Below, in pieces: positions 1 through 64,000 of a stretch of 64,000 nt of DNA. This DNA is from Comamonadaceae bacterium (lineage in GTDB: Bacteria > Pseudomonadota > Gammaproteobacteria > Burkholderiales > Burkholderiaceae_C). The notes under the pieces are model-generated. The model searched no databases and was not told the DNA's origin. It was given only the letters and a program-made list of their open reading frames with translations. The stretch's first letter is position 1. Every line of letters begins with the position of its first letter. Made by a program: the position numbers and the translations under genes. The stretch spans positions 1 to 64,000 of the forward strand of contig CANBUY010000005.1 of assembly GCA_947372745.1 (NCBI GenBank), given 5' to 3'.

Positions 1-612
1 GGGCGTGCCCACGACGCGGCCATACCAGGCCACTGCGGCCTTGACTGGGCCGTGCGCGGCGTACAACCAGGCCATGCGCCCACCCCAACAAAAACCGGTA
101 ATGGCTACTTTATCGAGGTTGCCCCCATGCGCGCCGGCCCATTTCACGGCGCCGTCCAGATCGGCCATGGCTTGCGCGTCAGGCACTTTGGCGACCACTT
201 CGCTCATGAGTTTGCTAATTTCGCCATAGGACTGGGGGTCGCCTTGACGCGCAAAAAGCTCGGGCGCAACAGCGAGGTAGCCCGCTTTGGCAAAGCGGCG
301 GCAGGTATCGGCAATGTATTCATGCACGCCAAAAATCTCGGAGACCACCAGCACCACTGGCAGGTTGGCGCCTCCGGCAGGTGCGGCAAAGTAAGCCGGC
401 ACCTTGAAGCCATTGACCTCAAAATTCATCTCCCCGGCTTGAAGCCCTTCAGCCGAGGTTTTGATCGCCGTTTGCGCCATGATGGGCAAGGTGGCCGCCG
501 CGTAGCCCACACCCAGCGCCACTTTGAGTGCGGTGCGGCGCGAAGCGCCCTGCTCGGTACTTTGACCGGGCAACAGCGAGTTGAATTCGTCTTTTTGATG
601 GGCTTTCAACAT
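1..612 (-). CDS. Dienelactone hydrolase family protein (3' end outside window)
   Basis: Alpha/beta hydrolase of the dienelactone hydrolase family; 204 codons are visible from ATG at 612 and the frame is still open at base 1, so the C-terminus lies outside. The N-terminal 45 or so residues hold a twin-arginine-like SRRTALKVALG stretch followed by an alanine-rich hydrophobic segment ending in MAQ, which suggests export. The nucleophile elbow GFCWGG with catalytic Cys is seen near residue 175, as is usual for this family, where Cys replaces Ser; the Asp and His of the triad would be in the missing part. A good Shine-Dalgarno (AGAGGA) precedes the ATG. The substrate is unknown: family members hydrolyse dienelactones or other small esters and lactones. 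Confidence 0.85.
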   Translation of the reverse strand, partial: MLKAHQKDEFNSLLPGQSTEQGASRRTALKVALGVGYAAATLPIMAQTAIKTSAEGLQAGEMNFEVNGFKVPAYFAAPAGGANLPVVLVVSEIFGVHEYIADTCRRFAKAGYLAVAPELFARQGDPQSYGEISKLMSEVVAKVPDAQAMADLDGAVKWAGAHGGNLDKVAITGFCWGGRMAWLYAAHGPVKAAVAWYGRVVGTP

Positions 613-672
613 GGAGCGTCCTCTGGGTTTGAATTTAAAAAAATAGTCCAAGCTATTTTGTGCAAAATTGCC

Positions 673-692
673 GGGCTGCAACCGTTCAGCCC
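673..692 (-). terminator. Possible weak terminator hairpin
   Basis: GGGCTG (673-678) pairs with CAGCCC (687-692) across an 8-base loop, just downstream of the DASH cryptochrome stop on the minus strand. The following bases carry only a short T run (TTTT after a GGCAA spacer), so termination would be weak. It lies between the cryptochrome and the hydrolase, both on the minus strand. Confidence 0.35.
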
Positions 693-733
693 TCAAGAAA
701 CCCTCAAGTTTTAACGGAATTTGGCGCGAAACA

Positions 734-2047
734 TCAGAGCCACAAGGCACGGTAGTGGCCTTGGGGGTCGTGGTCTTGGGTTTGTTTTTGGGGGTTAAAG
801 CGCCGCCCGCCGCGTGGATCGGTGCCCCGGCCCGCAATATAGAGCCAGTTGCCTTGGTTGCTGTAAATGTCAAAGTCCAGCAACTGAGACTCAAACCAGG
901 CCGCCCCAGCGCGCCAATCACCGTGCAAGTCGTGGATCAGGTAACTGGCCACCACCTGGCGCAGGCGGTTGGAAAGGTAGCCGGTCGCCTTGAGTTCGCG
1001 CATGCCAGCATCCACCAAGGGCTCGCCCGTCTCCCCTTGGCACCACCGGTTAAAGCCACCGGGTTTGTGCAGGGTCGGCGCCAAGGCCTGAGAGGCATGC
1101 GCCAGCCCCCGCTCACGGTAAAGCCGCACGCCATATTTCAGATGCAAAAAACGAAAGTAGTCGCGCCACAGCAGCTCAAACCAGAGCCAATAAGTGCCGT
1201 CATTGGCGCCTGCTTCAAGCTCAAATTGTTTAAGCGCCGCATAAGCCGTGCGCGCCGACAAGGCCCCACTGGCCAGCCAGGGTGAGAACTTGCTGGAGTA
1301 ATCGGTGCCGCTCAAGCCATTGCGGGTGGCTTTGTAGGTGTGGGCCAATTTGCGGTCAAAGTAGCGCGACAGGTGCCGCTTTGCCGCGCCCTCGCCACCT
1401 GAAAATTCAGGGGCATGGTAGGGGAATGACGACCTGTCATCGGACATGCAAGGCTCGTTATGAGACGCATTCGAGCGCCAACTGGCCAGACGAGCCGCCC
1501 ACTCTGGCGAGGCTGCGGGCAGGCTAGGCACATGACTTGCGCGGGGCAAAGCCGCCGGCGGCCATACACCCGCGCGCTCCACAGCTTGGCGAAACGAAGT
1601 GAACAGTTCGGGCAACTGATCAGCGGAAAACGGTAAATCAGCGGGGTCAAGCAAACTGGACTGCCAGAGGCTATCAACTGACAGACCCGCCGCTTGCATC
1701 GCCACCACTTGCGCCTCTTCTTCAGGGGCGGCGATGGTTTCACACAGCACTCGGGTCGTTCCCAGAAGACGCGCCAGCTCAGGCAAAACGTCTTGCGCAC
1801 GCCCTTGAACCTCAATCAACTCGCTGCCCATGGCGCGCAGTTGCCCGGACAAATCGGCCAGGCTTTGCGCCAAGAACTGGCGGCGGTGCGGCCCCACCCG
1901 CTCAAACCCCCAAGGCGTCACCGCTGAAGCCTGCGGGGCGTGGCAAAACACCGGCACCAAATGGGTAGCTTGGCTGCAGGCGCGTGCAAAGGCGGGGTTA
2001 TCTTGCAAGCGCAGGTCGTTGCGAAACCAGTAAATCAGGCAGGTCAT
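734..2047 (-). CDS. DASH-type cryptochrome / photolyase
   Basis: FAD-binding cryptochrome/photolyase, 437 aa. The N-terminal photolyase alpha/beta domain opens with WFRNDLRLQDNP (residues 7-18). The C-terminal FAD domain ends with YSNQGNWLYIAG and then GTDPRGGRRFNPQKQ (about residues 408-422), the arrangement typical of CRY-DASH proteins, which repair cyclobutane pyrimidine dimers in single-stranded DNA and may also sense blue light. The start ATG at 2047 fits the family, which begins a few residues before the WFRNDLR motif. It lies 22 bp after a second photolyase-like gene on the same strand, so the two are probably co-transcribed. The DASH assignment comes from motif reading; the light-harvesting cofactor cannot be told. 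Confidence 0.87.
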   Translation of the reverse strand: MTCLIYWFRNDLRLQDNPAFARACSQATHLVPVFCHAPQASAVTPWGFERVGPHRRQFLAQSLADLSGQLRAMGSELIEVQGRAQDVLPELARLLGTTRVLCETIAAPEEEAQVVAMQAAGLSVDSLWQSSLLDPADLPFSADQLPELFTSFRQAVERAGVWPPAALPRASHVPSLPAASPEWAARLASWRSNASHNEPCMSDDRSSFPYHAPEFSGGEGAAKRHLSRYFDRKLAHTYKATRNGLSGTDYSSKFSPWLASGALSARTAYAALKQFELEAGANDGTYWLWFELLWRDYFRFLHLKYGVRLYRERGLAHASQALAPTLHKPGGFNRWCQGETGEPLVDAGMRELKATGYLSNRLRQVVASYLIHDLHGDWRAGAAWFESQLLDFDIYSNQGNWLYIAGRGTDPRGGRRFNPQKQTQDHDPQGHYRALWL

Positions 2048-2068
2048 GGGGTTTTATGGCTCAAAAAT

Positions 2069-3616
2069 TTAAAATTCAAGGCCCAGCTGGGTAGTTGATG
2101 CGCTGGGGTTTTTAGACGCACCGCCCCGCTTGGGTTGGGGTGTCATGCGCTTTCTGGAGCCATGCTTCTCCACAATGACCGATTTGGCGGCGCGCACCTC
2201 AGGCAAGGCTTTCAGTGCAAAAAGCCGCGCTTTGGCCTGCCGGGTCGCCACATCCAGGTCCACCAGCGGCTGGGGAATGTCGCCAGGCAGCAGGCCGTAA
2301 TGCGCTTGCAGGTCAGGCGGCATGCGCCAGGGCTCAAACAACCAGGCATCGGGCACCTTGCGCAGCGCAGGCAACCAGCGCCGCACAAAATGGCCGTGGG
2401 GGTCATGGTCGCGGGCTTGCTTGATGGGGTTGTAAACCCGGGGAATGTTGATGCCGGTGGTGCCCGACTGCATTTGCATCTGGCTCCAATGAATACCGGG
2501 CTCGTAGTCCAAAAACTGCCGCGCCAGCCACTGCCCCACGGGCTGCCAATGCAGCCACAGCGGGTAAGCCGCCACCGACACCAGCATGGCCCGCATCCTA
2601 AAATTAATCCACCCAGTCTCGCGCAGCATGGCCACGCAGGCATCCACCATTGGCCAACCGGTGCGCCCTGCTACCAGCGCCTCAAAGTGGGCGGCGTTCC
2701 ATTCGGCCTCACGCAGGCCGTCATAGCCCCGGTGCACATTACGCCATTCCAGTTCAGGCTCGCTCTCCAACTTCTGAATGAAATGGCAATGCCAATGCAG
2801 GCGGCTCATGAAGGCGGCCAAGCCCTTTTTTTGCTGCACGGCCTCAGCGGGCAAACGGCCATATTGCCGCAGAGTCGCTTGCACAATTTCACGCAGGCTC
2901 AGGCAACCGTAGGCCAAATAGGGGGAGAGCCTTGAACAGGCCGAGGGGGCTGACAAGGGCGAAGAAATACCACCCCGGTACTGGCCACTGCGGTCCTGCA
3001 AAAAGCTCTGTAGCACGGACAAACCCAAACGCCGCCCGCCGCGCTGGCGCTGCGGTGGGCTGGCTAAATTCAATCCTAAATCCTGGGCGCTGGGCAGCGC
3101 GGGCTCGCGCCAGGGCATGGGGGAAAAAGACGGAGGACCCAAGTCAGGCACCGGCAAACAAGGCTGCTCGACGTGGGCATCCCAGCACCCTTTCCAGAGA
3201 TTGCGATTTTTAAGGCGCCGCACCACACCAAACTGGGGGCTTTCATGCCAGACGACCCCTCGACTGGCACACCAGCGGGCGACCGCTTGGTCACGTTTGA
3301 AGGTGAGTGCGTTGCCGGTTTCCTCATGCGAATGGAGTGCATCAAAGGGGGTCAGTGACCACAGACGGTCGAGAATCGAAGGAACTTCGCCACTCAGCAG
3401 GTGCAAGCGACCCGCACGACGCTGCAACTGCAGGTCAAGCTCATGCGCACTTTCAAGTAAAAACTGGTGATGCTGGTGGGCCGCATCGGGCGCTTGCCAG
3501 AGGCTGGGCTCGATCACGCACAAGCAAAGCACCGGGCCATTGTGCGAGGCCAAGGTCAGCGGTGCGTGGTCATGCAAACGAAAGTCGCGCTTGAACCAGA
3601 CGATGCTTAAAGCCAT
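2069..3616 (-). CDS. Second cryptochrome/photolyase family protein
   Basis: FAD-binding photolyase/cryptochrome of 515 aa, longer than the 430-480 aa of classical bacterial CPD photolyases. The N-terminus reads IVWFKRDFRLHDH (about 5-17). The FAD pocket region includes HWHCHFIQKLE, GWPMVDACVAMLRETGWINFR and, near residue 400, SGTTGINIPRVYNPIKQ. The C-terminal ~60 residues are basic and Lys/Arg-rich, perhaps a DNA-binding tail. It is not a DASH protein, since the NDPR-RxF signature is replaced by NIPRVYNP; I cannot assign it confidently to CPD repair, 6-4 repair or signalling. The start codon follows directly on the T tract of the HiPIP terminator, leaving only a GCAGG inside the hairpin as a possible ribosome site. 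Confidence 0.85.
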   Translation of the reverse strand: MALSIVWFKRDFRLHDHAPLTLASHNGPVLCLCVIEPSLWQAPDAAHQHHQFLLESAHELDLQLQRRAGRLHLLSGEVPSILDRLWSLTPFDALHSHEETGNALTFKRDQAVARWCASRGVVWHESPQFGVVRRLKNRNLWKGCWDAHVEQPCLPVPDLGPPSFSPMPWREPALPSAQDLGLNLASPPQRQRGGRRLGLSVLQSFLQDRSGQYRGGISSPLSAPSACSRLSPYLAYGCLSLREIVQATLRQYGRLPAEAVQQKKGLAAFMSRLHWHCHFIQKLESEPELEWRNVHRGYDGLREAEWNAAHFEALVAGRTGWPMVDACVAMLRETGWINFRMRAMLVSVAAYPLWLHWQPVGQWLARQFLDYEPGIHWSQMQMQSGTTGINIPRVYNPIKQARDHDPHGHFVRRWLPALRKVPDAWLFEPWRMPPDLQAHYGLLPGDIPQPLVDLDVATRQAKARLFALKALPEVRAAKSVIVEKHGSRKRMTPQPKRGGASKNPSASTTQLGLEF

Positions 3617-3652
3617 AAAAAAAGCCTGCTCAGAAAAATGCTGAACAGGCTT
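3617..3652 (-). terminator. Intrinsic terminator of the HiPIP gene, abutting the next start codon
   Basis: On the minus strand the arms AAGCCTGTTCAG (3652-3641) and CTGAGCAGGCTT (3633-3622) pair with one mismatch around a 7-base loop, followed by an uninterrupted T7 (3623-3617). The T run ends exactly at the ATG (3616-3614) of the downstream photolyase gene. The 3' arm contains GAGCAGG, the only Shine-Dalgarno-like sequence for that ATG, so the hairpin may both end HiPIP transcripts and mask the photolyase ribosome site. Confidence 0.8.
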
Positions 3653-3699
3653 GGGCTTTTAGGTCGTTCGCAACTGTGGCGCGCGACCTAGGCTAAAAA

Positions 3700-4005
3700 T
3701 TAAGCCTTTTTGGCGTAAGCACTGCACCAGCCTTTACCGGCCACTTGCTTACCGGCAAACAGGGGGCAACCACCGGCCGCATCCGCAGGCTTACCCTGGA
3801 ACAAAGCGCAATTGCTGCAAGCCTGACCCGCTGCAAACTTGGGGAACTTGACTTTGTCTGCTTTGGCAGCATCAGCCACATAACCCAAACCTTTAGCGGC
3901 TGGATCAGTCTCGGCGACCATAGGGGCAGCAGCCATGACGCTACCAGCCATCATGGCGGTGCTGGCAAAACTGATCTGGGCAATAAATTCGCGGCGATTG
4001 GACAT
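3700..4005 (-). CDS. High-potential iron-sulfur protein (HiPIP), Tat-exported
   Basis: Periplasmic [4Fe-4S] electron carrier of the HiPIP family, 101 aa as precursor. A Tat-type signal (SNRREFIAQ, then a hydrophobic stretch to about residue 27, MAAAPM) precedes the mature domain. The four cluster ligands are Cys63, Cys66, Cys80 and Cys94 (C-x2-C-x13-C-x13-C), with the family's GYV.DA and final GWCSAYAKK sequences. HiPIPs shuttle electrons from cytochrome bc1 to reaction centres or terminal oxidases. The ATG at 4005 is chosen because CAGGAAA lies about 8 bases upstream and the signal then starts properly. A strong terminator follows at 3617-3652. It is monocistronic or only loosely linked to the photolyase genes. 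Confidence 0.95.
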   Translation of the reverse strand: MSNRREFIAQISFASTAMMAGSVMAAAPMVAETDPAAKGLGYVADAAKADKVKFPKFAAGQACSNCALFQGKPADAAGGCPLFAGKQVAGKGWCSAYAKKA

Positions 4006-4143
4006 GGAAAATTTCCTGAAGTTACAAATTATGGAGATCCGCAAGCCCAAGCTCACAGACGCAAAATTGTATTGTGCGGCAGACGACTTTTCTTGGGGTT
4101 AACTTACATCAATACCTGCCTAAAGTACTCAGGTGCTCCAACG

Positions 4144-4169
4144 AAAAAACCGCCCGAAGGCGGTTTTTT
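4144..4169 (-). terminator. Bidirectional intrinsic terminator
   Basis: AAAAAACCGCC (4144-4154) and GGCGGTTTTTT (4159-4169) form a perfect 11-bp stem with a CGAA tetraloop. T6 on one strand and A6 on the other make it usable in both directions. It lies 18 bp downstream of the BMP-family binding protein gene (minus strand) and ends the purine transporter operon. Confidence 0.9.
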
Positions 4170-4187
4170 CAAAGCTTAAGCAAATGA

Positions 4188-5339
4188 TTACTTGGCGCCT
4201 GGCACTTTGCCTTCTACGCCTTTGACGTAGAAGTTCAGACCACCCAAAAACTTGTCGTCAGCCACGGCGTCTTTGGCGACCTGGACTTTACCGGTGTTGT
4301 CAACAATAGGGCCTTTCCAGATGACGAAGCTGCCATCGGCCAGGCCTTTTTTGACTTCAGCGACTTTGGTCTGGGTCTCAGCAGGCACGTCAGCGGCGAT
4401 GGACACGATGTCGATCGCGCCTTCTTTCACGCCCCACCACGCGCCCGTGTTGCCAGTCCACTTGCCTTCAAGCGCTTCTTTGGTGGCCTTGATGTAGTAA
4501 GGACCCCAGTTGATCACGGCAGAAGCCAAGTGGGCTTTGGGGCCGTAAGAGGTCATGTCGGAGTCCCAACCAAAGGCGCGTTTGCCTTTGGCTTCCGCTG
4601 TTTTGAGCACAGCGGGCGAGTCGGTGTTTTGGAACAATATGTCAGCGCCACCGTTGATGAGGGACGTGGCGGCTTCGGTTTCTTTTGGTGGGTTGAACCA
4701 CTCATTCACCCAAACCACTTTGGTCTTGATTTTTGGGTTGCTGGACTGTGCGCCCAACGTGAAGGCGTTGATGTTGCGCACCACTTCAGGAATTGGCACC
4801 GAGGCCACCACGCCGAGCGTGTTGGTTTTGGTCATCTTGCCCGCGATCACGCCGGCCATGTACGCGCCCTCATACGTGCGACTGTCGTAGGTGCGCATGT
4901 TGTCGGCTTGTTTGTAGCCGGTGGCGTGTTCAAACTTGACGTCTTTAGAGTCAGCAGCCACTTTGAGCATGGACTCCATGTAGCCAAAGGTGGTGCCAAA
5001 AACCAACTTGTTGCCTTGACCCACCATGTCGCGGATCACGCGCTCGGCGTCAGCGGACTCAGGCACGCTCTCGACAAACGAAGTTTTGATTTTGTCGCCG
5101 AATTCTTTTTCCAGCGCTTTACGGGCGTTGTCATGGGCAAAGGTCCAGCCGCCGTCACCCACAGGGCCGACATAGGCAAACGCAATTTTGAGCGGCTCAG
5201 CTTTGGCCACAGGGGCCGAGGCCGCCGGTGCCACCACAGGCGCTGGGGCCTCTTTTTTGCCACAGCCCACCAGCGCGGCAGCAGCCACAGCGGTGAGTGC
5301 GGCTATTTTCAGCAGCGAGCGTTTTTGCATATCGGTCAT
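4188..5339 (-). CDS. BMP-family ABC transporter substrate-binding lipoprotein
   Basis: Solute-binding protein of the BMP/PnrA (Med) family, 383 aa, which binds purine nucleosides or related bases in the periplasm. An N-terminal lipoprotein signal ends in the lipobox ALVGC with Cys26 as the lipidation site; an Ala/Pro-rich linker follows. The mature part contains the family sequences IAFAYVGPVGDGGWTFAHD, ADAERVIRDMVGQG and GADILFQNTDSPAV. An AAGGAA lies about 9 bases before ATG 5339. It is the last gene of the minus-strand cluster ATPase - permease - permease - binding protein and is separated from the permease by 62 bp. Its position opposite xdhAB suggests xanthine, hypoxanthine, urate or a nucleoside as ligand; that is inference from context. 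Confidence 0.92.
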   Translation of the reverse strand: MTDMQKRSLLKIAALTAVAAAALVGCGKKEAPAPVVAPAASAPVAKAEPLKIAFAYVGPVGDGGWTFAHDNARKALEKEFGDKIKTSFVESVPESADAERVIRDMVGQGNKLVFGTTFGYMESMLKVAADSKDVKFEHATGYKQADNMRTYDSRTYEGAYMAGVIAGKMTKTNTLGVVASVPIPEVVRNINAFTLGAQSSNPKIKTKVVWVNEWFNPPKETEAATSLINGGADILFQNTDSPAVLKTAEAKGKRAFGWDSDMTSYGPKAHLASAVINWGPYYIKATKEALEGKWTGNTGAWWGVKEGAIDIVSIAADVPAETQTKVAEVKKGLADGSFVIWKGPIVDNTGKVQVAKDAVADDKFLGGLNFYVKGVEGKVPGAK

Positions 5340-5401
5340 GTCAATTCCTTATTCAGAGGGGTTACGACGTTTAAAAAAGTTCAATTATGAACCAGAAGAA
5401 A

Positions 5402-6322
5402 TCAGGCGCCGGGATAAAAAGGCTTGCCAATTGAGGTTGGCATGTTTATTTTTATCCACTGCGGGTTACGGGAAATAAGGGCCAACACCACGATGGTGGC
5501 CACATAGGGCAGCATGGTGAGCAACTGGCTGGGCAAATCGACGCCCACGCCTTGCAGGTGAAACTGCAACATGGTGACGCCGCCAAACAAGTAGGCGCCC
5601 AATAGCACACGGGCCGGGCGCCAGGTGGCAAATGTCGTTAGGGCCAAAGCAATCCAGCCCTTGCCCGCCACAATGCCCTCGACCCACAGCGGCGTATAAA
5701 CAATAGAGATATAGGCACCTGCCAAACCGCACAAGGCGCCTCCCGCCACCACCGCCATCAAGCGGATGCGACGCACCGGGTAACCCAGCGCATGGGCCGA
5801 CTCGGGGCTTTCGCCCACACTGCGCAAAATCAGACCAGAGCGGGTGCGGTACAAAAACCAGATCATGCCCAGGGCAATCAACACCGTCAGGTACACCAGC
5901 GGGTGGTGCTTGAACAAGGCGGAGCCTACCAAGGGAATATCAGAGAAGTAAGGCAAGGCAAAGCTGGGGCGCTCAGGAATCTTCTCTTGCACATAGGCAA
6001 TACCGGCAAAGGCTGAAAAGCCCGTACCAAACAAACTCACCGCCAGCCCGGTGGCGTATTGGTTGGTGTTGAGCCAGATGACCAGCCCGCCAAAGATCAG
6101 GGCCAGCAAGGCGCCAGCGCCAATGCCCGCCGCAAAACCCGCCAAGTCATTGCCGGTATGGACCACCGCCGCAAAGCCGGCCAGCGCCGAGCACAGCATC
6201 ATGCCCTCGGCCCCCAGATTGACGATACCGGCCTTCTCGTTGATGAGCAAACCCAAAGAGGCCAGCGCCAGGACGGTGCCCGCATTGAGGGTTGCAGCGA
6301 TCAGCAGTGCGTAGGATTCCAT
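5402..6322 (-). CDS. ABC transporter permease (BMP/nucleoside type), second subunit
   Basis: Integral membrane permease of the branched-chain-type fold (BPD_transp_2), 306 aa with about 8-9 hydrophobic segments. It begins MESYALLIAATLNAGTVLAL and has the family's conserved NEKAGIVNLGAEGMML near residues 28-43, which is diagnostic of the YufQ-like subunit of nucleoside transporters. Its ATG overlaps the TAA of the preceding permease by one base (TAATG), so the two are translationally coupled. It forms the membrane pore with the 6322-7377 product. Confidence 0.92.
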   Translation of the reverse strand: MESYALLIAATLNAGTVLALASLGLLINEKAGIVNLGAEGMMLCSALAGFAAVVHTGNDLAGFAAGIGAGALLALIFGGLVIWLNTNQYATGLAVSLFGTGFSAFAGIAYVQEKIPERPSFALPYFSDIPLVGSALFKHHPLVYLTVLIALGMIWFLYRTRSGLILRSVGESPESAHALGYPVRRIRLMAVVAGGALCGLAGAYISIVYTPLWVEGIVAGKGWIALALTTFATWRPARVLLGAYLFGGVTMLQFHLQGVGVDLPSQLLTMLPYVATIVVLALISRNPQWIKINMPTSIGKPFYPGA

Positions 6323-7377
6323 TATTTACTCCACCTCAAGCGGTAGTTCACCAGCGTGTCGCAGGCCAAAAGCGAAAACAGCAACAGGCCCTGAAACACG
6401 CCCGTCAAAGACTTGGGCAAACCCAGGCGCGATTGCGCCAGCTCGCCGCCGATATAAAACATGCTCATCAAGAGCGCCGAGAACACCATGCCCACCGGAT
6501 GCAAGCGCCCGACAAAAGCCACGATGATGGCGGCAAAACCATAGCCTGCAGGCACATAAGGCGTCAACTGGCCAATGGGCCCCGCCACCTCCAGCGCGCC
6601 CGCCATGCCAGCCATGCCGCCTGAAATAAGCAAAGCCACCCACAGCGCACGACGCGAAGAAAAGCCCGCGTAGCGCGCCGCCGCCGGGGCCAAGCCACCC
6701 ACTTGCTGCGCAAAACCGGCCCGCGTTCGGAACAAAAAGACCCAAATACCTAGCACGCCAATCAGCGACAGAAACACGCCAATACTCACCCGCGAGCCGG
6801 TAAACAGGCGCGGAATCCGGGTGACCAGTTCAAACGATTTGGTTTGGGGAAAGTTGTAGCCGTTCGGATCTTTCCAGGGGCCGGCCACCATAAAACTGAG
6901 CACCTGCACCGCCACATACACCAGCATCAGACTCACCAAAATTTCATTGGCGTTAAATCGGTCACGCAGCCAGGCGGTGATGGCGGCCCAAAACATACCA
7001 CCTAAGACCCCAGCCAAAATGATCGGCAGCACCACCCAGGGGCTGCTGGCCTTATTGGCCATGAGCGCCACACCGCTGGCCGCAATAGCGCCGAGCACGT
7101 ACTGGCCTTCGGCGCCAATATTCCACACATTGGCACGAAAGCACACCGCCAAACCCAGGGCAATCAGCAACAGGGGCGTAGCCTTGACCGCCAATTCCCC
7201 CAGAGCATAGCCACTGCGCAGCGGCTCCCAAAAAAACACCAGCAAGCCGCTGACGGGGTCTTTACCCAGCGCGGCAAACATGACCATGCCAATCACCACC
7301 GTGATCAGCAAAGCCAGCAGGGGTGAGGCGTAGCCCCAAAACGGCGAAGGCTGGGGGCGGTTTTCAAGCTTGAGCAT
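6322..7377 (-). CDS. ABC transporter permease (BMP/nucleoside type), first subunit
   Basis: Multi-pass permease, 351 aa, of the YufP-like branch. It contains the conserved TPLLLIALGLAVCFRANVWNIGAEGQ segment region (loop with FRANVWNIGAEGQ, about residues 78-90) seen in these nucleoside permeases. The ATG at 7377 is chosen over upstream in-frame codons because GGGAGGT sits 6 bases before it; the gene then overlaps the 3' end of the ATPase gene by 14 bp. Pairs with the 5402-6322 permease in a heterodimeric channel. Confidence 0.92.
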   Translation of the reverse strand: MLKLENRPQPSPFWGYASPLLALLITVVIGMVMFAALGKDPVSGLLVFFWEPLRSGYALGELAVKATPLLLIALGLAVCFRANVWNIGAEGQYVLGAIAASGVALMANKASSPWVVLPIILAGVLGGMFWAAITAWLRDRFNANEILVSLMLVYVAVQVLSFMVAGPWKDPNGYNFPQTKSFELVTRIPRLFTGSRVSIGVFLSLIGVLGIWVFLFRTRAGFAQQVGGLAPAAARYAGFSSRRALWVALLISGGMAGMAGALEVAGPIGQLTPYVPAGYGFAAIIVAFVGRLHPVGMVFSALLMSMFYIGGELAQSRLGLPKSLTGVFQGLLLFSLLACDTLVNYRLRWSK

Positions 7378-8905
7378 ATTGACCTCCCGCTGGCGTTTGA
7401 GTGGGCCAAAGGCCACTCATCCACTCCCCGATTTGCGTGACCGTGGCATCGGCAATCGCCACCGAGGGTGACAACTTGCCGTGGGCAATGACGTGCAGAC
7501 GGTCGCTCAGTTCAAACAACTCGTCCAACTCTTCGCTGACCACCAACACGGCACAACCGGCATCCCGCAGGGCCAATATCTCGCCCCTGATTTGCGCGGC
7601 AGCGCCCACATCCACCCCCCAAGTGGGCTGCGAGACGATGAACAGCTTGGGTTGGGCGTCAATTTCACGGCCCACAATAAATTTTTGCAAATTGCCACCT
7701 GACAGGGAACGGGCCACCGACTTGGGGCCCCCTGCTTTCACATTGAAACGTTGGATGAGGCTGGCCGCATGCGCTTCAAGTTGCGCCAGTTTGAGCCAGC
7801 CACCGGCAAAGCTCGGGTAGGCAATCGACTCGTTGCGGGTGAGCAGCAGGTTATGCGCCAAACCCAGCGTAGGCACCGCGCCCCGTCCCAGCCGCTCTTC
7901 GGGCACAAAGTGCAGCCCCAGTTTGCGGCGTCCGCCGGGGTGCAGTTGCGAAGCGTCCACCGATTCGATGTGGATGGACCCGGGTGCGGCCCGCACGTCT
8001 TCGCCCGACAAAGCATAAAGCAGTTCTTTTTGGCCATTGCCTGAAACACCGGCAATGCCCACCACTTCGCCAGCGCGCACGTTGAGGTGGATGCCGTCGA
8101 GGTCCACCCCAAACTGGTCGTCACGCGCCAAGCTCAGGTTTTTCACGGTTAATACGGCAGCGCCTACTTTGGGGGCATGCCGGGTCAAAAGCGGCGGCTC
8201 AGCGCCGATCATCATTTTGGAGAGCGAGGCGTTGGACTCTTCACCGGGGTTGCACACGCCTGTGACCTTACCGCCGCGAAGCACCGTACAGGCGTTGCAC
8301 AGCTCGCGAATCTCGTGCAGCTTGTGGCTGATGTACAAAATGCTGCAGCCCTCACTGGCCAGTTTTTTGAGCACCACAAACAATTTCTCCACCGCCTGAG
8401 GTGTCAGCACCGAGGTGGGCTCATCGAGAATCAGCAACTGCGGGTTGGTCAGCAGGGCGCGAATGATCTCGACCCGCTGCATCTCGCCCACACTCAAGGT
8501 GTGCACCGGGCGGCTGGGGTCAATGTCGAGCCCGTATTCGGAGGCTTTAGCCGTGATGCTGCGGGTGACCTCTTGCAGGCTCAAACCTTTGTTCAAACCC
8601 AGCCACACGTTTTCGGCCACGGTGATGGTGTCAAACAAACTGAAGTGCTGAAACACCATGCTGATGCCTAAAGCGCGCGCCTCTTGCGGGTTGCGCACCA
8701 CCACGGGGCGGCCATTGAACAGCACCACCCCGGCGTCGGGCTTGACCGCGCCGTAGATGATTTTCATGAGGGTGGATTTGCCCGCCCCGTTTTCACCGAG
8801 CACCGCGTGCGTCTCGCCCGGCATGACGGTGAGCGCCACCTCACTGTTGGCAATGACGCCGGGGTAGCTTTTGGTAATGCCGGTTAATTGAAGTCGGGGC
8901 GTCAT
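7364..8905 (-). CDS. ABC transporter ATP-binding protein with two nucleotide-binding domains (BMP/nucleoside type)
   Basis: Duplicated ATPase of 513 aa. Domain 1 has Walker A GENGAGKST (37-45), signature LSVGEMQ (137-143) and Walker B LILDEP (158-163). Domain 2 has a degenerate Walker A (GVSGNGQKE) and signature LSGGNLQKFIVGREI, the usual asymmetry in nucleoside and sugar importers. It powers the two permeases encoded immediately downstream. The ATG overlaps the TGA of the LysR gene (ATGA at 8902-8905), so regulator and transporter form one transcription unit, implying autoregulation of the whole operon. Confidence 0.93.
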   Translation of the reverse strand: MTPRLQLTGITKSYPGVIANSEVALTVMPGETHAVLGENGAGKSTLMKIIYGAVKPDAGVVLFNGRPVVVRNPQEARALGISMVFQHFSLFDTITVAENVWLGLNKGLSLQEVTRSITAKASEYGLDIDPSRPVHTLSVGEMQRVEIIRALLTNPQLLILDEPTSVLTPQAVEKLFVVLKKLASEGCSILYISHKLHEIRELCNACTVLRGGKVTGVCNPGEESNASLSKMMIGAEPPLLTRHAPKVGAAVLTVKNLSLARDDQFGVDLDGIHLNVRAGEVVGIAGVSGNGQKELLYALSGEDVRAAPGSIHIESVDASQLHPGGRRKLGLHFVPEERLGRGAVPTLGLAHNLLLTRNESIAYPSFAGGWLKLAQLEAHAASLIQRFNVKAGGPKSVARSLSGGNLQKFIVGREIDAQPKLFIVSQPTWGVDVGAAAQIRGEILALRDAGCAVLVVSEELDELFELSDRLHVIAHGKLSPSVAIADATVTQIGEWMSGLWPTQTPAGGQYAQA

Positions 8906-9855
8906 GGGGCAGCAGGGCTTCTCTCGTTTTTAGCTAAATGGGCGGCAACTGACTTGACGCGCTCGCGCAGCCATTTGGCCGAGGCCGAGGTGTGTTTGCG
9001 CTCGTGCCACAGTTGGTAATACATCAGTCGGGGAAACTCAATGGGACAGGGCAAAATTTTAACGGGCAGCGTGTCCACAAAACGCTCACAGTACTGCCTG
9101 CCCGTGGTCAAAACTAGCAAAGTTGATGCCACCATGGCAGGAATCAGCCCAAAATGTGGGCAGCGCGCAGTGATGTTGCGCATTAATCCCTGCGAGTCAA
9201 GGTAGTCGTCAATCACACCCTTGGCGCCCGGGTGCATGGCGCTGGGGGCAATGTGGTCAGCAGCCAGCCAAGCATCCGCATCCCAGCCGCGCCGAACAGC
9301 CGGGTGGTCTTTGGCCACCAGGCACACCACTTCATCATCAAACAAACGCCCCAGATGCAGGTCATCAGGCGGGGTGGGCCAGTTGCCGATCACCAAATCC
9401 AACTCCCCGTGCGCCAGCTTGGCCCGGTAATCGGAGGTGTCGGCCAGTGGGTCAATTTCAATGCGGCACAACGGCGCTTGTGATTTAATTTGCGCCACCA
9501 GTTGAGGCAAAAACAGGGGGTCAAGGTAGTCACTGGCCGCCAGGCGAAAGGTGTTGATCGCGGTGGCCGGCTCAAAGCCGCGTGCATCAGAAAACAACAT
9601 GGACGCCGCCTGCAAAATGCTGGCTGCTGGTGCCACCATGCGCAAAGCGGCATCGGTGGGCACCATGCCGCTGCCCGAGCGCACCAAAAGGGGGTCGCCT
9701 GCATAGTCGCGCAGGCGCTTCAGCGATGCGCTGACAGCAGGTTGGTGCATGCCCAGGCGGATAGCTGCTTTGGAAACGCTGCGTTCGGTAAGCACGGTGT
9801 GAAGGACCCTGATCAAATGAAGGTCTATCTTGTCAAAAATCGTGTGGTCTGTCAT
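8902..9855 (-). CDS. LysR-family transcriptional regulator of the purine transporter / xdh region
   Basis: LysR-type regulator, 317 aa. The N-terminal winged helix-turn-helix (about residues 10-68) reads DLHLIRVLHTVLTERSVSKAA then LGMHQPAVSASLKRLR; the remainder is a periplasmic-binding-protein-like effector domain. It is first in the minus-strand transporter operon and divergent from xdhA with 93 bp between start codons. It is therefore the obvious candidate regulator of both units, with a purine as likely effector. A GTCATA-N10-TATGAC palindrome at 9874-9895 in the shared promoter region is a plausible operator. Confidence 0.9.
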   Translation of the reverse strand: MTDHTIFDKIDLHLIRVLHTVLTERSVSKAAIRLGMHQPAVSASLKRLRDYAGDPLLVRSGSGMVPTDAALRMVAPAASILQAASMLFSDARGFEPATAINTFRLAASDYLDPLFLPQLVAQIKSQAPLCRIEIDPLADTSDYRAKLAHGELDLVIGNWPTPPDDLHLGRLFDDEVVCLVAKDHPAVRRGWDADAWLAADHIAPSAMHPGAKGVIDDYLDSQGLMRNITARCPHFGLIPAMVASTLLVLTTGRQYCERFVDTLPVKILPCPIEFPRLMYYQLWHERKHTSASAKWLRERVKSVAAHLAKNERSPAAP

Positions 9856-9864
9856 ACCTTGAAT

Positions 9865-9949
9865 TTGATGGGTGTCATAGTCTCGTGCTTATGACTGGCA
9901 AGCCTATCGTGTTTTACGCTACGCTGTTAATAAAAATTACACCCATCAA
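9865..9949. promoter_or_regulatory. Divergent promoter region with nested inverted repeats
   Basis: Two nested dyads are visible between the LysR gene and xdhA. The outer one is a perfect 11-bp repeat, TTGATGGGTGT (9865-9875) and ACACCCATCAA (9939-9949); its right arm touches the A of the xdhA start codon. The inner one is GTCATA (9874-9879) with TATGAC (9890-9895), a spacing compatible with a LysR dimer site. xdhA has no clear Shine-Dalgarno, so the outer arm could also affect translation. Confidence 0.55.
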
Positions 9950-11421
9950 TGAACCTTAATGTCCTTCAATTTGTGCGACGCGGCGAACTGGTCTCGCTGC
10001 GCAATGTACCACCCACCCGCACCCTGCTGGAGGTTTTGCGCGAAGATTTGCAATGCACCGGTACCAAAGAGGGTTGCAACGAAGGTGACTGCGGGGCCTG
10101 CACCGTGGTGCTGGGTGAAGCCAAAGACGGCCGCATCCACTACAGCGCCGTCAACAGTTGCATCCGCTTGGCCCATTCGGTGAATGGCTTGGCGCTTTGG
10201 ACGGTTGAGGACATCGCTTCTACGGACGGCACACTGCACCCGGCGCAACAAGCGCTGGTGCAGTGTCACGCCAGTCAGTGCGGCTTTTGCACGCCGGGAT
10301 TTGCCATGAGTTTGTTTGGCCTGTACCAAAACCAGCAGGGCAAAACTGAGCCCATTTCCAGAGCGCAGGCCATGGCGTCCCTCTCGGGAAATTTATGTCG
10401 CTGCACGGGTTACCGGCCCATTGTGGAGGCGGCCCTGCAGATGGGGGACCTGCACCCAGTGCACGTCAATGAAGCGGAATTGCTACAAAAAATGGAGCTT
10501 ATAAAGCATACCCCCATTGGCCAAGAGCCGGATTCATCCTATATTTCGCCCACCAGCTTGCCAGCGCTGTTAAGCGCACGCACCCAGCACCCCCAAGCGC
10601 AAATCGTGGCGGGCTGCACCGATGTAGGACTGTGGATCAACAAGTTGCACATGGCCTTTGCGCAGGTGCTGGACGTGAGCCGGGTGCAGGAGCTCAGGCA
10701 GATTGAAGACCACCCGCATGAGTTGCACATTGGCGCCGCCGCCACCCTGACCCAAGCCTTTGCCGCCTTGGTAGCCGACCGCCCTCACCTGCACACCTTT
10801 GCTACCCGCTTTGCCGGACTGCCGGTGCGCAACGCGGGGACGCTCGGTGGCAACGTGGCCAATGGCTCGCCGATTGGCGACACCATGCCCTTGCTCATCG
10901 CGCTGGGCAGCCGCATCGTGCTGATGAGTGAGCAAGGCCAGCGAGAGCTGCAACTGGAAGATTTTTATGTGGGCTACCGAAAAAATTTGCTCGCTGCCGA
11001 TGAAGTGCTGGCGTGGATCAAGGTGCCCAAAGCCACACCGGGTGAGTTGTCTCGGGTTTTTAAGATCAGCAAACGGTTTGAGGACGACATCTCGGCGGTT
11101 TGCCTGGCGCTACAACTCCGGATTGAAGACGGTCATGTTCGACTCGCCTCGATAGGTGCCGGAGGTGTCGCGGCCACGCCCGTGCGCGCCAAGCAAACCG
11201 AAGCTGCCTTGCGCAATCAACCCTGGACGCAAGCCACCGTCACCCAAGCCATGGCCACCTTGCGCCAGGAATTCACGCCCCTGACCGACCTGCGCGCCAG
11301 CGCCGCCTACCGCGTGCAGGTACTGGGCAATTTGCTGCAACGCTTCTGGCTGGAAAGCCAAGGGGCAAAAAACATCAACCTGGAAGACTTTGACTTGACT
11401 GATTTGGAGTCACCCGTATGA
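9949..11421 (+). CDS. xdhA: Xanthine dehydrogenase small subunit (2x[2Fe-2S] and FAD)
   Basis: 490 aa small subunit of a bacterial xanthine dehydrogenase, which oxidises hypoxanthine and xanthine to urate with NAD. The N-terminal ferredoxin-type cluster has CNEGDCGAC (Cys43, 48, 51) and a further Cys near 71. The second cluster has QCGFCTPGF and GNLCRCTGYRP (about 108-152). The FAD domain follows, with VAGCTDVGLW and AGTLGGNVANGSPIGD, then the CO dehydrogenase flavoprotein C-terminal domain. In a linker around residue 180 there is a TTGCTACAAAAAATGGAGC stretch resembling the intragenic repeat seen elsewhere in the window. The stop overlaps the ATG of a small bridge ORF (ATGA). xdhC, the cofactor-insertion chaperone, is not in the window. 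Confidence 0.95.
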   Translation: MNLNVLQFVRRGELVSLRNVPPTRTLLEVLREDLQCTGTKEGCNEGDCGACTVVLGEAKDGRIHYSAVNSCIRLAHSVNGLALWTVEDIASTDGTLHPAQQALVQCHASQCGFCTPGFAMSLFGLYQNQQGKTEPISRAQAMASLSGNLCRCTGYRPIVEAALQMGDLHPVHVNEAELLQKMELIKHTPIGQEPDSSYISPTSLPALLSARTQHPQAQIVAGCTDVGLWINKLHMAFAQVLDVSRVQELRQIEDHPHELHIGAAATLTQAFAALVADRPHLHTFATRFAGLPVRNAGTLGGNVANGSPIGDTMPLLIALGSRIVLMSEQGQRELQLEDFYVGYRKNLLAADEVLAWIKVPKATPGELSRVFKISKRFEDDISAVCLALQLRIEDGHVRLASIGAGGVAATPVRAKQTEAALRNQPWTQATVTQAMATLRQEFTPLTDLRASAAYRVQVLGNLLQRFWLESQGAKNINLEDFDLTDLESPV

Positions 11422-11549
11422 ACACCACACCGGTCCTCACACCTAAGCCCGTCGCTGCGAGCGAAGCGCGGCAGTCCATGAACCCTTGGCTCGGCACGAT
11501 GGATTGCCGCGCTTCGCTCGCAATGACGAGACGGTGGGGTGCGGCATGA
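11418..11549 (+). CDS. Small bridge ORF between xdhA and xdhB, made largely of a REP-like repeat
   Basis: A 43-codon open frame starts at the ATG overlapping the xdhA stop (ATGA, 11418-11421) and ends at a TGA overlapping the ATG of xdhB (ATGA, 11546-11549). Residues about 12-37 are encoded by the two arms of an inverted repeat (11450-11479 and 11499-11528). The first 11 residues (MNTTPVLTPKP) look like an ordinary XdhB N-terminus. My reading is that the repeat inserted near the 5' end of xdhB, threw the original start out of frame, and left a translated bridge that still hands ribosomes from xdhA to xdhB. Whether the peptide has a function is unknown. Confidence 0.5.
   Translation: MNTTPVLTPKPVAASEARQSMNPWLGTMDCRASLAMTRRWGAA
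11450..11528. repeat. REP-like inverted repeat element (two 30-bp arms)
   Basis: Left arm 11450-11479 and right arm 11499-11528 are reverse complements with 3 mismatches in 30, separated by 19 bp. The core on one strand is TTGCGAGCGAAGCGCGGCA. Related single arms occur at 46411-46440 (end of fcl) and 47403-47434 (end of manC), so this is a dispersed family. It can fold into a long hairpin in the xdhA-xdhB transcript. Confidence 0.9.
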
Positions 11550-13855
11550 GCGCGGCGGGGCAATCCAAGGTGCATGAGAGTGCGGTGGCGCAGGTGGCGG
11601 GCGCGGTCAATTACGTGGATGATTTGCCGGAGGTGCGGGGCACGCTTTACGCGGCGCCCATTTTGTCCACCGTGGCACACGGGCAGCTCTTGGGGGTGAA
11701 CTTTGATGCAGCGCGGGCCATGCCGGGCGTGCGCGGCATCGTGCTGGCAGGCGATGTGCCCGGCCACGCCATGCTGGCCGCGTTTGCGGGCGATGAGCCC
11801 GTGTTTGCCACTGACAACGTGCAGCACATCGGCCAAGTCATCGGCTTGGTGGTGGCTGAGACGGTAATGCAGGCCCGCCACGCCGCACGATGCGTGCAGC
11901 TCAACATCTCCGCCCTGCCGGCTATTTTGAGCATCAAAGACGCCCTGGCCGCCCAAAGCTATGTACTGCCACCAGTCTTCGTCAACCGGGGCGATGCAGG
12001 CCAGGCGCTGGCCCGCGCCCCCCACACCCTGAGCGGCACGCTGGAGGTCGGCGGGCAAGAGCACTTCTATTTAGAAGGCCAGATTGCCTACGTGCTGCCC
12101 CAAGAGCAAAACCAGTGGGTGGTGCACTCCAGCACCCAGCACCCTGGTGAAGTGCAGCACTGGGTGGCCCACGCTTTAGGCCTGGACAACCACGCCGTGC
12201 GCGTGGAATGCCGGCGCATGGGCGGCGGCTTTGGGGGCAAAGAAACGCAGGCCGGTCACCTGGCCGTGTGGGCGGCGGTGGCGGCACACAAGTTCAAATG
12301 CCCCATCAAACTGCGCCTTGACCGCGACGACGACTTCATGGTCACCGGCAAGCGTCACCCCTTTGCCTATGAATACACCGCAGGTTTTGATGACACCGGA
12401 CGCCTGTGCGGCTTACAACTCATGATGGCCGCCAACTGCGGCTTCAGCGCGGACCTGTCCGGCCCGGTGGCCGACCGCGCCATCTTTCACGCCGACAACG
12501 CCTACTTTTTAGAAGACGTGGCCATTGCGTCTTACCGCTGCAAGCTCAACACCCAAAGCCACACCGCCTTTCGCGGCTTTGGCGGGCCGCAGGGCATGAT
12601 CGTTATGGAAGCCATTTTGAGCGACATCGCCCGCCACCTGGGGATTGATGCCTTGGACGTGCGCCTGCGCAACCTCTACGACGAAGACCTGACTGGCAAC
12701 CCCGCGCAGCCCACCCAGGCCCGCAACACCACGCACTACGGCATGCGTGTAGAAGACAACATCTTGCAGCCATTGCTATCAAAATTGGAGCTGTCTTCGC
12801 ACTACCGTCAGCGTCGTGAGGCAATTTTGGCTTATAACGCCAAAAACCCGGTCATTCAGCGCGGCATCGCCCTCACGCCGGTCAAGTTTGGAATTTCGTT
12901 TACCGCCACGCTCTTTAACCAAGCCGGCGCGCTGGTGCATGTGTACCTGGACGGCAGCGTGGAGGTCAACCACGGCGGCACCGAAATGGGCCAGGGCCTC
13001 AACACCAAAGTGGCGCAAATTGTGGCGGATGAATTGGGTGTGGCCTTTGAGCGCGTGCGGGTGAGCGCCACCGACACCAGCAAAATCCCCAACGCCAGCG
13101 CCACTGCAGCCTCCGCTGGCACCGACTTGAATGGCCGCGCCGCCCAGTTTGCCGCGCGCCATGTGCGCGACAATTTGGCGCAGTTTGTGTGCGGCCTGGA
13201 CAGCTGCGGTGCTGGGGCCGTGACCTTTTTAGCAGGCCAAGTCTTGTCCCCCAAAACCACCCGCTCATTTGACGAGGTGGTGAAACTGGCCTACGCCAAC
13301 CGCATCCAGCTCTGGAGCGACGGCTTTTACCGCACGCCCAAAATCCACTACGACAAAGCCACGCTCACGGGCCGCCCTTTTTACTACTTTGCCTATGGCG
13401 CGGCCTGCACCGAAGTCGCCATTGACACCCTGACGGGCGAGAGCCGCGTGCTCAAAGTGGACATCCTGCATGACGTGGGGCAAAGCATCAACCCCGCCAT
13501 CGACCTGGGGCAAATTGAAGGCGGCTTCGTGCAAGGCATGGGCTGGCTCACCACCGAGCAACTGGTCTGGAACGACAAAGGGAATTTAAGCACCCACGCC
13601 CCCAGCACCTACAAAATACCCACCGCAGGCGACGTGCCCGCGCACTTCAAGGTGAACTTTTGGCCCGAGCCCAACAGGGAAGATAACGTGTTTGGCTCCA
13701 AGGCTGTGGGCGAGCCGCCCTTCATGCTGGCTATCAGTGTGTTTGAGGCTTTGCGTGATGCGGTGGCGCAGGCGCGGGGACCTGATCTGGTTTGTGTGAA
13801 TTTGACAGCACCTGCCACGCCTGAAAACATCCTGAAAGCCTTGAAAGAGCAGTAA
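11546..13855 (+). CDS. xdhB: Xanthine dehydrogenase large, molybdopterin-binding subunit
   Basis: 769 aa molybdenum subunit that carries the catalytic site for purine hydroxylation. Motifs: GGGFGGKE and HTAFRGFGGPQG for the Moco/pyranopterin contacts, GTEMGQGLNTK, SATAASAGTDLNG and near the C-terminus AVGEPPFMLA, whose Glu is the catalytic base. The start at 11546 follows GGTGGGG and overlaps the stop of the bridge ORF; in-frame codons further upstream lie inside the inserted repeat. Its N-terminus therefore lacks about ten residues that most XdhB proteins have before the HESA..HV.G...Y.DD segment. A copy of the Comamonadaceae-type intragenic repeat lies at 12773-12833. Confidence 0.95.
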   Translation: MSAAGQSKVHESAVAQVAGAVNYVDDLPEVRGTLYAAPILSTVAHGQLLGVNFDAARAMPGVRGIVLAGDVPGHAMLAAFAGDEPVFATDNVQHIGQVIGLVVAETVMQARHAARCVQLNISALPAILSIKDALAAQSYVLPPVFVNRGDAGQALARAPHTLSGTLEVGGQEHFYLEGQIAYVLPQEQNQWVVHSSTQHPGEVQHWVAHALGLDNHAVRVECRRMGGGFGGKETQAGHLAVWAAVAAHKFKCPIKLRLDRDDDFMVTGKRHPFAYEYTAGFDDTGRLCGLQLMMAANCGFSADLSGPVADRAIFHADNAYFLEDVAIASYRCKLNTQSHTAFRGFGGPQGMIVMEAILSDIARHLGIDALDVRLRNLYDEDLTGNPAQPTQARNTTHYGMRVEDNILQPLLSKLELSSHYRQRREAILAYNAKNPVIQRGIALTPVKFGISFTATLFNQAGALVHVYLDGSVEVNHGGTEMGQGLNTKVAQIVADELGVAFERVRVSATDTSKIPNASATAASAGTDLNGRAAQFAARHVRDNLAQFVCGLDSCGAGAVTFLAGQVLSPKTTRSFDEVVKLAYANRIQLWSDGFYRTPKIHYDKATLTGRPFYYFAYGAACTEVAIDTLTGESRVLKVDILHDVGQSINPAIDLGQIEGGFVQGMGWLTTEQLVWNDKGNLSTHAPSTYKIPTAGDVPAHFKVNFWPEPNREDNVFGSKAVGEPPFMLAISVFEALRDAVAQARGPDLVCVNLTAPATPENILKALKEQ
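12773..12833. repeat. Intragenic repeat copy in xdhB
   Basis: A TTGCTATCAAAATTGGAGCTG start and a GAGGCAATTTTGGCTT end, with a GC-rich middle, match the pattern of the copies in rarA, the CDP-alcohol phosphatidyltransferase gene and the ORF at the right edge. It keeps the xdhB frame open and encodes about 20 residues in a surface-type linker. Confidence 0.5.
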
Positions 13856-13877
13856 ACCGACTGCCCGACAAAGGAGC

Positions 13878-14501
13878 CTAAACCCCGGCTAAAGACTTCA
13901 GGCCGTTAGGATCCACCAAGTTCAGCAAGCGCCCAGAGCCACTGATCATGCTGCGCTCGCGCAAGTGACGCAGCACGCGCGACAAGGTCTCGGGGGCGAT
14001 GCCTAGCTGGGCGGCAATGGAGCGTTTGCGCTCCTGAAGTTGCACGGCCATCACGCCTTTTTCACCCGTTTTAGCATGCCGCAGCAACCACTCCGCGCAG
14101 CGCGCTTCGGCGTCTTTGGCAAGCCGACTAACCGCCAGCTCAGTTTGCTGACGGTGCGCCATGGCCACATCGTGCAAAACTTCTTGAACAGCCTGAGGTA
14201 AATCGGACAAGATTTGTCGAAACTCAGCGACCGCCATTTGGCGCAAACACACATCGGTGTCGGCAATGGCATCAACGGCGTTGGGTAGATTCAAGACAGC
14301 CGATGTCGCCTCCAGCCAGCAAGGGCCTTCCACTGCGCCCAACTGGTGCTCCATAGCAGCACCCTCCATGATGCCCAGTGAAACCCGACCCGATTCAAGA
14401 TAGCTGACCCAAGGCGACGACTCCGCTCGCCTGAGCAAAGCCTCACCCCGAATGGCAAATTTCTTTTCAGCAGGTAGTTGGGATAGTTGGACTGGATGCA
14501 T
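13878..14501 (-). CDS. Crp/Fnr-family transcriptional regulator
   Basis: 207 aa regulator with an N-terminal cNMP-binding-like beta-roll (to about residue 110), a dimer helix (about 110-140) and a C-terminal winged helix whose recognition helix reads APETLSRVLRHLRER. The PETLSR sequence is like the E..SR of FNR-type recognition helices. There is no N-terminal Cys cluster; the few cysteines (near residues 61, 85 and 134) do not match an FNR [4Fe-4S] site, so it is not a canonical oxygen sensor. It is convergent with xdhB (22 bp apart) and downstream of the tartrate operon on the same strand. Its target is unknown. Confidence 0.88.
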   Translation of the reverse strand: MHPVQLSQLPAEKKFAIRGEALLRRAESSPWVSYLESGRVSLGIMEGAAMEHQLGAVEGPCWLEATSAVLNLPNAVDAIADTDVCLRQMAVAEFRQILSDLPQAVQEVLHDVAMAHRQQTELAVSRLAKDAEARCAEWLLRHAKTGEKGVMAVQLQERKRSIAAQLGIAPETLSRVLRHLRERSMISGSGRLLNLVDPNGLKSLAGV

Positions 14502-14566
14502 GCGATTGACTATGCAGTCCCTGCCCCACTTTAGCCTTGATTGAAATCAAGAGGGCTTTAGAAAAA

Positions 14567-15883
14567 TCACAAAACCAAAACAACCCGAAAATCATTCACA
14601 TTGGTAAAGCTTGGGCCGGTGACGACCAAATCACCCAGGGCATCAAAGTAACCATACGCATCATTGCGGTCCAGGTAGTGGTCAATCTTCATATTCAAGG
14701 TCAGGGATCGACTCAGGGTACTGGGTTCGACCCAAGCACCCGCGTTGTCCTCAACGCCATCAATGCCATCGGTGTCTGCCGCCAAGGCAAACACACCTTT
14801 CTGCCCTTGTAGGGCAAGTGCCAGACCCAGACAAAATTCACCCGCGCGCCCACCGCGCCCACGCGGCGTGCCCGGCAACTGAGGACGAATGGTCACGGTG
14901 GTTTCGCCACCACTTAAAAAGACGCAGGGCTTGGAAAACGGTTGCCCCTTCAAGGCCACAGCACGGGCCAGCGCAGCGTGTACCTTGCCTACTTCGCGTG
15001 ATTCGCCTTCCATCTCGTCACTCAAAATATAGGCGTTCAGACCGGCCGCCCGGGCCGCCTCGGCAGCCGTCTCCAGCGACTGCTGGGGGGTGGCGATCAG
15101 GTGCAGGGCATGTCCGTCAAAAGCGGAGTCGCCAGGTTTTGGCGTCTCAAGCTGACCCTGTTGGAGCAAGCTCAGAACCGCGTCGGGCACTTCAATTTTG
15201 TAGCGCGCCAAGATGGAGAGCGCATCCGCGCAGCTGGTGGCATCGGGCACGGTGGGCCCGCTGGCGATGATGGACGGGTCATCACCCGGGACATCACTGA
15301 TGGTGAGCGTGACCACCTGTGCCGGAAAACACGCCAGCGCCAAGCGCCCGCCTTTGATGCGGGAGAGGTGCTTGCGCACGCAGTTCATCTCGGCAATGTT
15401 GGCACCACTGTTGAGCAGGGCTTGGTTGATGCGCTGCTTGTCTTCAAGCGTCAGGCCGTCTGCCGGAAGGGTCAACAGTGCGGATCCACCGCCCGAGATC
15501 AGGCAGAGCACCAAGTCATCTTTGGTCAGGCCTTGCGTCAAGGCCAGCATGCGCTGCGCGGCTTGCAAACCCGCTGAATCGGGCACCGGGTGGGCGGCCT
15601 CAATCACTTCGATACGCGAGGGCAAACCGTCTGGACGCTTTGGTGTGTGGTGGTAACGGGTAACGACCAAACCACTCAGCAGGGCGTCAGCCGGCCAAAA
15701 AGCCTCCACGGCTTGCGCCATCGCGCCGCCAGCTTTTCCGGCGCCCAGCACGAGAGTGCGGCCTTTGGGTGGCTTGGGCAAAAAAGCGGCTGTATTGTGA
15801 AGCGGCAGCGCCCGTTTGACGGCGGTATCAAACAAATACTCAAGGAACTGGCGGGGCTGATCAGCAGGATGAGGGGCGGTCAT
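14567..15883 (-). CDS. ttuD: Glycerate 2-kinase / hydroxypyruvate reductase family protein (TtuD type)
   Basis: 438 aa protein of the MOFRL-type glycerate kinase family, historically called hydroxypyruvate reductase in the ttu tartrate operon. It phosphorylates D-glycerate to 2-phosphoglycerate, the exit step from tartrate degradation. Visible motifs include LVLGAGKAGGAMAQAVE, VLCLISGGGSALL, FLSGGETTVT and FALAADTDGIDG. ATG 15883 is preceded by GGAGA, and the protein then begins close to the usual family N-terminus. It is last in the minus-strand operon ttuC - Bug-type binding protein - ttuD, 52 bp after the binding protein gene. Confidence 0.9.
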   Translation of the reverse strand: MTAPHPADQPRQFLEYLFDTAVKRALPLHNTAAFLPKPPKGRTLVLGAGKAGGAMAQAVEAFWPADALLSGLVVTRYHHTPKRPDGLPSRIEVIEAAHPVPDSAGLQAAQRMLALTQGLTKDDLVLCLISGGGSALLTLPADGLTLEDKQRINQALLNSGANIAEMNCVRKHLSRIKGGRLALACFPAQVVTLTISDVPGDDPSIIASGPTVPDATSCADALSILARYKIEVPDAVLSLLQQGQLETPKPGDSAFDGHALHLIATPQQSLETAAEAARAAGLNAYILSDEMEGESREVGKVHAALARAVALKGQPFSKPCVFLSGGETTVTIRPQLPGTPRGRGGRAGEFCLGLALALQGQKGVFALAADTDGIDGVEDNAGAWVEPSTLSRSLTLNMKIDHYLDRNDAYGYFDALGDLVVTGPSFTNVNDFRVVLVL

Positions 15884-15935
15884 GAGAAGGTCTCCAATAG
15901 TGAGGAATTGTCGCCTATGCCCCTCTATGCAAAAT

Positions 15936-16883
15936 TTACTTCTTCCCCAGCTCCAAGCGCTTGGCACCCTCGGTGTACAGACGAATTTTGTCTTTCATGA
16001 AGGCGTCCATCTGGTCGGTGCCGACGTTGACCAACTCAAAGCCACTTTTGGCGGCCAGCTCTTTCATCTCGGGTTCGTTGTTGAGCGCCATCCACAGGTC
16101 GGCTATTTTTTTGCGCGCTTCGGGTGTGGTGGATTTGGGCACGCCAATGCCCCGGTAAGCCCCATCCACCCAATCCACACCCAACTCTTTAAACGTGGGC
16201 ACATCGGGCATCAGCGGGTGGCGTTTCTCCATGGCCACAGCCAGCCCACGGATGCGGCCTTTGTTGTTGATGGCAAACGCCGTGTAGGTCATGGCACCGT
16301 CAATTTGCGCCCCCAAAGCGGCAGTGGCCATGTCACCCGTGCCCTTGTAGGGGATGTAATTGCTCTTGACGCCAAAAGCTGCGTTCATGCGCTCATGCGC
16401 GGCGTGGTTGGCCGAGTTCAGACCCGAGCCGCCCAAATTGAGCGTACCGGGTGAGGCCTTGGCAGCTTTGATGAAGTCGGCAAAATTTTTGATTGGACTT
16501 TGCTCAGGCACCACCAAAATATCAGGCGTGAAATGAAACCAAAAAGCCGGCGTAACGTCTTGGGTTTTGTACTGCACTTGCCCTTCCAAAGGCTGAAAAA
16601 CAATGTGAGGCAAGTTGATGCCGACAACGTTCTGGCCATCGCCCGGCAGCTGGTTCATCTGCCCCCACATCAGCCCACCGCCAGCCCCGGCTTTGTACTG
16701 GATGATGGTGTCAATCGCTGCGCAGCGCTTTTTAAGCATGATTTGCTGATGCCGTGCCGACAAGTCAGACTCTCCACCCGGCGGAAAGGCTTGCCAGTAC
16801 AGCATGTTTTTCTCAGGGCAAGATTGCGCCAGGGCCCAAGGCGCCAGCAGGCCCAAAGTAAGTGAGGCGAATAGTTTTTTCAT
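15936..16883 (-). CDS. Bug-family tripartite tricarboxylate transporter substrate-binding protein
   Basis: 315 aa periplasmic binding protein of the Bug/TctC family with a clear Sec signal peptide (MKKLFASLTLGLLAPWALAQ, cleaved after about residue 19). AGGAGA precedes ATG 16883. The mature protein has the family pattern with YKAGAGGGLMWGQMNQLPGDG and GTGDMATAALGAQIDGAM. No TctA/TctB membrane partners are encoded nearby, which is common for the many orphan Bug proteins of Comamonadaceae. Being between ttuC and ttuD, it probably binds tartrate or a related hydroxy-dicarboxylate. Confidence 0.9.
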   Translation of the reverse strand: MKKLFASLTLGLLAPWALAQSCPEKNMLYWQAFPPGGESDLSARHQQIMLKKRCAAIDTIIQYKAGAGGGLMWGQMNQLPGDGQNVVGINLPHIVFQPLEGQVQYKTQDVTPAFWFHFTPDILVVPEQSPIKNFADFIKAAKASPGTLNLGGSGLNSANHAAHERMNAAFGVKSNYIPYKGTGDMATAALGAQIDGAMTYTAFAINNKGRIRGLAVAMEKRHPLMPDVPTFKELGVDWVDGAYRGIGVPKSTTPEARKKIADLWMALNNEPEMKELAAKSGFELVNVGTDQMDAFMKDKIRLYTEGAKRLELGKK

Positions 16884-16918
16884 AGAGTGTCTCCTGATAT
16901 TTTTTAAAAAACCGAGCC

Positions 16919-18001
16919 TTAAACCAGACTGAACGACTGGGCAAGGCGTGCACAAACCGCTTGAGTCACTTGAGCGGTGGTGGCAGTTCCGCCCAAGTCA
17001 CCCGTGTGCAGTGACGTGTCAGCGGTCACTTCCTCTATGGCATCCATCAAGCTTTGCGCCGCCTGCATTTCGCCCAGGTGCTCCAGCAGCATGACGCAAC
17101 TCCAAAAGGTACCGACCGGGTTGGCGAGGCCTTTGCCCATGATGTCAAAGGCGGAGCCGTGGATGGGCTCGAACATGCTGGGGTAACGGCGCTCGGGGTC
17201 GATGTTGCCGGTGGGGGCAATGCCCAGACTGCCCGCCAGCGCAGCGGCCAGGTCGCTCAAAATATCAGCGTGCAGGTTGGTGGCCACCAGCGTGTCAAGC
17301 GTGGCGGGGCGATTCACCATGCGGGCGGTGGCAGCATCTACCAGTTCTTTGTCCCAGATGACATCGGGGAACTCGCGGGCAATTTCAACGGCGATCTCGT
17401 CCCACATCACCATCGCATGGCGCTGGGCGTTGGATTTGGTCACCACCGTTAGCAACTTGCGGGGGCGTGACTGGGCCAACTTGAAGGCGTAGCGCATGAT
17501 GCGCTCCACACCGGCGCGCGTCATCATGCTGACATCGGTGGCCACTTCAATCGGGTGGCCCTGGTGCGCCCGTCCGCCCACGCCCGAGTACTCGCCCTCA
17601 GAGTTTTCACGCACGATGACCCAGTCCAGATCAGCGGGACGGCAGCGCTTGAGTGGCCCATCAATGCCAGGCAAGATGCGCGTGGGACGCACGTTGGCGT
17701 ATTGGTCAAAACCCTGGCAGATTTTGAGGCGCAAGCCCCACAACGTGATGTGGTCAGGAATGTGGGGATCCCCCGCCGAGCCAAAAAGAATGGCGTCTTT
17801 GTGGCGCAAGGCATCGAGGCCATTTTTGGGCATCATCTCGCCGTGGGCGCGGTACCAGTCGCCGCCCCAGCCAAAGTTCTCAAAGTCAAACGCAAAGGTG
17901 GGGTTGGCTGCTGCCAGCGCCGCCAGCACGGTTTGGCCGGCGGGCACCACTTCTTTGCCAATGCCGTCGCCAGGAATGCAGGCTATTTTGTAAATTTTCA
18001 T
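16919..18001 (-). CDS. ttuC: Tartrate dehydrogenase/decarboxylase (D-malate dehydrogenase family)
   Basis: 360 aa member of the isocitrate/isopropylmalate dehydrogenase family, closest in sequence style to TtuC/YeaU. The N-terminus IACIPGDGIGKEV (about 6-18) binds the cofactor region; WVIVRENSEGEYSGVGGR, VTKSNAQRHAMVMWDE and the Asp-rich NLHADILSDLAAAL metal/substrate site are seen. These enzymes oxidise tartrate or D-malate with NAD. ATG 18001 matches the family start although its ribosome site is poor. First gene of the ttuC - binding protein - ttuD operon, divergent from a LysR gene. Confidence 0.9.
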   Translation of the reverse strand: MKIYKIACIPGDGIGKEVVPAGQTVLAALAAANPTFAFDFENFGWGGDWYRAHGEMMPKNGLDALRHKDAILFGSAGDPHIPDHITLWGLRLKICQGFDQYANVRPTRILPGIDGPLKRCRPADLDWVIVRENSEGEYSGVGGRAHQGHPIEVATDVSMMTRAGVERIMRYAFKLAQSRPRKLLTVVTKSNAQRHAMVMWDEIAVEIAREFPDVIWDKELVDAATARMVNRPATLDTLVATNLHADILSDLAAALAGSLGIAPTGNIDPERRYPSMFEPIHGSAFDIMGKGLANPVGTFWSCVMLLEHLGEMQAAQSLMDAIEEVTADTSLHTGDLGGTATTAQVTQAVCARLAQSFSLV

Positions 18002-18069
18002 GGAGGCTATCAAGTCAGTTGAAATTGATATGCACTTTAGCCCCTTCATTTCTTCATATTCAGCGTAAA

Positions 18070-18088
18070 AGTTAAGCCATTGTTAACT
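18070..18088. promoter_or_regulatory. Likely LysR operator between ttuC and its regulator
   Basis: AGTTAA-GCCATTG-TTAACT is a perfect 6-7-6 dyad containing the T-N11-A core typical of LysR-type binding sites. It is 12 bp before the LysR start codon and about 70 bp upstream of ttuC, where it could serve both autoregulation and activation of the tartrate operon. Confidence 0.6.
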
Positions 18089-18099
18089 ATGATTCAACA

Positions 18100-19020
18100 A
18101 TGAGCACCCCCACATCGGCCCCTTCTGAAATGGCTTTCTTTAGTCAATTAATTCGTGCGGGCAGTTTTTCTGCCACTGCCCGTGAGCTGAATGTCAGTAC
18201 GCCGGCCATCAGCAAGCGACTTAGCCAGATGGAAACCCGCCTGGGCGTGTTGCTGCTCAACCGCAGCACACGCCGCATGAGCCTGACCGCAGAGGGCGAG
18301 TTGTATTTAACGCATGCCCGGCGCATTCTCTCGGATATTGACGACATGGAGCAGGTCGTCTCGCAGGCGATGTCAGCGCCCAAAGGGCTTTTGCGCGTCA
18401 ATGCCACGCTGGGCTTTGGGCGCAGCCATATTGCCCCGCTGATCTCTGGTTTTGCCCGTCAATACCCGGAAGTTCAGGTTCAACTGCAACTCACCGTCAA
18501 CCCACCGGCCTTGACCGAGGACGCATTTGATGTGTGCATCCGCTTTGGCGAACCGCCTGACGCGCGCGTGATGGCTCGACATCTGGCCGCTAATCGGCGC
18601 TTGCTGTGCGCGGCCCCTAGCTACTTAGCCGTGCACGGCGCCCCTGCCCTGCCCCAGGATTTAATGCGGCACAGCTGCCTGGGCATTCGCCAAGGGGATG
18701 AAGCCTATGGCGTCTGGCGGCTGACATCGGGCAAACGGACCGAGACCGTTAAGGTTCGAGGTGGATTGAGCACCAACGATGGCGAAATTGCGGTGAACTG
18801 GGCACTGGAAGGCCACGGCATTTTGATGCGGGCCGAATGGGACATTGCGAAATACCTGAGCAGTGGGCGCCTGGTTCAGGTACTTGAGCACTGGCAAACG
18901 CCGCCTGCGGATATTTACGCGGTGTACCCGCAGCGCTTGCAGACTGCGGCGCGGGTACGTGCTTTCGTCGACTTTTTAGCCGCCGCTTTTGAAGCTGCGG
19001 TGACACCCACCCCACCTTAA
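18100..19020 (+). CDS. LysR-family regulator of the tartrate operon
   Basis: 306 aa LysR-type regulator. The DNA-binding domain covers residues 8-68 (FFSQLIRAGSFSATARELN, then ISKRLSQMETRLGVLLLNR). The effector domain follows, with the TARGET-like CIRFGEPPDARVMARHLA typical of the DmlR/TtuA-type subgroup. It is divergent from ttuC with 98 bp between starts and a good T-N11-A dyad in the gap, so it probably controls ttuC-Bug-ttuD in response to tartrate or malate. Confidence 0.9.
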   Translation: MSTPTSAPSEMAFFSQLIRAGSFSATARELNVSTPAISKRLSQMETRLGVLLLNRSTRRMSLTAEGELYLTHARRILSDIDDMEQVVSQAMSAPKGLLRVNATLGFGRSHIAPLISGFARQYPEVQVQLQLTVNPPALTEDAFDVCIRFGEPPDARVMARHLAANRRLLCAAPSYLAVHGAPALPQDLMRHSCLGIRQGDEAYGVWRLTSGKRTETVKVRGGLSTNDGEIAVNWALEGHGILMRAEWDIAKYLSSGRLVQVLEHWQTPPADIYAVYPQRLQTAARVRAFVDFLAAAFEAAVTPTPP

Positions 19021-19026
19021 AACGCC

Positions 19027-19743
19027 TTACTCGCCCAAGTAAGCGGCACGCACCTTGGGGTCGTTCAGCATTTCTTTGGCGTCACCGGTCATGGTGACCA
19101 AACCAGACTCCATGACGTAGCCGCGGTTGGCTATCGACAAGGCGCGGCTGGCGTTTTGCTCAACCAGCAAGACGGTCACGCCTTGGGCATACACATCACG
19201 CACGACTTCAAAAATCTTGTCGACCATGATGGGCGACAAACCCATAGACGGCTCGTCCAACAGCAGCACTTTGGGGCGGCTCATGAGGGCGCGGCCCATC
19301 GCCAGCATTTGCTGCTCGCCCCCGGACATGGTGCCAGCCAACTGGTCGCGGCGCTCTTTGAGACGCGGAAAAATGGTGAACACTTTGTCGATATCAGCCA
19401 GGATGTCGGCCTTGTCGTCACGGATGTAAGCGCCCATCTGCAAATTTTCGGTGATGGTCATGCGGGTAAACACGCCGCGCCCTTCGGGCACCATGGCCAA
19501 GCCTTGGGCCACGAGGTCCCAAGGGCCTTGGCCGCGAATGCTTTTGCCCAAGTACTCGATGTCGCCGTCGTTGATAGGCAGCGAGCCGGTGATGGCTTTC
19601 ATGGTGGTGGTTTTGCCAGCGCCATTGGAGCCGATCAAGGAGACCAGCTCGCCCTCGCGCACCTCAAAATCAATGCCTTTGACAGCCTGAATGCCACCGT
19701 AGGCTACTTTGAGCCCGCTTACTTTAAGAAGAATTTTTGTCAT
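19027..19743 (-). CDS. livF: Branched-chain amino acid/amide ABC transporter ATPase LivF
   Basis: 238 aa ATPase with Walker A GSNGAGKTT (38-46), signature MSGGEQQMLAMGRALM and Walker B LLLDEPSMGLSP, and the short C-terminus of LivF-type subunits (AYLGE). Last gene of livH-livM-livG-livF; 24 bp separate it from livG. It pairs with LivG to drive uptake of leucine/isoleucine/valine, or of amides or urea in paralogous systems. Confidence 0.94.
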   Translation of the reverse strand: MTKILLKVSGLKVAYGGIQAVKGIDFEVREGELVSLIGSNGAGKTTTMKAITGSLPINDGDIEYLGKSIRGQGPWDLVAQGLAMVPEGRGVFTRMTITENLQMGAYIRDDKADILADIDKVFTIFPRLKERRDQLAGTMSGGEQQMLAMGRALMSRPKVLLLDEPSMGLSPIMVDKIFEVVRDVYAQGVTVLLVEQNASRALSIANRGYVMESGLVTMTGDAKEMLNDPKVRAAYLGE

Positions 19744-19767
19744 GGGTTTTGTCCTTGAGGGATCAGG

Positions 19768-20538
19768 CTAGTGGCCGCTGGTGCCCAAATAGGCTTCGAT
19801 CACTTTTTCATTTCTTTGCACATCAGCAGGCGTGCCTTCGGCAATTTGTTTGCCGTAGTCCAGCACGGTGACGCGGTCGCACAGGCCCATCACCAACTTG
19901 ACATCGTGCTCGATGAGCAAAATAGTGCGGTTGTCGTTGCGAATTTTGTCGATCAACTCGCGCAGCATGACTTTCTCGGTGGCGTTCATACCGGCAGCGG
20001 GTTCGTCCAGCGCAATCAGTTGCGGGTCGGTGGCCAGAGCACGGGCAATCTCCAGGCGACGTTGGTCGCCATAGCTCAGAGTGCGGGCTTTGTAGTCGGC
20101 AAACTTGCCGATGCCGACATAGTCCAGCAGCTCATGGGCGCGCTGGGTAATGGCCGCTTCTTCGGCCTTGAAACCCGGGGTGCGAAATATAGCGCCCAGC
20201 AAGCCGGAATGGGTGCGAATGTGCCGCCCCACCATGACGTTCTCCAACGCCGTCATTTCGGCAAACAAACGAATATTTTGGAAGGTGCGGGCAATGCCGG
20301 CCTTGGCCACTTCATGCACCGCCGTGGGGTGATAAATCTTGCCGGCCAACTCAAAACTACCGGTATCGGGCGTGTAGAGCCCGGTGAGCACGTTAAAAAA
20401 TGTGGTTTTACCGGCGCCGTTTGGGCCAATCAGGCCATAGACCTGACCCCGCTTAATGTTGATACCGACGTCGCTCAGGGCCTGCAGGCCGCCAAATCGC
20501 TTGGAAACGCCTGAGACGTTAAGTACTGTGTCTGTCAT
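19768..20538 (-). CDS. livG: Branched-chain amino acid/amide ABC transporter ATPase LivG
   Basis: 256 aa ATPase. Walker A GPNGAGKTTF is near residues 37-46, the signature LSYGDQRRLEIARALA near 154, and Walker B LIALDEPAAGMN. The LivG-type insertion with FQNIRLFAEMTALENVMVGRH is present. It lies 12 bp downstream of livM and forms the second ATPase of the transporter. Confidence 0.94.
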   Translation of the reverse strand: MTDTVLNVSGVSKRFGGLQALSDVGINIKRGQVYGLIGPNGAGKTTFFNVLTGLYTPDTGSFELAGKIYHPTAVHEVAKAGIARTFQNIRLFAEMTALENVMVGRHIRTHSGLLGAIFRTPGFKAEEAAITQRAHELLDYVGIGKFADYKARTLSYGDQRRLEIARALATDPQLIALDEPAAGMNATEKVMLRELIDKIRNDNRTILLIEHDVKLVMGLCDRVTVLDYGKQIAEGTPADVQRNEKVIEAYLGTSGH

Positions 20539-20550
20539 GTTCGCTCCCGA

Positions 20551-21633
20551 TCAGGATTTGTTGTTTTGCAGCGATTTGCCGTGGTCCGGCGAGGGCCACA
20601 GGCCCCTTGGACGCATCAACATGATGCTGATCATGGCCAAGGCAATGAGCAACTGACGCAGAATGGCGGAGTCAAGGCGGCCATCGGTCATGGCTTGCAA
20701 GGGGCCGGCTACGTAGCGGAGCACCTCAGGCAAGGCAGACAGCAAAATGGCACCTAGTACGACGCCGGGCAAATGGCCAATGCCGCCCAGCACGATCATG
20801 GCCACAATCATCACCGACTCCATCAAACTGAAGGACTCGGGCGAGATGAAGCCCTGAAAAGACGCAAACATGGCGCCTGAGACACCGCCAAAGGTGGCGC
20901 CCATGCCGAAAGCCAGCAACTTGAGGTGGGTGGTGTTGATGCCCATGGCTTTGGCAGCGATCTCGTCTTCACGAATCGCCATCCAGGCGCGCCCCACGCG
21001 GGAGACTTGCAAGCGGTGCGAGATCACCACGCTGATCAGCACCAGGGCCAAAAACAGGTAGTAGTAAAGCGACACAGAAGCCACTTCAAAGTCAAAAACG
21101 GTGATTTTCTTGCCCAGGTTGAGCCCAAAGAAGCTCAAGGAGTCAATCTGATTCAAGCCTTTGGGGCCGTTGGTGATGTTGACTGGGTGGTCCAGGTTGT
21201 TCAGGAACACACGAATAATTTCACCAAAACCCAGCGTCACGATGGCCAAGTAGTCGCCGCGCAAGCGCAAAGTGGGCGCGCCCAGCAGCACACCAAAGAC
21301 CCCCGCCAAGCCCGCAGCCACCGGGATCACGATCCACAAGGGTGCATGCATGCCCGCCGGAAACATGGCGGCAATCATGGGAAAGGTGTCTGTCAAATGC
21401 GGCGACGCCAGCAAGCCATACATGTAAGCGCCAATGGCAAAGAAGGCGACATAGCCTAGGTCAAGCAGACCGGCGTAGCCCACCACAATATTGAGGCCCA
21501 GGGCCAGCAACACATAGAGCAGCGCCATGTCGGCAATGCGCACCCAGGCGTTGCCGAAACCTTGCAGCAAGAGCGGCAAGACCAGCAAGCCGATGGCGGC
21601 GGCGATGAAAGCAATGATTTGTTTTTGTTTCAT
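20551..21633 (-). CDS. livM: Branched-chain amino acid/amide ABC transporter permease LivM
   Basis: 360 aa permease with about ten hydrophobic segments and the family sequence GLNIVVGYAGLLDLGYVAFFAIGAY region near residues 47-70. ATG 21633 has GGAGA 7 bases upstream; an in-frame TTG 15 bp earlier overlaps that ribosome site and is rejected. The EAA-like loop SRVGRAWMAIREDEIAAKAMGI contacts the ATPases. It lies 11 bp after livH. Confidence 0.94.
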   Translation of the reverse strand: MKQKQIIAFIAAAIGLLVLPLLLQGFGNAWVRIADMALLYVLLALGLNIVVGYAGLLDLGYVAFFAIGAYMYGLLASPHLTDTFPMIAAMFPAGMHAPLWIVIPVAAGLAGVFGVLLGAPTLRLRGDYLAIVTLGFGEIIRVFLNNLDHPVNITNGPKGLNQIDSLSFFGLNLGKKITVFDFEVASVSLYYYLFLALVLISVVISHRLQVSRVGRAWMAIREDEIAAKAMGINTTHLKLLAFGMGATFGGVSGAMFASFQGFISPESFSLMESVMIVAMIVLGGIGHLPGVVLGAILLSALPEVLRYVAGPLQAMTDGRLDSAILRQLLIALAMISIMLMRPRGLWPSPDHGKSLQNNKS

Positions 21634-21644
21634 GGGGTTCTCCT

Positions 21645-22574
21645 TCAAGCGCGATCAGCCACCCGCTCGCCCAACAAGCCCGAGGGACGAAGGGTCAGCA
21701 CGATGATCAAAACGATGAATGCAAAAATATCAGAGTAGTGGCTGCCCAGCACGCCACCGGTGAGTTGGCCGATGTATCCCGCGCCCAGCGACTCAATCAG
21801 GCCGAGCAAAATGCCGCCGACCACTGCACCGGCGAGGTTGCCAATGCCGCCAAAGACCGCGGCCGTGAAGGCTTTCAGGCCGGGCAGGAAGCCCATGGTG
21901 TGCTGCACGGTGCCGTAGTTGGCAGCCCACATCACGCCGGCAATAGCGGCCAACACCGCACCAATCAGGAAGGTGGCCGAGATCACCACGTCGGGCTTCA
22001 CACCCATCAAAGCGGCCACACGGGGGTTTTCAGCGGTGGCGCGCATGGCGCGACCCAGCTTGGTGTAGTTAACGACCCACATCAAAACAGCCAATGACAC
22101 GGCGGTCATGGCCAAAATCAGCACTTGGGTTGGGGTGATGACCGCACCGCCAATGTTGAACGGCGTGCTGGGCAACAAGGTGGGGTAAGGCTTGTAGTTG
22201 GGCTTCCAGATGATCCTGGCCAGTGTTTGCAGCAAGATGGACATGCCGATGGCGGTGATCAGGGGGGCCAGTTTGGGGCTGTTGCGCAGCGGCCGATAGG
22301 CGACTTTTTCTATGACGAAGTTGAGGGCCGCCGCCACCACACACGCAATGATCAAAGAGATGAAAAGAATGACATAACCGGGCGTGCCAGGCATGGCCTC
22401 GCGCATGAGACCAATGATGGTCCAACTGGTGAGGGCGCCGACCATCAGCACCTCGCCGTGGGCGAAGTTGATGAGGCCAATAATGCCGTACACCATGGTG
22501 TAGCCGAGGGCGACAAGGGCATACATGCTGCCCAACACCAGACCGTTGATGATCTGTTGTATGAAGGTATCCAT
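21645..22574 (-). CDS. livH: Branched-chain amino acid/amide ABC transporter permease LivH
   Basis: 309 aa permease opening with IQQIINGLVLGSMYALVALG and YGIIGLINFAHGEVLM, the LivH hallmark region, with about eight membrane segments and the loop GRAMRATAENPRVAALMGV. First gene of the operon, with CGGAGA before ATG 22574. No livK-type binding protein lies in the adjoining 230-bp gap or nearby, so this transporter must use one encoded elsewhere. Confidence 0.94.
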   Translation of the reverse strand: MDTFIQQIINGLVLGSMYALVALGYTMVYGIIGLINFAHGEVLMVGALTSWTIIGLMREAMPGTPGYVILFISLIIACVVAAALNFVIEKVAYRPLRNSPKLAPLITAIGMSILLQTLARIIWKPNYKPYPTLLPSTPFNIGGAVITPTQVLILAMTAVSLAVLMWVVNYTKLGRAMRATAENPRVAALMGVKPDVVISATFLIGAVLAAIAGVMWAANYGTVQHTMGFLPGLKAFTAAVFGGIGNLAGAVVGGILLGLIESLGAGYIGQLTGGVLGSHYSDIFAFIVLIIVLTLRPSGLLGERVADRA

Positions 22575-22606
22575 ATTTATCTCCGATTTTTGACCGGCGC
22601 TTGGGT

Positions 22607-22623
22607 GTCAGCAACTTGCTGAC
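22607..22623. promoter_or_regulatory. Perfect palindrome upstream of livH
   Basis: GTCAGCAA-C-TTGCTGAC is a perfect 8+1+8 dyad 33 bp before the livH start codon, in the leader of the liv operon. It could be an operator or a short RNA hairpin. The rest of the 22575-22804 gap shows no gene. Confidence 0.5.
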
Positions 22624-22804
22624 GAGTGGCGCGGCCTTATGAGCTGGTGCAATTCTTTAGCAATAAACCTGCCAACACCGAGCTCTAAATAGCAAGTGTG
22701 TCAGTTGAGTGACCGCGATTGTAGCCATCGCACTCCCAGCCAAGACCTTTCACTCAGCGGGGTTTACCCTAGGTCAAATCAGTATCAGGAATTGTTGACT
22801 TGCA

Positions 22805-24100
22805 TCAGTTGTGCTGATCATTACGCTTTTTAAGCAGCCTAAGCTTCTCGGCTATCTTGATCTCCAGCCCGCGCTCCACCGGGCGGTAGAAGCCTGGACT
22901 GGCCATACCGTCAGGCAAATAGTGCTCGCCGGCGGCAAAGCCCCCCTCCTCGTCATGGGCGTAACGGTAGCCTTTGCCGTAGTCCAGCTCTTTCATGAGC
23001 TTGGTGGGGGCATTGCGCAAGTGCATGGGCACCGGGCGGGTGCCGTCTTTTTTGATGAAGGCTTTGACCTCGTTAAACGCCTTGTAAACCGCATTGGACT
23101 TGGCGGCCACCGCCAGATACACCACGCACTCCGCCAGCGCCAACTCACCTTCGGGCGTGCCCAGTCGCTCGTAAACATCGGCGGCATCCAGCGCAAGACG
23201 CAGGGCGCGGGGATCGGCCAGACCGATGTCTTCGCTGGCCATGCGAATCAAACGGCGCGCCATGTAACGGGGGTCAGCGCCACCATCCAGCATGCGCATG
23301 AACCAATACAGGGCAGCGTCGGGGTCGCTCCCACGCACGGATTTGTGCAGGGCGCTGATGGTGTCATAAAACTGCTCGCCGCCTTTGTCATAGCGGCGCA
23401 TGCGCTCACCCAATACTTTGAGAAGCCAGGCGTCGGTGATTTCGGAGAGCTTTTCCTGATTGGCGGCCACCGCCAGCGTCTCCAGGGTGTTGAGTAGCCG
23501 GCGGGCATCGCCATCGGCGTAGGCCACGAGTCGATCAACTGCTATTTTTTCAATAGCTGGTAGCGCACGTTGCTCTTGGGCTAGAGCCACTATTTTCTCT
23601 AAATCTTCTGACGCCAAGGCTTGCAAGACATAAACCGCTGCGCGAGACAGCAAGGCCGAATTAACCTCGAAGGAGGGGTTTTCGGTCGTGGCGCCAATGA
23701 AGGTGAGCAGCCCACTTTCGACATGGGGCAAAAATGCGTCTTGCTGGCTTTTGTTAAAGCGATGCACTTCATCAACAAACACAATGGTGCGGCGACCCTG
23801 AGCCAGCGCCAGCTTGGCCAGCTCGACCGCCTCGCGGATGTCTTTGACACCCCCCAACGTGGCGCTAATGGTGATGAACTGTGCGTCAAACGCCGACGCC
23901 ATCAAACGCGCAATGGTGGTTTTGCCCGTGCCCGGCGGCCCCCACAAAATGCAACTGTGCGGCTGGCCCGACTCAAAAGCCAGCCGAAGCGCCATGCCCT
24001 CGCCCAGCAAATGCTGCTGCCCGACCACGTCGCTCAAGTGCTGGGGACGCAGACGCTCGGCTAAGGGGGCGTGGGTGGTGATGGCTGGGTCGGTGCTCAT
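22805..24100 (-). CDS. rarA: Replication-associated recombination protein A (AAA+ ATPase)
   Basis: 431 aa clamp-loader-like AAA+ ATPase acting at stalled replication forks. Motifs: [16 protein letters not shown] (18-33), Walker [10 protein letters not shown], Walker [15 protein letters not shown], sensor 1 [20 protein letters not shown] (the SRC-type arginine finger region) and the C-terminal tetramerisation domain with YHYPHDEGG-like [20 protein letters not shown]. Full length for the family. It has its own start 45 bp from the divergent O-antigen ligase gene. A copy of the intragenic repeat (23540-23596) encodes about 19 residues in the AAA lid region without breaking the frame. Confidence 0.95.
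23540..23596. repeat. Intragenic repeat copy in rarA
   Basis: TGCTATTTTTTCAATAGCTG then TAGCGCAC and, after a short spacer, GGGCTAGAGCCACTATTTT. This follows the same order of blocks as copies at 12773, 54187, 61113 and 63831. The element lies within the rarA reading frame. Confidence 0.55.
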
Positions 24101-24145
24101 TGGAACGTATTGTGACTTAGTGTCGTCACCTAGAATTAACTAAAT

Positions 24146-25399
24146 ATGCTGATACAAAGAGACGAACCTTCGCCCACCAATGCCCCCTCGCGCCACGCAT
24201 GGGACACCTTTTCTTTGGTCGCGGTATGCCTGCTCGCTGTTTGCGTCAGCTTGGGTGCAGCCTTGGTGTCGCTGTCCAAGATGCTGGTGCTGATCGCCGT
24301 TCTAGGGCGCCTGGTGTTGGATTGGCGAGGCGGCACGCTGCGCTGGCCACGCCAGCAACCGTGGACGATTTGGGCGGTGTGCCTGGCCTTACTTTGGATG
24401 TTGACGACTTTTCTGTGGACCGAAGCCCCCCTAACCGATGCGCTCACGGCCCTGCTGCGGCACGCGCGCTTAGGGTGGCTGCTGGCCGTTTTCTATTTAC
24501 TCCGCTCGCCGGCATTGGCACTCACTGCGCTTAAGTGGCTGGTACTAGGACAGCTCTTTGTGGTTATTTCTTCCTGGCTCTTGTGGCTGGGCGTGTCCCT
24601 GCCCTGGGGCAACAAATACGAACACAGCCTGGGCATTCTGTTTACCAGCACCCTCGAGCAACCCGTCATGAGCAGCCTGATGCTTATGCTGCTTTGGTTC
24701 TTTCGCGGGCTGTGCCCTTCTGGTTGGCGTCGGGCCTTGCTTTGGAGCGTCATGGCGATGACGCTGGGCAATGTGCTGTTCATCATGAGCGGGCGCACCG
24801 GGTTTTTGGTCATTCTTCTACTAATTTCAATGGCAGTTTTTTGGGAAATTCCCAAACGCTTCCGATGGGGTGTGGTGATGCTGCCGCTAGTGCTGGGTGT
24901 GGTCTTGATGAACCTGTCTCCCCGGTTTAAAACCAAGATGAGTCAGATCACAAGCGATGTGGGCCAATACCAACAAGGCAACTTCAACTCATCTCAAGGC
25001 CAAAGGCTTGATTACTGGCACCGCTCGCTGCTTGCCATCGCTGAAAAACCCCTGTTAGGCCACGGCGTGGGCAGCTGGCGGGCGAATTACCTCCGCTTAG
25101 GTGGCCTGCAGCCGGATGCGCCCACGAATCCGCATCAACAATTTTTACTGTGGTTTGTTGAAGCCGGATCGGTGGGCCTGTTGCTTTTGTTAGTCATTTT
25201 TATTGCCCTTTACCGCGACGCCTTGCAACTTCAAACAAGGCCGGCAGCGCATGCACTCATCGGTACCACCGCTATTGCCGCCCTCATGGGCCTGATGAAC
25301 TGCCCCTTTTTTGGCGTGGGCATGGGCGAATTCTTTTTCGTAATGATGGGGGCGCTGTTAGCCCTTAATGCGACACGCCATCACGACGCAGTACCTTGA
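24146..25399 (+). CDS. O-antigen ligase family membrane protein
   Basis: 417 aa polytopic protein with about 10-12 hydrophobic segments and a long periplasmic loop near residues 255-330 that contains HRSLLAIAEKPLLGHGVGSW and NPHQQFLLWFVEAG. These are the Wzy_C/WaaL-type conserved Arg and His region (R...G.G....H). In this setting, at the edge of an O-antigen locus, it most likely transfers the finished O-antigen from undecaprenyl diphosphate to lipid A-core. The last 35 bp overlap the 3' end of the sugar transferase gene on the other strand. It is the only plus-strand gene of the locus. Confidence 0.85.
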   Translation: MLIQRDEPSPTNAPSRHAWDTFSLVAVCLLAVCVSLGAALVSLSKMLVLIAVLGRLVLDWRGGTLRWPRQQPWTIWAVCLALLWMLTTFLWTEAPLTDALTALLRHARLGWLLAVFYLLRSPALALTALKWLVLGQLFVVISSWLLWLGVSLPWGNKYEHSLGILFTSTLEQPVMSSLMLMLLWFFRGLCPSGWRRALLWSVMAMTLGNVLFIMSGRTGFLVILLLISMAVFWEIPKRFRWGVVMLPLVLGVVLMNLSPRFKTKMSQITSDVGQYQQGNFNSSQGQRLDYWHRSLLAIAEKPLLGHGVGSWRANYLRLGGLQPDAPTNPHQQFLLWFVEAGSVGLLLLLVIFIALYRDALQLQTRPAAHALIGTTAIAALMGLMNCPFFGVGMGEFFFVMMGALLALNATRHHDAVP

Positions 25400-25928
25400 C
25401 AAAGGTCAGCCACAAAATGCGAATATCAAACCAAAGCGACTGGCGCTGCAGGTAGGCCACATCAAGTTTCACCTTCTCGGGAATGGGCAGTTCATCGCGC
25501 CCATTCACCTGCGCCCAGCCCGTGAGTCCTGGCACCAGCGTGTGAACGCCCTGCTCTGTGCGCAAGGCCATCAAATCATGTTGATTAAACAAGGCCGGGC
25601 GAGGCCCGACAAAGCTCATGTCGCCCCGTAAAATACTCCACAGCTGCGGCAACTCGTCCAAGCTGCTCTTGCGCAAAAAAGAACCAATCGGCGTTAAATG
25701 CGCTGCGGGATTGCCCAGCAAATGGGTCGCTACCGCAGGCGTGCCCACCCGCATGCTGCGGAACTTGGGCATTTTAAAAATAGTGTTGTAGCGACCTACC
25801 CGGTCAGACCAATACAGTGCCGGGCCTTTTGACGTTAACCGCACGGCAAGTGCCACCAGCAACACCGGAAGCAACAGCACCAAACTGGCCAGCAAGCCCA
25901 GCAGTAAATCAAATAGTCTTTTAATCAT
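25365..25928 (-). CDS. Initiating sugar-phosphate transferase (undecaprenyl-phosphate type)
   Basis: 187 aa bacterial sugar transferase of the small monotopic phosphoglycosyl transferase kind. One N-terminal hydrophobic segment (about 5-30) is followed by the catalytic domain with KGPALYWSDRVGR, FKMPKFRSM, SLDELPQLWSILRGDMSFVGPRPAL (Asp-Glu catalytic pair in LDELP) and PGLTGWAQVNGRD. It would move a sugar phosphate onto undecaprenyl phosphate to begin the O-unit. The sugar is not predictable. True ATG is at 25928; an in-frame TTG just upstream is not used in this call. It is the last gene of the minus-strand operon, 5 bp after rfbC. Confidence 0.9.
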   Translation of the reverse strand: MIKRLFDLLLGLLASLVLLLPVLLVALAVRLTSKGPALYWSDRVGRYNTIFKMPKFRSMRVGTPAVATHLLGNPAAHLTPIGSFLRKSSLDELPQLWSILRGDMSFVGPRPALFNQHDLMALRTEQGVHTLVPGLTGWAQVNGRDELPIPEKVKLDVAYLQRQSLWFDIRILWLTFVKVLRRDGVSH

Positions 25929-25933
25929 CAAAT

Positions 25934-26491
25934 CTAGCTTTTTGAGATGTTGCTTGTCGCACTCAAAAACGATGCCCCTGCCGCGTCCTTGACCGAGAGC
26001 TTGAAAGGCGCGTCAAGGCTTGGCCAGGCAATCGCCAAAGTCGGATCATCCCAAGCAATGCAGCGCTCAAATTCTGGTGAGTAGTAGTCAGTGGTTTTGT
26101 ACAAAAACTCGGCGTGCTCTGAGAGCACCACAAAGCCGTGAGCCAGGCCCGGTGGCACCCAAAGCTGGCGCTTGTTGTCGGCAGACAGCACCTCTCCCAC
26201 CCATTGGCCAAATGTTGGTGAGCCCGGGCGAATATCAACCGCCACGTCAAACACCTCACCGGCCACGACGCGCACCAGTTTGCCCTGCGGGTTTTGCACC
26301 TGGTAGTGCAGGCCACGCAACACGCCCTGGCCTGATTTGGAGTGGTTGTCTTGCACAAAAGGCAAGTTGAGCCCGGTGGCATTCAGGAAGTCACGTTGGT
26401 TGAAGCTCTCGTAAAAAAACCCACGATCGTCCCCAAACACCTTGGGTTCGATCAGCAGCACATCAGCAATGGCGCAGGGCGTCACTTTCAT
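25934..26491 (-). CDS. rfbC: dTDP-4-dehydrorhamnose 3,5-epimerase
   Basis: 185 aa cupin-fold epimerase, third step of dTDP-L-rhamnose synthesis. Motifs: FYESFNQRDF, QDNHSKSGQGVLRGLHYQVQ (catalytic His in RGLHYQ, near residue 62), VAVDIRPGSPTFGQWVG and the WVPPGLAHGFVVLSE segment. The ATG shares its A with the rfbA TGA (TGATG at 26489-26493). Part of rfbB-rfbD-rfbA-rfbC, full length. Confidence 0.95.
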   Translation of the reverse strand: MKVTPCAIADVLLIEPKVFGDDRGFFYESFNQRDFLNATGLNLPFVQDNHSKSGQGVLRGLHYQVQNPQGKLVRVVAGEVFDVAVDIRPGSPTFGQWVGEVLSADNKRQLWVPPGLAHGFVVLSEHAEFLYKTTDYYSPEFERCIAWDDPTLAIAWPSLDAPFKLSVKDAAGASFLSATSNISKS

Positions 26492-27408
26492 CAATAGACC
26501 TTTTCTTTGAGCAAGCGCAGCAGGTACTGGCCGTAGCCAGACTTGGCCAGCGGCTGGGCCAGTTTGCTGAGTTGGGCGTCGTCAATCCAGCCGTGGCGCC
26601 AGACGATCTCTTCAGGCGCGGCCACTTTCAGGCCCTGGCGATTTTCAATGGTGTAAATAAACTGGCTGGCCTCCATCATCGACTCGTGCGTGCCGGTGTC
26701 CAGCCACGCATATCCGCGGCCCATGGTTTGTACATCGAGCGTGCCCTGCTCCAAGTAGAGGCGGTTCAAGTCGGTAATTTCCAACTCACCCCGGGCGGAC
26801 GGCTTGACCTGCTTGGCCAGCGCCACCACTTGGGCGTCGTAAAAATACAGGCCTGTGACGGCATAGCGCGACTTGGGCGCCAGGGGCTTTTCTTCCAAGC
26901 TGATTGCACGGCCCTTGGCGTCAAACTCCACCACGCCGTAGCGCTCGGGGTCTTGCACCGCGTAGGCAAACACGGTGGCGCCAAGGGTTTGCTTGGTCGC
27001 ACTGTCCAATAGCCCCGCAAAGTCGTGGCCGTAAAAAATGTTGTCGCCCAGCACCAGCGCGCTCGGGGCGCCGTCCAGAAACTCTTCGCCAATCAAAAAG
27101 GCTTGCGCCAATCCATCAGGCGACGGTTGTACGGCGTAGCTGATTTGAATGCCCCACTGGCTGCCATCGCCCAGCAGTTGTTCAAAGCGCGGTGTGTCTT
27201 GCGGTGTGGAGATCACCAAGACCTCACGTATACCCGCCAGCAGCAGCACACTCAAAGGGTAGTAAATCATCGGCTTGTCGTAAATCGGCAGCAACTGCTT
27301 GCTGACGACTTGCGTGACCGGGTACAGGCGCGTGCCCGAGCCCCCGGCCAGAATAATGCCTTTGCGCGCCTTGGTGTTGGCTGCCGTGGTGGTGTTTGAA
27401 GTTGCCAT
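26491..27408 (-). CDS. rfbA: Glucose-1-phosphate thymidylyltransferase
   Basis: 305 aa nucleotidyltransferase that makes dTDP-glucose, first step of dTDP-L-rhamnose synthesis. The signature [30 protein letters not shown] starts about residue 16 (nucleotide-binding G-x-G-T-R and Lys). [24 protein letters not shown] and [11 protein letters not shown] are also seen. ATG 27408 is chosen; a longer open frame continues upstream but overlaps rfbD with unlikely sequence. The N-terminus has a short Thr/Asn-rich extension (about 15 aa) compared with Enterobacterial RfbA. It starts 2 bp after the rfbD stop. Confidence 0.95.
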
Positions 27409-27410
27409 TT

Positions 27411-28319
27411 TTATGTTTTCCCTGTAATTTCTGTGAGCATGCGTGCCACCCCTTGCTGCCAAGAGGGCAGTGTTAAGCCGAAGGTGTTTTGCAGGCGCGT
27501 GGTGTCTAGGCGCGAGTTGAGCGGCCGCTGTGCTGGCGTGGGGTAGCTGGCGGTGGGCGTGGGCAGCACTTGCTCTGGGCCAGCCTTGAGCGACCAACCC
27601 AGCGCCTGCGCTTGGGCCAGCACGTAGCGTGCGTAGCCATGCCAAGTCGTTTCACCACTGGCCACGCAGTGGTAAAGCCCCGCCAACTCAGTTTGGACCA
27701 TTGCTTTTTTAATGGCGTGCGCTGTGACGTCGGCCAGCAATTCAGCCGAGGTGGGGGCGCCAAACTGGTCGTCAATCACCGTCAAGGTGTCGCGGTCCCC
27801 TGCCAGGCGCAACATGGTTTTGGCAAAGTTGCCGCCGCGTGCGGCATAGACCCAGCTGGTTCTAAAAATAAGGTGTTTGGCGCAGACTGCCACCAAGCGT
27901 TCGCCTTCAAGCTTGGTCTGGCCGTAAACGCTCAACGGCCCGGTGGCGTCCAGCTCGCGCCAGGGCTGCTGGCCACTGCCGTCAAACACATAGTCGGTGG
28001 AGAAGTGCACCAGCCAGGCACCCAGTTTTTGGGCCTCAGCGGCCAGAACACCAGGTGCCAGCGCGTTGAGAGTGCGGGCCAATTCGGGCTCAGACTCGGC
28101 CTTGTCGACGGCGGTGTGGGCGGCGGCATTAACGATCACATCAGGCTTCACCCGGCGCACGGTCGCGGCCAAACCAGCCAAGTCACTCAGGTCGCCACGC
28201 AATTGGTCAGGGTTGGATTGGGCATCCCGGCCCAGCGCCACCAACTCGCCCAGCACGCTCAAGGAGCGTTGCAACTCCCAGCCCAATTGACCGTCTTTGC
28301 CTAAGAGCAATATTTTCAT
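27411..28319 (-). CDS. rfbD: dTDP-4-dehydrorhamnose reductase
   Basis: 302 aa SDR-family reductase, last step to dTDP-L-rhamnose. N-terminus [19 protein letters not shown] with Rossmann GxxGxx[18 protein letters not shown] (catalytic Tyr-Lys) and [13 protein letters not shown] are typical. It begins 12 bp after the PIN toxin stop, so in the present arrangement it is downstream of three toxin-antitoxin modules instead of directly behind rfbB. Six codons of an older rfbD start survive at 29053-29070. Confidence 0.95.
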
Positions 28320-28331
28320 AAAAACTTCATT

Positions 28332-28745
28332 TCAACTTATCCAAGGGTTGATTACATCCAAACCTAGGTCCGCAAAGTCTCGTTCGTTGCGCGTCACCAT
28401 GCTCAAACCATGCTGCGCAGCGGTTGCCCCCAACAGACTGTCAATGGCTGGCAATGGACGACCCGCTGCGGCCACCAGACGGCCCCAGCGGTCTGCCACT
28501 GGCGCGTCAACAGGCAATATGCGGCCGGCAAAAAAACTTGGCAAGTCGGTCTCCAGCCAGTCCGTCAAGGCCATGCGCCGCTTGGCATCCAAGACACCTT
28601 CGATGCCTTTGCGCAACTCACCCAAGGTCAAAACACTCAAATACAGCGTGGACGCCGGTCTGCCTGAGAACCACTCGACCACACCAGCGTCAGGCGTCTT
28701 GCGGCGGAGTTCGGACAAGACGTTCGTGTCGAGCAAATAGCTCAA
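28332..28745 (-). CDS. PIN-domain toxin (VapC-type) of a type II toxin-antitoxin module
   Basis: 137 aa PIN-domain ribonuclease. The N-terminus SYLLDTNVLSELRR holds the first acidic residue (Asp6) and conserved Asn; later acidic positions in LGELRKGIE and VDAPVADRWG complete the metal site, and ATAAQHGLSMVTRNERDF carries the C-terminal conserved residues. The start is TTG (28745-28743), overlapping the antitoxin TGA (TTGA), so it is coupled to the antitoxin. VapC-type toxins cleave tRNA or rRNA; the target here is unknown. First of three modules stacked between rfbB and rfbD. Confidence 0.9.
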   Translation of the reverse strand: MSYLLDTNVLSELRRKTPDAGVVEWFSGRPASTLYLSVLTLGELRKGIEGVLDAKRRMALTDWLETDLPSFFAGRILPVDAPVADRWGRLVAAAGRPLPAIDSLLGATAAQHGLSMVTRNERDFADLGLDVINPWIS

Positions 28746-28993
28746 AACAACACCTCACGAGTCAAACTTATATCTCGATCGAGCGCGATGTCATCTGCGC
28801 CATATAGAGGAGACCTGCGCATGAAGTCGACCAAAGAATGGTCGTTGCCAGTCAGGCGTTCAAACATGGCGCGGGAGACCACCACCGCTACCGATTGGCC
28901 GTGCAGAGTGATGTTTTGCGGCCCCTCACTCTCAGCGCATTTGACGACTTCTGACAACCGGGCTTTGGCCTCTTGCATTTGCCATACGTGCAT
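28742..28993 (-). CDS. Phd/YefM-family antitoxin
   Basis: 83 aa antitoxin. The N-terminal Phd/YefM fold reads VWQMQEAKARLSEVVKCAE and QNITLHGQSVAVVVSR, which forms the DNA-binding dimer. The C-terminal 30 residues, rich in charged residues, would wrap and inhibit the PIN toxin encoded downstream. GGAGG lies 6 bases before ATG 28993. The upstream palindrome at 29014-29036 is the likely autoregulatory operator. Confidence 0.9.
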   Translation of the reverse strand: MHVWQMQEAKARLSEVVKCAESEGPQNITLHGQSVAVVVSRAMFERLTGNDHSLVDFMRRSPLYGADDIALDRDISLTREVLF

Positions 28994-29013
28994 GTTGAAC
29001 CTCCAAGTTAAAT

Positions 29014-29036
29014 ATTCTGACCAGACTAGTCAGAAT
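29014..29036. promoter_or_regulatory. Operator-like palindrome of the Phd/PIN module
   Basis: ATTCTGAC (29014-29021) and GTCAGAAT (29029-29036) form a perfect 8-bp dyad with a 7-base spacer, 21 bp upstream of the antitoxin start codon. Phd-type antitoxins repress their own operon through such sites. Confidence 0.65.
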
Positions 29037-29052
29037 GTAGCACAAGCCAGTG

Positions 29053-29219
29053 CAACAACAAAATCTTCATGCCTTAGTTGCCGTACTGCTTCGCCACCCA
29101 ATCCCGGTAACCGCCGCTGAGCACGTTGGCGACCCACTCGGAGTTATCTAAATACCACTGCACGGTTTTGCGGATGCCGGTCTCAAAGGTTTCGGCGTGG
29201 GTCCAGCCCAGCTCGGTTT
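29053..29219 (-). pseudogene. rfbB 3'-end fragment joined to first six codons of rfbD
   Basis: Minus-strand 29219-29074 encodes a copy of the RfbB C-terminus, recognisable as [16 protein letters not shown] and then [19 protein letters not shown] with the TAA at 29076-29074. Three bases on, ATGAAGATTTTGTTGTTG (29070-29053) matches MKILLL, the first six residues of RfbD, after which the sequence changes abruptly to the Phd/PIN promoter region. This is the original rfbB-rfbD junction with both genes broken off. It differs from the intact rfbB 3' end at about 15% of positions by eye. Confidence 0.85.
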
Positions 29220-29250
29220 CTTTACCACTGAATATTGAAAATAAGACGCT

Positions 29251-29658
29251 CTATGCTGCCCGAACTTCATTCAACAGATCGGGATGACGATCCAGCACCT
29301 TGAGTAGTTTGACCAGAGCCAAAGGCGGTTTAGTCTTGCCGTTCTCATAACGCGAGAAAGCGTTGATTCCACCACCGAAAATTTCAGCGGCTTCGCGTTG
29401 GCCGAGATCGAGCTTCTTGCGCACGGAGATGATGAATCCAGGATCAACAATGGCGGCATTAACCTGCTTATTGAACGCCTGCATTTCGCGCATGACACGC
29501 TCGGTTTCAGCCAAGTCGGTAATGGACTCATCACATGCAGGGCAAAAATCAGCCATCACCAAAGGAATGATGGTGGTTTCGCCCTTGTACGTATATGGGA
29601 GGTCGCGTGTATCGTGGATCAACTCCGCCGCTCCGCAAACAGGACATTTCATGTTCAT
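29251..29658 (-). CDS. mqsA: MqsA-type antitoxin (zinc-binding, HTH)
   Basis: 135 aa antitoxin and repressor. Zinc ligands Cys5, Cys8, Cys39 and Cys42 (CPVC and CPAC) are spaced as in E. coli MqsA. The C-terminal Xre-type helix-turn-helix reads QREAAEIFGGGINAFSRYENGKTKPP (about 87-112). Order toxin-antitoxin, with the antitoxin second, is the reversed order characteristic of mqsRA. Its ATG overlaps the mqsR stop (ATGA) and an AAGGAG at the end of mqsR acts as its ribosome site. Confidence 0.93.
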   Translation of the reverse strand: MNMKCPVCGAAELIHDTRDLPYTYKGETTIIPLVMADFCPACDESITDLAETERVMREMQAFNKQVNAAIVDPGFIISVRKKLDLGQREAAEIFGGGINAFSRYENGKTKPPLALVKLLKVLDRHPDLLNEVRAA

Positions 29659-29951
29659 AGCTCCTTGAAGGACACGATCAGCACGTCATTGATGACCGTT
29701 AATTTCAGATATACGTCGCCCGCCGGCGTGCCAGGGCGGTACACATCTTGCCAGACTGTGTGATCGGCGTGCGTAGTCATGCTCTTGTAGAAATCTTCAG
29801 TCGTAAGCGCCATTACTACAGCCAGCATGTCAGAGAGTTGCAGCCCCAACTCAGTGGCCCCGAGTCTAGCTGCACGTGTCGCACGCACTTTTCCAGCTTC
29901 TACCAAGGATTTCACCTCAGTCAGCCTGCAATGTGGGATACGTTTCTCCAT
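29655..29951 (-). CDS. mqsR: MqsR-type mRNA interferase toxin
   Basis: 98 aa toxin of the RelE-like fold MqsR family, which cleaves mRNA at GC-containing sites (GCU in E. coli). It begins MEKRIPHCRLTEVKSLVEAG and ends VSFKEL, both typical of the family, at the usual length of 98 residues. Upstream is an AACC...GGTT dyad resembling the E. coli MqsA operator. The module is bounded on both sides by rfbB 3'-end fragments. Confidence 0.93.
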   Translation of the reverse strand: MEKRIPHCRLTEVKSLVEAGKVRATRAARLGATELGLQLSDMLAVVMALTTEDFYKSMTTHADHTVWQDVYRPGTPAGDVYLKLTVINDVLIVSFKEL

Positions 29952-29962
29952 GGATGAATAAT

Positions 29963-29975
29963 AACCTAGTTGGTT
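29963..29975. promoter_or_regulatory. MqsA-type operator
   Basis: AACC-TAGTT-GGTT lies 11 bp upstream of the mqsR start codon. E. coli MqsA binds an AACCT...AGGTT palindrome in the same place, so this is probably the autoregulatory site. Confidence 0.55.
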
Positions 29976-30002
29976 TAATCTGACGGACTTTGTTGGCTAA
30001 TA

Positions 30003-30137
30003 CCAGCACGGCTTAGTTCCCGGACTGCTGCGCCACCCAATCCCTGTAACCTCCGCTGAGCACATTGGCCACCCAGTCGGGGTGGTCTAGGTACCACTGC
30101 ACGGTTTTGCGGATGCCGATCTCGAAGGTCTCGCCGG
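30003..30137 (-). pseudogene. Second rfbB 3'-end fragment
   Basis: This 135-bp stretch matches the intact rfbB 3' end (30877-31011) with about 11 differences. It encodes [20 protein letters not shown] and ends [13 protein letters not shown] with TAA at 30015-30013. The similarity continues about 10 bp past the stop (GCCGTGCTGG), then ends. The inner edge stops inside the codon region corresponding to about 45 residues from the RfbB C-terminus. It has no start and lies between mazF and mqsR. Confidence 0.88.
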
Positions 30138-30202
30138 AATACTCAGCAGCACCGCGACATATGCAAAAAAGCTGGTTGCACGACTGTGGAGCGCTGGAGA
30201 TA

Positions 30203-30526
30203 TCAGGCCAGCATCTCCAGCAATACATCGTGCCAGGCCTTTTCGTCAATCTTGCCCATTTTTTTACCCAATCTGATCTTATCAACGCATCGCACCTGAT
30301 CCAACAAAATACGGGCGGTCTTTCCCTGAAAAATTACATCGGGTCGACAACCCATCGGCTGACCGGCGCTGGTGATAGGGGCGATGATGACCCGGGGCAA
30401 CATAGCGTTCATATCGTTCGGTGACACCACCAATGCAGGGCGAGTCTTTTGAATCTCGCTGCCAACTACAGGATCAAGGTTGACCCAATAAACATCCCCG
30501 CGTAAAACAAGCACCCGGCTCACCAT
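30203..30526 (-). CDS. MazF/PemK-type mRNA interferase toxin
   Basis: 107 aa PemK/MazF-family endoribonuclease. Motifs: RGDVYWVNLDPVVGSEIQKTRPALVVSPN (about 9-37, with catalytic Arg in the KTRPALV segment), VIIAPITSAG and the conserved LDQVRCVDKIRL (about 75-86). ATG 30526 overlaps the antitoxin stop region by 7 bp. It is the toxin of the module nearest the intact rfbB. Confidence 0.93.
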   Translation of the reverse strand: MVSRVLVLRGDVYWVNLDPVVGSEIQKTRPALVVSPNDMNAMLPRVIIAPITSAGQPMGCRPDVIFQGKTARILLDQVRCVDKIRLGKKMGKIDEKAWHDVLLEMLA

Positions 30527-30783
30527 ACCCAGTCGCCGTCATCGGCCACGCGTGCGTCGCTCCAAGTCTGCGCGTCTACCTGCTCTTGAGCCAAGACGGC
30601 TTTTGATAACGTGGCCGACTGATCAAACCAACCATCACGCAGTTTGCGGTGAACGGGCCTAATCACAATCTGGCCTTCTTGCAACTCCATGTCGACCTGA
30701 TCTTCAATCTGGCAAGACACAAGAAAGGCAGCGGGTATCAACACCCCCCTTGAATTGCCTATTTTTCGCATAGATGTCAACAT
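30520..30783 (-). CDS. MazE/ChpI-type AbrB-fold antitoxin
   Basis: 87 aa antitoxin with an N-terminal SpoVT/AbrB swapped-hairpin domain (RKIGNSRGVLIPAAFL, about 6-21; IVIRPVHRKLRDGW, about 39-52) that binds DNA, and an acidic C-terminus (WSDARVADDGDW) that would block the MazF-type toxin. GAGGT precedes ATG 30783. A perfect GTTATAA dyad lies upstream at 30798-30816. Confidence 0.92.
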   Translation of the reverse strand: MLTSMRKIGNSRGVLIPAAFLVSCQIEDQVDMELQEGQIVIRPVHRKLRDGWFDQSATLSKAVLAQEQVDAQTWSDARVADDGDWVW

Positions 30784-30797
30784 GAAAGACCTCAGTA

Positions 30798-30816
30798 GTT
30801 ATAACTAAATTATAAC
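30798..30816. promoter_or_regulatory. Operator-like palindrome of the MazEF module
   Basis: GTTATAA-CTAAA-TTATAAC is a perfect 7-5-7 dyad, 14 bp upstream of the antitoxin start, in an AT-rich promoter-like stretch. MazE-type antitoxins bind such alternating palindromes. Confidence 0.6.
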
Positions 30817-30886
30817 AATAATATGCAGCAGTATGCATGAGGGCAGAAAAACTGATCTTGCCGCTGGAACCATGCCCCAGCACGGC

Positions 30887-31948
30887 TTAGTTCCCGTACT
30901 GCTGCGCCACCCAATCCCGGTAACCACCACTAAGCACATTGGCCACCCAGTCGGGGTTATCCAGGTACCACTGCACGGTTTTGCGGATGCCGGTCTCAAA
31001 GGTCTCGGCGGGGGTCCAGCCCAGCTCGATCTCCAGTTTGCGCGCATCAATGGCGTAGCGGCGGTCGTGGCCGGGGCGGTCGGTTACGTAGGTGATCTGG
31101 TCTTGGTAGGGCTTGCCATCTGAGCGGGGCTTGAGTTCATCGAGCAGCGCGCACACGGTGTGGACGATCTCCAGGTTGGGCTTCTCGTTCCAGCCGCCCA
31201 CGTTGTACACCTCGCCCAAGCGACCCGCCTCCAGCACCCGGCGGATGGCGCTACAGTGGTCGGTGACATACAGCCAGTCGCGAATTTGCTGGCCGTCGCC
31301 ATATACCGGCAGCGCCTTGCCGGCTTGCGCATTCACGATCATCAGCGGGATCAGCTTTTCTGGAAAGTGGAACGGACCATAGTTGTTGGAGCAGTTGGTG
31401 GTGAGCACCGGCAGGCCGTAGGTGTGGTGGTAGGCGCGCACCAAGTGGTCGCTGGCCGCTTTGCTGGCCGAGTACGGGCTATTGGGCTCGTAGCGATGGA
31501 CCTCGGTAAAGGCCGGGTCGGTCTTGCTCAAAGAGCCATAGACCTCGTCGGTGGAGACATGCAGAAAGCGGAAGGCGGCCTTACTGGTAGCCTCCAGGCC
31601 ACCCCAATACGCCCGCACCGCCTCCAGCAGGTTGAAGGTGCCCACAATATTGGTCTGAATGAACTCGCCCGGCCCGCTGATGGAGCGATCCACATGCGAT
31701 TCGGCGGCAAAGTTCAGCACGGCACGCGGTTGGTGCGTGGCCAACAACTGGTCAACCAGCGCGGCGTCGCCAAAATCGCCGTGCACAAACGTATGGCGCG
31801 CATCACCGTCGAGCGAGGTCAGGTTTTGCCGGTTGCCCGCGTAGGTGAGTTTGTCGAGGTTGATGACCGGCTCGTCTGAGGCACGGAGCCAGTCGAGTAC
31901 GAAGTTGCTGCCAATAAAGCCGGCACCGCCGGTGACGAGAATGGTCAT
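30887..31948 (-). CDS. rfbB: dTDP-glucose 4,6-dehydratase
   Basis: 353 aa extended SDR dehydratase, second step to dTDP-L-rhamnose. Motifs: [17 protein letters not shown] (4-20, NAD binding), [11 protein letters not shown] (catalytic Thr-Asp-Glu), [15 protein letters not shown] (Tyr-x3-Lys), [18 protein letters not shown] and [15 protein letters not shown]. Full length. Its 3' end, from ETFETGIRK to the TAA, exists in two further diverged copies at 30003-30137 and 29074-29219. Downstream on the strand come three toxin-antitoxin modules before rfbD. Confidence 0.96.
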
Positions 31949-31955
31949 TTAATTT

Positions 31956-32303
31956 TTATCCCCGAATATTAAAAACTGGTTTTTTAACTGGCGCCATGGC
32001 CCGTCGCAAACCCTCACTTACCGACACAGGCGGCACCCAGCCGAGCAAATTGCGGGCTTTGGAAATATCAAGCTGCAAATTGCAGCGCAAGCGCTGCACC
32101 GCCTCCACCCCGCCCAGTAAAGTGACCCCCGCTTGCAAGGTCAAAACAGAAATGGGCAGAAAACGAGTCGGCACCCCGGAGGCTTGTAACATGCCGCGCA
32201 CCAGCTCGGTGGTGGACAGGTCTTTCCCGTCACTGACAAAAAAAGTCTGGTTGACGGCTTGGGGGTGGGTCAACAAAGAATACGAGCAAGTGTCATTTGA
32301 CAT
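31956..32303 (-). pseudogene. C-terminal remnant of an NAD-dependent sugar epimerase/dehydratase
   Basis: 115-codon open frame whose residues 12-115 match the C-terminal third of an SDR-type nucleotide-sugar epimerase: HPQAVNQTFFVSDGKDLSTTEL, then QRLRCNLQLDISKARNLLGW and PPVSVSEGLRRAM. There is no Rossmann domain or YxxxK. The first 11 residues come from sequence fused at the break point beside the glycosyltransferase gene, whose stop it overlaps. Full-length relatives in similar clusters sit next to the initiating sugar transferase. This looks like a scar from replacing an older O-antigen cassette. Confidence 0.8.
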
Positions 32304-33231
32304 CGTGAATTACAGGATTGATTACAGCCAAGAGTAAGCAAGAAATAAAAAACCACACCCGCTCAAAAGGTTTCCGACGACATTTACTTGCGTTTAAAGC
32401 CAGCCACAAATAGCCAGCACGACCACTACGCAAGCCACGCTGCACAACAGGCAACCTAGAAGCGTTACAAAGATCAGATATCAGCAAGGATTGGTGAAAA
32501 GCATGCCCACTCAAAACTTTTCGTGACCGGTAAACAAACGAAGCCCAGCCCGCATTGACTCCAATCTGATTATTCGCGTGCTGCCGGTATCTCATACTTG
32601 ACCAGCTATCAATTACCCAGGGGAAATTGTGAGATCTTGCGAAGGCATAGAACAACCAGTCATGGTATTCAGCGCTTTTTAGCTGATCCAACTCGGCACG
32701 TACCATCTTTTGCAGCTGTATCGCCAAACTGGAGTGCAAAACATAGGTACAGCCCGGCCCGGCCGACTCAAACAAAAAGTCACAACTTCGTTGTGGACTA
32801 GCTTTATTCACGAAACGTTCTTCGCCTGTAGACCAGAAAGCCGTAAAGTTACTCGAATAACCAAGCGCACATTGCTCCGTCAATAAACAGTGTGCGCGCC
32901 AAAGTTTCTCTGGATGCCAAATATCATCTTGATCAGCAAAGCTCAGATAGTCAAACCCGGTCAAATCAACATCCCGCAAGAGTCGGTAGAAATTAGGTCC
33001 AGCGCCGCCAAAGCGCTCGCCAAAAGGCAATAACGTTAAACGTGTTTCAGTCTGACCCCACTCGGTAAGGCAGTCCTCAGTACCGTCAGTTGATTGATCT
33101 ACACTTATGAATATCTGAATTCCCACATTCTTCTGCAGCAGGATAGATTCGATTTGCGAGTCGATATATGCCATGCCGTTGTAAGCAGCCAAGCACACCG
33201 CAAAACGTGGTGTTATATCTTTAGCTAGCAT
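32293..33231 (-). CDS. Glycosyltransferase family 2 protein
   Basis: 312 aa cytoplasmic GT-A glycosyltransferase. The N-terminal domain has FAVCLAAYNGMAYIDSQIESIL (9-30), ISVDQSTDGTEDCL and FDYLSFADQDDIWHPEKL, where D-Q-D-D is the metal-binding DxD. The fold resembles rhamnosyltransferases of the WcaA/RfbG type, but donor and acceptor cannot be told. It overlaps the preceding glycosyltransferase gene by 11 bp. Base composition is AT-rich like its upstream neighbours. Confidence 0.9.
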   Translation of the reverse strand: MLAKDITPRFAVCLAAYNGMAYIDSQIESILLQKNVGIQIFISVDQSTDGTEDCLTEWGQTETRLTLLPFGERFGGAGPNFYRLLRDVDLTGFDYLSFADQDDIWHPEKLWRAHCLLTEQCALGYSSNFTAFWSTGEERFVNKASPQRSCDFLFESAGPGCTYVLHSSLAIQLQKMVRAELDQLKSAEYHDWLFYAFARSHNFPWVIDSWSSMRYRQHANNQIGVNAGWASFVYRSRKVLSGHAFHQSLLISDLCNASRLPVVQRGLRSGRAGYLWLALNASKCRRKPFERVWFFISCLLLAVINPVIHDVK

Positions 33232-34375
33232 CTAATATTTTCCGTATTGCTGCATTATTTAAAGCTAACTGTCCAGTGTGCGTAGGCGTCAAACCATCAA
33301 CCATAATGCTCCATAAACTCTTCCAATCAGGAGCAAATGGGGCAGGTGGAGTAGGCTGATGACTCCCAAGCGGTTGCCATGTATTCAACAACATTGATTG
33401 CATTAGATCAGCAAGTGCCTCAGCAGACTCCGCAGGAAAGAAACTCACAAGGTCGTAGGTGCCCACAGTTTCGTGGGCGTATGGAAGATCGGCTACAAGC
33501 AGTGGCAGGCGTTGCGCCTTGGCTTCGGTAATAGGCAAACCCCAAGTCTCCAGTTTGCTTGGAAATACGACTGCGCAAGCCTCACGATACTGCGCTGCCA
33601 TCGCATCCTTGGTCTGACGGCCGATGAACTTGATTTGCGGCGTTGCACCAAACTTATTTAAAAGCCAGCGAGCATATCGGTTTTCTCTACCATCAAGGGT
33701 AAGCCGCACCTCAAAGCTGCTGGCACCGCGTGAAGCAAGTATTTGCGTCGCCTTACACACAGTTTCAATATTCTTAAATACCCTTGGCAAGGCGGGATAA
33801 ATAAAGACAAACAGCTCGTCTTGCTTAGGCGCACTTAGACACTCTACATGTTGCAAGGATGGGTGAGCAACAACAACAGGAATATTCCCCATGCGCCGTA
33901 TAAACTCGGCACGAAGCCATTGCTGCTGCACGATTACGCAGTAATTACGCCGTATGAATACACGGTACAGCAAAGCATAAAGCTGGTTGAACAATAAAAA
34001 CGTTGGCTCTTGCACCGCCTCACGCATACTGATTCGATAAAAAGGCGAAGGATTGTGGCAATATACCGCCTGACGTGTTGCCGATACTCGCGGCGTGATA
34101 TCGTGCAAAGACAGCCATAGAGCAGGCTTAAGTTGACGAGAAATATGTTGAAATCCTATCCACTCCCAATACAACCTACGGAACCAGGATTTCTTTGCAC
34201 TCGGGATGGCAATAAAACGGATACGCGGTTCATCAATGAGTTCGGTGCTATTAACAATAGCAACTATCTCAATATCAATTGGCAGCACAGCCGCCGCAGA
34301 AGCCAAACATTCACGTAGCACAGTGAGTGGCCCGCCCTCGGTAAAATTTACTGCAGACACAACGATGCGAAACAT
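33221..34375 (-). CDS. Glycosyltransferase family 4 (GT-B) protein
   Basis: 384 aa GT-B glycosyltransferase. N-terminal part FRIVVSAVNFTEGGPLTVLREC binds the acceptor; the C-terminal domain contains FVFIYPALPRVFKNIETV, KFIGRQTKDAMAAQYREACAVVFPSKLETWGLPITEAKA (E-x7-E motif), typical of GT4. ATG 34375 is used, with GGAGA upstream inside the end of the acyltransferase gene; the next stop is 1 bp before it. Adds one sugar of the O-unit; specificity unknown. Confidence 0.9.
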   Translation of the reverse strand: MFRIVVSAVNFTEGGPLTVLRECLASAAAVLPIDIEIVAIVNSTELIDEPRIRFIAIPSAKKSWFRRLYWEWIGFQHISRQLKPALWLSLHDITPRVSATRQAVYCHNPSPFYRISMREAVQEPTFLLFNQLYALLYRVFIRRNYCVIVQQQWLRAEFIRRMGNIPVVVAHPSLQHVECLSAPKQDELFVFIYPALPRVFKNIETVCKATQILASRGASSFEVRLTLDGRENRYARWLLNKFGATPQIKFIGRQTKDAMAAQYREACAVVFPSKLETWGLPITEAKAQRLPLLVADLPYAHETVGTYDLVSFFPAESAEALADLMQSMLLNTWQPLGSHQPTPPAPFAPDWKSLWSIMVDGLTPTHTGQLALNNAAIRKILDAS

Positions 34376-34376
34376 A

Positions 34377-34967
34377 CTAAGTCTTTCTCCAAGTTTTAGT
34401 TTTTGCATCAAACAGCCTTATTACACGTGCTGGGTTTCCAGCCGCGATCGAATTCGGTGGAATATCGCGCGTAACAACCGAATTGGCACCAACGATCGCT
34501 CCATCTCCAACGGTTACGCCCGGCAAAATGCACACCTGCTCGCCCAACCACACATTATTTCCAATGTGGACAGGACGAGATGAAAGCGGCCGATCAGCGG
34601 GAGGGATTTCTGGTACAGATAAATCATCCTGTAACTGGTAGCTTCCATGATTATGATCGCTGATGAAAACACGACTAGCGATTAATACGTGGTCGCCAAT
34701 CACCACCTTTTCGATAGCTCCAATATGCACGGAGTCGTTGATCTGTACGTTGCGACCGATAAACAAGACAGGCGAACCGCCACGTGGTGCGGCTGCATCT
34801 AACCGGACATTCACTCCGGTCGTGAGTCCGTCACTGAATTGAATAGACGAGCTTCCACGCACATATATTGGGAAACGAACAAGACGTGCGTGCGGGAACA
34901 AGATGCGGGTCAGTACCCAGTTCTTAGCAAGCCTGACACTCCCCAATAGTCCATATCTTTTGATCAT
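34377..34967 (-). CDS. Left-handed beta-helix acyltransferase (O-acetyltransferase type)
   Basis: 196 aa hexapeptide-repeat acyltransferase. Repeats cover about residues 40-175 (for example VFISDHNHGSYQL, HIGNNVWLGEQVCILPGVTVGDGAIVGANSVVTRDIPPNSIAAGNPARVI). It resembles CysE/WbbJ-type transferases that acetylate sugars in O-antigens. Overlaps the wzy candidate by 4 bp (ATGA). The acceptor sugar is unknown. Confidence 0.9.
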   Translation of the reverse strand: MIKRYGLLGSVRLAKNWVLTRILFPHARLVRFPIYVRGSSSIQFSDGLTTGVNVRLDAAAPRGGSPVLFIGRNVQINDSVHIGAIEKVVIGDHVLIASRVFISDHNHGSYQLQDDLSVPEIPPADRPLSSRPVHIGNNVWLGEQVCILPGVTVGDGAIVGANSVVTRDIPPNSIAAGNPARVIRLFDAKTKTWRKT

Positions 34968-36235
34968 ATGTGCGGCTCCTTTTCAAAGTGCAGCGATTTG
35001 ATATTTTTAAAATAATACGATGTAGCATAAATAGGTAAAAAGTAGAAGGCAAAATCGAATGCCTGTCCAATTGCTAAACCTTCTTCTGTTGGCAATGTGA
35101 GTGAAACGATAACCGCGAAGGACAATAAACTATACGACAACAGGCTTTGCCCTCTATAGTTTAAAAAATATCGACGAATGCATCCGAAAATCATACCAAT
35201 GATGAAGGCATGCAATAGGGCTAAGACCGGGCCTAAATACAATTCACCGCGAACGTAAAACGGTAAATTTGGCCCCAAAGATTCTGAAAAATCAGTACCA
35301 AATGGCAGGGTGCTACGAACGAACTGGTTACCGATCGGAATACCGTAGTCAATCAAACGTAACGAACCCAGCACTGAACCGAAGGTGTCACGAAGATAAT
35401 CTAGCGGACCAAGCCCAGCAAACTCAATTCGCACATTTTCCTGTCCCCAGTAAAGCAATACATCGCCAGAGTAAAAAAGACGGAGGACAAATGCGTCGAA
35501 AGCGTCCTTAGCCGACCCGTGCTCTGTGACGAGGACGATCGCGACTGGAATTAATGCAATGGCCAGCAATATCGGGATGATGCGGCGCAGGCGCGGCGCA
35601 TCATTGCGTAACTGAGCGCTCACGAACGGCTTGGCACTGAAGAGCCCGATGGCGAAAATAGCTGGAAGTAGCGCGCCTTTTCCCCCACCTGTTATTGTTA
35701 TAAGTACTGAAAGCATGACAAAAATAACCGCGAGAACTGTGCGCTCCCATAGCCACCAGTACAGACTGGCGATCATGACAAACACACCAACGCTCCAGTT
35801 AAAGCGCCGGATGAATCCGAACCCATCAGCATATGCCTCGCTCTTTTGTAGCGAGGGGTCGTCCGAGAGCAGAATGACACCAGATTTCATCCACATGATG
35901 GTGTTGAATCCGAGGTAAAAAAGACCGCACACAATGACGATGGCGCGGAACTGCTGGAAATCGGCATGCATCTGCAGCGGTGGCAAGGCTAGCTGAGACT
36001 GGCCAGATACCAAGAAAAAACCTGCATAGAAAAAAGTAAAGTACAAAAAAATTCTCGCTAGCAGCCAAGTGCTATCTACCGCGAAGCAACCCAACGCCAA
36101 TGAAAAGGCAGAGGTCAGAACGAAAAAAAACAACGGGTCAGCGATGTTTGCAACCCGCTGGCGAACGAGGGCGTATTGCACGGCACATGTAGCGGCGAAA
36201 GCCAAAAGCAGCGTGATTAGGTTGTCATTGATCAT
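34964..36235 (-). CDS. O-antigen polymerase candidate (Wzy-like membrane protein)
   Basis: 423 aa polytopic protein with about 11-12 hydrophobic segments and a large hydrophilic loop around residues 220-330 (containing LFYSGDVLLYWGQENVRIEF and PFYVRGELYLGPVLALLHAF). The topology and place among wzx and glycosyltransferases point to O-unit polymerase. Sequence identity in Wzy proteins is low, so this rests on topology and context. ATGA overlaps at both ends. AT-rich. Confidence 0.75.
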   Translation of the reverse strand: MINDNLITLLLAFAATCAVQYALVRQRVANIADPLFFFVLTSAFSLALGCFAVDSTWLLARIFLYFTFFYAGFFLVSGQSQLALPPLQMHADFQQFRAIVIVCGLFYLGFNTIMWMKSGVILLSDDPSLQKSEAYADGFGFIRRFNWSVGVFVMIASLYWWLWERTVLAVIFVMLSVLITITGGGKGALLPAIFAIGLFSAKPFVSAQLRNDAPRLRRIIPILLAIALIPVAIVLVTEHGSAKDAFDAFVLRLFYSGDVLLYWGQENVRIEFAGLGPLDYLRDTFGSVLGSLRLIDYGIPIGNQFVRSTLPFGTDFSESLGPNLPFYVRGELYLGPVLALLHAFIIGMIFGCIRRYFLNYRGQSLLSYSLLSFAVIVSLTLPTEEGLAIGQAFDFAFYFLPIYATSYYFKNIKSLHFEKEPHI

Positions 36236-37050
36236 TGATCGCCTCCGCGAAGGAAGGTTAAGTCCCTATGTAGAATTGAATACCGGATTGACACTGCAAA
36301 CATAACGAGCTTGACGGCGATCCGCTGGATAAGCGGCCGCCGCTCGTAGATGAAATGGTAAGCGGCCCGCATTGCTGCAAATTTCTCTACTCGTTTGGCT
36401 AGAGGTCCAGAGAAGAAACTCAGATCGTGCATGATCACCGAATCAATAACGAACAATCTAGACCTGCGATCCATATAGTCCAACATAAACTGCGTATCAG
36501 TGCCGTAAAAACGCAGTCGTTCGTCATACACCGGAAACGATCCAAGCAGATAAGACGAAGAAATTATCATGCCGCTGTTAATCGCGCAGACCTGCTTCGA
36601 CTGCATGCTACCCATCGCGTCGGACCGCCACTGCCGGCCCCAACCGCAGAGGTAAGTTACAGGGCTGACCCAGCGGCCGTTGGCACGCACCATGGGCAGG
36701 AATAAGTCGACTTCTGGATGCGCCACAATTGCAGCGGCGGCTTTTTCCAGGTAATCCACCGGCAGCTCGCTGTCTTGGTCGAGCAAAAGTAAATGCTCGC
36801 CCACCTGCAGATGTTGCCTGACTACCCAGTTGTAGATAGCTGACAAGCCGAGATTATCTGGGGTTGAGATGTAGGTCCCGGTCTGGCCTAGCGCGGTCCA
36901 ATTCACTCCGTGCGGTTGGGGCGAGTTGTCCCAGACGATGATACGCAGCTTCCATTCGCTACTTTCGCACAGGACCAGACTACGCAATGACGGGGTATCG
37001 TTCGGCTCGCAGCCGTAGACGACGATGAGCGCTAGCAGCTCCGCACTCAT
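36232..37050 (-). CDS. Glycosyltransferase family 2 protein (rhamnosyltransferase-like)
   Basis: 272 aa GT-A transferase resembling WbbL/RfbN-type rhamnosyltransferases: LLALIVVYGCEPNDTPSLRSL at the N-terminus, TPDNLGLSAIYNWVV, and HLLLLDQDSELPVDY, where DQD is the metal site. dTDP-rhamnose is made by this locus, so it is a fair donor guess. ATG 37050 overlaps the upstream TGA (ATGA). Confidence 0.87.
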   Translation of the reverse strand: MSAELLALIVVYGCEPNDTPSLRSLVLCESSEWKLRIIVWDNSPQPHGVNWTALGQTGTYISTPDNLGLSAIYNWVVRQHLQVGEHLLLLDQDSELPVDYLEKAAAAIVAHPEVDLFLPMVRANGRWVSPVTYLCGWGRQWRSDAMGSMQSKQVCAINSGMIISSSYLLGSFPVYDERLRFYGTDTQFMLDYMDRRSRLFVIDSVIMHDLSFFSGPLAKRVEKFAAMRAAYHFIYERRPLIQRIAVKLVMFAVSIRYSILHRDLTFLRGGDQ

Positions 37051-37883
37051 GCCAGTCGGAGGCGTTTGAGCAGGCCTTTGTATTTGAAATAAACGAAAGA
37101 AACTGCAACCCACATCGGTCCAAAATTATTTCGCACAATACTGTAAACCTCAAAGAAACGAGTCGTTGTGTGTGAAATGCCCCCTGAGTCGTGAACTGCA
37201 ACTACATCGGTACAAAGCAAAATTTTGCCCCCTGTACATAACAGACGCTGATTCAAATCAAAATCAGAAAAGACCTTGTATCGAAGGTCGTATCGCAGCA
37301 GGGTAGTCTTTCGATAAAAACAACCCTGATGGTGCAAGGTATTGTGGAAGCGTAAACGCAAACCGGCCGAAGGCATATGCAACCCGTTAGCCGAAGTTTG
37401 CACAACTCCTGCAATACAGATAACATCTTGCGGCACGGTCTCATCAAATAGCCCCGGAATACGAAATAGTCGATCCCCAATATTAAGGTGATAAATAAAC
37501 TGGCCATGTGCAAGATCTATTGCTTTATTCATCGCATCGTAAATTCCATCGTCAGGCTCGCTAACCCAATAGTCCAACTGACTGCTAAAGCTCTTTAGAA
37601 TGTCGCATGTACCGTCTGTCGATCCGCCATCGACGACGATGTATTCAATGTCTCCCCGCTTCTGCTGCAGCACACTTTCAATAGTTGATCTTATTTGCGG
37701 AGCACCGTTGAAGACGACTGTAATGACGCTTATCAGGGGAGTTGTCCACTCGCTCTTCAACAACCTTTCGCTCGAACGCTTGCCACCGTGTGAAGAGACT
37801 GATCTTTCAGGCACATGACAGTGCGCAATCACCCCGTGATCTCCGACTTCACCTTCAACACTAACATCGCGATAGTTGGTCAT
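37047..37883 (-). CDS. Glycosyltransferase family 2 protein (WcaA/Colanic-type)
   Basis: 278 aa GT-A protein with an N-terminal extension of about 45 residues before the catalytic core PLISVITVVFNGAPQIRSTIESVL and YIVVDGGSTDGTCDIL, DYWVSEPDDGIYDAMNKAI. The DDGIYDAMNKA pattern is common in WcaE-like transferases. The first ATG (37883) lies 2 bp beyond the stop of the previous gene; an in-frame TTG two codons earlier is less likely. Specificity unknown. Confidence 0.87.
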   Translation of the reverse strand: MTNYRDVSVEGEVGDHGVIAHCHVPERSVSSHGGKRSSERLLKSEWTTPLISVITVVFNGAPQIRSTIESVLQQKRGDIEYIVVDGGSTDGTCDILKSFSSQLDYWVSEPDDGIYDAMNKAIDLAHGQFIYHLNIGDRLFRIPGLFDETVPQDVICIAGVVQTSANGLHMPSAGLRLRFHNTLHHQGCFYRKTTLLRYDLRYKVFSDFDLNQRLLCTGGKILLCTDVVAVHDSGGISHTTTRFFEVYSIVRNNFGPMWVAVSFVYFKYKGLLKRLRLA

Positions 37884-37885
37884 CG

Positions 37886-38836
37886 TCAAGCTTTCACGAA
37901 AAATTTGAAGCCAATGCGTCTGAGTGAATAAGATAACATCTTCAAAACTTCAGCTATGGAACCACTGCCTTCATACTCGCGGAGATACAATATTGGGGGT
38001 AGCCAACGATAATCGAATCTCATTTGCTGAAGCCAACTATGCGCCAGATAATCCAACCACTGGTGTTGTCCCTTATTGTTAATCAAGAAAAACGCAATAG
38101 CTGATCTATAACCATTTACGACATCATTATTTGAATTCTCAATCGAGAATGAACCTGCATGCGCTCTAAAATAAACGAATGGCCTTTGTATATTCGCCAC
38201 ATAGAGATACTTCTGTGAAGTCAACAACATAATCATGACATCCGGTCCAGCACCATTTTTTTCAAACTGTCTCGGTGTTGAAGTCGGAAATGTAGTGTGA
38301 AGATTTTTTAATAAATCGGAAGTGCGGATTAAAACAGCACCAGGACTCACTGGTGCTTTACCCGCTAAAACTAGGTTTAAAAATTCAGCTGAACTTAATC
38401 TTGAAGAATCAACCTGAGAGTAAGCAACGACCGAATCATCCCTGGATTTTCCGATACGTGCAGCACAGTACACCAGTGCAACATCTGGATCGTCCAATTT
38501 CGGCACCATTTCACTCAGACAACTCACTTCTAACGAGTCATCACTGAACAAGATTTTACTGAGTACGCCCTTGGCTTCTTGGGCGCAACGCATCCAATTA
38601 CGTACTGGTCCAATATTTGACTCATTTCGAAATATCCGTACCCGTTGATCCACCGCTGCAAATTGCTGGCATATTTCCCAAGTACCATCATCGCTCGCGT
38701 TATCTACCACGATGATTTCAAAGTCTGTGAAGGTTTGATGCAGTGCTGACTGAATGCACTCAGTGATGAAGTCTTTGCGGTTGAAGACGGGAATCAGAAT
38801 GCTGACTTTAGGCTGATGAATTTGTTCATCGGTCAT
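37886..38836 (-). CDS. Glycosyltransferase family 2 protein
   Basis: 316 aa GT-A transferase: KVSILIPVFNRKDFITECIQSAL (9-31), IIVVDNASDDGTWEICQQF and KILFSDDSLEVSCLSEM for the sugar-nucleotide and metal site. C-terminal half has no clear motif. Overlaps wzx by 4 bp (ATGA). Clearly AT-rich compared with genes beyond 40 kb. Adds one O-unit sugar; donor unknown. Confidence 0.88.
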   Translation of the reverse strand: MTDEQIHQPKVSILIPVFNRKDFITECIQSALHQTFTDFEIIVVDNASDDGTWEICQQFAAVDQRVRIFRNESNIGPVRNWMRCAQEAKGVLSKILFSDDSLEVSCLSEMVPKLDDPDVALVYCAARIGKSRDDSVVAYSQVDSSRLSSAEFLNLVLAGKAPVSPGAVLIRTSDLLKNLHTTFPTSTPRQFEKNGAGPDVMIMLLTSQKYLYVANIQRPFVYFRAHAGSFSIENSNNDVVNGYRSAIAFFLINNKGQHQWLDYLAHSWLQQMRFDYRWLPPILYLREYEGSGSIAEVLKMLSYSLRRIGFKFFVKA

Positions 38837-40161
38837 GCTGCAGTCTCCCTTGTACGCTTTCGTATTATTTGATTAACCTGAATTGGCAACGCGACGGCAG
38901 CCAGCAATAAACTGACAACTGTCGCCAAGACAACGCCGCTTAAACCCAATCCGAACCATTTCACAAATAAAATAGCCAATGGAATATTGATAACCATCGC
39001 GATCACTGCTGTATAAAGTTGCAACTTAATTTGGCCAATTCCATTAACAAACATTGCATAAATGTTATTCCAGGTAGAGACTAAAACAAATAATCCAATT
39101 GAAATTACCAGCGGCTGCGACACCGTCATTTCGTGTCCAATCCATATAGCAACAATCGGTTTAGTCAATAATCCCATTGTAAAAATAGCCACTAAAACAC
39201 CACCAAAAATCATCAACTGTTTTTTGAGCATCCGCTTGATCCAAATCGTGTCATTCCGGTGGTAAGCGTCTGTGTAAGCTGACCACAGAGGTGCTGAAAT
39301 AAGAGTGTGAGCAAAAGTTATTAAACCAAACAACTTGAATACCACATCGTATTGCGTTACATACTCCGGGCCAAGCAATTGAGTAATTAGTATTTTATCT
39401 GTCGTAAAAATTATTAATACTGCAATTTGTATCGTAAAAAACTGCATCCCCACTGATAAGAGCGGGCTAACGTGCTGCTTATCAAGATACGGTTTGGGTC
39501 TTAATTCAGGCTGACTTTGGTAAAACCAGCAGCTCAACCCTATGTTTGCAATGACCAAGGAGACGCCGTAGGCTAAGGCGAGGTACGTTATGGTGGCATC
39601 CGTTGTTTTAGTCAACACAAAAACAAACAAGAGTGCCAATACATTTGAAATCAATTGACTCAGTGCCGTCATCGCTGTTTTTTGCACAGCGCCCAATATC
39701 GCACTGATCAAACCGATCCAAAAATTCAAAACAACGAAAAACACAGCCACTTGCACGGTCAGGCGCAAAGTAGTTTCTGAAATGGCCTGGGTATTAAAGA
39801 CGGCCTGCCATGGCACAAAAAATGACGCGCCGGTCACCAGCGCCCACAGTACCAATGCGATCAAGCCAATCAGACTGTAGCCAGAGGCAATGTAATTGGC
39901 GGCTTCTGCCTTGTCATTTTTAGCCAGGGCTTCGGCCACTTTGTTGCGCAAGCCATTTCCCACCCCCAGATCAAAGAACACGATCCACGACATGACTGTG
40001 AGCAGCGTTGACCACACGCCAAACTGCTCTTGCCCCAGGTAGCGAATCATCATCGGAATAGCCAGAAACGACGCCAACATGGCCACCACTTTGTAAGCGA
40101 CGGCGCCCTTTATCTGCTGCAGATAATTGCGGGTGCGTTCCTTGGAGACATCTGCCGTCAT
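38833..40161 (-). CDS. wzx: O-antigen flippase (Wzx-type, MATE/PST fold)
   Basis: 442 aa membrane protein with about 12 hydrophobic segments and the polysaccharide-transport family N-terminus [22 protein letters not shown] and [27 protein letters not shown], where the charged [11 protein letters not shown] loop is typical of Wzx. It would flip undecaprenyl-linked O-units across the inner membrane. ATG 40161 overlaps the rfbE stop (ATGA). It begins GC-normal and becomes AT-rich downstream. Confidence 0.9.
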
Positions 40162-41180
40162 TGAGTGGCGCTCACCCATTCAACCATGCGCGCTACGCCC
40201 TCTTGTGCGGAGACCACGGGTTGCCAGTTGAGCAGTTGTTTGGCTTTGCCAAGGTCAGATACAAACACGCGTTGGTCGCTCTCGCGCACGGGGAGTTGGG
40301 TGTAGTTCAGTTTGACGCCAGCTATTTGCTCCAGCAGCGCAAACAGCTCAAGTAAAGACAAACTGTTCTCAAATCCGCCTCCGACGTTAAAGGCTTGGCC
40401 TTTGGCGCTGTCAATATGGTTAACGGCGGCCATGTAGAGCCGCTTCATATCGTCCGCGTGGAGCACGTCGCGTACTTGTTTGCCGTTGCCAGAAATAGTG
40501 AAAGGTATGGCATTTTTGTCTTTGCCCGCTTCAATCGCCTTTTGACAAAACCAGCCCACCCATCCTTGATCGTAAGTCGCAAATTGCCGACCGCCATACA
40601 TGGATGAATGCCGAAACACCACGGTTTTGAGTCCAAAGATGCGGGCGTAATCCAGCATGTATTGGTCTGCTGCGCCTTTGGAGCAGCCGTAGGGTGAATG
40701 AAAACTGAGCTGTGTTTGCTCGTTAATGCCATTGGGGAGCTCAACGCACTGGTAGCGGGACTCTGTTTCAACGTAGGTGTATTGCTCCAGGTCGCCATAG
40801 ACTTTATTGGTGGACGAATACACCACTGTGGCGTTGGGCGCATGTTGGCGCACGGCTTCGAGCAGGTTGTGGGTGCCCATCACGTTGACTTCAAAGTCCA
40901 TGCGTGGGTTGGCAATGGAGGTGGTCATGGCCACTTGGCCGGCCAGGTGAAAGATGGCGTCTGGCTTGAATGCCTGTATCACGCGGGTGATGTCGTTTTG
41001 GTTGCGGATGTCGCCGTGCTCAAAAGTAAATTTACCTTGGGTTTGCAGCCAAGCCAGGTTTTCACGTGAGCCATTGCGGTAGAGGTTGTCAAACACAAGC
41101 AGTTCATCGCCACGGGCCAAGGCATCGGATGCAAGGTTGCTGCCCAAGAAGCCGCAGCCGCCGGTAATCAGTAGTTTCAT
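40158..41180 (-). CDS. rfbE: CDP-paratose 2-epimerase (CDP-tyvelose synthesis)
   Basis: 340 aa extended SDR. N-terminus [20 protein letters not shown]; the distinctive [18 protein letters not shown] with catalytic Ser-Thr, and [13 protein letters not shown] with Tyr-x3-Lys; later [12 protein letters not shown]. The [12 protein letters not shown] segment is characteristic of RfbE, which converts CDP-paratose to CDP-tyvelose at C2. It overlaps its neighbours on both sides by 4 bp. With rfbF, rfbG, rfbH and the reductase next door it completes a CDP-3,6-dideoxyhexose route. Confidence 0.92.
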
Positions 41181-42058
41181 TGTTTAAATTCCAGTTGTAT
41201 TGTTTTCTTGAGTCCGGCGTTCAGGTCAAACGCAGGCGCCCAGCCTAGTTGCGTCATGCGCGCTACGTTGGCCATGCAGTGCATGGCTTCATTGGTGCGA
41301 TAGGGCAATTCGCCAAAGCGCAATTCGGTACGGGACGCCGTTAGGCGATGTGCGGTTTCGACAAAATGCCGAATACTGGGGGCAACGCCAGAACCCACTT
41401 CTATATCCTGCTCAGTATCAAACTTGTGGCCTTGCGTGAGCAGCGTGTCATAGGCGCTAACGACATCGTCAATGTAGATAAAGTCACGCGTTTGCTCTCC
41501 GGCTGTGAGCTTTAGCACGGGGTCGTTGCGCCGGCAGGTGTGCAGCACATGTGTGGTGAATTTGGATACGTCGTCACCAGGGCCGTACATGTGCTGGAGC
41601 AAGACGTTAATAAACCTTATTTGCCCGCCGTATTGGGTCGCCAGCATGCGGCCCCATTGTGCAAATTGGTTTTTACTGAGCGCATAAGGGCTCACTTCGG
41701 GTCCCAGGGCGCTGCCCGTGTTAATGAAGCACACCGGTTGTGCCGCATGCTGCAAGGCTTGCAAAATGACCAGCCCCAGGCGCAGATTGGCGTCAAAAAG
41801 TTGCAGGCTGGTTTCAGCTTGCCGACCATAGGCGCAGGCGGTGTGAACTACAACTTCGGGTTGAACCTGTTTTACAAAGGCAGCCACTTCGGCATCGGTG
41901 GTGCAACGGCCAATATCGAACGACGTGTCTAAACTGCGCAGTCGGTCCAGCTTTGATGTTGGCCGCAGCAACAAGGCAACCTGGTGCCCGGCATTACGCC
42001 AATGGAGAGCTAACGCGCTCCCCAAGAAGCCACTAGCACCAGTCAAGAGTATTTTCAC
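41177..42058 (-). CDS. NAD(P)-dependent CDP-sugar reductase (CDP-paratose synthase-like)
   Basis: 293 aa SDR with GTG start (42058-42056). Rossmann start [44 protein letters not shown] holds the Tyr-x3-Lys pair; [17 protein letters not shown] follows. Position between rfbH and rfbE, as in Salmonella group D, argues for CDP-paratose synthase (RfbS/Prt), which reduces the 4-keto group of the 3,6-dideoxy intermediate. CDP-abequose synthase (RfbJ) is the alternative, but the rfbE product needs paratose as substrate. Confidence 0.82.
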
Positions 42059-42074
42059 AAGAGAGTCGTCTAAA

Positions 42075-43397
42075 TCAGAAATTCACACCGAGATAAGACT
42101 CAATCTTCTGCGCTGCAAACTCCAGCATCTCGCGTGTGAGCGCGGGTTGAACGCCTATCCAGAAGGTGTTGTTCATCACGTTATCCGTGTTGGTCAGGTC
42201 GCCGCTGATGCGGTAGTTGGCCCCAATCATGTAGGGCTGGCAGGTGAGGTTACCGGCAAACAGCAAGCGGGTGCCCACTTTGTTTTGGTCCAGGTAGGTG
42301 AGTAAGTCCAAGCGTGTTACAGGGCAGTTGTCTTTGAGCGTAATGGGGAAGCCGAACCACGACGGGTCTGAGTGTTCGGTGGGTTCGGGCAGGTGCACGA
42401 ACTCTTCGCAGTCTTTCAGGCGTGCTTTTAAAAAGGCGAAGTTGTCTTTGCGGGCCTGGATGAAGGCCGGGGCTTTGTCCAACTGGGCCAGGCCGCAGGC
42501 GGCTTGCATATCGGTGATTTTGAGGTTGTAGCCCAAGTGGCTGTAGGTGTATTTGTGGTCGTAGCCTTCAGGCAATTTGCCCAGTTTTTGGCAAAAGCGC
42601 TTGCCACAGGTGTTGTCTTTGCCAGGGGCACAGTAGCAGTCGCGGCCCCAGTCGCGAAAGCTTTCGGCGATGGTTTTGAGTTCGTCGTTGTTGGTAAACA
42701 CCGCGCCGCCCTCCCCCATGGTGATGTGGTGCGCAGGGTAAAAACTCAGCGTGCCAATGTCACCAAAAGTGCCCACCATTTGGCCCCGGTAGGTGGTGCC
42801 CAGGGCGTCGCAGCAGTCTTCGACCAGCCACAAATTGTATTTTTTGCACAAGGCGGTGACCACGTCTAGGTTGAACGGGTTGCCCAAGCTGTGTGCCAGC
42901 ATGATGGCTTTGGTCTTGGGGCCAATGGCGGCTTCAATTTTGGTGGCGTCAATGTTGTGGGTGAGCGCGTCAACATCGACAAACACGGGCACGGCGCCAA
43001 ACTGCAAGATGGGGTTGACGGTGGTGGGAAAGCCCGCCGCCACGCCAATGACTTCGTCGCCTTTTTGAATGGCCCTCGCGCCCAGTTTGGGCGAGGTGAG
43101 CGCGCTAAAGGCGACCAGGTTGGCTGACGAGCCGGAGTTGACGGTGAGCAGGTGCTTGACGCCGATGAAGGCGGCTAGTTTTTTCTCAAACTCGGCGTTG
43201 AAGCGCCCCGTGGTGAGCCAGCCATCCAAAGAGGCTTCGACCATGTTCTTGAGCTCTTCGGCGCCCACGACTTTGCCAGATGGAGGCACCACGGTCAGGC
43301 CGGGCAAGAAGGTCTGGGGGGCTAGCGATATGGCAGCAAATTCTTCAACGAGTTGGGCAATTTGCGCGCGCAGGGCTTGGGTTTTGGCGTTTTCCAT
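42075..43397 (-). CDS. rfbH: CDP-6-deoxy-D-xylo-4-hexulose-3-dehydrase (E1)
   Basis: 440 aa PMP-dependent [2Fe-2S] enzyme of the aminotransferase fold, which removes the 3-OH of CDP-4-keto-6-deoxyglucose. The usual PLP lysine is replaced by His in [13 protein letters not shown] (about 219-231), the hallmark of E1. The iron-sulfur ligands are visible as Cys195/196 and Cys254, 256, 264 ([12 protein letters not shown]). The partner reductase E3 (RfbI) is not encoded in the window. ATG start; 27 bp after rfbG. Confidence 0.95.
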
Positions 43398-43424
43398 GAG
43401 GCTAATCAGTTTCTATTGAGAGGG

Positions 43425-44498
43425 TTAATTGGTTATTGCTTGGTAGGCTTGCAACTGGGCCAAGGTAATTTGGCGCATGTTGGCACCCGCTTCGCGCTGC
43501 TTAGACCAGTCAATGATGAGTGCCAAGGCGTCTTTGAGACGCAAGGCGGGGTGCCAGTCGAGGCGGCTGCGGGCCTTGGAGATGTCAAGCTTGAGGTAGT
43601 GGGCTTCGTGCGGGTGTTCACCGTTGTCGACTTGCCACTGCGCGTCAGCACCCCACAGTGCCGCCATTTGCTCGACGATCCAGCCGACCGGTTTGGCGTC
43701 TTCGTCGTTGGGGCCAAAGTTCCAGCCTTCACCGAAGCTGGGACCGTGTTCAAACAGTTGCTCGGCCAGCGTGAGGTAGCCGCGCAAGGGCTCCATCACA
43801 TGTTGCCAGGGGCGAATGGCGTGCGGGTTGCGAATATCCACCTTGCGGCCTTGCTCGAAGGCGGCCAGGATGTCGGGAATCAGCCGGTCTTGCGCCCAGT
43901 CGCCGCCGCCAATGACGTTGCCGGCGCGCACGGTGGCGGTAGCCACGCCGTGTTGGGCATAGTTGTTGGCATTGAAGAACGAAGAACGGTAAGCCGCACT
44001 GACCAGTTCAGCGCAGCCTTTGCTGTTGCTGTAGGGGTCAAAGCCACCCATGGGTTCGTTTTCCCGGTAGCCCCAAACCCACTCTTTGTTTTCGTAGCAT
44101 TTGTCGGTGGTGATATTGACCACGGCTTTGACGCCGGGGGTGTTGCGCACCGCCTCCAGTAAATGCACGGTGCCCATAACGTTGGTGGAATAGGTCTCGA
44201 CCGGGTTTTGGTACGAGTAGCGCACCAGCGGTTGCGCCGCCATGTGGATGACGATTTCGGGCTGATGTTCGGCAAAGACGGCTTGCAACTTAGGCAGATC
44301 ACGAATGTCGCCAAGCACATGGGTCATGCCCTGCGCCACATCGGCCATCTCGAACAGGCTGGGGTCGGTGGGCGGTGCCAGGGCGTAGCCCGTGACTTGC
44401 GCGCCCAGCGACTGCAGCCAGAGCGATAGCCAACTGCCTTTGAAGCCAGTATGCCCGGTCAGCAGAACGCGTTTGCCAGACCAAAAGGCGGGATTCAT
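43425..44498 (-). CDS. rfbG: CDP-glucose 4,6-dehydratase
   Basis: 357 aa extended [27 protein letters not shown] at 5-28, the family-specific HTGFKGSWL nucleotide site; [15 protein letters not shown] (Thr-Asp-Lys) and [11 protein letters not shown] (Tyr-x3-Lys). Converts CDP-glucose to CDP-4-keto-6-deoxyglucose. ATG 44498 overlaps the rfbF TGA (ATGA), which settles the start. Confidence 0.95.
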
Positions 44499-45268
44499 GG
44501 CCAAACCTTCCACGGCGCCTTGCCCGATTGCCACAGTTCTTCAAGGTGAATTTTGTCGCGTAGCGTGTCCATGGGCTGCCAAAAGCCGTGGTGTTGGTAG
44601 GCGGCCAGGTTGCCTTCTTGTGCCAGGCGTTCCAGGGGCTCGCGCTCCCAGGTAGTGGTGTCGTCGGTGATGTAGTCAATCACGTCAGGTGACAACACAA
44701 AAAAGCCGCCGTTGATCATGGCGCCGTCACCTTTGGGCTTTTCCATGAAGCTGTTGACCTTGCTGCCTTTTAGGTCCAGTGCGCCAAAGCGTCCAGGGGG
44801 AATGGTGCCTGTCAGGGTTGCCTTGACGTTTTGCGCTTTGTGAAAGGCAATGAGTTCGGTGATGTTGACGTCACCCACACCATCGCCGTAGGTAAAGCAA
44901 AAAGCTTCTTCGTCTTTGACGTAGCCAGCCACTCGCTTTAAGCGGCCACCGGTCATGGTGTCTTCGCCGGTGTCTACCAGCGTAACTTTCCAGGGTTCGG
45001 CATTGCGTTGGTGTACTTCCATGCTGTTCTTGCTCATGTCAAAAGTAACATCGGACATGTGTAGGAAGTAGTTGGCAAAGTACTCTTTAATGACATAGCC
45101 CTTGTAGCCACAGCAGATGACAAAGTCGTTGATGCCGTGGTGGGAATAAGTCTTGAGGATGTGCCACAAGATTGGCTTGCCGCCGATCTCGATCATTGGT
45201 TTGGGGCGTGTCGAGGTTTCTTCGGAGATGCGGGTGCCTAGACCACCCGCCAAGATGACAGCTTTCAT
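44495..45268 (-). CDS. rfbF: Glucose-1-phosphate cytidylyltransferase
   Basis: 257 aa nucleotidyltransferase, first step of CDP-dideoxyhexose synthesis. N-terminus [31 protein letters not shown] with the G-x-G-T-R signature and catalytic Lys; [13 protein letters not shown] and [11 protein letters not shown] with metal-binding Asp are the family marks of RfbF. Starts 2 bp after the gmd stop. Confidence 0.96.
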
Positions 45269-45270
45269 TT

Positions 45271-46389
45271 TTACTCCACACTCACATTAACTTCATACCC
45301 ATGCTTTTTAAGCAAAGCGTGTTGTTTGGCCTGCGCCAAATCGTGCGCTACCATCTCGGCGCACATCTCCTGCGCGGTGATCTCGGGCACCCAGCCTAGT
45401 TTTTGTTTGGCTTTGGTGGGGTCACCGAGCAGGGTTTCGACTTCTGTGGGGCGGAAGTAGCGGGGGTCTATGCGGACGATGGGCTCAGGGGGGCATGGGT
45501 TCCCGCCTTCGCGGGAATGACAGTACGCGACTTCATCTACGCCTGTGCCTTCCCAGCGCAGTTGCATGCCCAGGGCGTTGGCTGTCCACTCTATGAATTG
45601 ACGCACGCTGTATTGCACGCCGGTGGCGATGACGAAGTCTTCCGCGCTGTCTTGTTGCAGCATCATCCATTGCATGCGCACGTAATCTTTGGCGTGGCCC
45701 CAGTCGCGCAGGGCATCGATGTTACCCATGTAAAGGCAATTCTCCAGGCCTTGGCTGATATTGGCCATGCCACGGGTGATTTTGCGGGTGACAAAGGTTT
45801 CGCCTCGGCGTGGGCTCTCGTGGTTGAACAGGATGCCGTTGCAGGCGTACATGCCGTAGGCTTCACGGTAGTTGACCGTGATCCAGTAGGCATACATCTT
45901 GGCCACAGCGTAGGGGCTACGAGGGTAGAAAGGGGTTGTTTCTTTCTGTGGTGTTTCTTGCACCAGACCGTAAAGCTCACTGGTAGAGGCTTGGTAGAAG
46001 CGGGTTTTCTTCTCCAGACCCAAAATACGAATGGCTTCCAAAATACGCAGTGTGCCCATGCCGTCGACATCGGCGGTGTATTCGGGGCTCTCGAAGCTAA
46101 CAGCAACGTGAGACTGCGCGCCTAGGTTGTAGATCTCATCAGGCTGAGTTTCCTGGATGATGCGCGTCAGGTTGCTGCTGTCACTCAGGTCACCGTAGTG
46201 CAATTTGAAGCAGGCATTATCCACATGCGGGTCTTGGTAGATGTGGTCCACGCGCTGGGTGTTAAAGGAGCTGGCCCGACGTTTGATGCCGTGCACGATG
46301 TAGCCTTTTTCAAGCAGAAATTCGGCAAGGTAAGAGCCGTCTTGACCGGTGATGCCGGTTATGAGGGCGATTTTTTGTTGTGTGGTCAT
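45271..46389 (-). CDS. gmd: GDP-mannose 4,6-dehydratase with an in-frame repeat insertion
   Basis: 372 aa extended SDR making GDP-4-keto-6-deoxymannose. Motifs: [19 protein letters not shown] (8-26), [14 protein letters not shown] (catalytic Ser/Thr-Glu), [15 protein letters not shown] (Tyr-x3-Lys), [21 protein letters not shown]. About residues 289-303 read [14 protein letters not shown], which is the translation of a dispersed palindromic repeat (45490-45525) inserted where Gmd normally has a short loop before [14 protein letters not shown]. The frame is intact and flanking motifs are conserved, so the enzyme may still work. Confidence 0.95.
45492..45525. repeat. dRS3-like palindromic repeat inside gmd
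   Basis: TTCCCGC (45500-45506) and GCGGGAA (45511-45517) around CTTC form the core of a GGTTCCCGCCTTCGCGGGAA element followed by TGACAG. It belongs to the widespread class that yields SREGGNP when translated. Here it lies in frame in gmd. Confidence 0.85.
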
Positions 46390-46410
46390 GATGTTTTGGG
46401 TGGTGACGAT

Positions 46411-46440
46411 ATGGATTGCCGCGCTACGCTCGAAATGACG
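46411..46440. repeat. REP-like repeat copy at the end of fcl
   Basis: ATGGATTGCCGCGCTACGCTC plus AAATGACG matches the right arm of the xdhA-xdhB repeat with 2-3 changes. It supplies the last codons and the TAG stop of fcl and covers the fcl-gmd junction. Confidence 0.85.
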
Positions 46441-47401
46441 AATTTAGGAAATCTTGGTAGGCCTGCACCAGGCCCTGCTCAAGGCCCACTTGAGCTTGCC
46501 AGCCCAACGCATTTAGGCGGCCGCTATCCATCAGCTTGCGGGGTGCACCATCGGGTTTGTTTGTGTCAAAGTCGATGTCACCCTGGTAGCCAACGGTGTT
46601 GCCTACGGCCAGGGCCAGTTCTTTGATGCTGACATCATCACCAAAGCCTACGTTGATGTGGCTTTGCATCGGTTGGGTATGGGCATCGAGCGTGACTTTG
46701 GGCAGGTTCATGACAAAGACGCAGGCAGCAGCCATATCGTCCACATACAAAAATTCGCGCTTGGGGGTGCCGCTACCCCAAATGGTGACGCTAGGTGAGT
46801 TGCTCAACTTAGCTTCATGAAAACGGCGGATGAGTGCGGGTATGACGTGGCTATTTTCCGGGTGGTAGTTGTCGCCTGGGCCATACAGATTGGTGGGCAT
46901 GACGCTGCGGTAATCAACCCCATGACTGGCGCCGTACTGTCGGTTGTAACTCTCACAGAGCTTGATACCTGCTATTTTGGCAATGGCGTAGGGCTCGTTG
47001 GTGGGCTCCAAGGGGCCGGTCAGTAAGGAGGATTCAGCCATTGGCTGCGGCGCCATTCTTGGGTAGATACAGCTAGAGCCCAAAAACAAAAGCTTTTGCA
47101 CACCGTTGCGGAAAGCCGCCTCAATCACGTTGGCCTGCACCATCAGGTTTTGGTAGATGAACTCGGCGGGGAAGGTATTGTTTGCATGAATACCACCTAC
47201 TTTGGCAGCGGCTAGGTAGACCTGGCTGGGTTTTTCAGCCTCAAAAAATGCTTGTACAGCGGCTTGGTTGGTGAGGTCCAACTCGGCGTGGGTACTGGTA
47301 ACTATTTGGGTCTGACCCTGCGCTGCCAGCGTGCGGACTATGGCGCTGCCCACCATGCCGCGATGGCCGGCTACGTAGATTTTTTGGGGTTCTGCGGTCA
47401 T
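46424..47401 (-). CDS. fcl: GDP-L-fucose synthase
   Basis: 325 aa SDR epimerase/reductase (WcaG/Fcl) producing GDP-L-fucose from the Gmd product. [18 protein letters not shown] (8-25), [15 protein letters not shown] (catalytic Ser/Cys region), [16 protein letters not shown] (Tyr-x3-Lys) and [21 protein letters not shown] are typical. The final residues (NSSFRA and stop) are encoded by a REP-like repeat. ATG overlaps the manC stop (ATGA). Confidence 0.95.
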
Positions 47402-48855
47402 AAGATGGAATGCTTCGCTTCGCTCGCAATGACGGTATTTGACACACTCCCGCTAACGGGCGCCCGCCCATAAGTGTCCTCAAACCTCACAATGTCATCC
47501 TCGCCCAGATAACTGCCCGACTGCACTTCAATTAGTTCAAGATCGGTTTTACCCGGATTCTCCAACCTGTGCGTCACGCCTAAGGGGATGTAGGTGCTTT
47601 GGTTTTCTGTGAGCAGGATTTCTTCGTCACCCTTGGTGACCAGGGCGGTGCCTTTGACCACAATCCAGTGCTCGGCACGGTGGTAGTGCATTTGCAGGCT
47701 GAGCTTGGCGCCGGGGCGCACGGTGATGCGCTTGACTTGGTGGCGCTCGCCCACATCGACGCTGTCATATGCACCCCAAGGGCGGGCCACCTTGCGGTGC
47801 TGCACAGACTGCGAAATGCCATCGGCATCCAGGCGCGCCACCACGAGCTTGACTTGCTCCACATGACTGCTGGCCGCGACCAGCAAGGCGTCGGGCGTGT
47901 CGATGATGATGAGGTCTTGCGTGCCTAGCGTGACCACCGGGCGGTGCGGGGCGTGCACAAAGGTGTTGCTTGATTGCAAGGCAAAGCCTTGGCCGTGGAT
48001 ACGGTTGCCCTGGGCATCCGCCGGGGTTAAATCGGCCACTGCGTTCCAGCTGCCGACATCGCTCCAGGCGCTGGCAAAGGGGAGCACGGCCACATTGGCG
48101 TGGTGCTCCATCACGGCGTAGTCGATGCTCTCTGAGCGGCAGGCCACAAAAGCTTCTTCTTGGGGCCGCACAAAGTTGCCGTCTTTGGCAGCCGCGTCCA
48201 TGGCCTGCTGGCAGGCTTGCAGGATATCGGGTGCGTGCTGGCCCAAAGCGCTGAGCAGGGTTTGGGCGGAGCATAAAAAGATGCCGGCATTCCACAGCGC
48301 GCTGCCTGTGAGCAGCAAGGCTTCGGCCTTGTCTTGCGCGGGCTTCTCAGAAAAGCCGTCTACCGCAAAGGCGCCGTCTGGCCGCAGGCCGCCCTGGCGG
48401 ATGTAGCCGTAGGCGGTGCTGGGGAAAGTGGGTGAGATGCCAAAGGTGACGATGGCACCACCTAGCGCTGCAGCCACCCCGCTTTGCACGACCTGGGCAA
48501 AGGCAAATTCATCAGGAATGTGGTGGTCTGAGGGGCAAAACAGCAAGAGGTCTGCAGGCTGGACGGTAAGCGCCGCAATGGCCATGGCGGCGGCGGTGTT
48601 GCGCGCCACCGGCTCCAACAAAACGGTGCCCTGGACCTTGGCCGCCTGCAGGGCCTCGGCCACCAAAAAGCGGTGCTCATCAGAAGCCACACAGATGACG
48701 TTTTGGCTGAGCAGCGAGACCCGCTCCAGCGTGAGTTGAAGCAAGCTTTTACCGCCGATGAGGGGCACAAACTGCTTGGGAAAACTCTTGCGGCTCAGTG
48801 GCCACAGGCGGGTACCAGAGCCGCCACAAAGGACGACGGGTGTGATGGTGGTCAT
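47398..48855 (-). CDS. manC: Mannose-1-phosphate guanylyltransferase / mannose-6-phosphate isomerase with repeat-derived tail
   Basis: 485 aa bifunctional protein supplying GDP-mannose. N-terminal guanylyltransferase: [24 protein letters not shown] (6-29); [15 protein letters not shown]-terminal cupin isomerase domain: [20 protein letters not shown] and [20 protein letters not shown]. The normal family end is around FEDTYGR; here it is followed by about 20 extra residues, the last of which ([11 protein letters not shown]) are the translation of a REP-like repeat. The tail still ends in an ATGA overlap with fcl. First enzyme gene of the operon. Confidence 0.95.
47403..47434. repeat. REP-like repeat copy at the end of manC
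   Basis: GATGGAATGCTTCGCTTCGC then TCGCAATGACGG. It is the same family as 11499-11528 and 46411-46440, and it forms the manC C-terminal codons. Confidence 0.85.
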
Positions 48856-49208
48856 GGTTTGGCGGTGCTTTCTACCGTGTTGACTTCTGCTGTCAATTGC
48901 TCAATTTCAACCTTGAGCGCTTCGTATTCGCTCATTTTGCGCTTTAAAAAACGGCTGGTGAGCGCCGCTTTTTCAGCGAAACCGGCTGGCGTGAGCAGGT
49001 AGGCGTAACCGAGTTTGTTTTTGCTGCTTTTAAAGCGCTGCGCGGTGAGCAGGCCCCGATCGAGCAAGGCATTCAGGCAAAAATTGGCTTTACCCAAACT
49101 GATACCCAACTGCTCCGCCAAGTCGCGCTGCGACATGCTGGGCATGGCTTCAAGCAAGCGCAAGGCCCTAAGGTGTGTCTCTGAATGGAGGTGATTGGAA
49201 TCGGACAT
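48852..49208 (-). CDS. MarR-family EPS/O-antigen-associated transcriptional regulator
   Basis: 118 aa winged-helix regulator of the small EPS-associated MarR family. The helix-turn-helix covers about residues 12-70 (RALRLLEAMPSMSQRDLAEQLG, ISLGKANFCLNALLDRGLL) followed by a C-terminal coiled-coil-like helix (KRKMSEYEALKVEIEQLTAEV). First gene of the minus-strand O-antigen operon, overlapping manC by 4 bp, so it probably regulates the locus, including itself. Confidence 0.88.
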   Translation of the reverse strand: MSDSNHLHSETHLRALRLLEAMPSMSQRDLAEQLGISLGKANFCLNALLDRGLLTAQRFKSSKNKLGYAYLLTPAGFAEKAALTSRFLKRKMSEYEALKVEIEQLTAEVNTVESTAKP

Positions 49209-49307
49209 GGGGCTTGTTCAATGATTGAACAGATTCTAGCATTGGGGATTTTTTTGATGGGTGCCAATACGCTGGGGAGGGATGCTTTGTGCGAATACGC
49301 AGAAAAT

Positions 49308-49380
49308 GGGTCAGAGCCCAATTTCGTTTGGCGCACCTTTCGCCGGTGAGTTTTTTGTCCTGAATTGGGATCTCACCCCC
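49308..49380. repeat. Imperfect-palindrome repeat, single copy
   Basis: Begins GGGTCAGAGCCCAATTTCG and ends TGAATTGGGATCTCACCCCC. It has the same end structure as the two elements at 56595-56670 and 56733-56807. A solitary partial end (ATTGGGGTCAGATTCCAATT, 49420-49439) follows. It occupies most of the gap between the O-antigen locus and the M16 peptidase gene. Confidence 0.85.
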
Positions 49381-49445
49381 ATTCAGCTCTGCTGCCTCCG
49401 ATGAGGATTTTTTAAATCAATTGGGGTCAGATTCCAATTAATTGA

Positions 49446-50807
49446 CTAATCCCCCGCCCCCAGCACCACGGTCACCATTTTTTGCGGCTGCAGTTTTCTC
49501 GCGAAGGCGGCTTTGATATCGGCGGCGCTCACCAAGTCGATCTGTTGGGTCCAGGTGTCGAGGTAGTTGAGGGGGAGTTGGTTCCAGGCGATGTTGGCGA
49601 TGTTGTCTAGTAGTTTGCGGTTGCTGTCGATGCGCAGGGCGAAGCCGCCGATGAGGTTGTCTTTGGCGGCTTTGAGTTCGGTATCAAGCGGGCCATGGGC
49701 GACAAACTCGGCCACGACGTCTTTCGAGACTTTCACGGCTTGGGCGGCCTGGTCAGGTCGAGTTTGCAGGCCCACGGTGAAGGCCCCGGCGTGCAGGCTG
49801 GGGGCAAAGTTGCTGTAAACGCTGTAGCTCAGGCCGCGCTTTTCTCGCACCTCATGGGTCAGGCGCGAGACAAAGCCACCGCCGCCCAAGATGTAGTTGC
49901 CCACCGTGAGCGCAAAAAAATCGGGGTCGTCGCGCTTGTAGCCGGGCTGGCCGATCAACACATGGGCCTGGGCTGAATCGAAAGCAATGCGCTGCTCAAC
50001 CGGTTTTTCCAGCGCGGCCACTTCCGCCACCACAGGCAAAGCGGGGCACGCCGCAGTTTGGGCTTTATTCGTCACGGCCAAGCGGGCAAACAACTGGGTC
50101 ACCAGCGCGTCGGCCTGCGCCCGATTAACGGCGCCCACCAGCGTCACTTTGGCGCGGCAGGGCTGAACCATCTCACGGTAAAAGGCCTGCATGTCGGCCA
50201 CGCTGATTCGGGCCAAAGTCGCTTCGGTCATCTCAAACCCATAGGGGTGCTGGCCGTAAACAGCGGTATTGAAAGCCCGCGCTACCAGCGTGGCGGGTCG
50301 GGTGTTGGCTTCCTTGAGGGCAGCGTTGAGGGTGCTGCGCTCACGCGCCCAGATCACAGCGGGGAAGTCGGGCTCGCCCAGTTGGCGGGCGGCCAGTTGG
50401 GTGGCTTTGGCGAGCAGGTCGGGGTAGGTCAAGGAGCGCAGGTAGTAGCTCATGCGGTCGTTGCCCGCGCTACCGCCAAAGGAGGCGCCCAAGTCGGCCC
50501 AGGCTTCGCCCAAGGCGTTTTCGTCCAGCGCGGCTTGATCACCGACCGCGCGAACGCCTTTGCCAGCCATGCTGGCGGTGACGCTGGCCAAACCGGCCTG
50601 AAGCACGGGGTCGCGGCGGCTGCCGGCGTCAAAGTCAATTTGCACATCGAGCATCGGGATGCCAGGGCTTTGGGCCAAATAGACCTGCACGCCCGAGGGC
50701 TGCGTCCAGTGCTCAATGGCCAAGCCTGCCCGACTTGAATTTACAAGAAAAAGGCCTGAAACCGCCATGCAGCGTGCTAGAGCAGCTATATTTTTAAGAG
50801 TAGTCAT
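49446..50807 (-). CDS. M16-family metallopeptidase-like protein lacking the zinc motif
   Basis: 453 aa M16-type protein with an N-terminal hydrophobic signal-like segment (about 8-30). At the position where active M16 enzymes have HxxEH it reads GLASVTASMAGKG, so it has no zinc site. The C-terminal half has the RxxxY-type region GGGFVSRLTHEVREKRGLSYSVYS. Such inactive partners pair with active M16 subunits, here the product of the gene 19 bp upstream. The pair probably forms a periplasmic peptidase complex. Confidence 0.9.
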   Translation of the reverse strand: MTTLKNIAALARCMAVSGLFLVNSSRAGLAIEHWTQPSGVQVYLAQSPGIPMLDVQIDFDAGSRRDPVLQAGLASVTASMAGKGVRAVGDQAALDENALGEAWADLGASFGGSAGNDRMSYYLRSLTYPDLLAKATQLAARQLGEPDFPAVIWARERSTLNAALKEANTRPATLVARAFNTAVYGQHPYGFEMTEATLARISVADMQAFYREMVQPCRAKVTLVGAVNRAQADALVTQLFARLAVTNKAQTAACPALPVVAEVAALEKPVEQRIAFDSAQAHVLIGQPGYKRDDPDFFALTVGNYILGGGGFVSRLTHEVREKRGLSYSVYSNFAPSLHAGAFTVGLQTRPDQAAQAVKVSKDVVAEFVAHGPLDTELKAAKDNLIGGFALRIDSNRKLLDNIANIAWNQLPLNYLDTWTQQIDLVSAADIKAAFARKLQPQKMVTVVLGAGD

Positions 50808-50826
50808 AAGGGGTGATGAGGCCGGT

Positions 50827-52251
50827 TTAGTGTCGTGCGCCCAGCAGCGGCTGACGCGGCTTGCGGGTTTTATCCAAGGGCTGCGGTTGCAGCACCGCCA
50901 CGGTCAGTTGGTCGTCTCCAAAATAGGTGGCGGCCACGGCCTGCACCTGCTGGGCGGTGACGCCTCGCAAGCGCAGCATGAGCTGCGAACCAGCGTCCAG
51001 CGGCAAGCCTTGCACCCAGTAGTTACCCAGTTCGCGGGCCTGATTAAAGACCGAGTCGAGCTTGTAGACCTCGCTGGCCACCCACTGGGTTTTGACGCGG
51101 TTCAACTCGGCCTCGGTCACGCCCTCTTTCGCAATGCGGGCCACTTGCTCGCGCAAGGCGGCCTCCACCTGGGGCACGGTTTTGCCCGCTACCGGCACAC
51201 CGTCCAGCATAAAGAGCTGCGGGCCGCGGCCCCACAAGCCGTTATAGGCGCCCACGCTGTCGGCCACGCGCTTGTCACCTTGGGTCAAGGTCCGGTCGAG
51301 TCGGGCGCCACTGTAGCCATCCAGCACCGCGGCCAAGACGGTGAGGGCCAAAGCGTCGTTGTCGCTGCTCGTGGCCTTGGCGGCGTCCAAGGTTTGCAAG
51401 CTGGGCACTTTGAAGGCCATTGAGACATAGGCCTGTTCGGCGGGGGCTTTGAAATCTACCCGGCGAACGCCTGTTTGCATGGGCTCCAGGCGCGGTTTGC
51501 GGGCCTCCACCGGGCGTGCGGGCACAGGGCCATAGTATTTTTCAGCCCAAAGCTTCACCTGGGCCACGTCCACATCACCGGCCACCACCACGGCGGCGTT
51601 GGCCGGCACGTACCAGCGCTGGTAAAAGGCACGGGCATCAATGGGCGTCATGGCATCCAAATCGCTCATCCAACCCACAATGGGGCGGCGGTAGGGTGCG
51701 GCGACAAAAGTGGTGGCAAACAGCGCCTCGCCCATGAGGGCGCGGGGGCTGTCTTCGGTGCGCAAGCGGCGCTCTTCCTTGACCACTTCGAGTTCTTTTT
51801 TGAACTCTTCGTCGCTCCACTGGTTGGTGGCAAAGCGGTCGGCTTCCAGTTTCATCACGTCTTCCAGCCGAGCGGCGGGTATTTGCTGGTAGTAGCCGGT
51901 GTAGTCTTTGCCAGTAAAGGCGTTTTCTCGCCCGCCCAAAGCCGCCACCTGGCGCGAAAACTCGCCCGGCTTCAGGGTTTTGGTGCCCTTGAACATCATG
52001 TGCTCCAGCACATGCGCCACGCCTGAGGTGCCGTCCACCTCGTCCATCGAGCCCACGCGCAGCCAGAGCATGTGCACGGCGGTGGGGGCGCGTCGGTCGG
52101 GTTTGACGATCACAGTGAGGCCGTTGGCGAGGGTGAATTGCTCTACTTTGGTGGGTGCTTGCGCTTGGGCTCGGGCCCCCAGACAAGCGCCTAAAAGCAG
52201 GACCCAAACGGCCAGTGGGCGGGGAAGAATTCGGGGCATGGTGGTTTTCAT
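50827..52251 (-). CDS. M16-family zinc metallopeptidase (active subunit)
   Basis: 474 aa with a Sec-type signal (about 12-31, ending ARAQAQA). The inverted zinc motif HVLEHMMFKGT (His80, Glu83, His84) is intact, and the downstream Glu lies in the EELEVVKEERR segment (about 155). It resembles the pqqL/YMXG-type processing peptidases. It is followed by an inactive M16 paralogue on the same strand. It is divergent from ftsY, with only 29 bp between start codons. Confidence 0.92.
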   Translation of the reverse strand: MKTTMPRILPRPLAVWVLLLGACLGARAQAQAPTKVEQFTLANGLTVIVKPDRRAPTAVHMLWLRVGSMDEVDGTSGVAHVLEHMMFKGTKTLKPGEFSRQVAALGGRENAFTGKDYTGYYQQIPAARLEDVMKLEADRFATNQWSDEEFKKELEVVKEERRLRTEDSPRALMGEALFATTFVAAPYRRPIVGWMSDLDAMTPIDARAFYQRWYVPANAAVVVAGDVDVAQVKLWAEKYYGPVPARPVEARKPRLEPMQTGVRRVDFKAPAEQAYVSMAFKVPSLQTLDAAKATSSDNDALALTVLAAVLDGYSGARLDRTLTQGDKRVADSVGAYNGLWGRGPQLFMLDGVPVAGKTVPQVEAALREQVARIAKEGVTEAELNRVKTQWVASEVYKLDSVFNQARELGNYWVQGLPLDAGSQLMLRLRGVTAQQVQAVAATYFGDDQLTVAVLQPQPLDKTRKPRQPLLGARH

Positions 52252-52280
52252 AGAATGGTGTGATTCTAAGAACCCACCAA

Positions 52281-53324
52281 ATGTTCAGTTTTTTCAAAAA
52301 AAAGCCCCTAATATCTCCCGCGCCGTCTGAAACACCAGTGGCAGACGCTGCACCGACGGCGGTTGCCAACGTGCCCACACCAGATGTTGCGGCACCTGCA
52401 GCCCTTGTCTTGGCGCCTGCGTCCGAGCGCAAAAGCTGGCTGGAAAAGCTCAAAATCGGTCTACGCAAGACCGGCAGCAGCATTGCCACGGTGTTCACCG
52501 GCACGCAAATTGACGACGCGCTGTATGAAGACCTCGAATCTGCGCTCTTGATGGCCGACACCGGCGTCAAGGCTACCGAGCATTTGCTGCTTGACCTGAA
52601 GCGCCGCGTCAAAGAAAGCAAGACCACCGAGCCCAGCGCCGTCAAAGCGCTGCTGATCGAATCGCTCACCGAGCTGCTGCGTCCGCTGGAGAAAAAGCTG
52701 GTCATCGGCCAGCACAAGCCCACCGTGATGATGGTCGCCGGCGTCAATGGCGCGGGTAAAACCACCACCATCGGCAAGCTCACCTGCCATCTCTCCAACC
52801 AAGGCACCAGTGTGTTGTTAGCAGCCGCTGACACCTTTCGCGCTGCGGCGCGAGAGCAGCTCAGCGCCTGGGCCGAACGGACCACCGTAGACATCATCAG
52901 CCAAGAAGGCGGCGACCCCGCTGCCGTGAGTTTTGACGCCGTGAAAGCGGGTCAAGCCCGGGGCCGCGACGTGGTGCTGGTCGACACCGCCGGGCGGCTG
53001 CCCACGCAGCTGCACCTGATGGCCGAGCTGCAAAAAATCAAACGCGTGGTGCAAAAAGCCGACGCCACCGCTCCGCACGAGGTGCTGCTGGTCATTGACG
53101 GCAACACCGGGCAAAACGCCCTCACCCAAGTCAAAGCCTTTGACGATGCGCTGGGCCTCACCGGCCTGATCGTCACCAAGCTGGACGGCACGGCCAAAGG
53201 CGGCGTGCTGGCGGCGATTGCCCGCGAGCGGCCTATTCCTGTGTATTTCATCGGCGTCGGTGAAAAACTGGAAGACCTCGAAACCTTTAACGCCCGCGAA
53301 TTTGCGCAGGCCTTGCTCTCATGA
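52281..53324 (+). CDS. ftsY: Signal recognition particle receptor FtsY
   Basis: 347 aa SRP GTPase. A short Ala/Pro-rich N-terminal A domain (to about residue 50) is followed by the N domain and the G domain with GVNGAGKTTTIGKL (154-167), DTFRAAAREQL, DTAGRLPTQ and TKLDGTAKGG. Docks ribosome-SRP complexes at the inner membrane. ATG 52281 gives MFSFFKKK, the usual amphipathic start; an upstream in-frame codon is not conserved. Stop overlaps the next gene (ATGA). Confidence 0.96.
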   Translation: MFSFFKKKPLISPAPSETPVADAAPTAVANVPTPDVAAPAALVLAPASERKSWLEKLKIGLRKTGSSIATVFTGTQIDDALYEDLESALLMADTGVKATEHLLLDLKRRVKESKTTEPSAVKALLIESLTELLRPLEKKLVIGQHKPTVMMVAGVNGAGKTTTIGKLTCHLSNQGTSVLLAAADTFRAAAREQLSAWAERTTVDIISQEGGDPAAVSFDAVKAGQARGRDVVLVDTAGRLPTQLHLMAELQKIKRVVQKADATAPHEVLLVIDGNTGQNALTQVKAFDDALGLTGLIVTKLDGTAKGGVLAAIARERPIPVYFIGVGEKLEDLETFNAREFAQALLS

Positions 53325-54520
53325 ACATCTCCCTTTCTCGCCGCCAAGCCCTGCTCTTGGCGGGCGCGGCACTGACCGCCCCTTTGCAAGCGCAAACCTC
53401 CGCCTGGCCAGCGATTGAGAAAAAGGCACGCGGCCAAACGGTTTATTTCAACGCCTGGGCGGGTAGTCAAAACATCAACGCCTACTTGCAGTGGGCCGGC
53501 GCCGAGGTGCAAAAGCGCTTTGGCGTGACGCTCTCGCACGTCAAAATCACCGACACTGCGGAAGTCGTGAAGCGCGTGCGCATTGAGAAGGCAGCGGGCA
53601 AAGTGAGCGAAGGCTCGGTGGATCTGGTTTGGATCAACGGTGAAAACTTCTTGTCCATGAAGCGCGAAAAGCTGCTGTTTGGGCCGTTTGCCGAGAGCCT
53701 GCCTAATTTTGCGTTTGTCGATGTTCTGGGCAAACCTACCACCCGTCTCGATTTTTCTGAACCAGTCGACGGCCTGGAAGCCCCTTGGGGCATGGCGCAG
53801 CTCACTTTTTATGCTGATGCCAAGCGCGTGCCCAAGCCGCCGCAAAGCATGGCCGAGCTACTGGCATTCGCCAAAGCGCACCCTGGGCGCACGACCTACC
53901 CGCGCGTGCCGGACTTCATGGGCGCCACCTTCCTCAAGCAAGCGCTGTTTGAGGTCAACACCGACCGGGGCGCCCTCTACCAAGCCGTCACCCCCGAGGC
54001 TTTGGCCAAAGCTGCCGTCCCGCTGTGGACTTTTCTGGACGCCCTGCACCCCCATTTGTGGCGCGCAGGCAAGCAGTTTCCCAACAACGCCGGGGCCCTG
54101 CGCCAGATGATGGTCGATGCCGAGTTGCTGCTAGGCTTCACCTTCAACCCCAATGAAGCCGCCAACGAAATAGCCGCCAAGCGAATGGCAGCGAGCGTAA
54201 GCAGCTATCAATTTAGCAAGGGCACGATCGGCAACACGCACTTCCTGGCCATCCCTTTCAATGCAACAGCAAAGGAAGGCGCCCAAGTGGTCGCCAACTT
54301 TTTGCTCAGCCCCGAGGCGCAGGCGCGCAAAGCTGACATCAATCAATGGGGCGACCCCACCGTGCTGGCGCTAGGCAAACTGCCCCCCGCCGACCAGGCT
54401 TTATTCACCTCGGCCCGTCAAATCGGCCAAGTCGAAAAATTCATGCCCACCCTGCCCGAACCCCACGGCAGCTGGACTGGCGCACTGGAACGAGAGTGGA
54501 TCAAGCGCTACGGTCAATAA
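53321..54520 (+). CDS. ynjB: YnjB-type ABC transporter substrate-binding protein
   Basis: 399 aa periplasmic binding protein with Tat-like signal (SRRQALLLAGAALTAPLQAQ). YFNAWAGSQNINAYLQWAG, DLVWINGENFLSMK and the C-terminal HGSWTGALEREWIKRYGQ match the YnjB family, thought to serve a thiamine-like or polyamine-like importer, though the substrate is not established. The cognate permease and ATPase (ynjC, ynjD types) lie at 58718 and 60366, separated by four unrelated genes and a repeat cluster. An intragenic repeat copy lies at 54187-54221. Confidence 0.88.
   Translation: MNISLSRRQALLLAGAALTAPLQAQTSAWPAIEKKARGQTVYFNAWAGSQNINAYLQWAGAEVQKRFGVTLSHVKITDTAEVVKRVRIEKAAGKVSEGSVDLVWINGENFLSMKREKLLFGPFAESLPNFAFVDVLGKPTTRLDFSEPVDGLEAPWGMAQLTFYADAKRVPKPPQSMAELLAFAKAHPGRTTYPRVPDFMGATFLKQALFEVNTDRGALYQAVTPEALAKAAVPLWTFLDALHPHLWRAGKQFPNNAGALRQMMVDAELLLGFTFNPNEAANEIAAKRMAASVSSYQFSKGTIGNTHFLAIPFNATAKEGAQVVANFLLSPEAQARKADINQWGDPTVLALGKLPPADQALFTSARQIGQVEKFMPTLPEPHGSWTGALEREWIKRYGQ
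54187..54221. repeat. Intragenic repeat copy in ynjB (partial)
   Basis: On the minus strand: TTGCTAAATTGATAGCTGCT followed by TACGCTCGC. This is the left half of the repeat found in rarA and other genes, kept in frame. Confidence 0.5.
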
Positions 54521-54552
54521 AGAGGAGCCGCGAGTCGGTACACTTGCCCGCC

Positions 54553-55239
54553 ATGAAAACATTACTCCCCCGAATTGAAATAGAAAGCGCCCCAAACCCC
54601 ATCGCCGCCGTCATCTGGCTGCACGGACTGGGCGCTGACGGCAACGACTTTGCCGCCCTGGTGCCTGAGCTGGACCTGGACGACTGCCCGCCCATCCGCT
54701 TTGTGTTTCCCCATGCGCCCACAATGCCTGTGACGATCAATGGCGGCTATGTCATGCCAGCTTGGTACGACATTCGCGGCACCGACCTGGTCAGCCGCCA
54801 AGACGCCGAGGGCATTCACCACTCAGCGCAGGCGATTAATGCCTTGATCGAGTTTGAGATCTCACGCGGCATTCCCGCTGAAAACATCGTGCTGGCCGGT
54901 TTCTCGCAAGGCTGCGCGATGGCGCTTCACACTGGTTTGCGTTTTCCCCAACGGCTGGCTGGCATCATGGCGCTCTCGGGCTACCTGCCATTGGCTGAAA
55001 CATTGAGCGCCGAGCGGGCATTGGCCAACGCCCACACCCCCGTTTTCATGGCGCACGGCACACAAGACCCTGTGGTTATTCCGGCCCGTGGCGAGGCTTC
55101 GCGCGACCTGCTCAACGCGCTGGGTTACCCGGTGCAATGGCGCACCTACCCCATGCCGCACAGCGTGCATCCGCATGAAGTGGCTGATATTTCAGTCTTT
55201 CTGACCCGCGTTTTGGGACGCAACACGGGCGAGGTTTAA
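54553..55239 (+). CDS. Carboxylesterase (phospholipase/carboxylesterase family)
   Basis: 228 aa alpha/beta hydrolase. AVIWLHGLGADGNDFAALVPEL (oxyanion region, about 18-39), AGFSQGCAMALHTGL with nucleophile Ser in GFSQG (about residue 116), HGTQDPVVIPARG (Asp) and MPHSVHPHEV (His) give a full catalytic triad. Hydrolyses short-chain esters. Begins 32 bp after ynjB on the same strand; ATG 54553 has no strong ribosome site. Confidence 0.92.
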   Translation: MKTLLPRIEIESAPNPIAAVIWLHGLGADGNDFAALVPELDLDDCPPIRFVFPHAPTMPVTINGGYVMPAWYDIRGTDLVSRQDAEGIHHSAQAINALIEFEISRGIPAENIVLAGFSQGCAMALHTGLRFPQRLAGIMALSGYLPLAETLSAERALANAHTPVFMAHGTQDPVVIPARGEASRDLLNALGYPVQWRTYPMPHSVHPHEVADISVFLTRVLGRNTGEV

Positions 55240-55243
55240 GCGA

Positions 55244-56521
55244 TTGAAAAGAGAATTTTTTGAGCCCGTTCTCGGGATTGACTTTGGCACCTCCAACTCA
55301 GCCGCCGCCCTGATCGACGCGGATGGTCAACTGCGTGTGATGCCGCTGGACGGCCTCAAAGCCGCCATGCCCACCGCCCTGTTTTTTAGCAACGAGACCC
55401 ACAGCACGCTCTTTGGCAGCGAGGCCATGCAGGCCTACCTGAGCGGCGAAGAGGGGCGTTTGATGCGCGCCATCAAGAGCCTGCTGGGCAGCAAACTGAT
55501 GGACGAGCAAACCGTGGTGAATGGCCAGGCGATCAGTTTTTTTGACATCGTGGTGCTGTTCTTCAAAGAACTCAAGGCCCGCAGCGAGGCGCACCTGGGC
55601 CAGCCCATTACCCGTGCCATGCTGGGCCGCCCGGTGCATTTTGTGGACGACGACCGTGAGCGCGACGACCTGGCTCAAGCCACGCTGGGCCGTGCCGCTT
55701 TGGAGGCGGGCTTTACCCACATCGACTTTCAACTGGAGCCGATTGCTGCTGCGTTTGACTTCGAGCAGCGCATCACGAAAGAGACCTCGGTGCTGGTGGT
55801 GGACATTGGCGGGGGCACGTCTGACTTTACCGTTATCAAGCTCGACCCGAAGCACCGCAAAAACACCGAGCGTGCCAGCGATATTTTGGCCACCACCGGC
55901 GTGCATATTGGCGGCACCGACTTTGACCGCCTGCTCAACCTGAGTCACGTCATGCCGCTCTTGGGCTACAAGCACATTGGCCCTAGCGGGCGCTTGGTGC
56001 CCAACAGCGTGTTCTTTGACCTGACGACCTGGCACTTGATTCACCACGCCTACTCGCGCAAAAACATGCATTTTGCCCGCGAGTTGTGGACGTCTTACGC
56101 CGACCAAACCCTGCACAAGCGACTCATTGACGTGCTGGAAGATCAGCAAGGCCACCGCATTTTGGCCAACGTGGAGACGGCCAAAATCAACTGCTCGGTC
56201 TCGCACGAAGGCGCTGCGGTTGACCTCGACTTTTTGGACCGCGCCCTGCACCCAGTCATCACCCCGGCCAGCATGGGCGAGTCATTGGCCCAATCGTTGG
56301 ATCAGGTGGTGCAATGTGCGCTGCAATGCGTCGCAGCCTCCGGTCTGGCCAGCGTCGATGTGGTCTACCTGACAGGCGGCTCCTCTGCCTTGCAACCCCT
56401 CATGGACGCCCTGCAGTTGGCCATGCCCCAAGCCACCCTGATGCCCGGCGACCGCTTCGGCGGTGTAGCCGCAGGACTGGCTTATGCGGGGGCGGTGGCA
56501 ACTTTGGAGTTGTCGGCCTAA
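55244..56521 (+). CDS. Hsp70 family protein (YegD-like)
   Basis: 425 aa actin-fold ATPase, Hsp70-like without the substrate-binding beta domain. PVLGIDFGTSNSAAALI (6-22, phosphate 1), VVDIGGGTSDFTVI (phosphate 2) and VVYLTGGSSALQPLMDAL (adenosine). Similar to E. coli YegD, of unknown client. The start is TTG at 55244, preceded by GAGG; there is no in-frame ATG near the conserved N-terminus. It follows the carboxylesterase by 4 bp and is probably co-translated. Repeats begin 18 bp downstream. Confidence 0.9.
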   Translation: MKREFFEPVLGIDFGTSNSAAALIDADGQLRVMPLDGLKAAMPTALFFSNETHSTLFGSEAMQAYLSGEEGRLMRAIKSLLGSKLMDEQTVVNGQAISFFDIVVLFFKELKARSEAHLGQPITRAMLGRPVHFVDDDRERDDLAQATLGRAALEAGFTHIDFQLEPIAAAFDFEQRITKETSVLVVDIGGGTSDFTVIKLDPKHRKNTERASDILATTGVHIGGTDFDRLLNLSHVMPLLGYKHIGPSGRLVPNSVFFDLTTWHLIHHAYSRKNMHFARELWTSYADQTLHKRLIDVLEDQQGHRILANVETAKINCSVSHEGAAVDLDFLDRALHPVITPASMGESLAQSLDQVVQCALQCVAASGLASVDVVYLTGGSSALQPLMDALQLAMPQATLMPGDRFGGVAAGLAYAGAVATLELSA

Positions 56522-56538
56522 GCAGCCACGCAAGGATT

Positions 56539-56807
56539 GGGGGTCAGATCCCAATTCAGGACAACATTATTTCCGGCGAAAGATAGTTAGGCTTGGGGGT
56601 CGGATCCCAATTCAGGACAATATTGTTTCCGGCGCTACATAGCAAAGAACGAAATTGGGCTCTGACCCCCAGGCCGTTCTTGCCGGAGAAAAATACTGCT
56701 ACTGGCAAGTCTTGGCTTCGGCCCGCCGATTAGGGGTCAGAGCCCAATTTCGTTTAACGTTACTTATCTCCGGTGACAGCTTTTTCCTGAATTGGGATCT
56801 GACCCCC
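56539..56807. repeat. Cluster of imperfect-palindrome (REP/BIME-like) repeats
   Basis: This 337-bp gene-free gap (56522-56858) holds a fragment (56539-56578) and two full elements, 56595-56670 and 56733-56807, in opposite orientation. Each element joins a GGGGTCAGATCCCAATTCAGGA-type end (in two pieces here, GGGGTCAGATCCC and AATTCAGGA) to an inverted GGGGTCAGAGCCCAATTTCG end around a CCGG-containing middle. The same element is at 49308-49380. The arrangement resembles REP pairs mobilised by tyrosine Y1 transposases; none is encoded here. Confidence 0.85.
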
Positions 56808-56858
56808 AATCAGCTTTGTCACCATGGACTACCGAGATGTATTCGCCAAGGGTGGTGG

Positions 56859-57839
56859 TCAAACCGGCATGGCCAGCACAATTTTGCCCAGCTGCTGATT
56901 CGACTCCATGAACGCCTTGGCCGCTTCCAACTGGTCAAACGGGAAAACACGGTCCACCAGCGGTTGGATGCAACCTTGCGCAAGAAGGGGCAAAACATCC
57001 GCGATAAAGCCGGGCACTGACTGGGCTTTCTGGGCAGGGGTACGCAGTTTGTTGGACACGCCAAACAAAGTGAGTCGTTTGGCATGCAGAGCTTCAATGT
57101 CGATCTCGGCTTTGAGTACGCCATCCACATAGCCCACGGTAGCCAGTCGCCCCTCAAAGGCCATGCAGCGCACGTTTTCGGCAAACACCGAACCACCCAC
57201 GGTGTTGATCACCAAATTGACGCCTTTGCCACCAGTAGCCGCCATCACGGCTTCATAAAAATCAGGGGCGCGGGTGCACAAACCCAGGTCCAGACTCAAG
57301 GACGCACAGCGACTGAGCTTTTCAGCCGAGCCGGACGTGCCAATTACTTTGGCCCCCAAAGCCTTGGCCATCTGCAAGGCGGCAAAACCAACGCCTGAGG
57401 AAACCCCATTGATCAGCACCCATTCATCAGATTGCAAGTGGCCTTGCAAGACCAGCATGTCGTAGACCACCAAAAAGGTCAGGGGAATACTGGCGGCCAC
57501 CACCCACGGCATGCCCTCGGGCATCTTCATGGCCTCGCGCACGTCCATCAGCGCAAATTCTGAAAACGAGCCAGGGCAACGGCCCATGACGCGGTCACCC
57601 AACTGAAAGCCACTCACCTCGCTGCCGAGTTTCACCACCTCGCCCGCCCCTTCCATGCCGATGGCCTTGGCCGTGCCCGGATGACCATGCAGGCCGTGCC
57701 CGACAATAAATTCGCCTCGATTAAGACCCGCCGCATGCAGGCGCACCAACATTTGCTGAGGCCCCGGCTCAGGCATCGGCACTGCGCACAGTTCGAGTGT
57801 GGCGCGTTCGTGGTCCATCTTCATGAGGTAAGACTGCAT
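56859..57839 (-). CDS. NADPH:quinone oxidoreductase / zinc-independent alcohol dehydrogenase family
   Basis: 326 aa medium-chain dehydrogenase/reductase. N-terminal GroES-like domain with ELCAVPMPEPGPQQMLVRLHAAGLNRGE and Rossmann region VLINGVSSGVGFAALQMAKALGAKVIGTSGS (about 137-167). Catalytic zinc Cys/His ligands are absent, as in quinone oxidoreductases. The likely role is NADPH-dependent reduction of quinones or activated double bonds. ATG 57839 is chosen by family alignment; its ribosome site is weak. Divergent from a GntR regulator with 201 bp between. Confidence 0.88.
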   Translation of the reverse strand: MQSYLMKMDHERATLELCAVPMPEPGPQQMLVRLHAAGLNRGEFIVGHGLHGHPGTAKAIGMEGAGEVVKLGSEVSGFQLGDRVMGRCPGSFSEFALMDVREAMKMPEGMPWVVAASIPLTFLVVYDMLVLQGHLQSDEWVLINGVSSGVGFAALQMAKALGAKVIGTSGSAEKLSRCASLSLDLGLCTRAPDFYEAVMAATGGKGVNLVINTVGGSVFAENVRCMAFEGRLATVGYVDGVLKAEIDIEALHAKRLTLFGVSNKLRTPAQKAQSVPGFIADVLPLLAQGCIQPLVDRVFPFDQLEAAKAFMESNQQLGKIVLAMPV

Positions 57840-57919
57840 GGGGGAATCTCTTATGGGGTTAAGTTGCAAGGTGTCAAAGCGAAAGAAGTAGAACACAAGA
57901 GTTCACTTTTTATTAATAT

Positions 57920-57931
57920 AGTGTTGACACT
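57920..57931. promoter_or_regulatory. Operator-like palindrome between qor-type gene and GntR gene
   Basis: AGTGT-TG-ACACT is a perfect 12-bp palindrome in an AT-rich stretch; TTGACA within it could be a -35 element reading rightwards. GntR-family dimers bind short GT...AC palindromes, so autoregulation and control of the oxidoreductase are plausible. The rest of 57840-58040 shows no gene. Confidence 0.45.
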
Positions 57932-58040
57932 TTGATGAAATAAAAAATACCCGACTAACAAGCAGGGTTTGATTGGTTTTTTAGTTAATATCCCTGACCT
58001 GGTTTGTAAACACACCCTGTGGTCAACGAACCACCTAGTC

Positions 58041-58721
58041 ATGACACCACCCAAAGAAAAGTCCGAAAAAGGCTTGGCGCTCATCATCTCGGAAGAGCTC
58101 AAGCATTTGATCTACACCGGCGCACTCAAACCCGGCGAACGCCTGAATGAGGCGGCGCTGGCCGTGCGCATGGGCACCAGCCGGGGGCCTATTCGTGAAG
58201 CCATCCGCATTTTGACGGGCTTGGGACTGGTCAAAGCCGTGGCCAACCGGGGGGTCTTTGTGCGGGAAATTTCGGTGCGCGAAATGCTGGAGATTTATGA
58301 GCTGCGGGCGCTGGTGTTCGGCTTTGCCGCCGAACGGGCGACCGACCACATCAACGAGCAGCACAAAGTCCGGTTTGAGTTGCTGCTGGACCAGATGGAC
58401 CAAGCCTGCATTGACGAAGATGGTGGCGTGTATTACGACTTGAACCTGGAATTTCATGCGCTGGTGCTGACGCTGTCCAACAACCAGCGCGCCCATGAAA
58501 CCTATGACGACTATGTCAAAGAGCTGCACCTGTACCGGCGCAGTTATTTCAACTCGCCCGGCAATATGCGCCGCTCCAACATTGAGCACCGCGCCATCTA
58601 CGAGGCGATTCAAAAAGGCACCAAGGCCAAGGCAAAATCTGCTGCCGAAAAGCATGTCTTGGCAGGCCGACAGCGTTTACTGAGCCGGATTGACGTGAGC
58701 AGCCCACTGTCTGGCCTGTGA
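58041..58721 (+). CDS. GntR-family transcriptional regulator (FCD type)
   Basis: 226 aa. N-terminal winged helix-turn-helix (about 10-75): LIISEELKHLIYTGALKPGERLNEAALAVRMGTSRGPIREAIRILTG. The C-terminal FCD helical domain has metal/ligand residues in EIYELRALVFGFAAERA and DLNLEFHALVLTLS. It is divergent from the quinone oxidoreductase gene and overlaps the ynjC-like start by 4 bp (GTGA), which links it to the transporter as well. ATG 58041. Confidence 0.92.
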   Translation: MTPPKEKSEKGLALIISEELKHLIYTGALKPGERLNEAALAVRMGTSRGPIREAIRILTGLGLVKAVANRGVFVREISVREMLEIYELRALVFGFAAERATDHINEQHKVRFELLLDQMDQACIDEDGGVYYDLNLEFHALVLTLSNNQRAHETYDDYVKELHLYRRSYFNSPGNMRRSNIEHRAIYEAIQKGTKAKAKSAAEKHVLAGRQRLLSRIDVSSPLSGL

Positions 58722-60343
58722 ACACCCGGCTTGGCGCTGCCACGCTGCTGGCCGCCTTGGGCGCGCCACTGGCCATCAGTGCTTGGGTGGCGCTTCAAGC
58801 CGGATTGAACAGCGCGGCTTGGAGCGCGCTGGGGGCGCACCCCCAAACCTTGTCCGCGCTGGGCATGAGTCTGTGGACCGGTTTGACGGCTACGGCATTG
58901 GCCATCATCGGGGCTGCTTTCCTTTTGTCCCGCAGCTTTGGGCCAGCCCACTGGCCACAAGCGGTGCGACTTTTGGCGCCAATGCTGGCCGTGCCACACG
59001 CCGCGTTTGCCATTGGGCTGGCTTTTTTGTTGGCACCCAGCGGCTGGCTCTTGCGGGCCTTGTCACCCTGGGCTACCGGGCTGGAGGCGCCACCGCCCTG
59101 GCCCACCACACAAGACCCGTGGGGACTGGGGTTGATCGCGGTGCTGGTTTTTAAAGAAATTCCTTTTCTGCTTTGGGCCGCCGCCACGCAACTGCAGCGG
59201 GCCGAGGTGGCACAGCGCTGGACGCGCGAGCTGCAGTTGGCACGCAGCCTGGGCTACTCGGCACCCCGCGCCTGGTGGTGCGTGGTGTGGCCACAGCTCT
59301 GGCCGCGTCTGCGCTGGCCGCTGCTGGCCGTGCTGACCTACAGCCTGACGGTGGTGGACATGGCGATGGTCATCGGCCCCACCACGCCGCCCACTTTGGC
59401 CGTGTTGGCCTGGCAGTGGCTGCTTGACCCTGACCCCGCCGTGAATGCCCAAGGCGCTTGCGCCGCCTGGGCGCTCACCGCCGTGCTGGCCTTGACCGCT
59501 GGCGTGGCGGGCTGGCTCTGGCAAGTGCCCCAACAGACCTTTTGGCGAACCCGCTGGACGCAAGGTGGGCGCGGTCGCCTTGCCGCTTCAACCAAACTGG
59601 GCAAGCTCTGCTTTGGCGCCCTGCTGGGCGTCTATGGCTTGGTCATGCTGTCACTGATGGTGGGCAGTGTGGCGGGCCTGTGGCCCTTTCCCCTGCTGCT
59701 GCCCGAGGCAATCTCCCTGCAGGCGTGGGCCTCGGTATGGGGTAGTTTGCCCACGCTGGGCACCACGCTCTCGCTGGCTTTGGCCAGTGCGGTGACGGCC
59801 TTGGTGTGGTCAGTGGCCTGGCTGGAATACGCTCCACCGGCTTGGGACCAGCGCCTGCGCCCTTTGTTGTATGTGCCGCTGGTGCTGCCGCCCGTGCTGT
59901 GGGTGGTGGGCGTGCATGGGCTGGCGCTGAGTCTGGGGGTGGATGCGCATTGGACCGGCCTGTGGCTGGCCCACACGCTGGCGGCCGTGCCCTATGTGTT
60001 GATCGCTCTGAGCCCGGCTTACCTGGGGTTTGAGGCCCGACACCAGCAAGTTTGCGCCTCGCTCGGTCATGGGCGTGCGGTGTTTTTATGGCGGGTGAAA
60101 TGGCCGCTGTTACGGGCGGCCTTGACGGCGGGCTTGGCCATTGGCTTTGCCGTGAGCGCGGCGCAGTACCTGCCCACGCTGTTTGTTGGCGCTGGGCGCT
60201 TTGCCACCGTCACCACCGAAGCCGTGACCCTTGCCGCAGGTGCCCAACGCTCACTGACCTCGGCTTATGCTTTTCTTCAGTGGGGTTTACCGCTGCTGGT
60301 GTGGGCGTGGGCAGCGCGCTGGGGCCGCGCCCGGCGTTTTTAA
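58718..60343 (+). CDS. ynjC: YnjC-type ABC transporter permease (fused double permease)
   Basis: 541 aa membrane protein with two binding-protein-dependent permease domains (about residues 50-260 and 330-530) and about 12 hydrophobic segments. EAA-like loops RELQLARSLGYSAPRAWWCVVWPQLW and EARHQQVCASLGHGRAVFLWRVKWPLL contact the ATPase. GTG start at 58718 overlaps the GntR stop (GTGA). The partners are YnjD downstream and YnjB 4.2 kb upstream. Confidence 0.88.
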   Translation: MNTRLGAATLLAALGAPLAISAWVALQAGLNSAAWSALGAHPQTLSALGMSLWTGLTATALAIIGAAFLLSRSFGPAHWPQAVRLLAPMLAVPHAAFAIGLAFLLAPSGWLLRALSPWATGLEAPPPWPTTQDPWGLGLIAVLVFKEIPFLLWAAATQLQRAEVAQRWTRELQLARSLGYSAPRAWWCVVWPQLWPRLRWPLLAVLTYSLTVVDMAMVIGPTTPPTLAVLAWQWLLDPDPAVNAQGACAAWALTAVLALTAGVAGWLWQVPQQTFWRTRWTQGGRGRLAASTKLGKLCFGALLGVYGLVMLSLMVGSVAGLWPFPLLLPEAISLQAWASVWGSLPTLGTTLSLALASAVTALVWSVAWLEYAPPAWDQRLRPLLYVPLVLPPVLWVVGVHGLALSLGVDAHWTGLWLAHTLAAVPYVLIALSPAYLGFEARHQQVCASLGHGRAVFLWRVKWPLLRAALTAGLAIGFAVSAAQYLPTLFVGAGRFATVTTEAVTLAAGAQRSLTSAYAFLQWGLPLLVWAWAARWGRARRF

Positions 60344-60365
60344 AAACCCCCGACAATGGCGGCTC

Positions 60366-60995
60366 ATGAGCCTGCGCATTCACCTCTCTCAACTAACTAG
60401 CCCCACAGCCACGCTGCTGCAATCGCTGGACCTGGACATTCCTGGCGGCGTGATTCACACCGTGATGGGGCCGAGTGGCTCAGGCAAGTCGAGCTTGCTG
60501 GCCGCCATTTGCGGCACGCTGGCGCCAGGGTTGGTGTTTAAGGGCACTATTCATCTGAACGGCAAGTCGCTGTTGGCGCTGCCCACTGAGCAGCGCGGCG
60601 TGGGTATTTTGTTTCAGGACGACCTGCTGTTTGCCCACATGACCGTGTTCGAGAACCTGCTGTTTGCCGTGCCCGCTGGCCCCAAGCCCGAGCGGACAGC
60701 GGCGGTCATGCAAGGGCTGCTTGACCTGGACCTGGCCTCATGGGCGCACGCTGATCCCGATACCCTCTCAGGCGGTCAGCGCGCCCGCGTGGCGCTGATG
60801 CGGGCGCTGCTGGCCCAGCCCCAAGCCCTGCTGCTGGACGAGCCTTTCTCAAAATTTGACGCCACCTTGCGCGCGCGTTTGCGCACCTTTGTGTTTGAGC
60901 TGGTGAAGAAACGCCACATTCCGGTGCTGCTGGTCACGCACGACGCCGCCGACATCGCCGACCCCACCCACCTAACGCAACTGGCCCATGCTTGA
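60366..60995 (+). CDS. ynjD: YnjD-type ABC transporter ATP-binding protein
   Basis: 209 aa single-domain ATPase. Walker A GPSGSGKSSLL (about 35-45), Q-loop LFQDDLLFAHMTVFENLLFA, signature LSGGQRARVALMRALL (about 137-152) and Walker B LLLDEPFSKFD. Short form without a regulatory C-terminal domain. Energises the YnjC permease encoded 22 bp upstream; overlaps the next gene by 8 bp. Confidence 0.92.
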   Translation: MSLRIHLSQLTSPTATLLQSLDLDIPGGVIHTVMGPSGSGKSSLLAAICGTLAPGLVFKGTIHLNGKSLLALPTEQRGVGILFQDDLLFAHMTVFENLLFAVPAGPKPERTAAVMQGLLDLDLASWAHADPDTLSGGQRARVALMRALLAQPQALLLDEPFSKFDATLRARLRTFVFELVKKRHIPVLLVTHDAADIADPTHLTQLAHA

Positions 60996-61593
60996 CCGCA
61001 CCCTCACCGCCCTGATCAAACCCGGGATCGCCCGTTTGGCCCAAGGCCTGCAAAGCCTGGGTCTGCGCGCCAACCAGGTCACCGTAGCGGGCTTTTTAAT
61101 CGGACTTTGCGCTGCTTTTTTGATAGCTGGTCAAGCTTACTTGGCGGGCGTAGTGGCTATTTTTATCTCAAGACTTTGCGACGCCCTCGATGGCGCTTTG
61201 GCGCGCCTGACCCAGGCCACGGACGCCGGTGGCTTTTTGGATATTGCACTCGACTTTTTGTTTTACGCCAGCATTCCTTTGGCCTTCGCCGTGGCCGACC
61301 CGGCCCACAACGCGCTGCCTGCGGCGGTGTTGCTGGCCACGTTCATCGGCACGGGGTCAAGCTTTTTGGCTTTTGCCGTGATCGCCGCCCAACGCGGCCT
61401 CAAAAACCTGGACGTGCCTGACAAATCGTTTTACTTTTTGGGTGGCCTGACCGAGGCCACCGAAACCCTGGCCTGCTTTGCCGCCATGTGTTTTTGGCCG
61501 CAACATTTCGCCACCCTGGCCTACGGTTTTGCCGCCCTGTGCGCCCTCACCACCGTCACCCGCATTGGCTGGGGTTGGCGCACGTTTTCATGA
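60988..61593 (+). CDS. CDP-alcohol phosphatidyltransferase family protein (YnjF-like)
   Basis: 201 aa membrane enzyme with about five hydrophobic segments and the signature D-x2-D-G-x2-A-R-x8-G-x3-D-x3-D, seen as DALDGALARLTQATDAGGFLDIALD (about 65-89). Transfers a phosphatidyl group from CDP-diacylglycerol to an unidentified alcohol. In E. coli the ynjBCD-ynjE-ynjF cluster has the same family at its end, so this linkage is conserved. An intragenic repeat (61113-61166) encodes part of the second membrane region. Stop overlaps the next ATG (ATGA). Confidence 0.9.
   Translation: MLDRTLTALIKPGIARLAQGLQSLGLRANQVTVAGFLIGLCAAFLIAGQAYLAGVVAIFISRLCDALDGALARLTQATDAGGFLDIALDFLFYASIPLAFAVADPAHNALPAAVLLATFIGTGSSFLAFAVIAAQRGLKNLDVPDKSFYFLGGLTEATETLACFAAMCFWPQHFATLAYGFAALCALTTVTRIGWGWRTFS
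61113..61166. repeat. Intragenic repeat copy in CDP-alcohol phosphatidyltransferase gene
   Basis: TGCTTTTTTGATAGCTGGTC, then AAGCTTACTTGGCGGGCG and TAGTGGCTATTTTTAT, in the same block order as the rarA and right-edge copies. In frame. Confidence 0.55.
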
Positions 61594-63797
61594 TGAACCT
61601 AAAAAAACTAAGCCTGCTGCTGGTGCTAGTGGCCCTTTTTGCCGCGTTCTTCTGGTTTGATGGCAGCCGCTACTTAAGCTTTGATGCCCTTAAAAGCAGC
61701 CAATCGGCCTTGGCCCAAAGGTATGCCGACCAGCCCCTGAGCTTCATCGCCAGCTACTTTGTGGTGTATGTGCTGGCCACCGCGCTCTCTATTCCCGGTG
61801 CGGTGATGCTGACCCTGGCAGGTGGCGCCATTTTTGGACTGGGCTGGGGCACGCTGATTGTGTCGTTTGCGTCCAGCATCGGGGCCACGCTGGCTTTTTT
61901 GGCGGCGAGCTTTCTTCTGCGCGACAGCCTGGAGGCGCGCTTCAACGCGCGTCTGGCCGAGTTCAACCGGGGCGTAGAAAATGAAGGTGCGCTCTACCTG
62001 TTCACCCTGCGCCTGGTGCCGCTGGTGCCGTTTTTTGTCATCAACCTGCTGATGGGTTTGACCCAGATGCGCACCTGGACCTATTACTGGGTGAGCCAAC
62101 TGGGCATGTTGGCGGGCACGGCGGTGTACGTGAACGCGGGCACGCAACTGGCGCAGTTGGATTCATTGAAAGGCATTCTGAGCCCGGCCTTGCTGGGTTC
62201 CCTGGTGCTGCTCGGCCTCTTTCCCTTGCTGGCGCGCCAAGTCGCCCAAGCCTTGAAGAAGCGCCAGGTTTACGCCCGCTGGCTGCACCTGAAGCCTGAG
62301 CAGTTTGACCGCAACCTGATCGTCATTGGCGCCGGTGCGGGGGGCTTGGTCACGGCCTATATTGCGGCGGCCGTGAAAGCCAAAGTCACGCTGATTGAGG
62401 CCCACAAAATGGGCGGCGACTGCCTCAACTACGGCTGCGTGCCTAGCAAAGCCCTGATCAAAAGCGCCCAGGTCGCGCATGAAATGCAACACGGCGCACG
62501 CTACGGCTTGCAAGACACCACGCCCGTTTTCAGCTTCAAAGCGGTCATGCAGCGTATCCAGTCGGTCATTGCGGCCATCGCGCCGCATGACAGCGTAGAG
62601 CGCTATACCGCGCTGGGCGTGGAGGTGCTGAGTGGCCACGCCCGCATCGTGAACCCGTGGACGATCGAGATTAGCCAGCCCGGCGCTGGTGACGCACCGC
62701 CACAGTTGCAGCGCCTGACCACCCGTGCCATCGTCATCGCCACCGGCGCCCGGCCCACCGTGCCGCCCCTGCCCGGCTTGCAAGAGGTGGGCTTTTTGAC
62801 CAGCGACACGCTGTGGGAGGCTTTTGCGCAGCTTGACGCCCTGCCCCAGCGTTTGGTGGTTTTGGGTGGTGGGCCAATTGGCTGCGAATTAGCGCAAAGT
62901 TTTGCCCGCTTGGGCGCTGCGGTGACGCTGGTGGAAATGGCGCCCCGCCTGCTCATGGGTGAGGACGAAGACGCCTCTCAGATCGTGGCCCAGTCGCTAC
63001 AAGCCGATGGCGTGCGCTTGCTCAAAAGCCACCGCGCCTTGCGCTGCGAACCCTTGCCTGGCGCTTCGCCACTTGTGGACGCCTTCGGTCCCGGCGTGCT
63101 GGTGGTGGAGCATTCGGGCACTTCACTGAGTATCGAATTCGACGCCCTGATTTGCGCTGTAGGCCGCAGCGCCCGGCTCACCGGCTACGGGCTGGAAGAG
63201 CTGGGCATTGACACCGATAAAACGGTGCGCACCAACGACTACCTCGAAACCATTTACCCCAACATCTATGCCGCTGGCGACGTGGCCGGGCCTTTCCAGC
63301 TGACCCATGTGGCGGCGCATCAGGCTTGGTACGCGGCGGTGAACGCGCTGTTTGGCGAATTCAAAAAGTTCAAGGCCGACTACCGCGTCATCCCCCGCGC
63401 CACCTTCACCGACCCCGAAGTGGCGCGTGTGGGCATCAACGAGCAAGAGGCCCGGGCGAACAACACGCCCTTTGAGGTGACAAAATTCGCCCTCGCCGAC
63501 CTCGACCGCGCCTTGGCCGACAGCCAGACCCAGGGCTTTGTGAAGGTGCTCACGGTGCCGGGCAAAGACACCATTTTGGGCGTCTGCATCGTCGGCCACC
63601 ATGCGGGGGATTTGCTGGCCGAGTACGTGCTGGCCATGAAACATGGCTTGGGTTTGTCGAAGATTCTGGGCACGATTCACACCTACCCCACGATGTCGGA
63701 GGCCAACAAATACGCGGCTGGCGAATGGAAAAAGGCGCATGCCCCGCAACAGCTTCTGAAGTGGGTCGCCAAGTACCACGACTGGAAACGAGGCTGA
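61590..63797 (+). CDS. TVP38/TMEM64 (DedA-like) membrane domain fused to a flavoprotein disulfide reductase
   Basis: 735 aa fusion. Residues 1-230 form a TVP38-type membrane domain (about five hydrophobic segments; LSIPGAVMLTLAGGAIFG and LRLVPLVPFFVINLLMGLT are the SNARE-associated family marks). From about residue 242 follows a dihydrolipoamide dehydrogenase/mercuric reductase-type flavoprotein: VIGAGAGGLVTAYIAA, GGDCLNYGCVPSKAL with redox Cys278/Cys283, LGGGPIGCELAQSF for NAD(P)H, YAAGDVAGPFQLTHVAAHQ, and C-terminal GTIHTYPTMSEANKYAAGEWKKAH with the His-x-Tyr-Pro-Thr dimer motif. No MerA-type C-terminal Cys pair. The substrate is unknown; a membrane-anchored disulfide or quinone reductase is likely. 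Start overlaps the preceding TGA. Confidence 0.92.
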   Translation: MMNLKKLSLLLVLVALFAAFFWFDGSRYLSFDALKSSQSALAQRYADQPLSFIASYFVVYVLATALSIPGAVMLTLAGGAIFGLGWGTLIVSFASSIGATLAFLAASFLLRDSLEARFNARLAEFNRGVENEGALYLFTLRLVPLVPFFVINLLMGLTQMRTWTYYWVSQLGMLAGTAVYVNAGTQLAQLDSLKGILSPALLGSLVLLGLFPLLARQVAQALKKRQVYARWLHLKPEQFDRNLIVIGAGAGGLVTAYIAAAVKAKVTLIEAHKMGGDCLNYGCVPSKALIKSAQVAHEMQHGARYGLQDTTPVFSFKAVMQRIQSVIAAIAPHDSVERYTALGVEVLSGHARIVNPWTIEISQPGAGDAPPQLQRLTTRAIVIATGARPTVPPLPGLQEVGFLTSDTLWEAFAQLDALPQRLVVLGGGPIGCELAQSFARLGAAVTLVEMAPRLLMGEDEDASQIVAQSLQADGVRLLKSHRALRCEPLPGASPLVDAFGPGVLVVEHSGTSLSIEFDALICAVGRSARLTGYGLEELGIDTDKTVRTNDYLETIYPNIYAAGDVAGPFQLTHVAAHQAWYAAVNALFGEFKKFKADYRVIPRATFTDPEVARVGINEQEARANNTPFEVTKFALADLDRALADSQTQGFVKVLTVPGKDTILGVCIVGHHAGDLLAEYVLAMKHGLGLSKILGTIHTYPTMSEANKYAAGEWKKAHAPQQLLKWVAKYHDWKRG

Positions 63798-63799
63798 AC

Positions 63800-64000
63800 A
63801 TGCACGCGCGCGCACCTGCCCAAGTTAGTATTATTTTGATAGCTGCCTGCGCTATGCTGGCCTACGCTACAGCCTGTTTCTCTCAAAACTCACCCTCTTC
63901 AGCGCCCGTTCAACCGACTGTACAACTCGCCCCCTTTGGCGCCACCGGCGCCCTCCCCCTTCACCCGGCCTGGCAGTTGACAGGATTGCCGGGCAAGTTC
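63800..64000 (+). CDS. Secreted protein, 5' part only (possibly DUF3047)
   Basis: 67 codons from ATG 63800, open to the window edge and 2 bp after the fusion gene. The first 26 residues form a signal peptide (hydrophobic IILIAACAMLAYATA, Cys and FSQ). The next part is Ser/Pro-rich and then reads LPLHPAWQLTGLPGKF, which resembles the beginning of DUF3047 proteins; this is a tentative match. The hydrophobic signal core is encoded by an intragenic repeat copy (63831-63880). Confidence 0.65.
   Translation, partial: MHARAPAQVSIILIAACAMLAYATACFSQNSPSSAPVQPTVQLAPFGATGALPLHPAWQLTGLPGKF
63831..63880. repeat. Intragenic repeat copy forming a signal peptide core
   Basis: TTATTTTGATAGCTGCCTGC, then GCTATGCTGGCCTACGCTAC and AGCCTGTTTC. 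Same family as in rarA and the CDP-alcohol phosphatidyltransferase gene. Its translation (ILIAACAMLAYATACF) happens to be hydrophobic and forms most of the signal peptide of this ORF. Confidence 0.55.

Follow-up and report, generated by a model that had tools for sequence, protein, structure and literature searches.

Three toxin-antitoxin modules separated by diverged copies of the rfbB end at the rfbB–rfbD junction of a Rhodoferax-like bacterium

In chromosomal integrons, toxin-antitoxin (TA) cassettes are thought to stabilize the array, and integrative elements that occupy the 3′ ends of conserved genes keep or re-supply the gene end. To our knowledge, the movement of chromosomal TA modules between genomes without a transposase or integrase is an unsettled matter. 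Restriction-modification genes insert with a long, variable duplication of the target (Nobusato et al., 2000; Furuta et al., 2010; both as related in the available excerpts of PMC3874152). In Vibrio cholerae, arrays of type VI secretion immunity genes grow by sequential displacement, through serial one-sided events proposed to be akin to homology-facilitated illegitimate recombination (available excerpts of PMC5361080). Within the literature searched, we found no paper joining toxin-antitoxin with homology-facilitated illegitimate recombination, and only PMC3031569 brings toxin-antitoxin together with both target duplication and illegitimate recombination.

The 64-kb stretch of DNA analyzed here (the window) comes from a Rhodoferax-like source, as the best-matching named loci of its rfbB gene were from Rhodoferax, and the locus is known from one draft assembly (217 contigs, 85.8% complete, 6.4% contaminated). 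On the minus strand, where all features described below lie, an intact rfbB gene encoding a 353-residue dTDP-glucose 4,6-dehydratase (30887..31948; Pfam GDP_Man_Dehyd/Epimerase) was followed by a mazEF module, an rfbB tail, an mqsRA module, a further rfbB tail, a phd/PIN module, and an intact rfbD gene for dTDP-4-dehydrorhamnose reductase (27411..28319; ORF list and Pfam), after which came rfbA and rfbC. A first-pass annotation had described three unrelated TA modules between rfbB and rfbD, parted by rfbB tails, and this stack is confirmed, with every part in place. It had also stated that no integrase is present; none, and no transposase, was recognized among the neighboring genes at 24.1–36.2 kb (nine genes scanned, two of them without a Pfam hit).

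Five of the six TA genes scored over the curated Pfam cut-off, namely those for the MazF/PemK-type toxin (30203..30526; PemK_toxin, E 7e-25), the MqsR toxin (29655..29951; MqsR_toxin, E 6e-35), the MqsA antitoxin (29251..29658; MqsA_antitoxin, E 1.7e-63), the Phd/YefM-type antitoxin (28742..28993; PhdYeFM_antitox, E 2.5e-12), and the PIN-domain (VapC-type) toxin (28332..28745; PIN, E 7e-16). The exception was the MazE-type antitoxin (30520..30783), which matched MazE_antitoxin at E 1.3e-4 and 22.3 bits, under the cut-off of 24.7, and adjoins mazF. By their paired family matches and their adjacent, co-directional genes, MqsRA, MazEF, and Phd/PIN are assigned as predicted type II TA modules. Upstream of all three, inspection by eye revealed an inverted repeat that is a putative operator, as had been claimed for each module: GTTATAA/TTATAAC before mazE (30798..30816), AACC/GGTT before mqsR (29963..29975), and ATTCTGAC/GTCAGAAT before phd (29014..29036), which read GTTATAACTAAATTATAAC, AACCTAGTTGGTT, and ATTCTGACCAGACTAGTCAGAAT, respectively, in plus-strand letters. 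An identical or similar AACC/GGTT motif also preceded mqsR in the relatives compared. DNA homology of mazEF with other loci spanned 30819–30202, that of mqsRA ended no farther out than 29982 and 29247 in the 25 rows compared, and that of phd/PIN with relatives spanned at most 29043–28340. These limits fall near the operator and the stop codon, and the mobile units are bare, each consisting of an operator and two genes in 0.6–0.7 kb. Relatives of MqsR on plasmids numbered 71 records, with a top identity of 83%, plasmid relatives of MazF and PIN were all less than 60% identical, and no carrier plasmid for the modules was identified among these records.

Tail 1 (30003..30137; 135 bp, 91.9% identical to the rfbB end) consisted of the final 125 bp of rfbB plus 10 bp of downstream flank, and these 10 nucleotides past the stop codon, overlooked in the first-pass annotation, are common to tail 1 and the intact gene. 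Tail 2 (29073..29215; 143 bp) was 90.2% identical to the rfbB end, and the two tails were 86.4% identical to each other over 125 bp; a divergence of ~8–15% had been claimed, and the copies differ by 8–14%. Chance origin of the tails is excluded because they are nearly the sole self-matches in the window, where the only other match of at least 50 bp at E 1e-6 was one distant repeat of 75–85 bp. The separators are rfbB coding sequence; they begin at unlike break points (rfbB positions 921 and 938), and a constant core site was not found at both ends. Directly after tail 2 came TAAGGC-ATGAAGATTTTGTTGTTG, likewise overlooked before, in which the 18 nucleotides of ATGAAGATTTTGTTGTTG (29053..29070; recognized by eye) are exactly the rfbD start found behind rfbB in another genome (L153/G444); the intact rfbD start of the window agrees with them at 13 of 18 positions. 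Because this remnant keeps the native rfbB–rfbD boundary, tail 2 is the original rfbB end. mazEF and mqsRA each lie between direct copies of the target that vary in length and measure ~100 bp or more (135 and 143 bp), and a remnant of the resident gene's end is present downstream of the new module.

Compared with the systems described above, the locus shares an array of unrelated TA modules with integron cassettes, but its separators are pieces of a host gene and no integron integrase was recognized nearby. With integrative elements at 3′ ends it shares a target gene whose end is retained or re-supplied, but no integrase was recognized here, there is no fixed core, and the units span 0.6–0.7 kb. 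Like restriction-modification insertions, in the excerpts of PMC3874152, it combines an addictive two-gene module without a mobility gene with direct target copies of ~100 bp; unlike them, it has TA cargo, three modules at one junction, a readable order, and diverged copies. The V. cholerae arrays, to judge from the PMC5361080 excerpts, similarly grow, with the displaced gene's 3′ end pushed backward, but there the immunity genes remain after an effector gene has been displaced, whereas here an ordinary biosynthesis gene stays whole while complete TA modules are inserted.

A tree of rfbB ends (34 rows, 32 of them different) placed the intact rfbB end and both tails in one clade (support 93/87), in which tail 2 was the first branch; the branch of the intact gene was short (0.011) and those of the tails were long (0.091 and 0.066). 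The tree shows two separate splits, in agreement with the earlier claim of serial events. It fits serial duplication and decay within the same lineage at least as well as an origin from different donor alleles. That latter origin, as proposed in the first-pass annotation, was not supported for the window tails, for which it is superfluous given one clade with long-branched tails and a short-branched intact gene; we kept it open for other loci. Differences between gene and tail were concentrated in third codon positions, which took 61 of the 97 pooled over six pairs, and at a glnS-type gene (L245) and a biotin carboxylase gene (L332) the fragment was at least as near to another genome's gene as to the adjacent one. 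Because of this bias and these distances, import is retained as a possible origin in general, and the tree and the codon data point in different directions on import or in-situ copying. When pieces of rfbB were compared in a sliding manner, the best-scoring relative varied by piece, with small margins. The refuting case offered with the original claims was one fixed block whose tails track the local rfbB; the tails do track it, but the splits are separate and the block was unseen in the relatives searched.

Where rfbD was found in named loci, the rfbB–rfbD gap was 60 bp or less in 60 of 70, which represents the uninterrupted site. PIN genes occupied the junction in L169, L176, L444, L460, and L437 (Pfam) and in L178 (by reading), and the junction of L437 (Rhodoferax antarcticus) also held a nucleotidyltransferase pair. 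A search of this junction in relatives for TA genes had been proposed as a check, and its outcome is supportive: other genomes carry TA or TA-like genes there, with no rfbB tails. The search for tail copies proposed alongside it found none in relatives: no downstream rfbB tail was detected in 80 named loci (four with less than 1.2 kb of downstream sequence), and no extra tail was detected at the DNA level in 59 other genomes of the genus, a search that diverged tails could escape and in which 5 of 60 genomes were matchless. Among 399 family genomes, three tail-peptide matches occurred only in the window genome. Two occurred in 14 others, and in the five of these with both places among the matches listed, the places lay 158 kb from each other or on separate contigs. 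rfbB is a rare target, but the pattern of flanking repeats itself is not rare.

In G346, ugd was followed by a BrnT gene, a tail, a HigBA-type pair, and a tail; G101 has the same ugd build, and one of these two genomes belongs to the same genus. Like architecture was found at further genes, among them those encoding an EamA transporter, a TPP enzyme, and a DegT aminotransferase, and 5′-end versions were found at genes for biotin carboxylase (L332) and an aminotransferase (L076) and at mutL (L367). Some flanking repeats were nearly identical (214 bp at 99.5% in L069; 101 bp at 97% in L076). In a survey of best-scoring matches, not drawn at random, direct repeats flanked the locus in 22 of 161 TA loci versus 1 of 147 controls (p = 4e-6), or 15 of 89 versus 0 of 89 in the genus-only subset; the other 139 of the 161 TA loci had no such repeat. 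The proposal that TA modules arrive at gene ends is supported. By reading, clear gene ends were involved in 11 of these 22 loci, and the other 11 were unclear. L218, among the unclear 11, looks like an integrase island. Only repeat pairs flanking the module discriminate TA loci from controls; any repeat pair in whole loci (16 kb or less) was found in 10 of 41 TA loci versus 4 of 15 controls, which is no difference. Dispersed elements do not account for the flanking repeats, which outside their own locus match at most 2 of 512 loci, except for the ugd tail, with 39. A loose repeat search around mqsRA (E 0.05) also matched 30 of 150 mismatched pairs, so stricter hits alone were used. The repeats of L080, considered as tails, were rejected as repeated protein stretches by reading. 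Of thirteen regions selected because they had a gap or because their tail ORFs of ugd or rfbB were short or doubled, four had a direct repeat and nine had none. An intact helicase gene matching the tails of L096 was absent from that locus and 10 kb on either side; L181 and L182 were scanned solely for this helicase.

We think that the junction probably gained bare TA modules stepwise, with the end of rfbB duplicated at a minimum when mqsRA and mazEF entered; what the data show is the architecture, the unit limits, the native boundary, a likely branching order, and flanking duplications of this kind at a share of TA modules elsewhere. mqsRA would have entered behind rfbB, leaving the original rfbB end, joined to the rfbD start, as tail 2. 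mazEF would then have entered behind rfbB anew, leaving tail 1. phd/PIN would have entered at the rfbD start, at a time not fixed relative to the others, leaving 18 nucleotides of that start upstream, and rfbB and rfbD would have remained whole throughout. Homology-facilitated illegitimate recombination is the most likely route of joining, we infer: an incoming rfbB–TA strand would pair one-sidedly with the resident gene by homology, its other end would join illegitimately just upstream of the gene's end, and this one-sided joining would leave the resident end downstream. Recombination between the duplicated ends would be expected to delete the module, but the toxin would punish TA loss; because loss would be punished, arrays would tend to grow and persist. 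Such modules might also act as an addiction lock on the O-antigen locus, as the first-pass annotation suggested.

Insertion at a staggered or re-synthesized break with a long target duplication, as for restriction-modification genes, would give an identical appearance, with the repeats being the recipient's own DNA, later decayed. We give this possibility serious weight, if somewhat short of an even chance, as the window copies form one clade with long tail branches, the repeats of L069 and L076 are nearly identical, and 5′-end versions exist at L332, L367, and L076; it is harder to square with the third-position excess (61/97 in six pairs) and with fragments in L245 and L332 that resemble another genome's gene at least as closely as the adjacent one. 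The first-pass annotation preferred serial import by ordinary double crossover from donors already carrying TA genes between rfbB and rfbD. O-antigen loci often recombine, and six junctions elsewhere (L169, L176, L444, L460, L437, and L178) hold TA or TA-like genes, but we consider this route unlikely because tails are not expected from clean replacement, none was found downstream of rfbB in 80 of 80 named loci or at the DNA level in 59 genus relatives, and the window ends form a single clade.

Two further explanations seem highly improbable. Re-supply of a gene end is just what an integrase-dependent element entering 3′ ends, its integrase since lost, should produce, and L218, which carries an 82-bp, 98.8% repeat along with an ORF that reads as integrase-like, does look like such an element; against it stand neighboring genes with no recognized integrase, variable break points, many target genes with entry at the 5′ end of some and the 3′ end of others, and units holding the TA pair alone. 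An assembly artefact or chimeric contig, which a metagenome-derived draft might contain (217 contigs, 6.4% contamination), is if anything still less credible, as the copies are 8–14% apart and so are not one stretch repeated in error, the native boundary lies behind tail 2, and well-assembled genomes have related builds too (L096, 2.58-Mb contig; L252, 2.99-Mb contig).

Stepwise gain at gene ends raises a broader idea, which we put forward tentatively and regard as doubtful in its full extent: TA modules may be a mobile class without a mobility gene that moves behind or ahead of ordinary genes by recombining at gene ends, leaves one duplicated end per arrival, is kept from excision by addiction, builds arrays, and accounts for a substantial share of Pseudomonadota TA loci. 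As a signature, flanking duplications of host sequence lend themselves to counting in any genome, the order of arrival can be read at one locus, and the flanking leftovers hint at how TA modules spread without a mobility gene of their own. The landing sites include an O-antigen precursor operon and core genes (glutaminyl-tRNA-synthetase-type, mutL, and biotin carboxylase; Pfam). If addiction acts as a ratchet, tail-by-tail deletion would kill the cells or arrest their growth if no antitoxin were supplied; if the modules are mobile units, the leftover tails would be a dated record of each arrival.

The rhamnose operon of the window carries, all on the minus strand, rfbB (31948-30887), mazE/mazF (30783-30203), tail 1 of rfbB (30137-30003), mqsR/mqsA (29951-29251), tail 2 (29215-29073), phd/PIN (28993-28332), and rfbD (28319-27411), followed by rfbA and rfbC. 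Window sequence and Pfam bore out the six toxin-antitoxin (TA) genes and two rfbB tails claimed in the first-pass annotation; all six genes had Pfam backing, with MazE slightly under the cut-off. An rfbB query against the draft genome, of which the window is contig C5, returned the gene, both tails, and two short weak matches. Among named loci, the top protein matches of rfbB were from Rhodoferax (90 and 89%), with two uncultured beta-proteobacteria ranking between Rhodoferax matches and R. antarcticus at 84%. A 115-residue ORF (31956-32303, minus strand) between a glycosyltransferase gene and rfbB had no Pfam match, resembles by eye a C-terminal piece of an NAD-dependent epimerase, and has no second good copy within the window. 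A 75-85 bp repeat (49308-49391, 56734-56818, and 56594-56668), found in both direct and inverted orientation (82% and 77%), has no relation to the rfb locus.

The sequence after tail 2 reads TAA-GGC-ATGAAGATTTTGTTGTTG. In relatives, rfbD mostly lies directly behind rfbB: we found it downstream in 70 of 80 named rfbB loci, with a gap of 60 bp or less in 60, 61-200 bp in three, and more than 200 bp in seven. The rfbD start of a same-genus locus (L153, genome G444) has the same 18 nt that follow tail 2, and the intact rfbD start of the window matches 13 of these 18. Based upon this native-type boundary and the L153 identity, tail 2 would most simply be the original rfbB end joined to an original rfbD start; everything between tail 2 and intact rfbB would then most simply be a later arrival. 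The phd/PIN unit starts ~10 nt past the 18 nt of rfbD start. In a parallel case, L468 has an NTP_transf_8 gene flanked on one side by a 79 bp copy of the rfbD start (93.7%) and on the other by intact rfbD.

Other genes also occupy this junction. PIN genes were found in a ~700 bp gap at three of 29 fetched genus loci (L169 and L176 by Pfam, L178 by reading). Among the seven named loci with gaps above 200 bp, L444 and L460 carry Pfam-assigned PIN genes, each behind a small ORF that reads as MazE/VapB-like; L437 (R. antarcticus) carries a PIN gene, a nucleotidyltransferase just under the cut-off, and an ORF without a match; L468 and L511 carry NTP_transf_8; L481 carries DUF4160; and in L496 no gene was recognised. 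A downstream rfbB tail was present in none of the 80 named loci.

DNA homology to other loci delimits the modules. Its outer limits for mqsRA, in the best 25 of 41 mqsRA loci, were 29982, at the operator, and 29247, just beyond the mqsA stop; mazEF homology spans 30819-30202, and phd/PIN homology 29043-28340 at most. Because homology ends near the operator and the end of the second gene, the unit is a putative operator plus two genes. The mqsRA module is patchy: MqsA relatives (E 1e-15 or better) occurred in 61 of 399 family genomes, and this sample included four other genomes of the same genus, of which G346 had a distant match (38%) and three had none. A second MazF in the window's own genome (C2:74376-74690), 83% identical to that of the window, had no flanking repeats in the survey.

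Gene tails accompany TA modules elsewhere; designations like HigBA-type, and the functions given for core genes, are labels that we added to the Pfam matches. In G346 (same genus), ugd, read without its N-terminal part, is followed by a BrnT gene, a ugd tail (90%), a HigBA-type pair, and another ugd tail (90%). A decayed 8 kb contig of G101 has four ugd tail copies among MazEF, mqsA (its mqsR damaged, by reading), and YafQ- and ParE-type genes, and no intact ugd. G385 has four AAA_12 helicase tails among AbiE, BrnT, Fic, PIN, mqsRA, HigBA-type, and MazEF modules, with no intact helicase in 36 kb; here (C3:1438700-1454700) about eight different TA modules and the four tails fall within 9 kb, and three of the tails begin within a few bases of one another. 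Further arrangements are a TPP-enzyme gene running off its contig start, a HigBA-type pair, a 123 bp tail, and mqsRA (G317); an EamA gene, a HigBA-type pair, and a 487 bp tail at 94.3% (G430); and a DegT aminotransferase gene, mqsRA, and a 162 bp copy across the gene's end (82.7%; L201). With genes assigned by Pfam and architecture by reading, BrnT genes occur with tails of an ABC ATPase (L416) and a MacB/FtsX permease (L406), a glnS-type tail lies on the far side of a HigB-type gene (L245), and biotin carboxylase (L332) and mutL (L367) provide 5'-end versions. In G442 (L266, 1-2700), small ORFs downstream of a glnS-type gene read as TA or TA-like; together with L245, they make the end of this gene a possible second site of repeated landing. 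In G027 (L069), a 214 bp repeat (1250-1463 and 2368-2581, 99.5% identity) brackets a pair that reads as ParE-like, adjoins a truncated mqsR, and is apparently a recent event.

To count such arrangements, we scored direct repeats (50 bp or longer, E of 1e-6 or lower, 65% identity or higher) whose copies bracketed the match start, mostly in 3-4 kb loci that were best-scoring rather than random matches, some genomes entering several sets. Repeats flanked MqsR in 4/20 loci (phylum), MqsA in 2/29 and MazF in 1/23 (family), and HigB-type (PF05973) in 7/30, PIN in 2/29, and BrnT in 6/30 (genus). Control values were 0/29 for rfbB in both family and genus, 1/29 for ugd (family; the G346 array), and 0/30 each for ABM and GNAT (genus). 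Excluding the window's three modules and keeping other own-genome loci, totals were 22/161 for TA versus 1/147 for controls (Fisher p = 4.2e-6); within the genus, HigB, PIN, and BrnT gave 15/89 versus 0/89 for rfbB, ABM, and GNAT (p = 3.2e-5). The control genes rfbB and ugd are longer, and 25 TA versus 4 control loci were shorter than 2.5 kb, which biases against detecting repeats in the TA sets. Clear gene ends were read in 11 of the 22 flanked TA loci; one of the others, L218, probably represents an integrase island. When larger regions were taken, 12 of 40 HigB-type loci were flanked within 4 kb. Against 512 loci, each repeat matched at most two loci beyond its own locus and its larger re-fetch, except the ugd tail (39 loci), and hence, as far as this sample goes, the flanking repeats are not dispersed elements.

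Against rfbB, tail 1 has 11 differences over 123 compared positions and tail 2 has 14 over 138. We built a tree of 34 rows (32 different), in which the window's three ends group as a single clade (support 93/87) from which tail 2 branches off first, with terminal branches of 0.011 (rfbB), 0.091 (tail 1), and 0.066 (tail 2). This order is likely, not certain, because the tree has only 141 columns and inner-fork support is 95/57. For six gene/tail pairs pooled from four genomes, third codon positions hold 61 of 97 differences, an excess over even decay across the three positions (p = 3e-9, with pairs that are not independent of each other). This points either to earlier divergence of the copies as coding sequences or to continued evolution of the intact gene. 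The intact glnS-type end of L245 is 84% identical to another genome's gene and 75% to its own tail, and the biotin carboxylase fragment of L332 is 76% identical to its neighbouring gene and equally so to another genus's, so that some loci may have received imported DNA.

The best reading is that bare TA modules were inserted one after another at a gene end, and that every such event left a copy of this end behind. Such products could stem from homology-facilitated illegitimate recombination, a process proposed to underlie immunity gene arrays (PMC5361080); long variable target duplication, described for restriction-modification genes (PMC3874152), appears to fit the window data equally well. 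Addiction may protect such arrays from deletion between tails.
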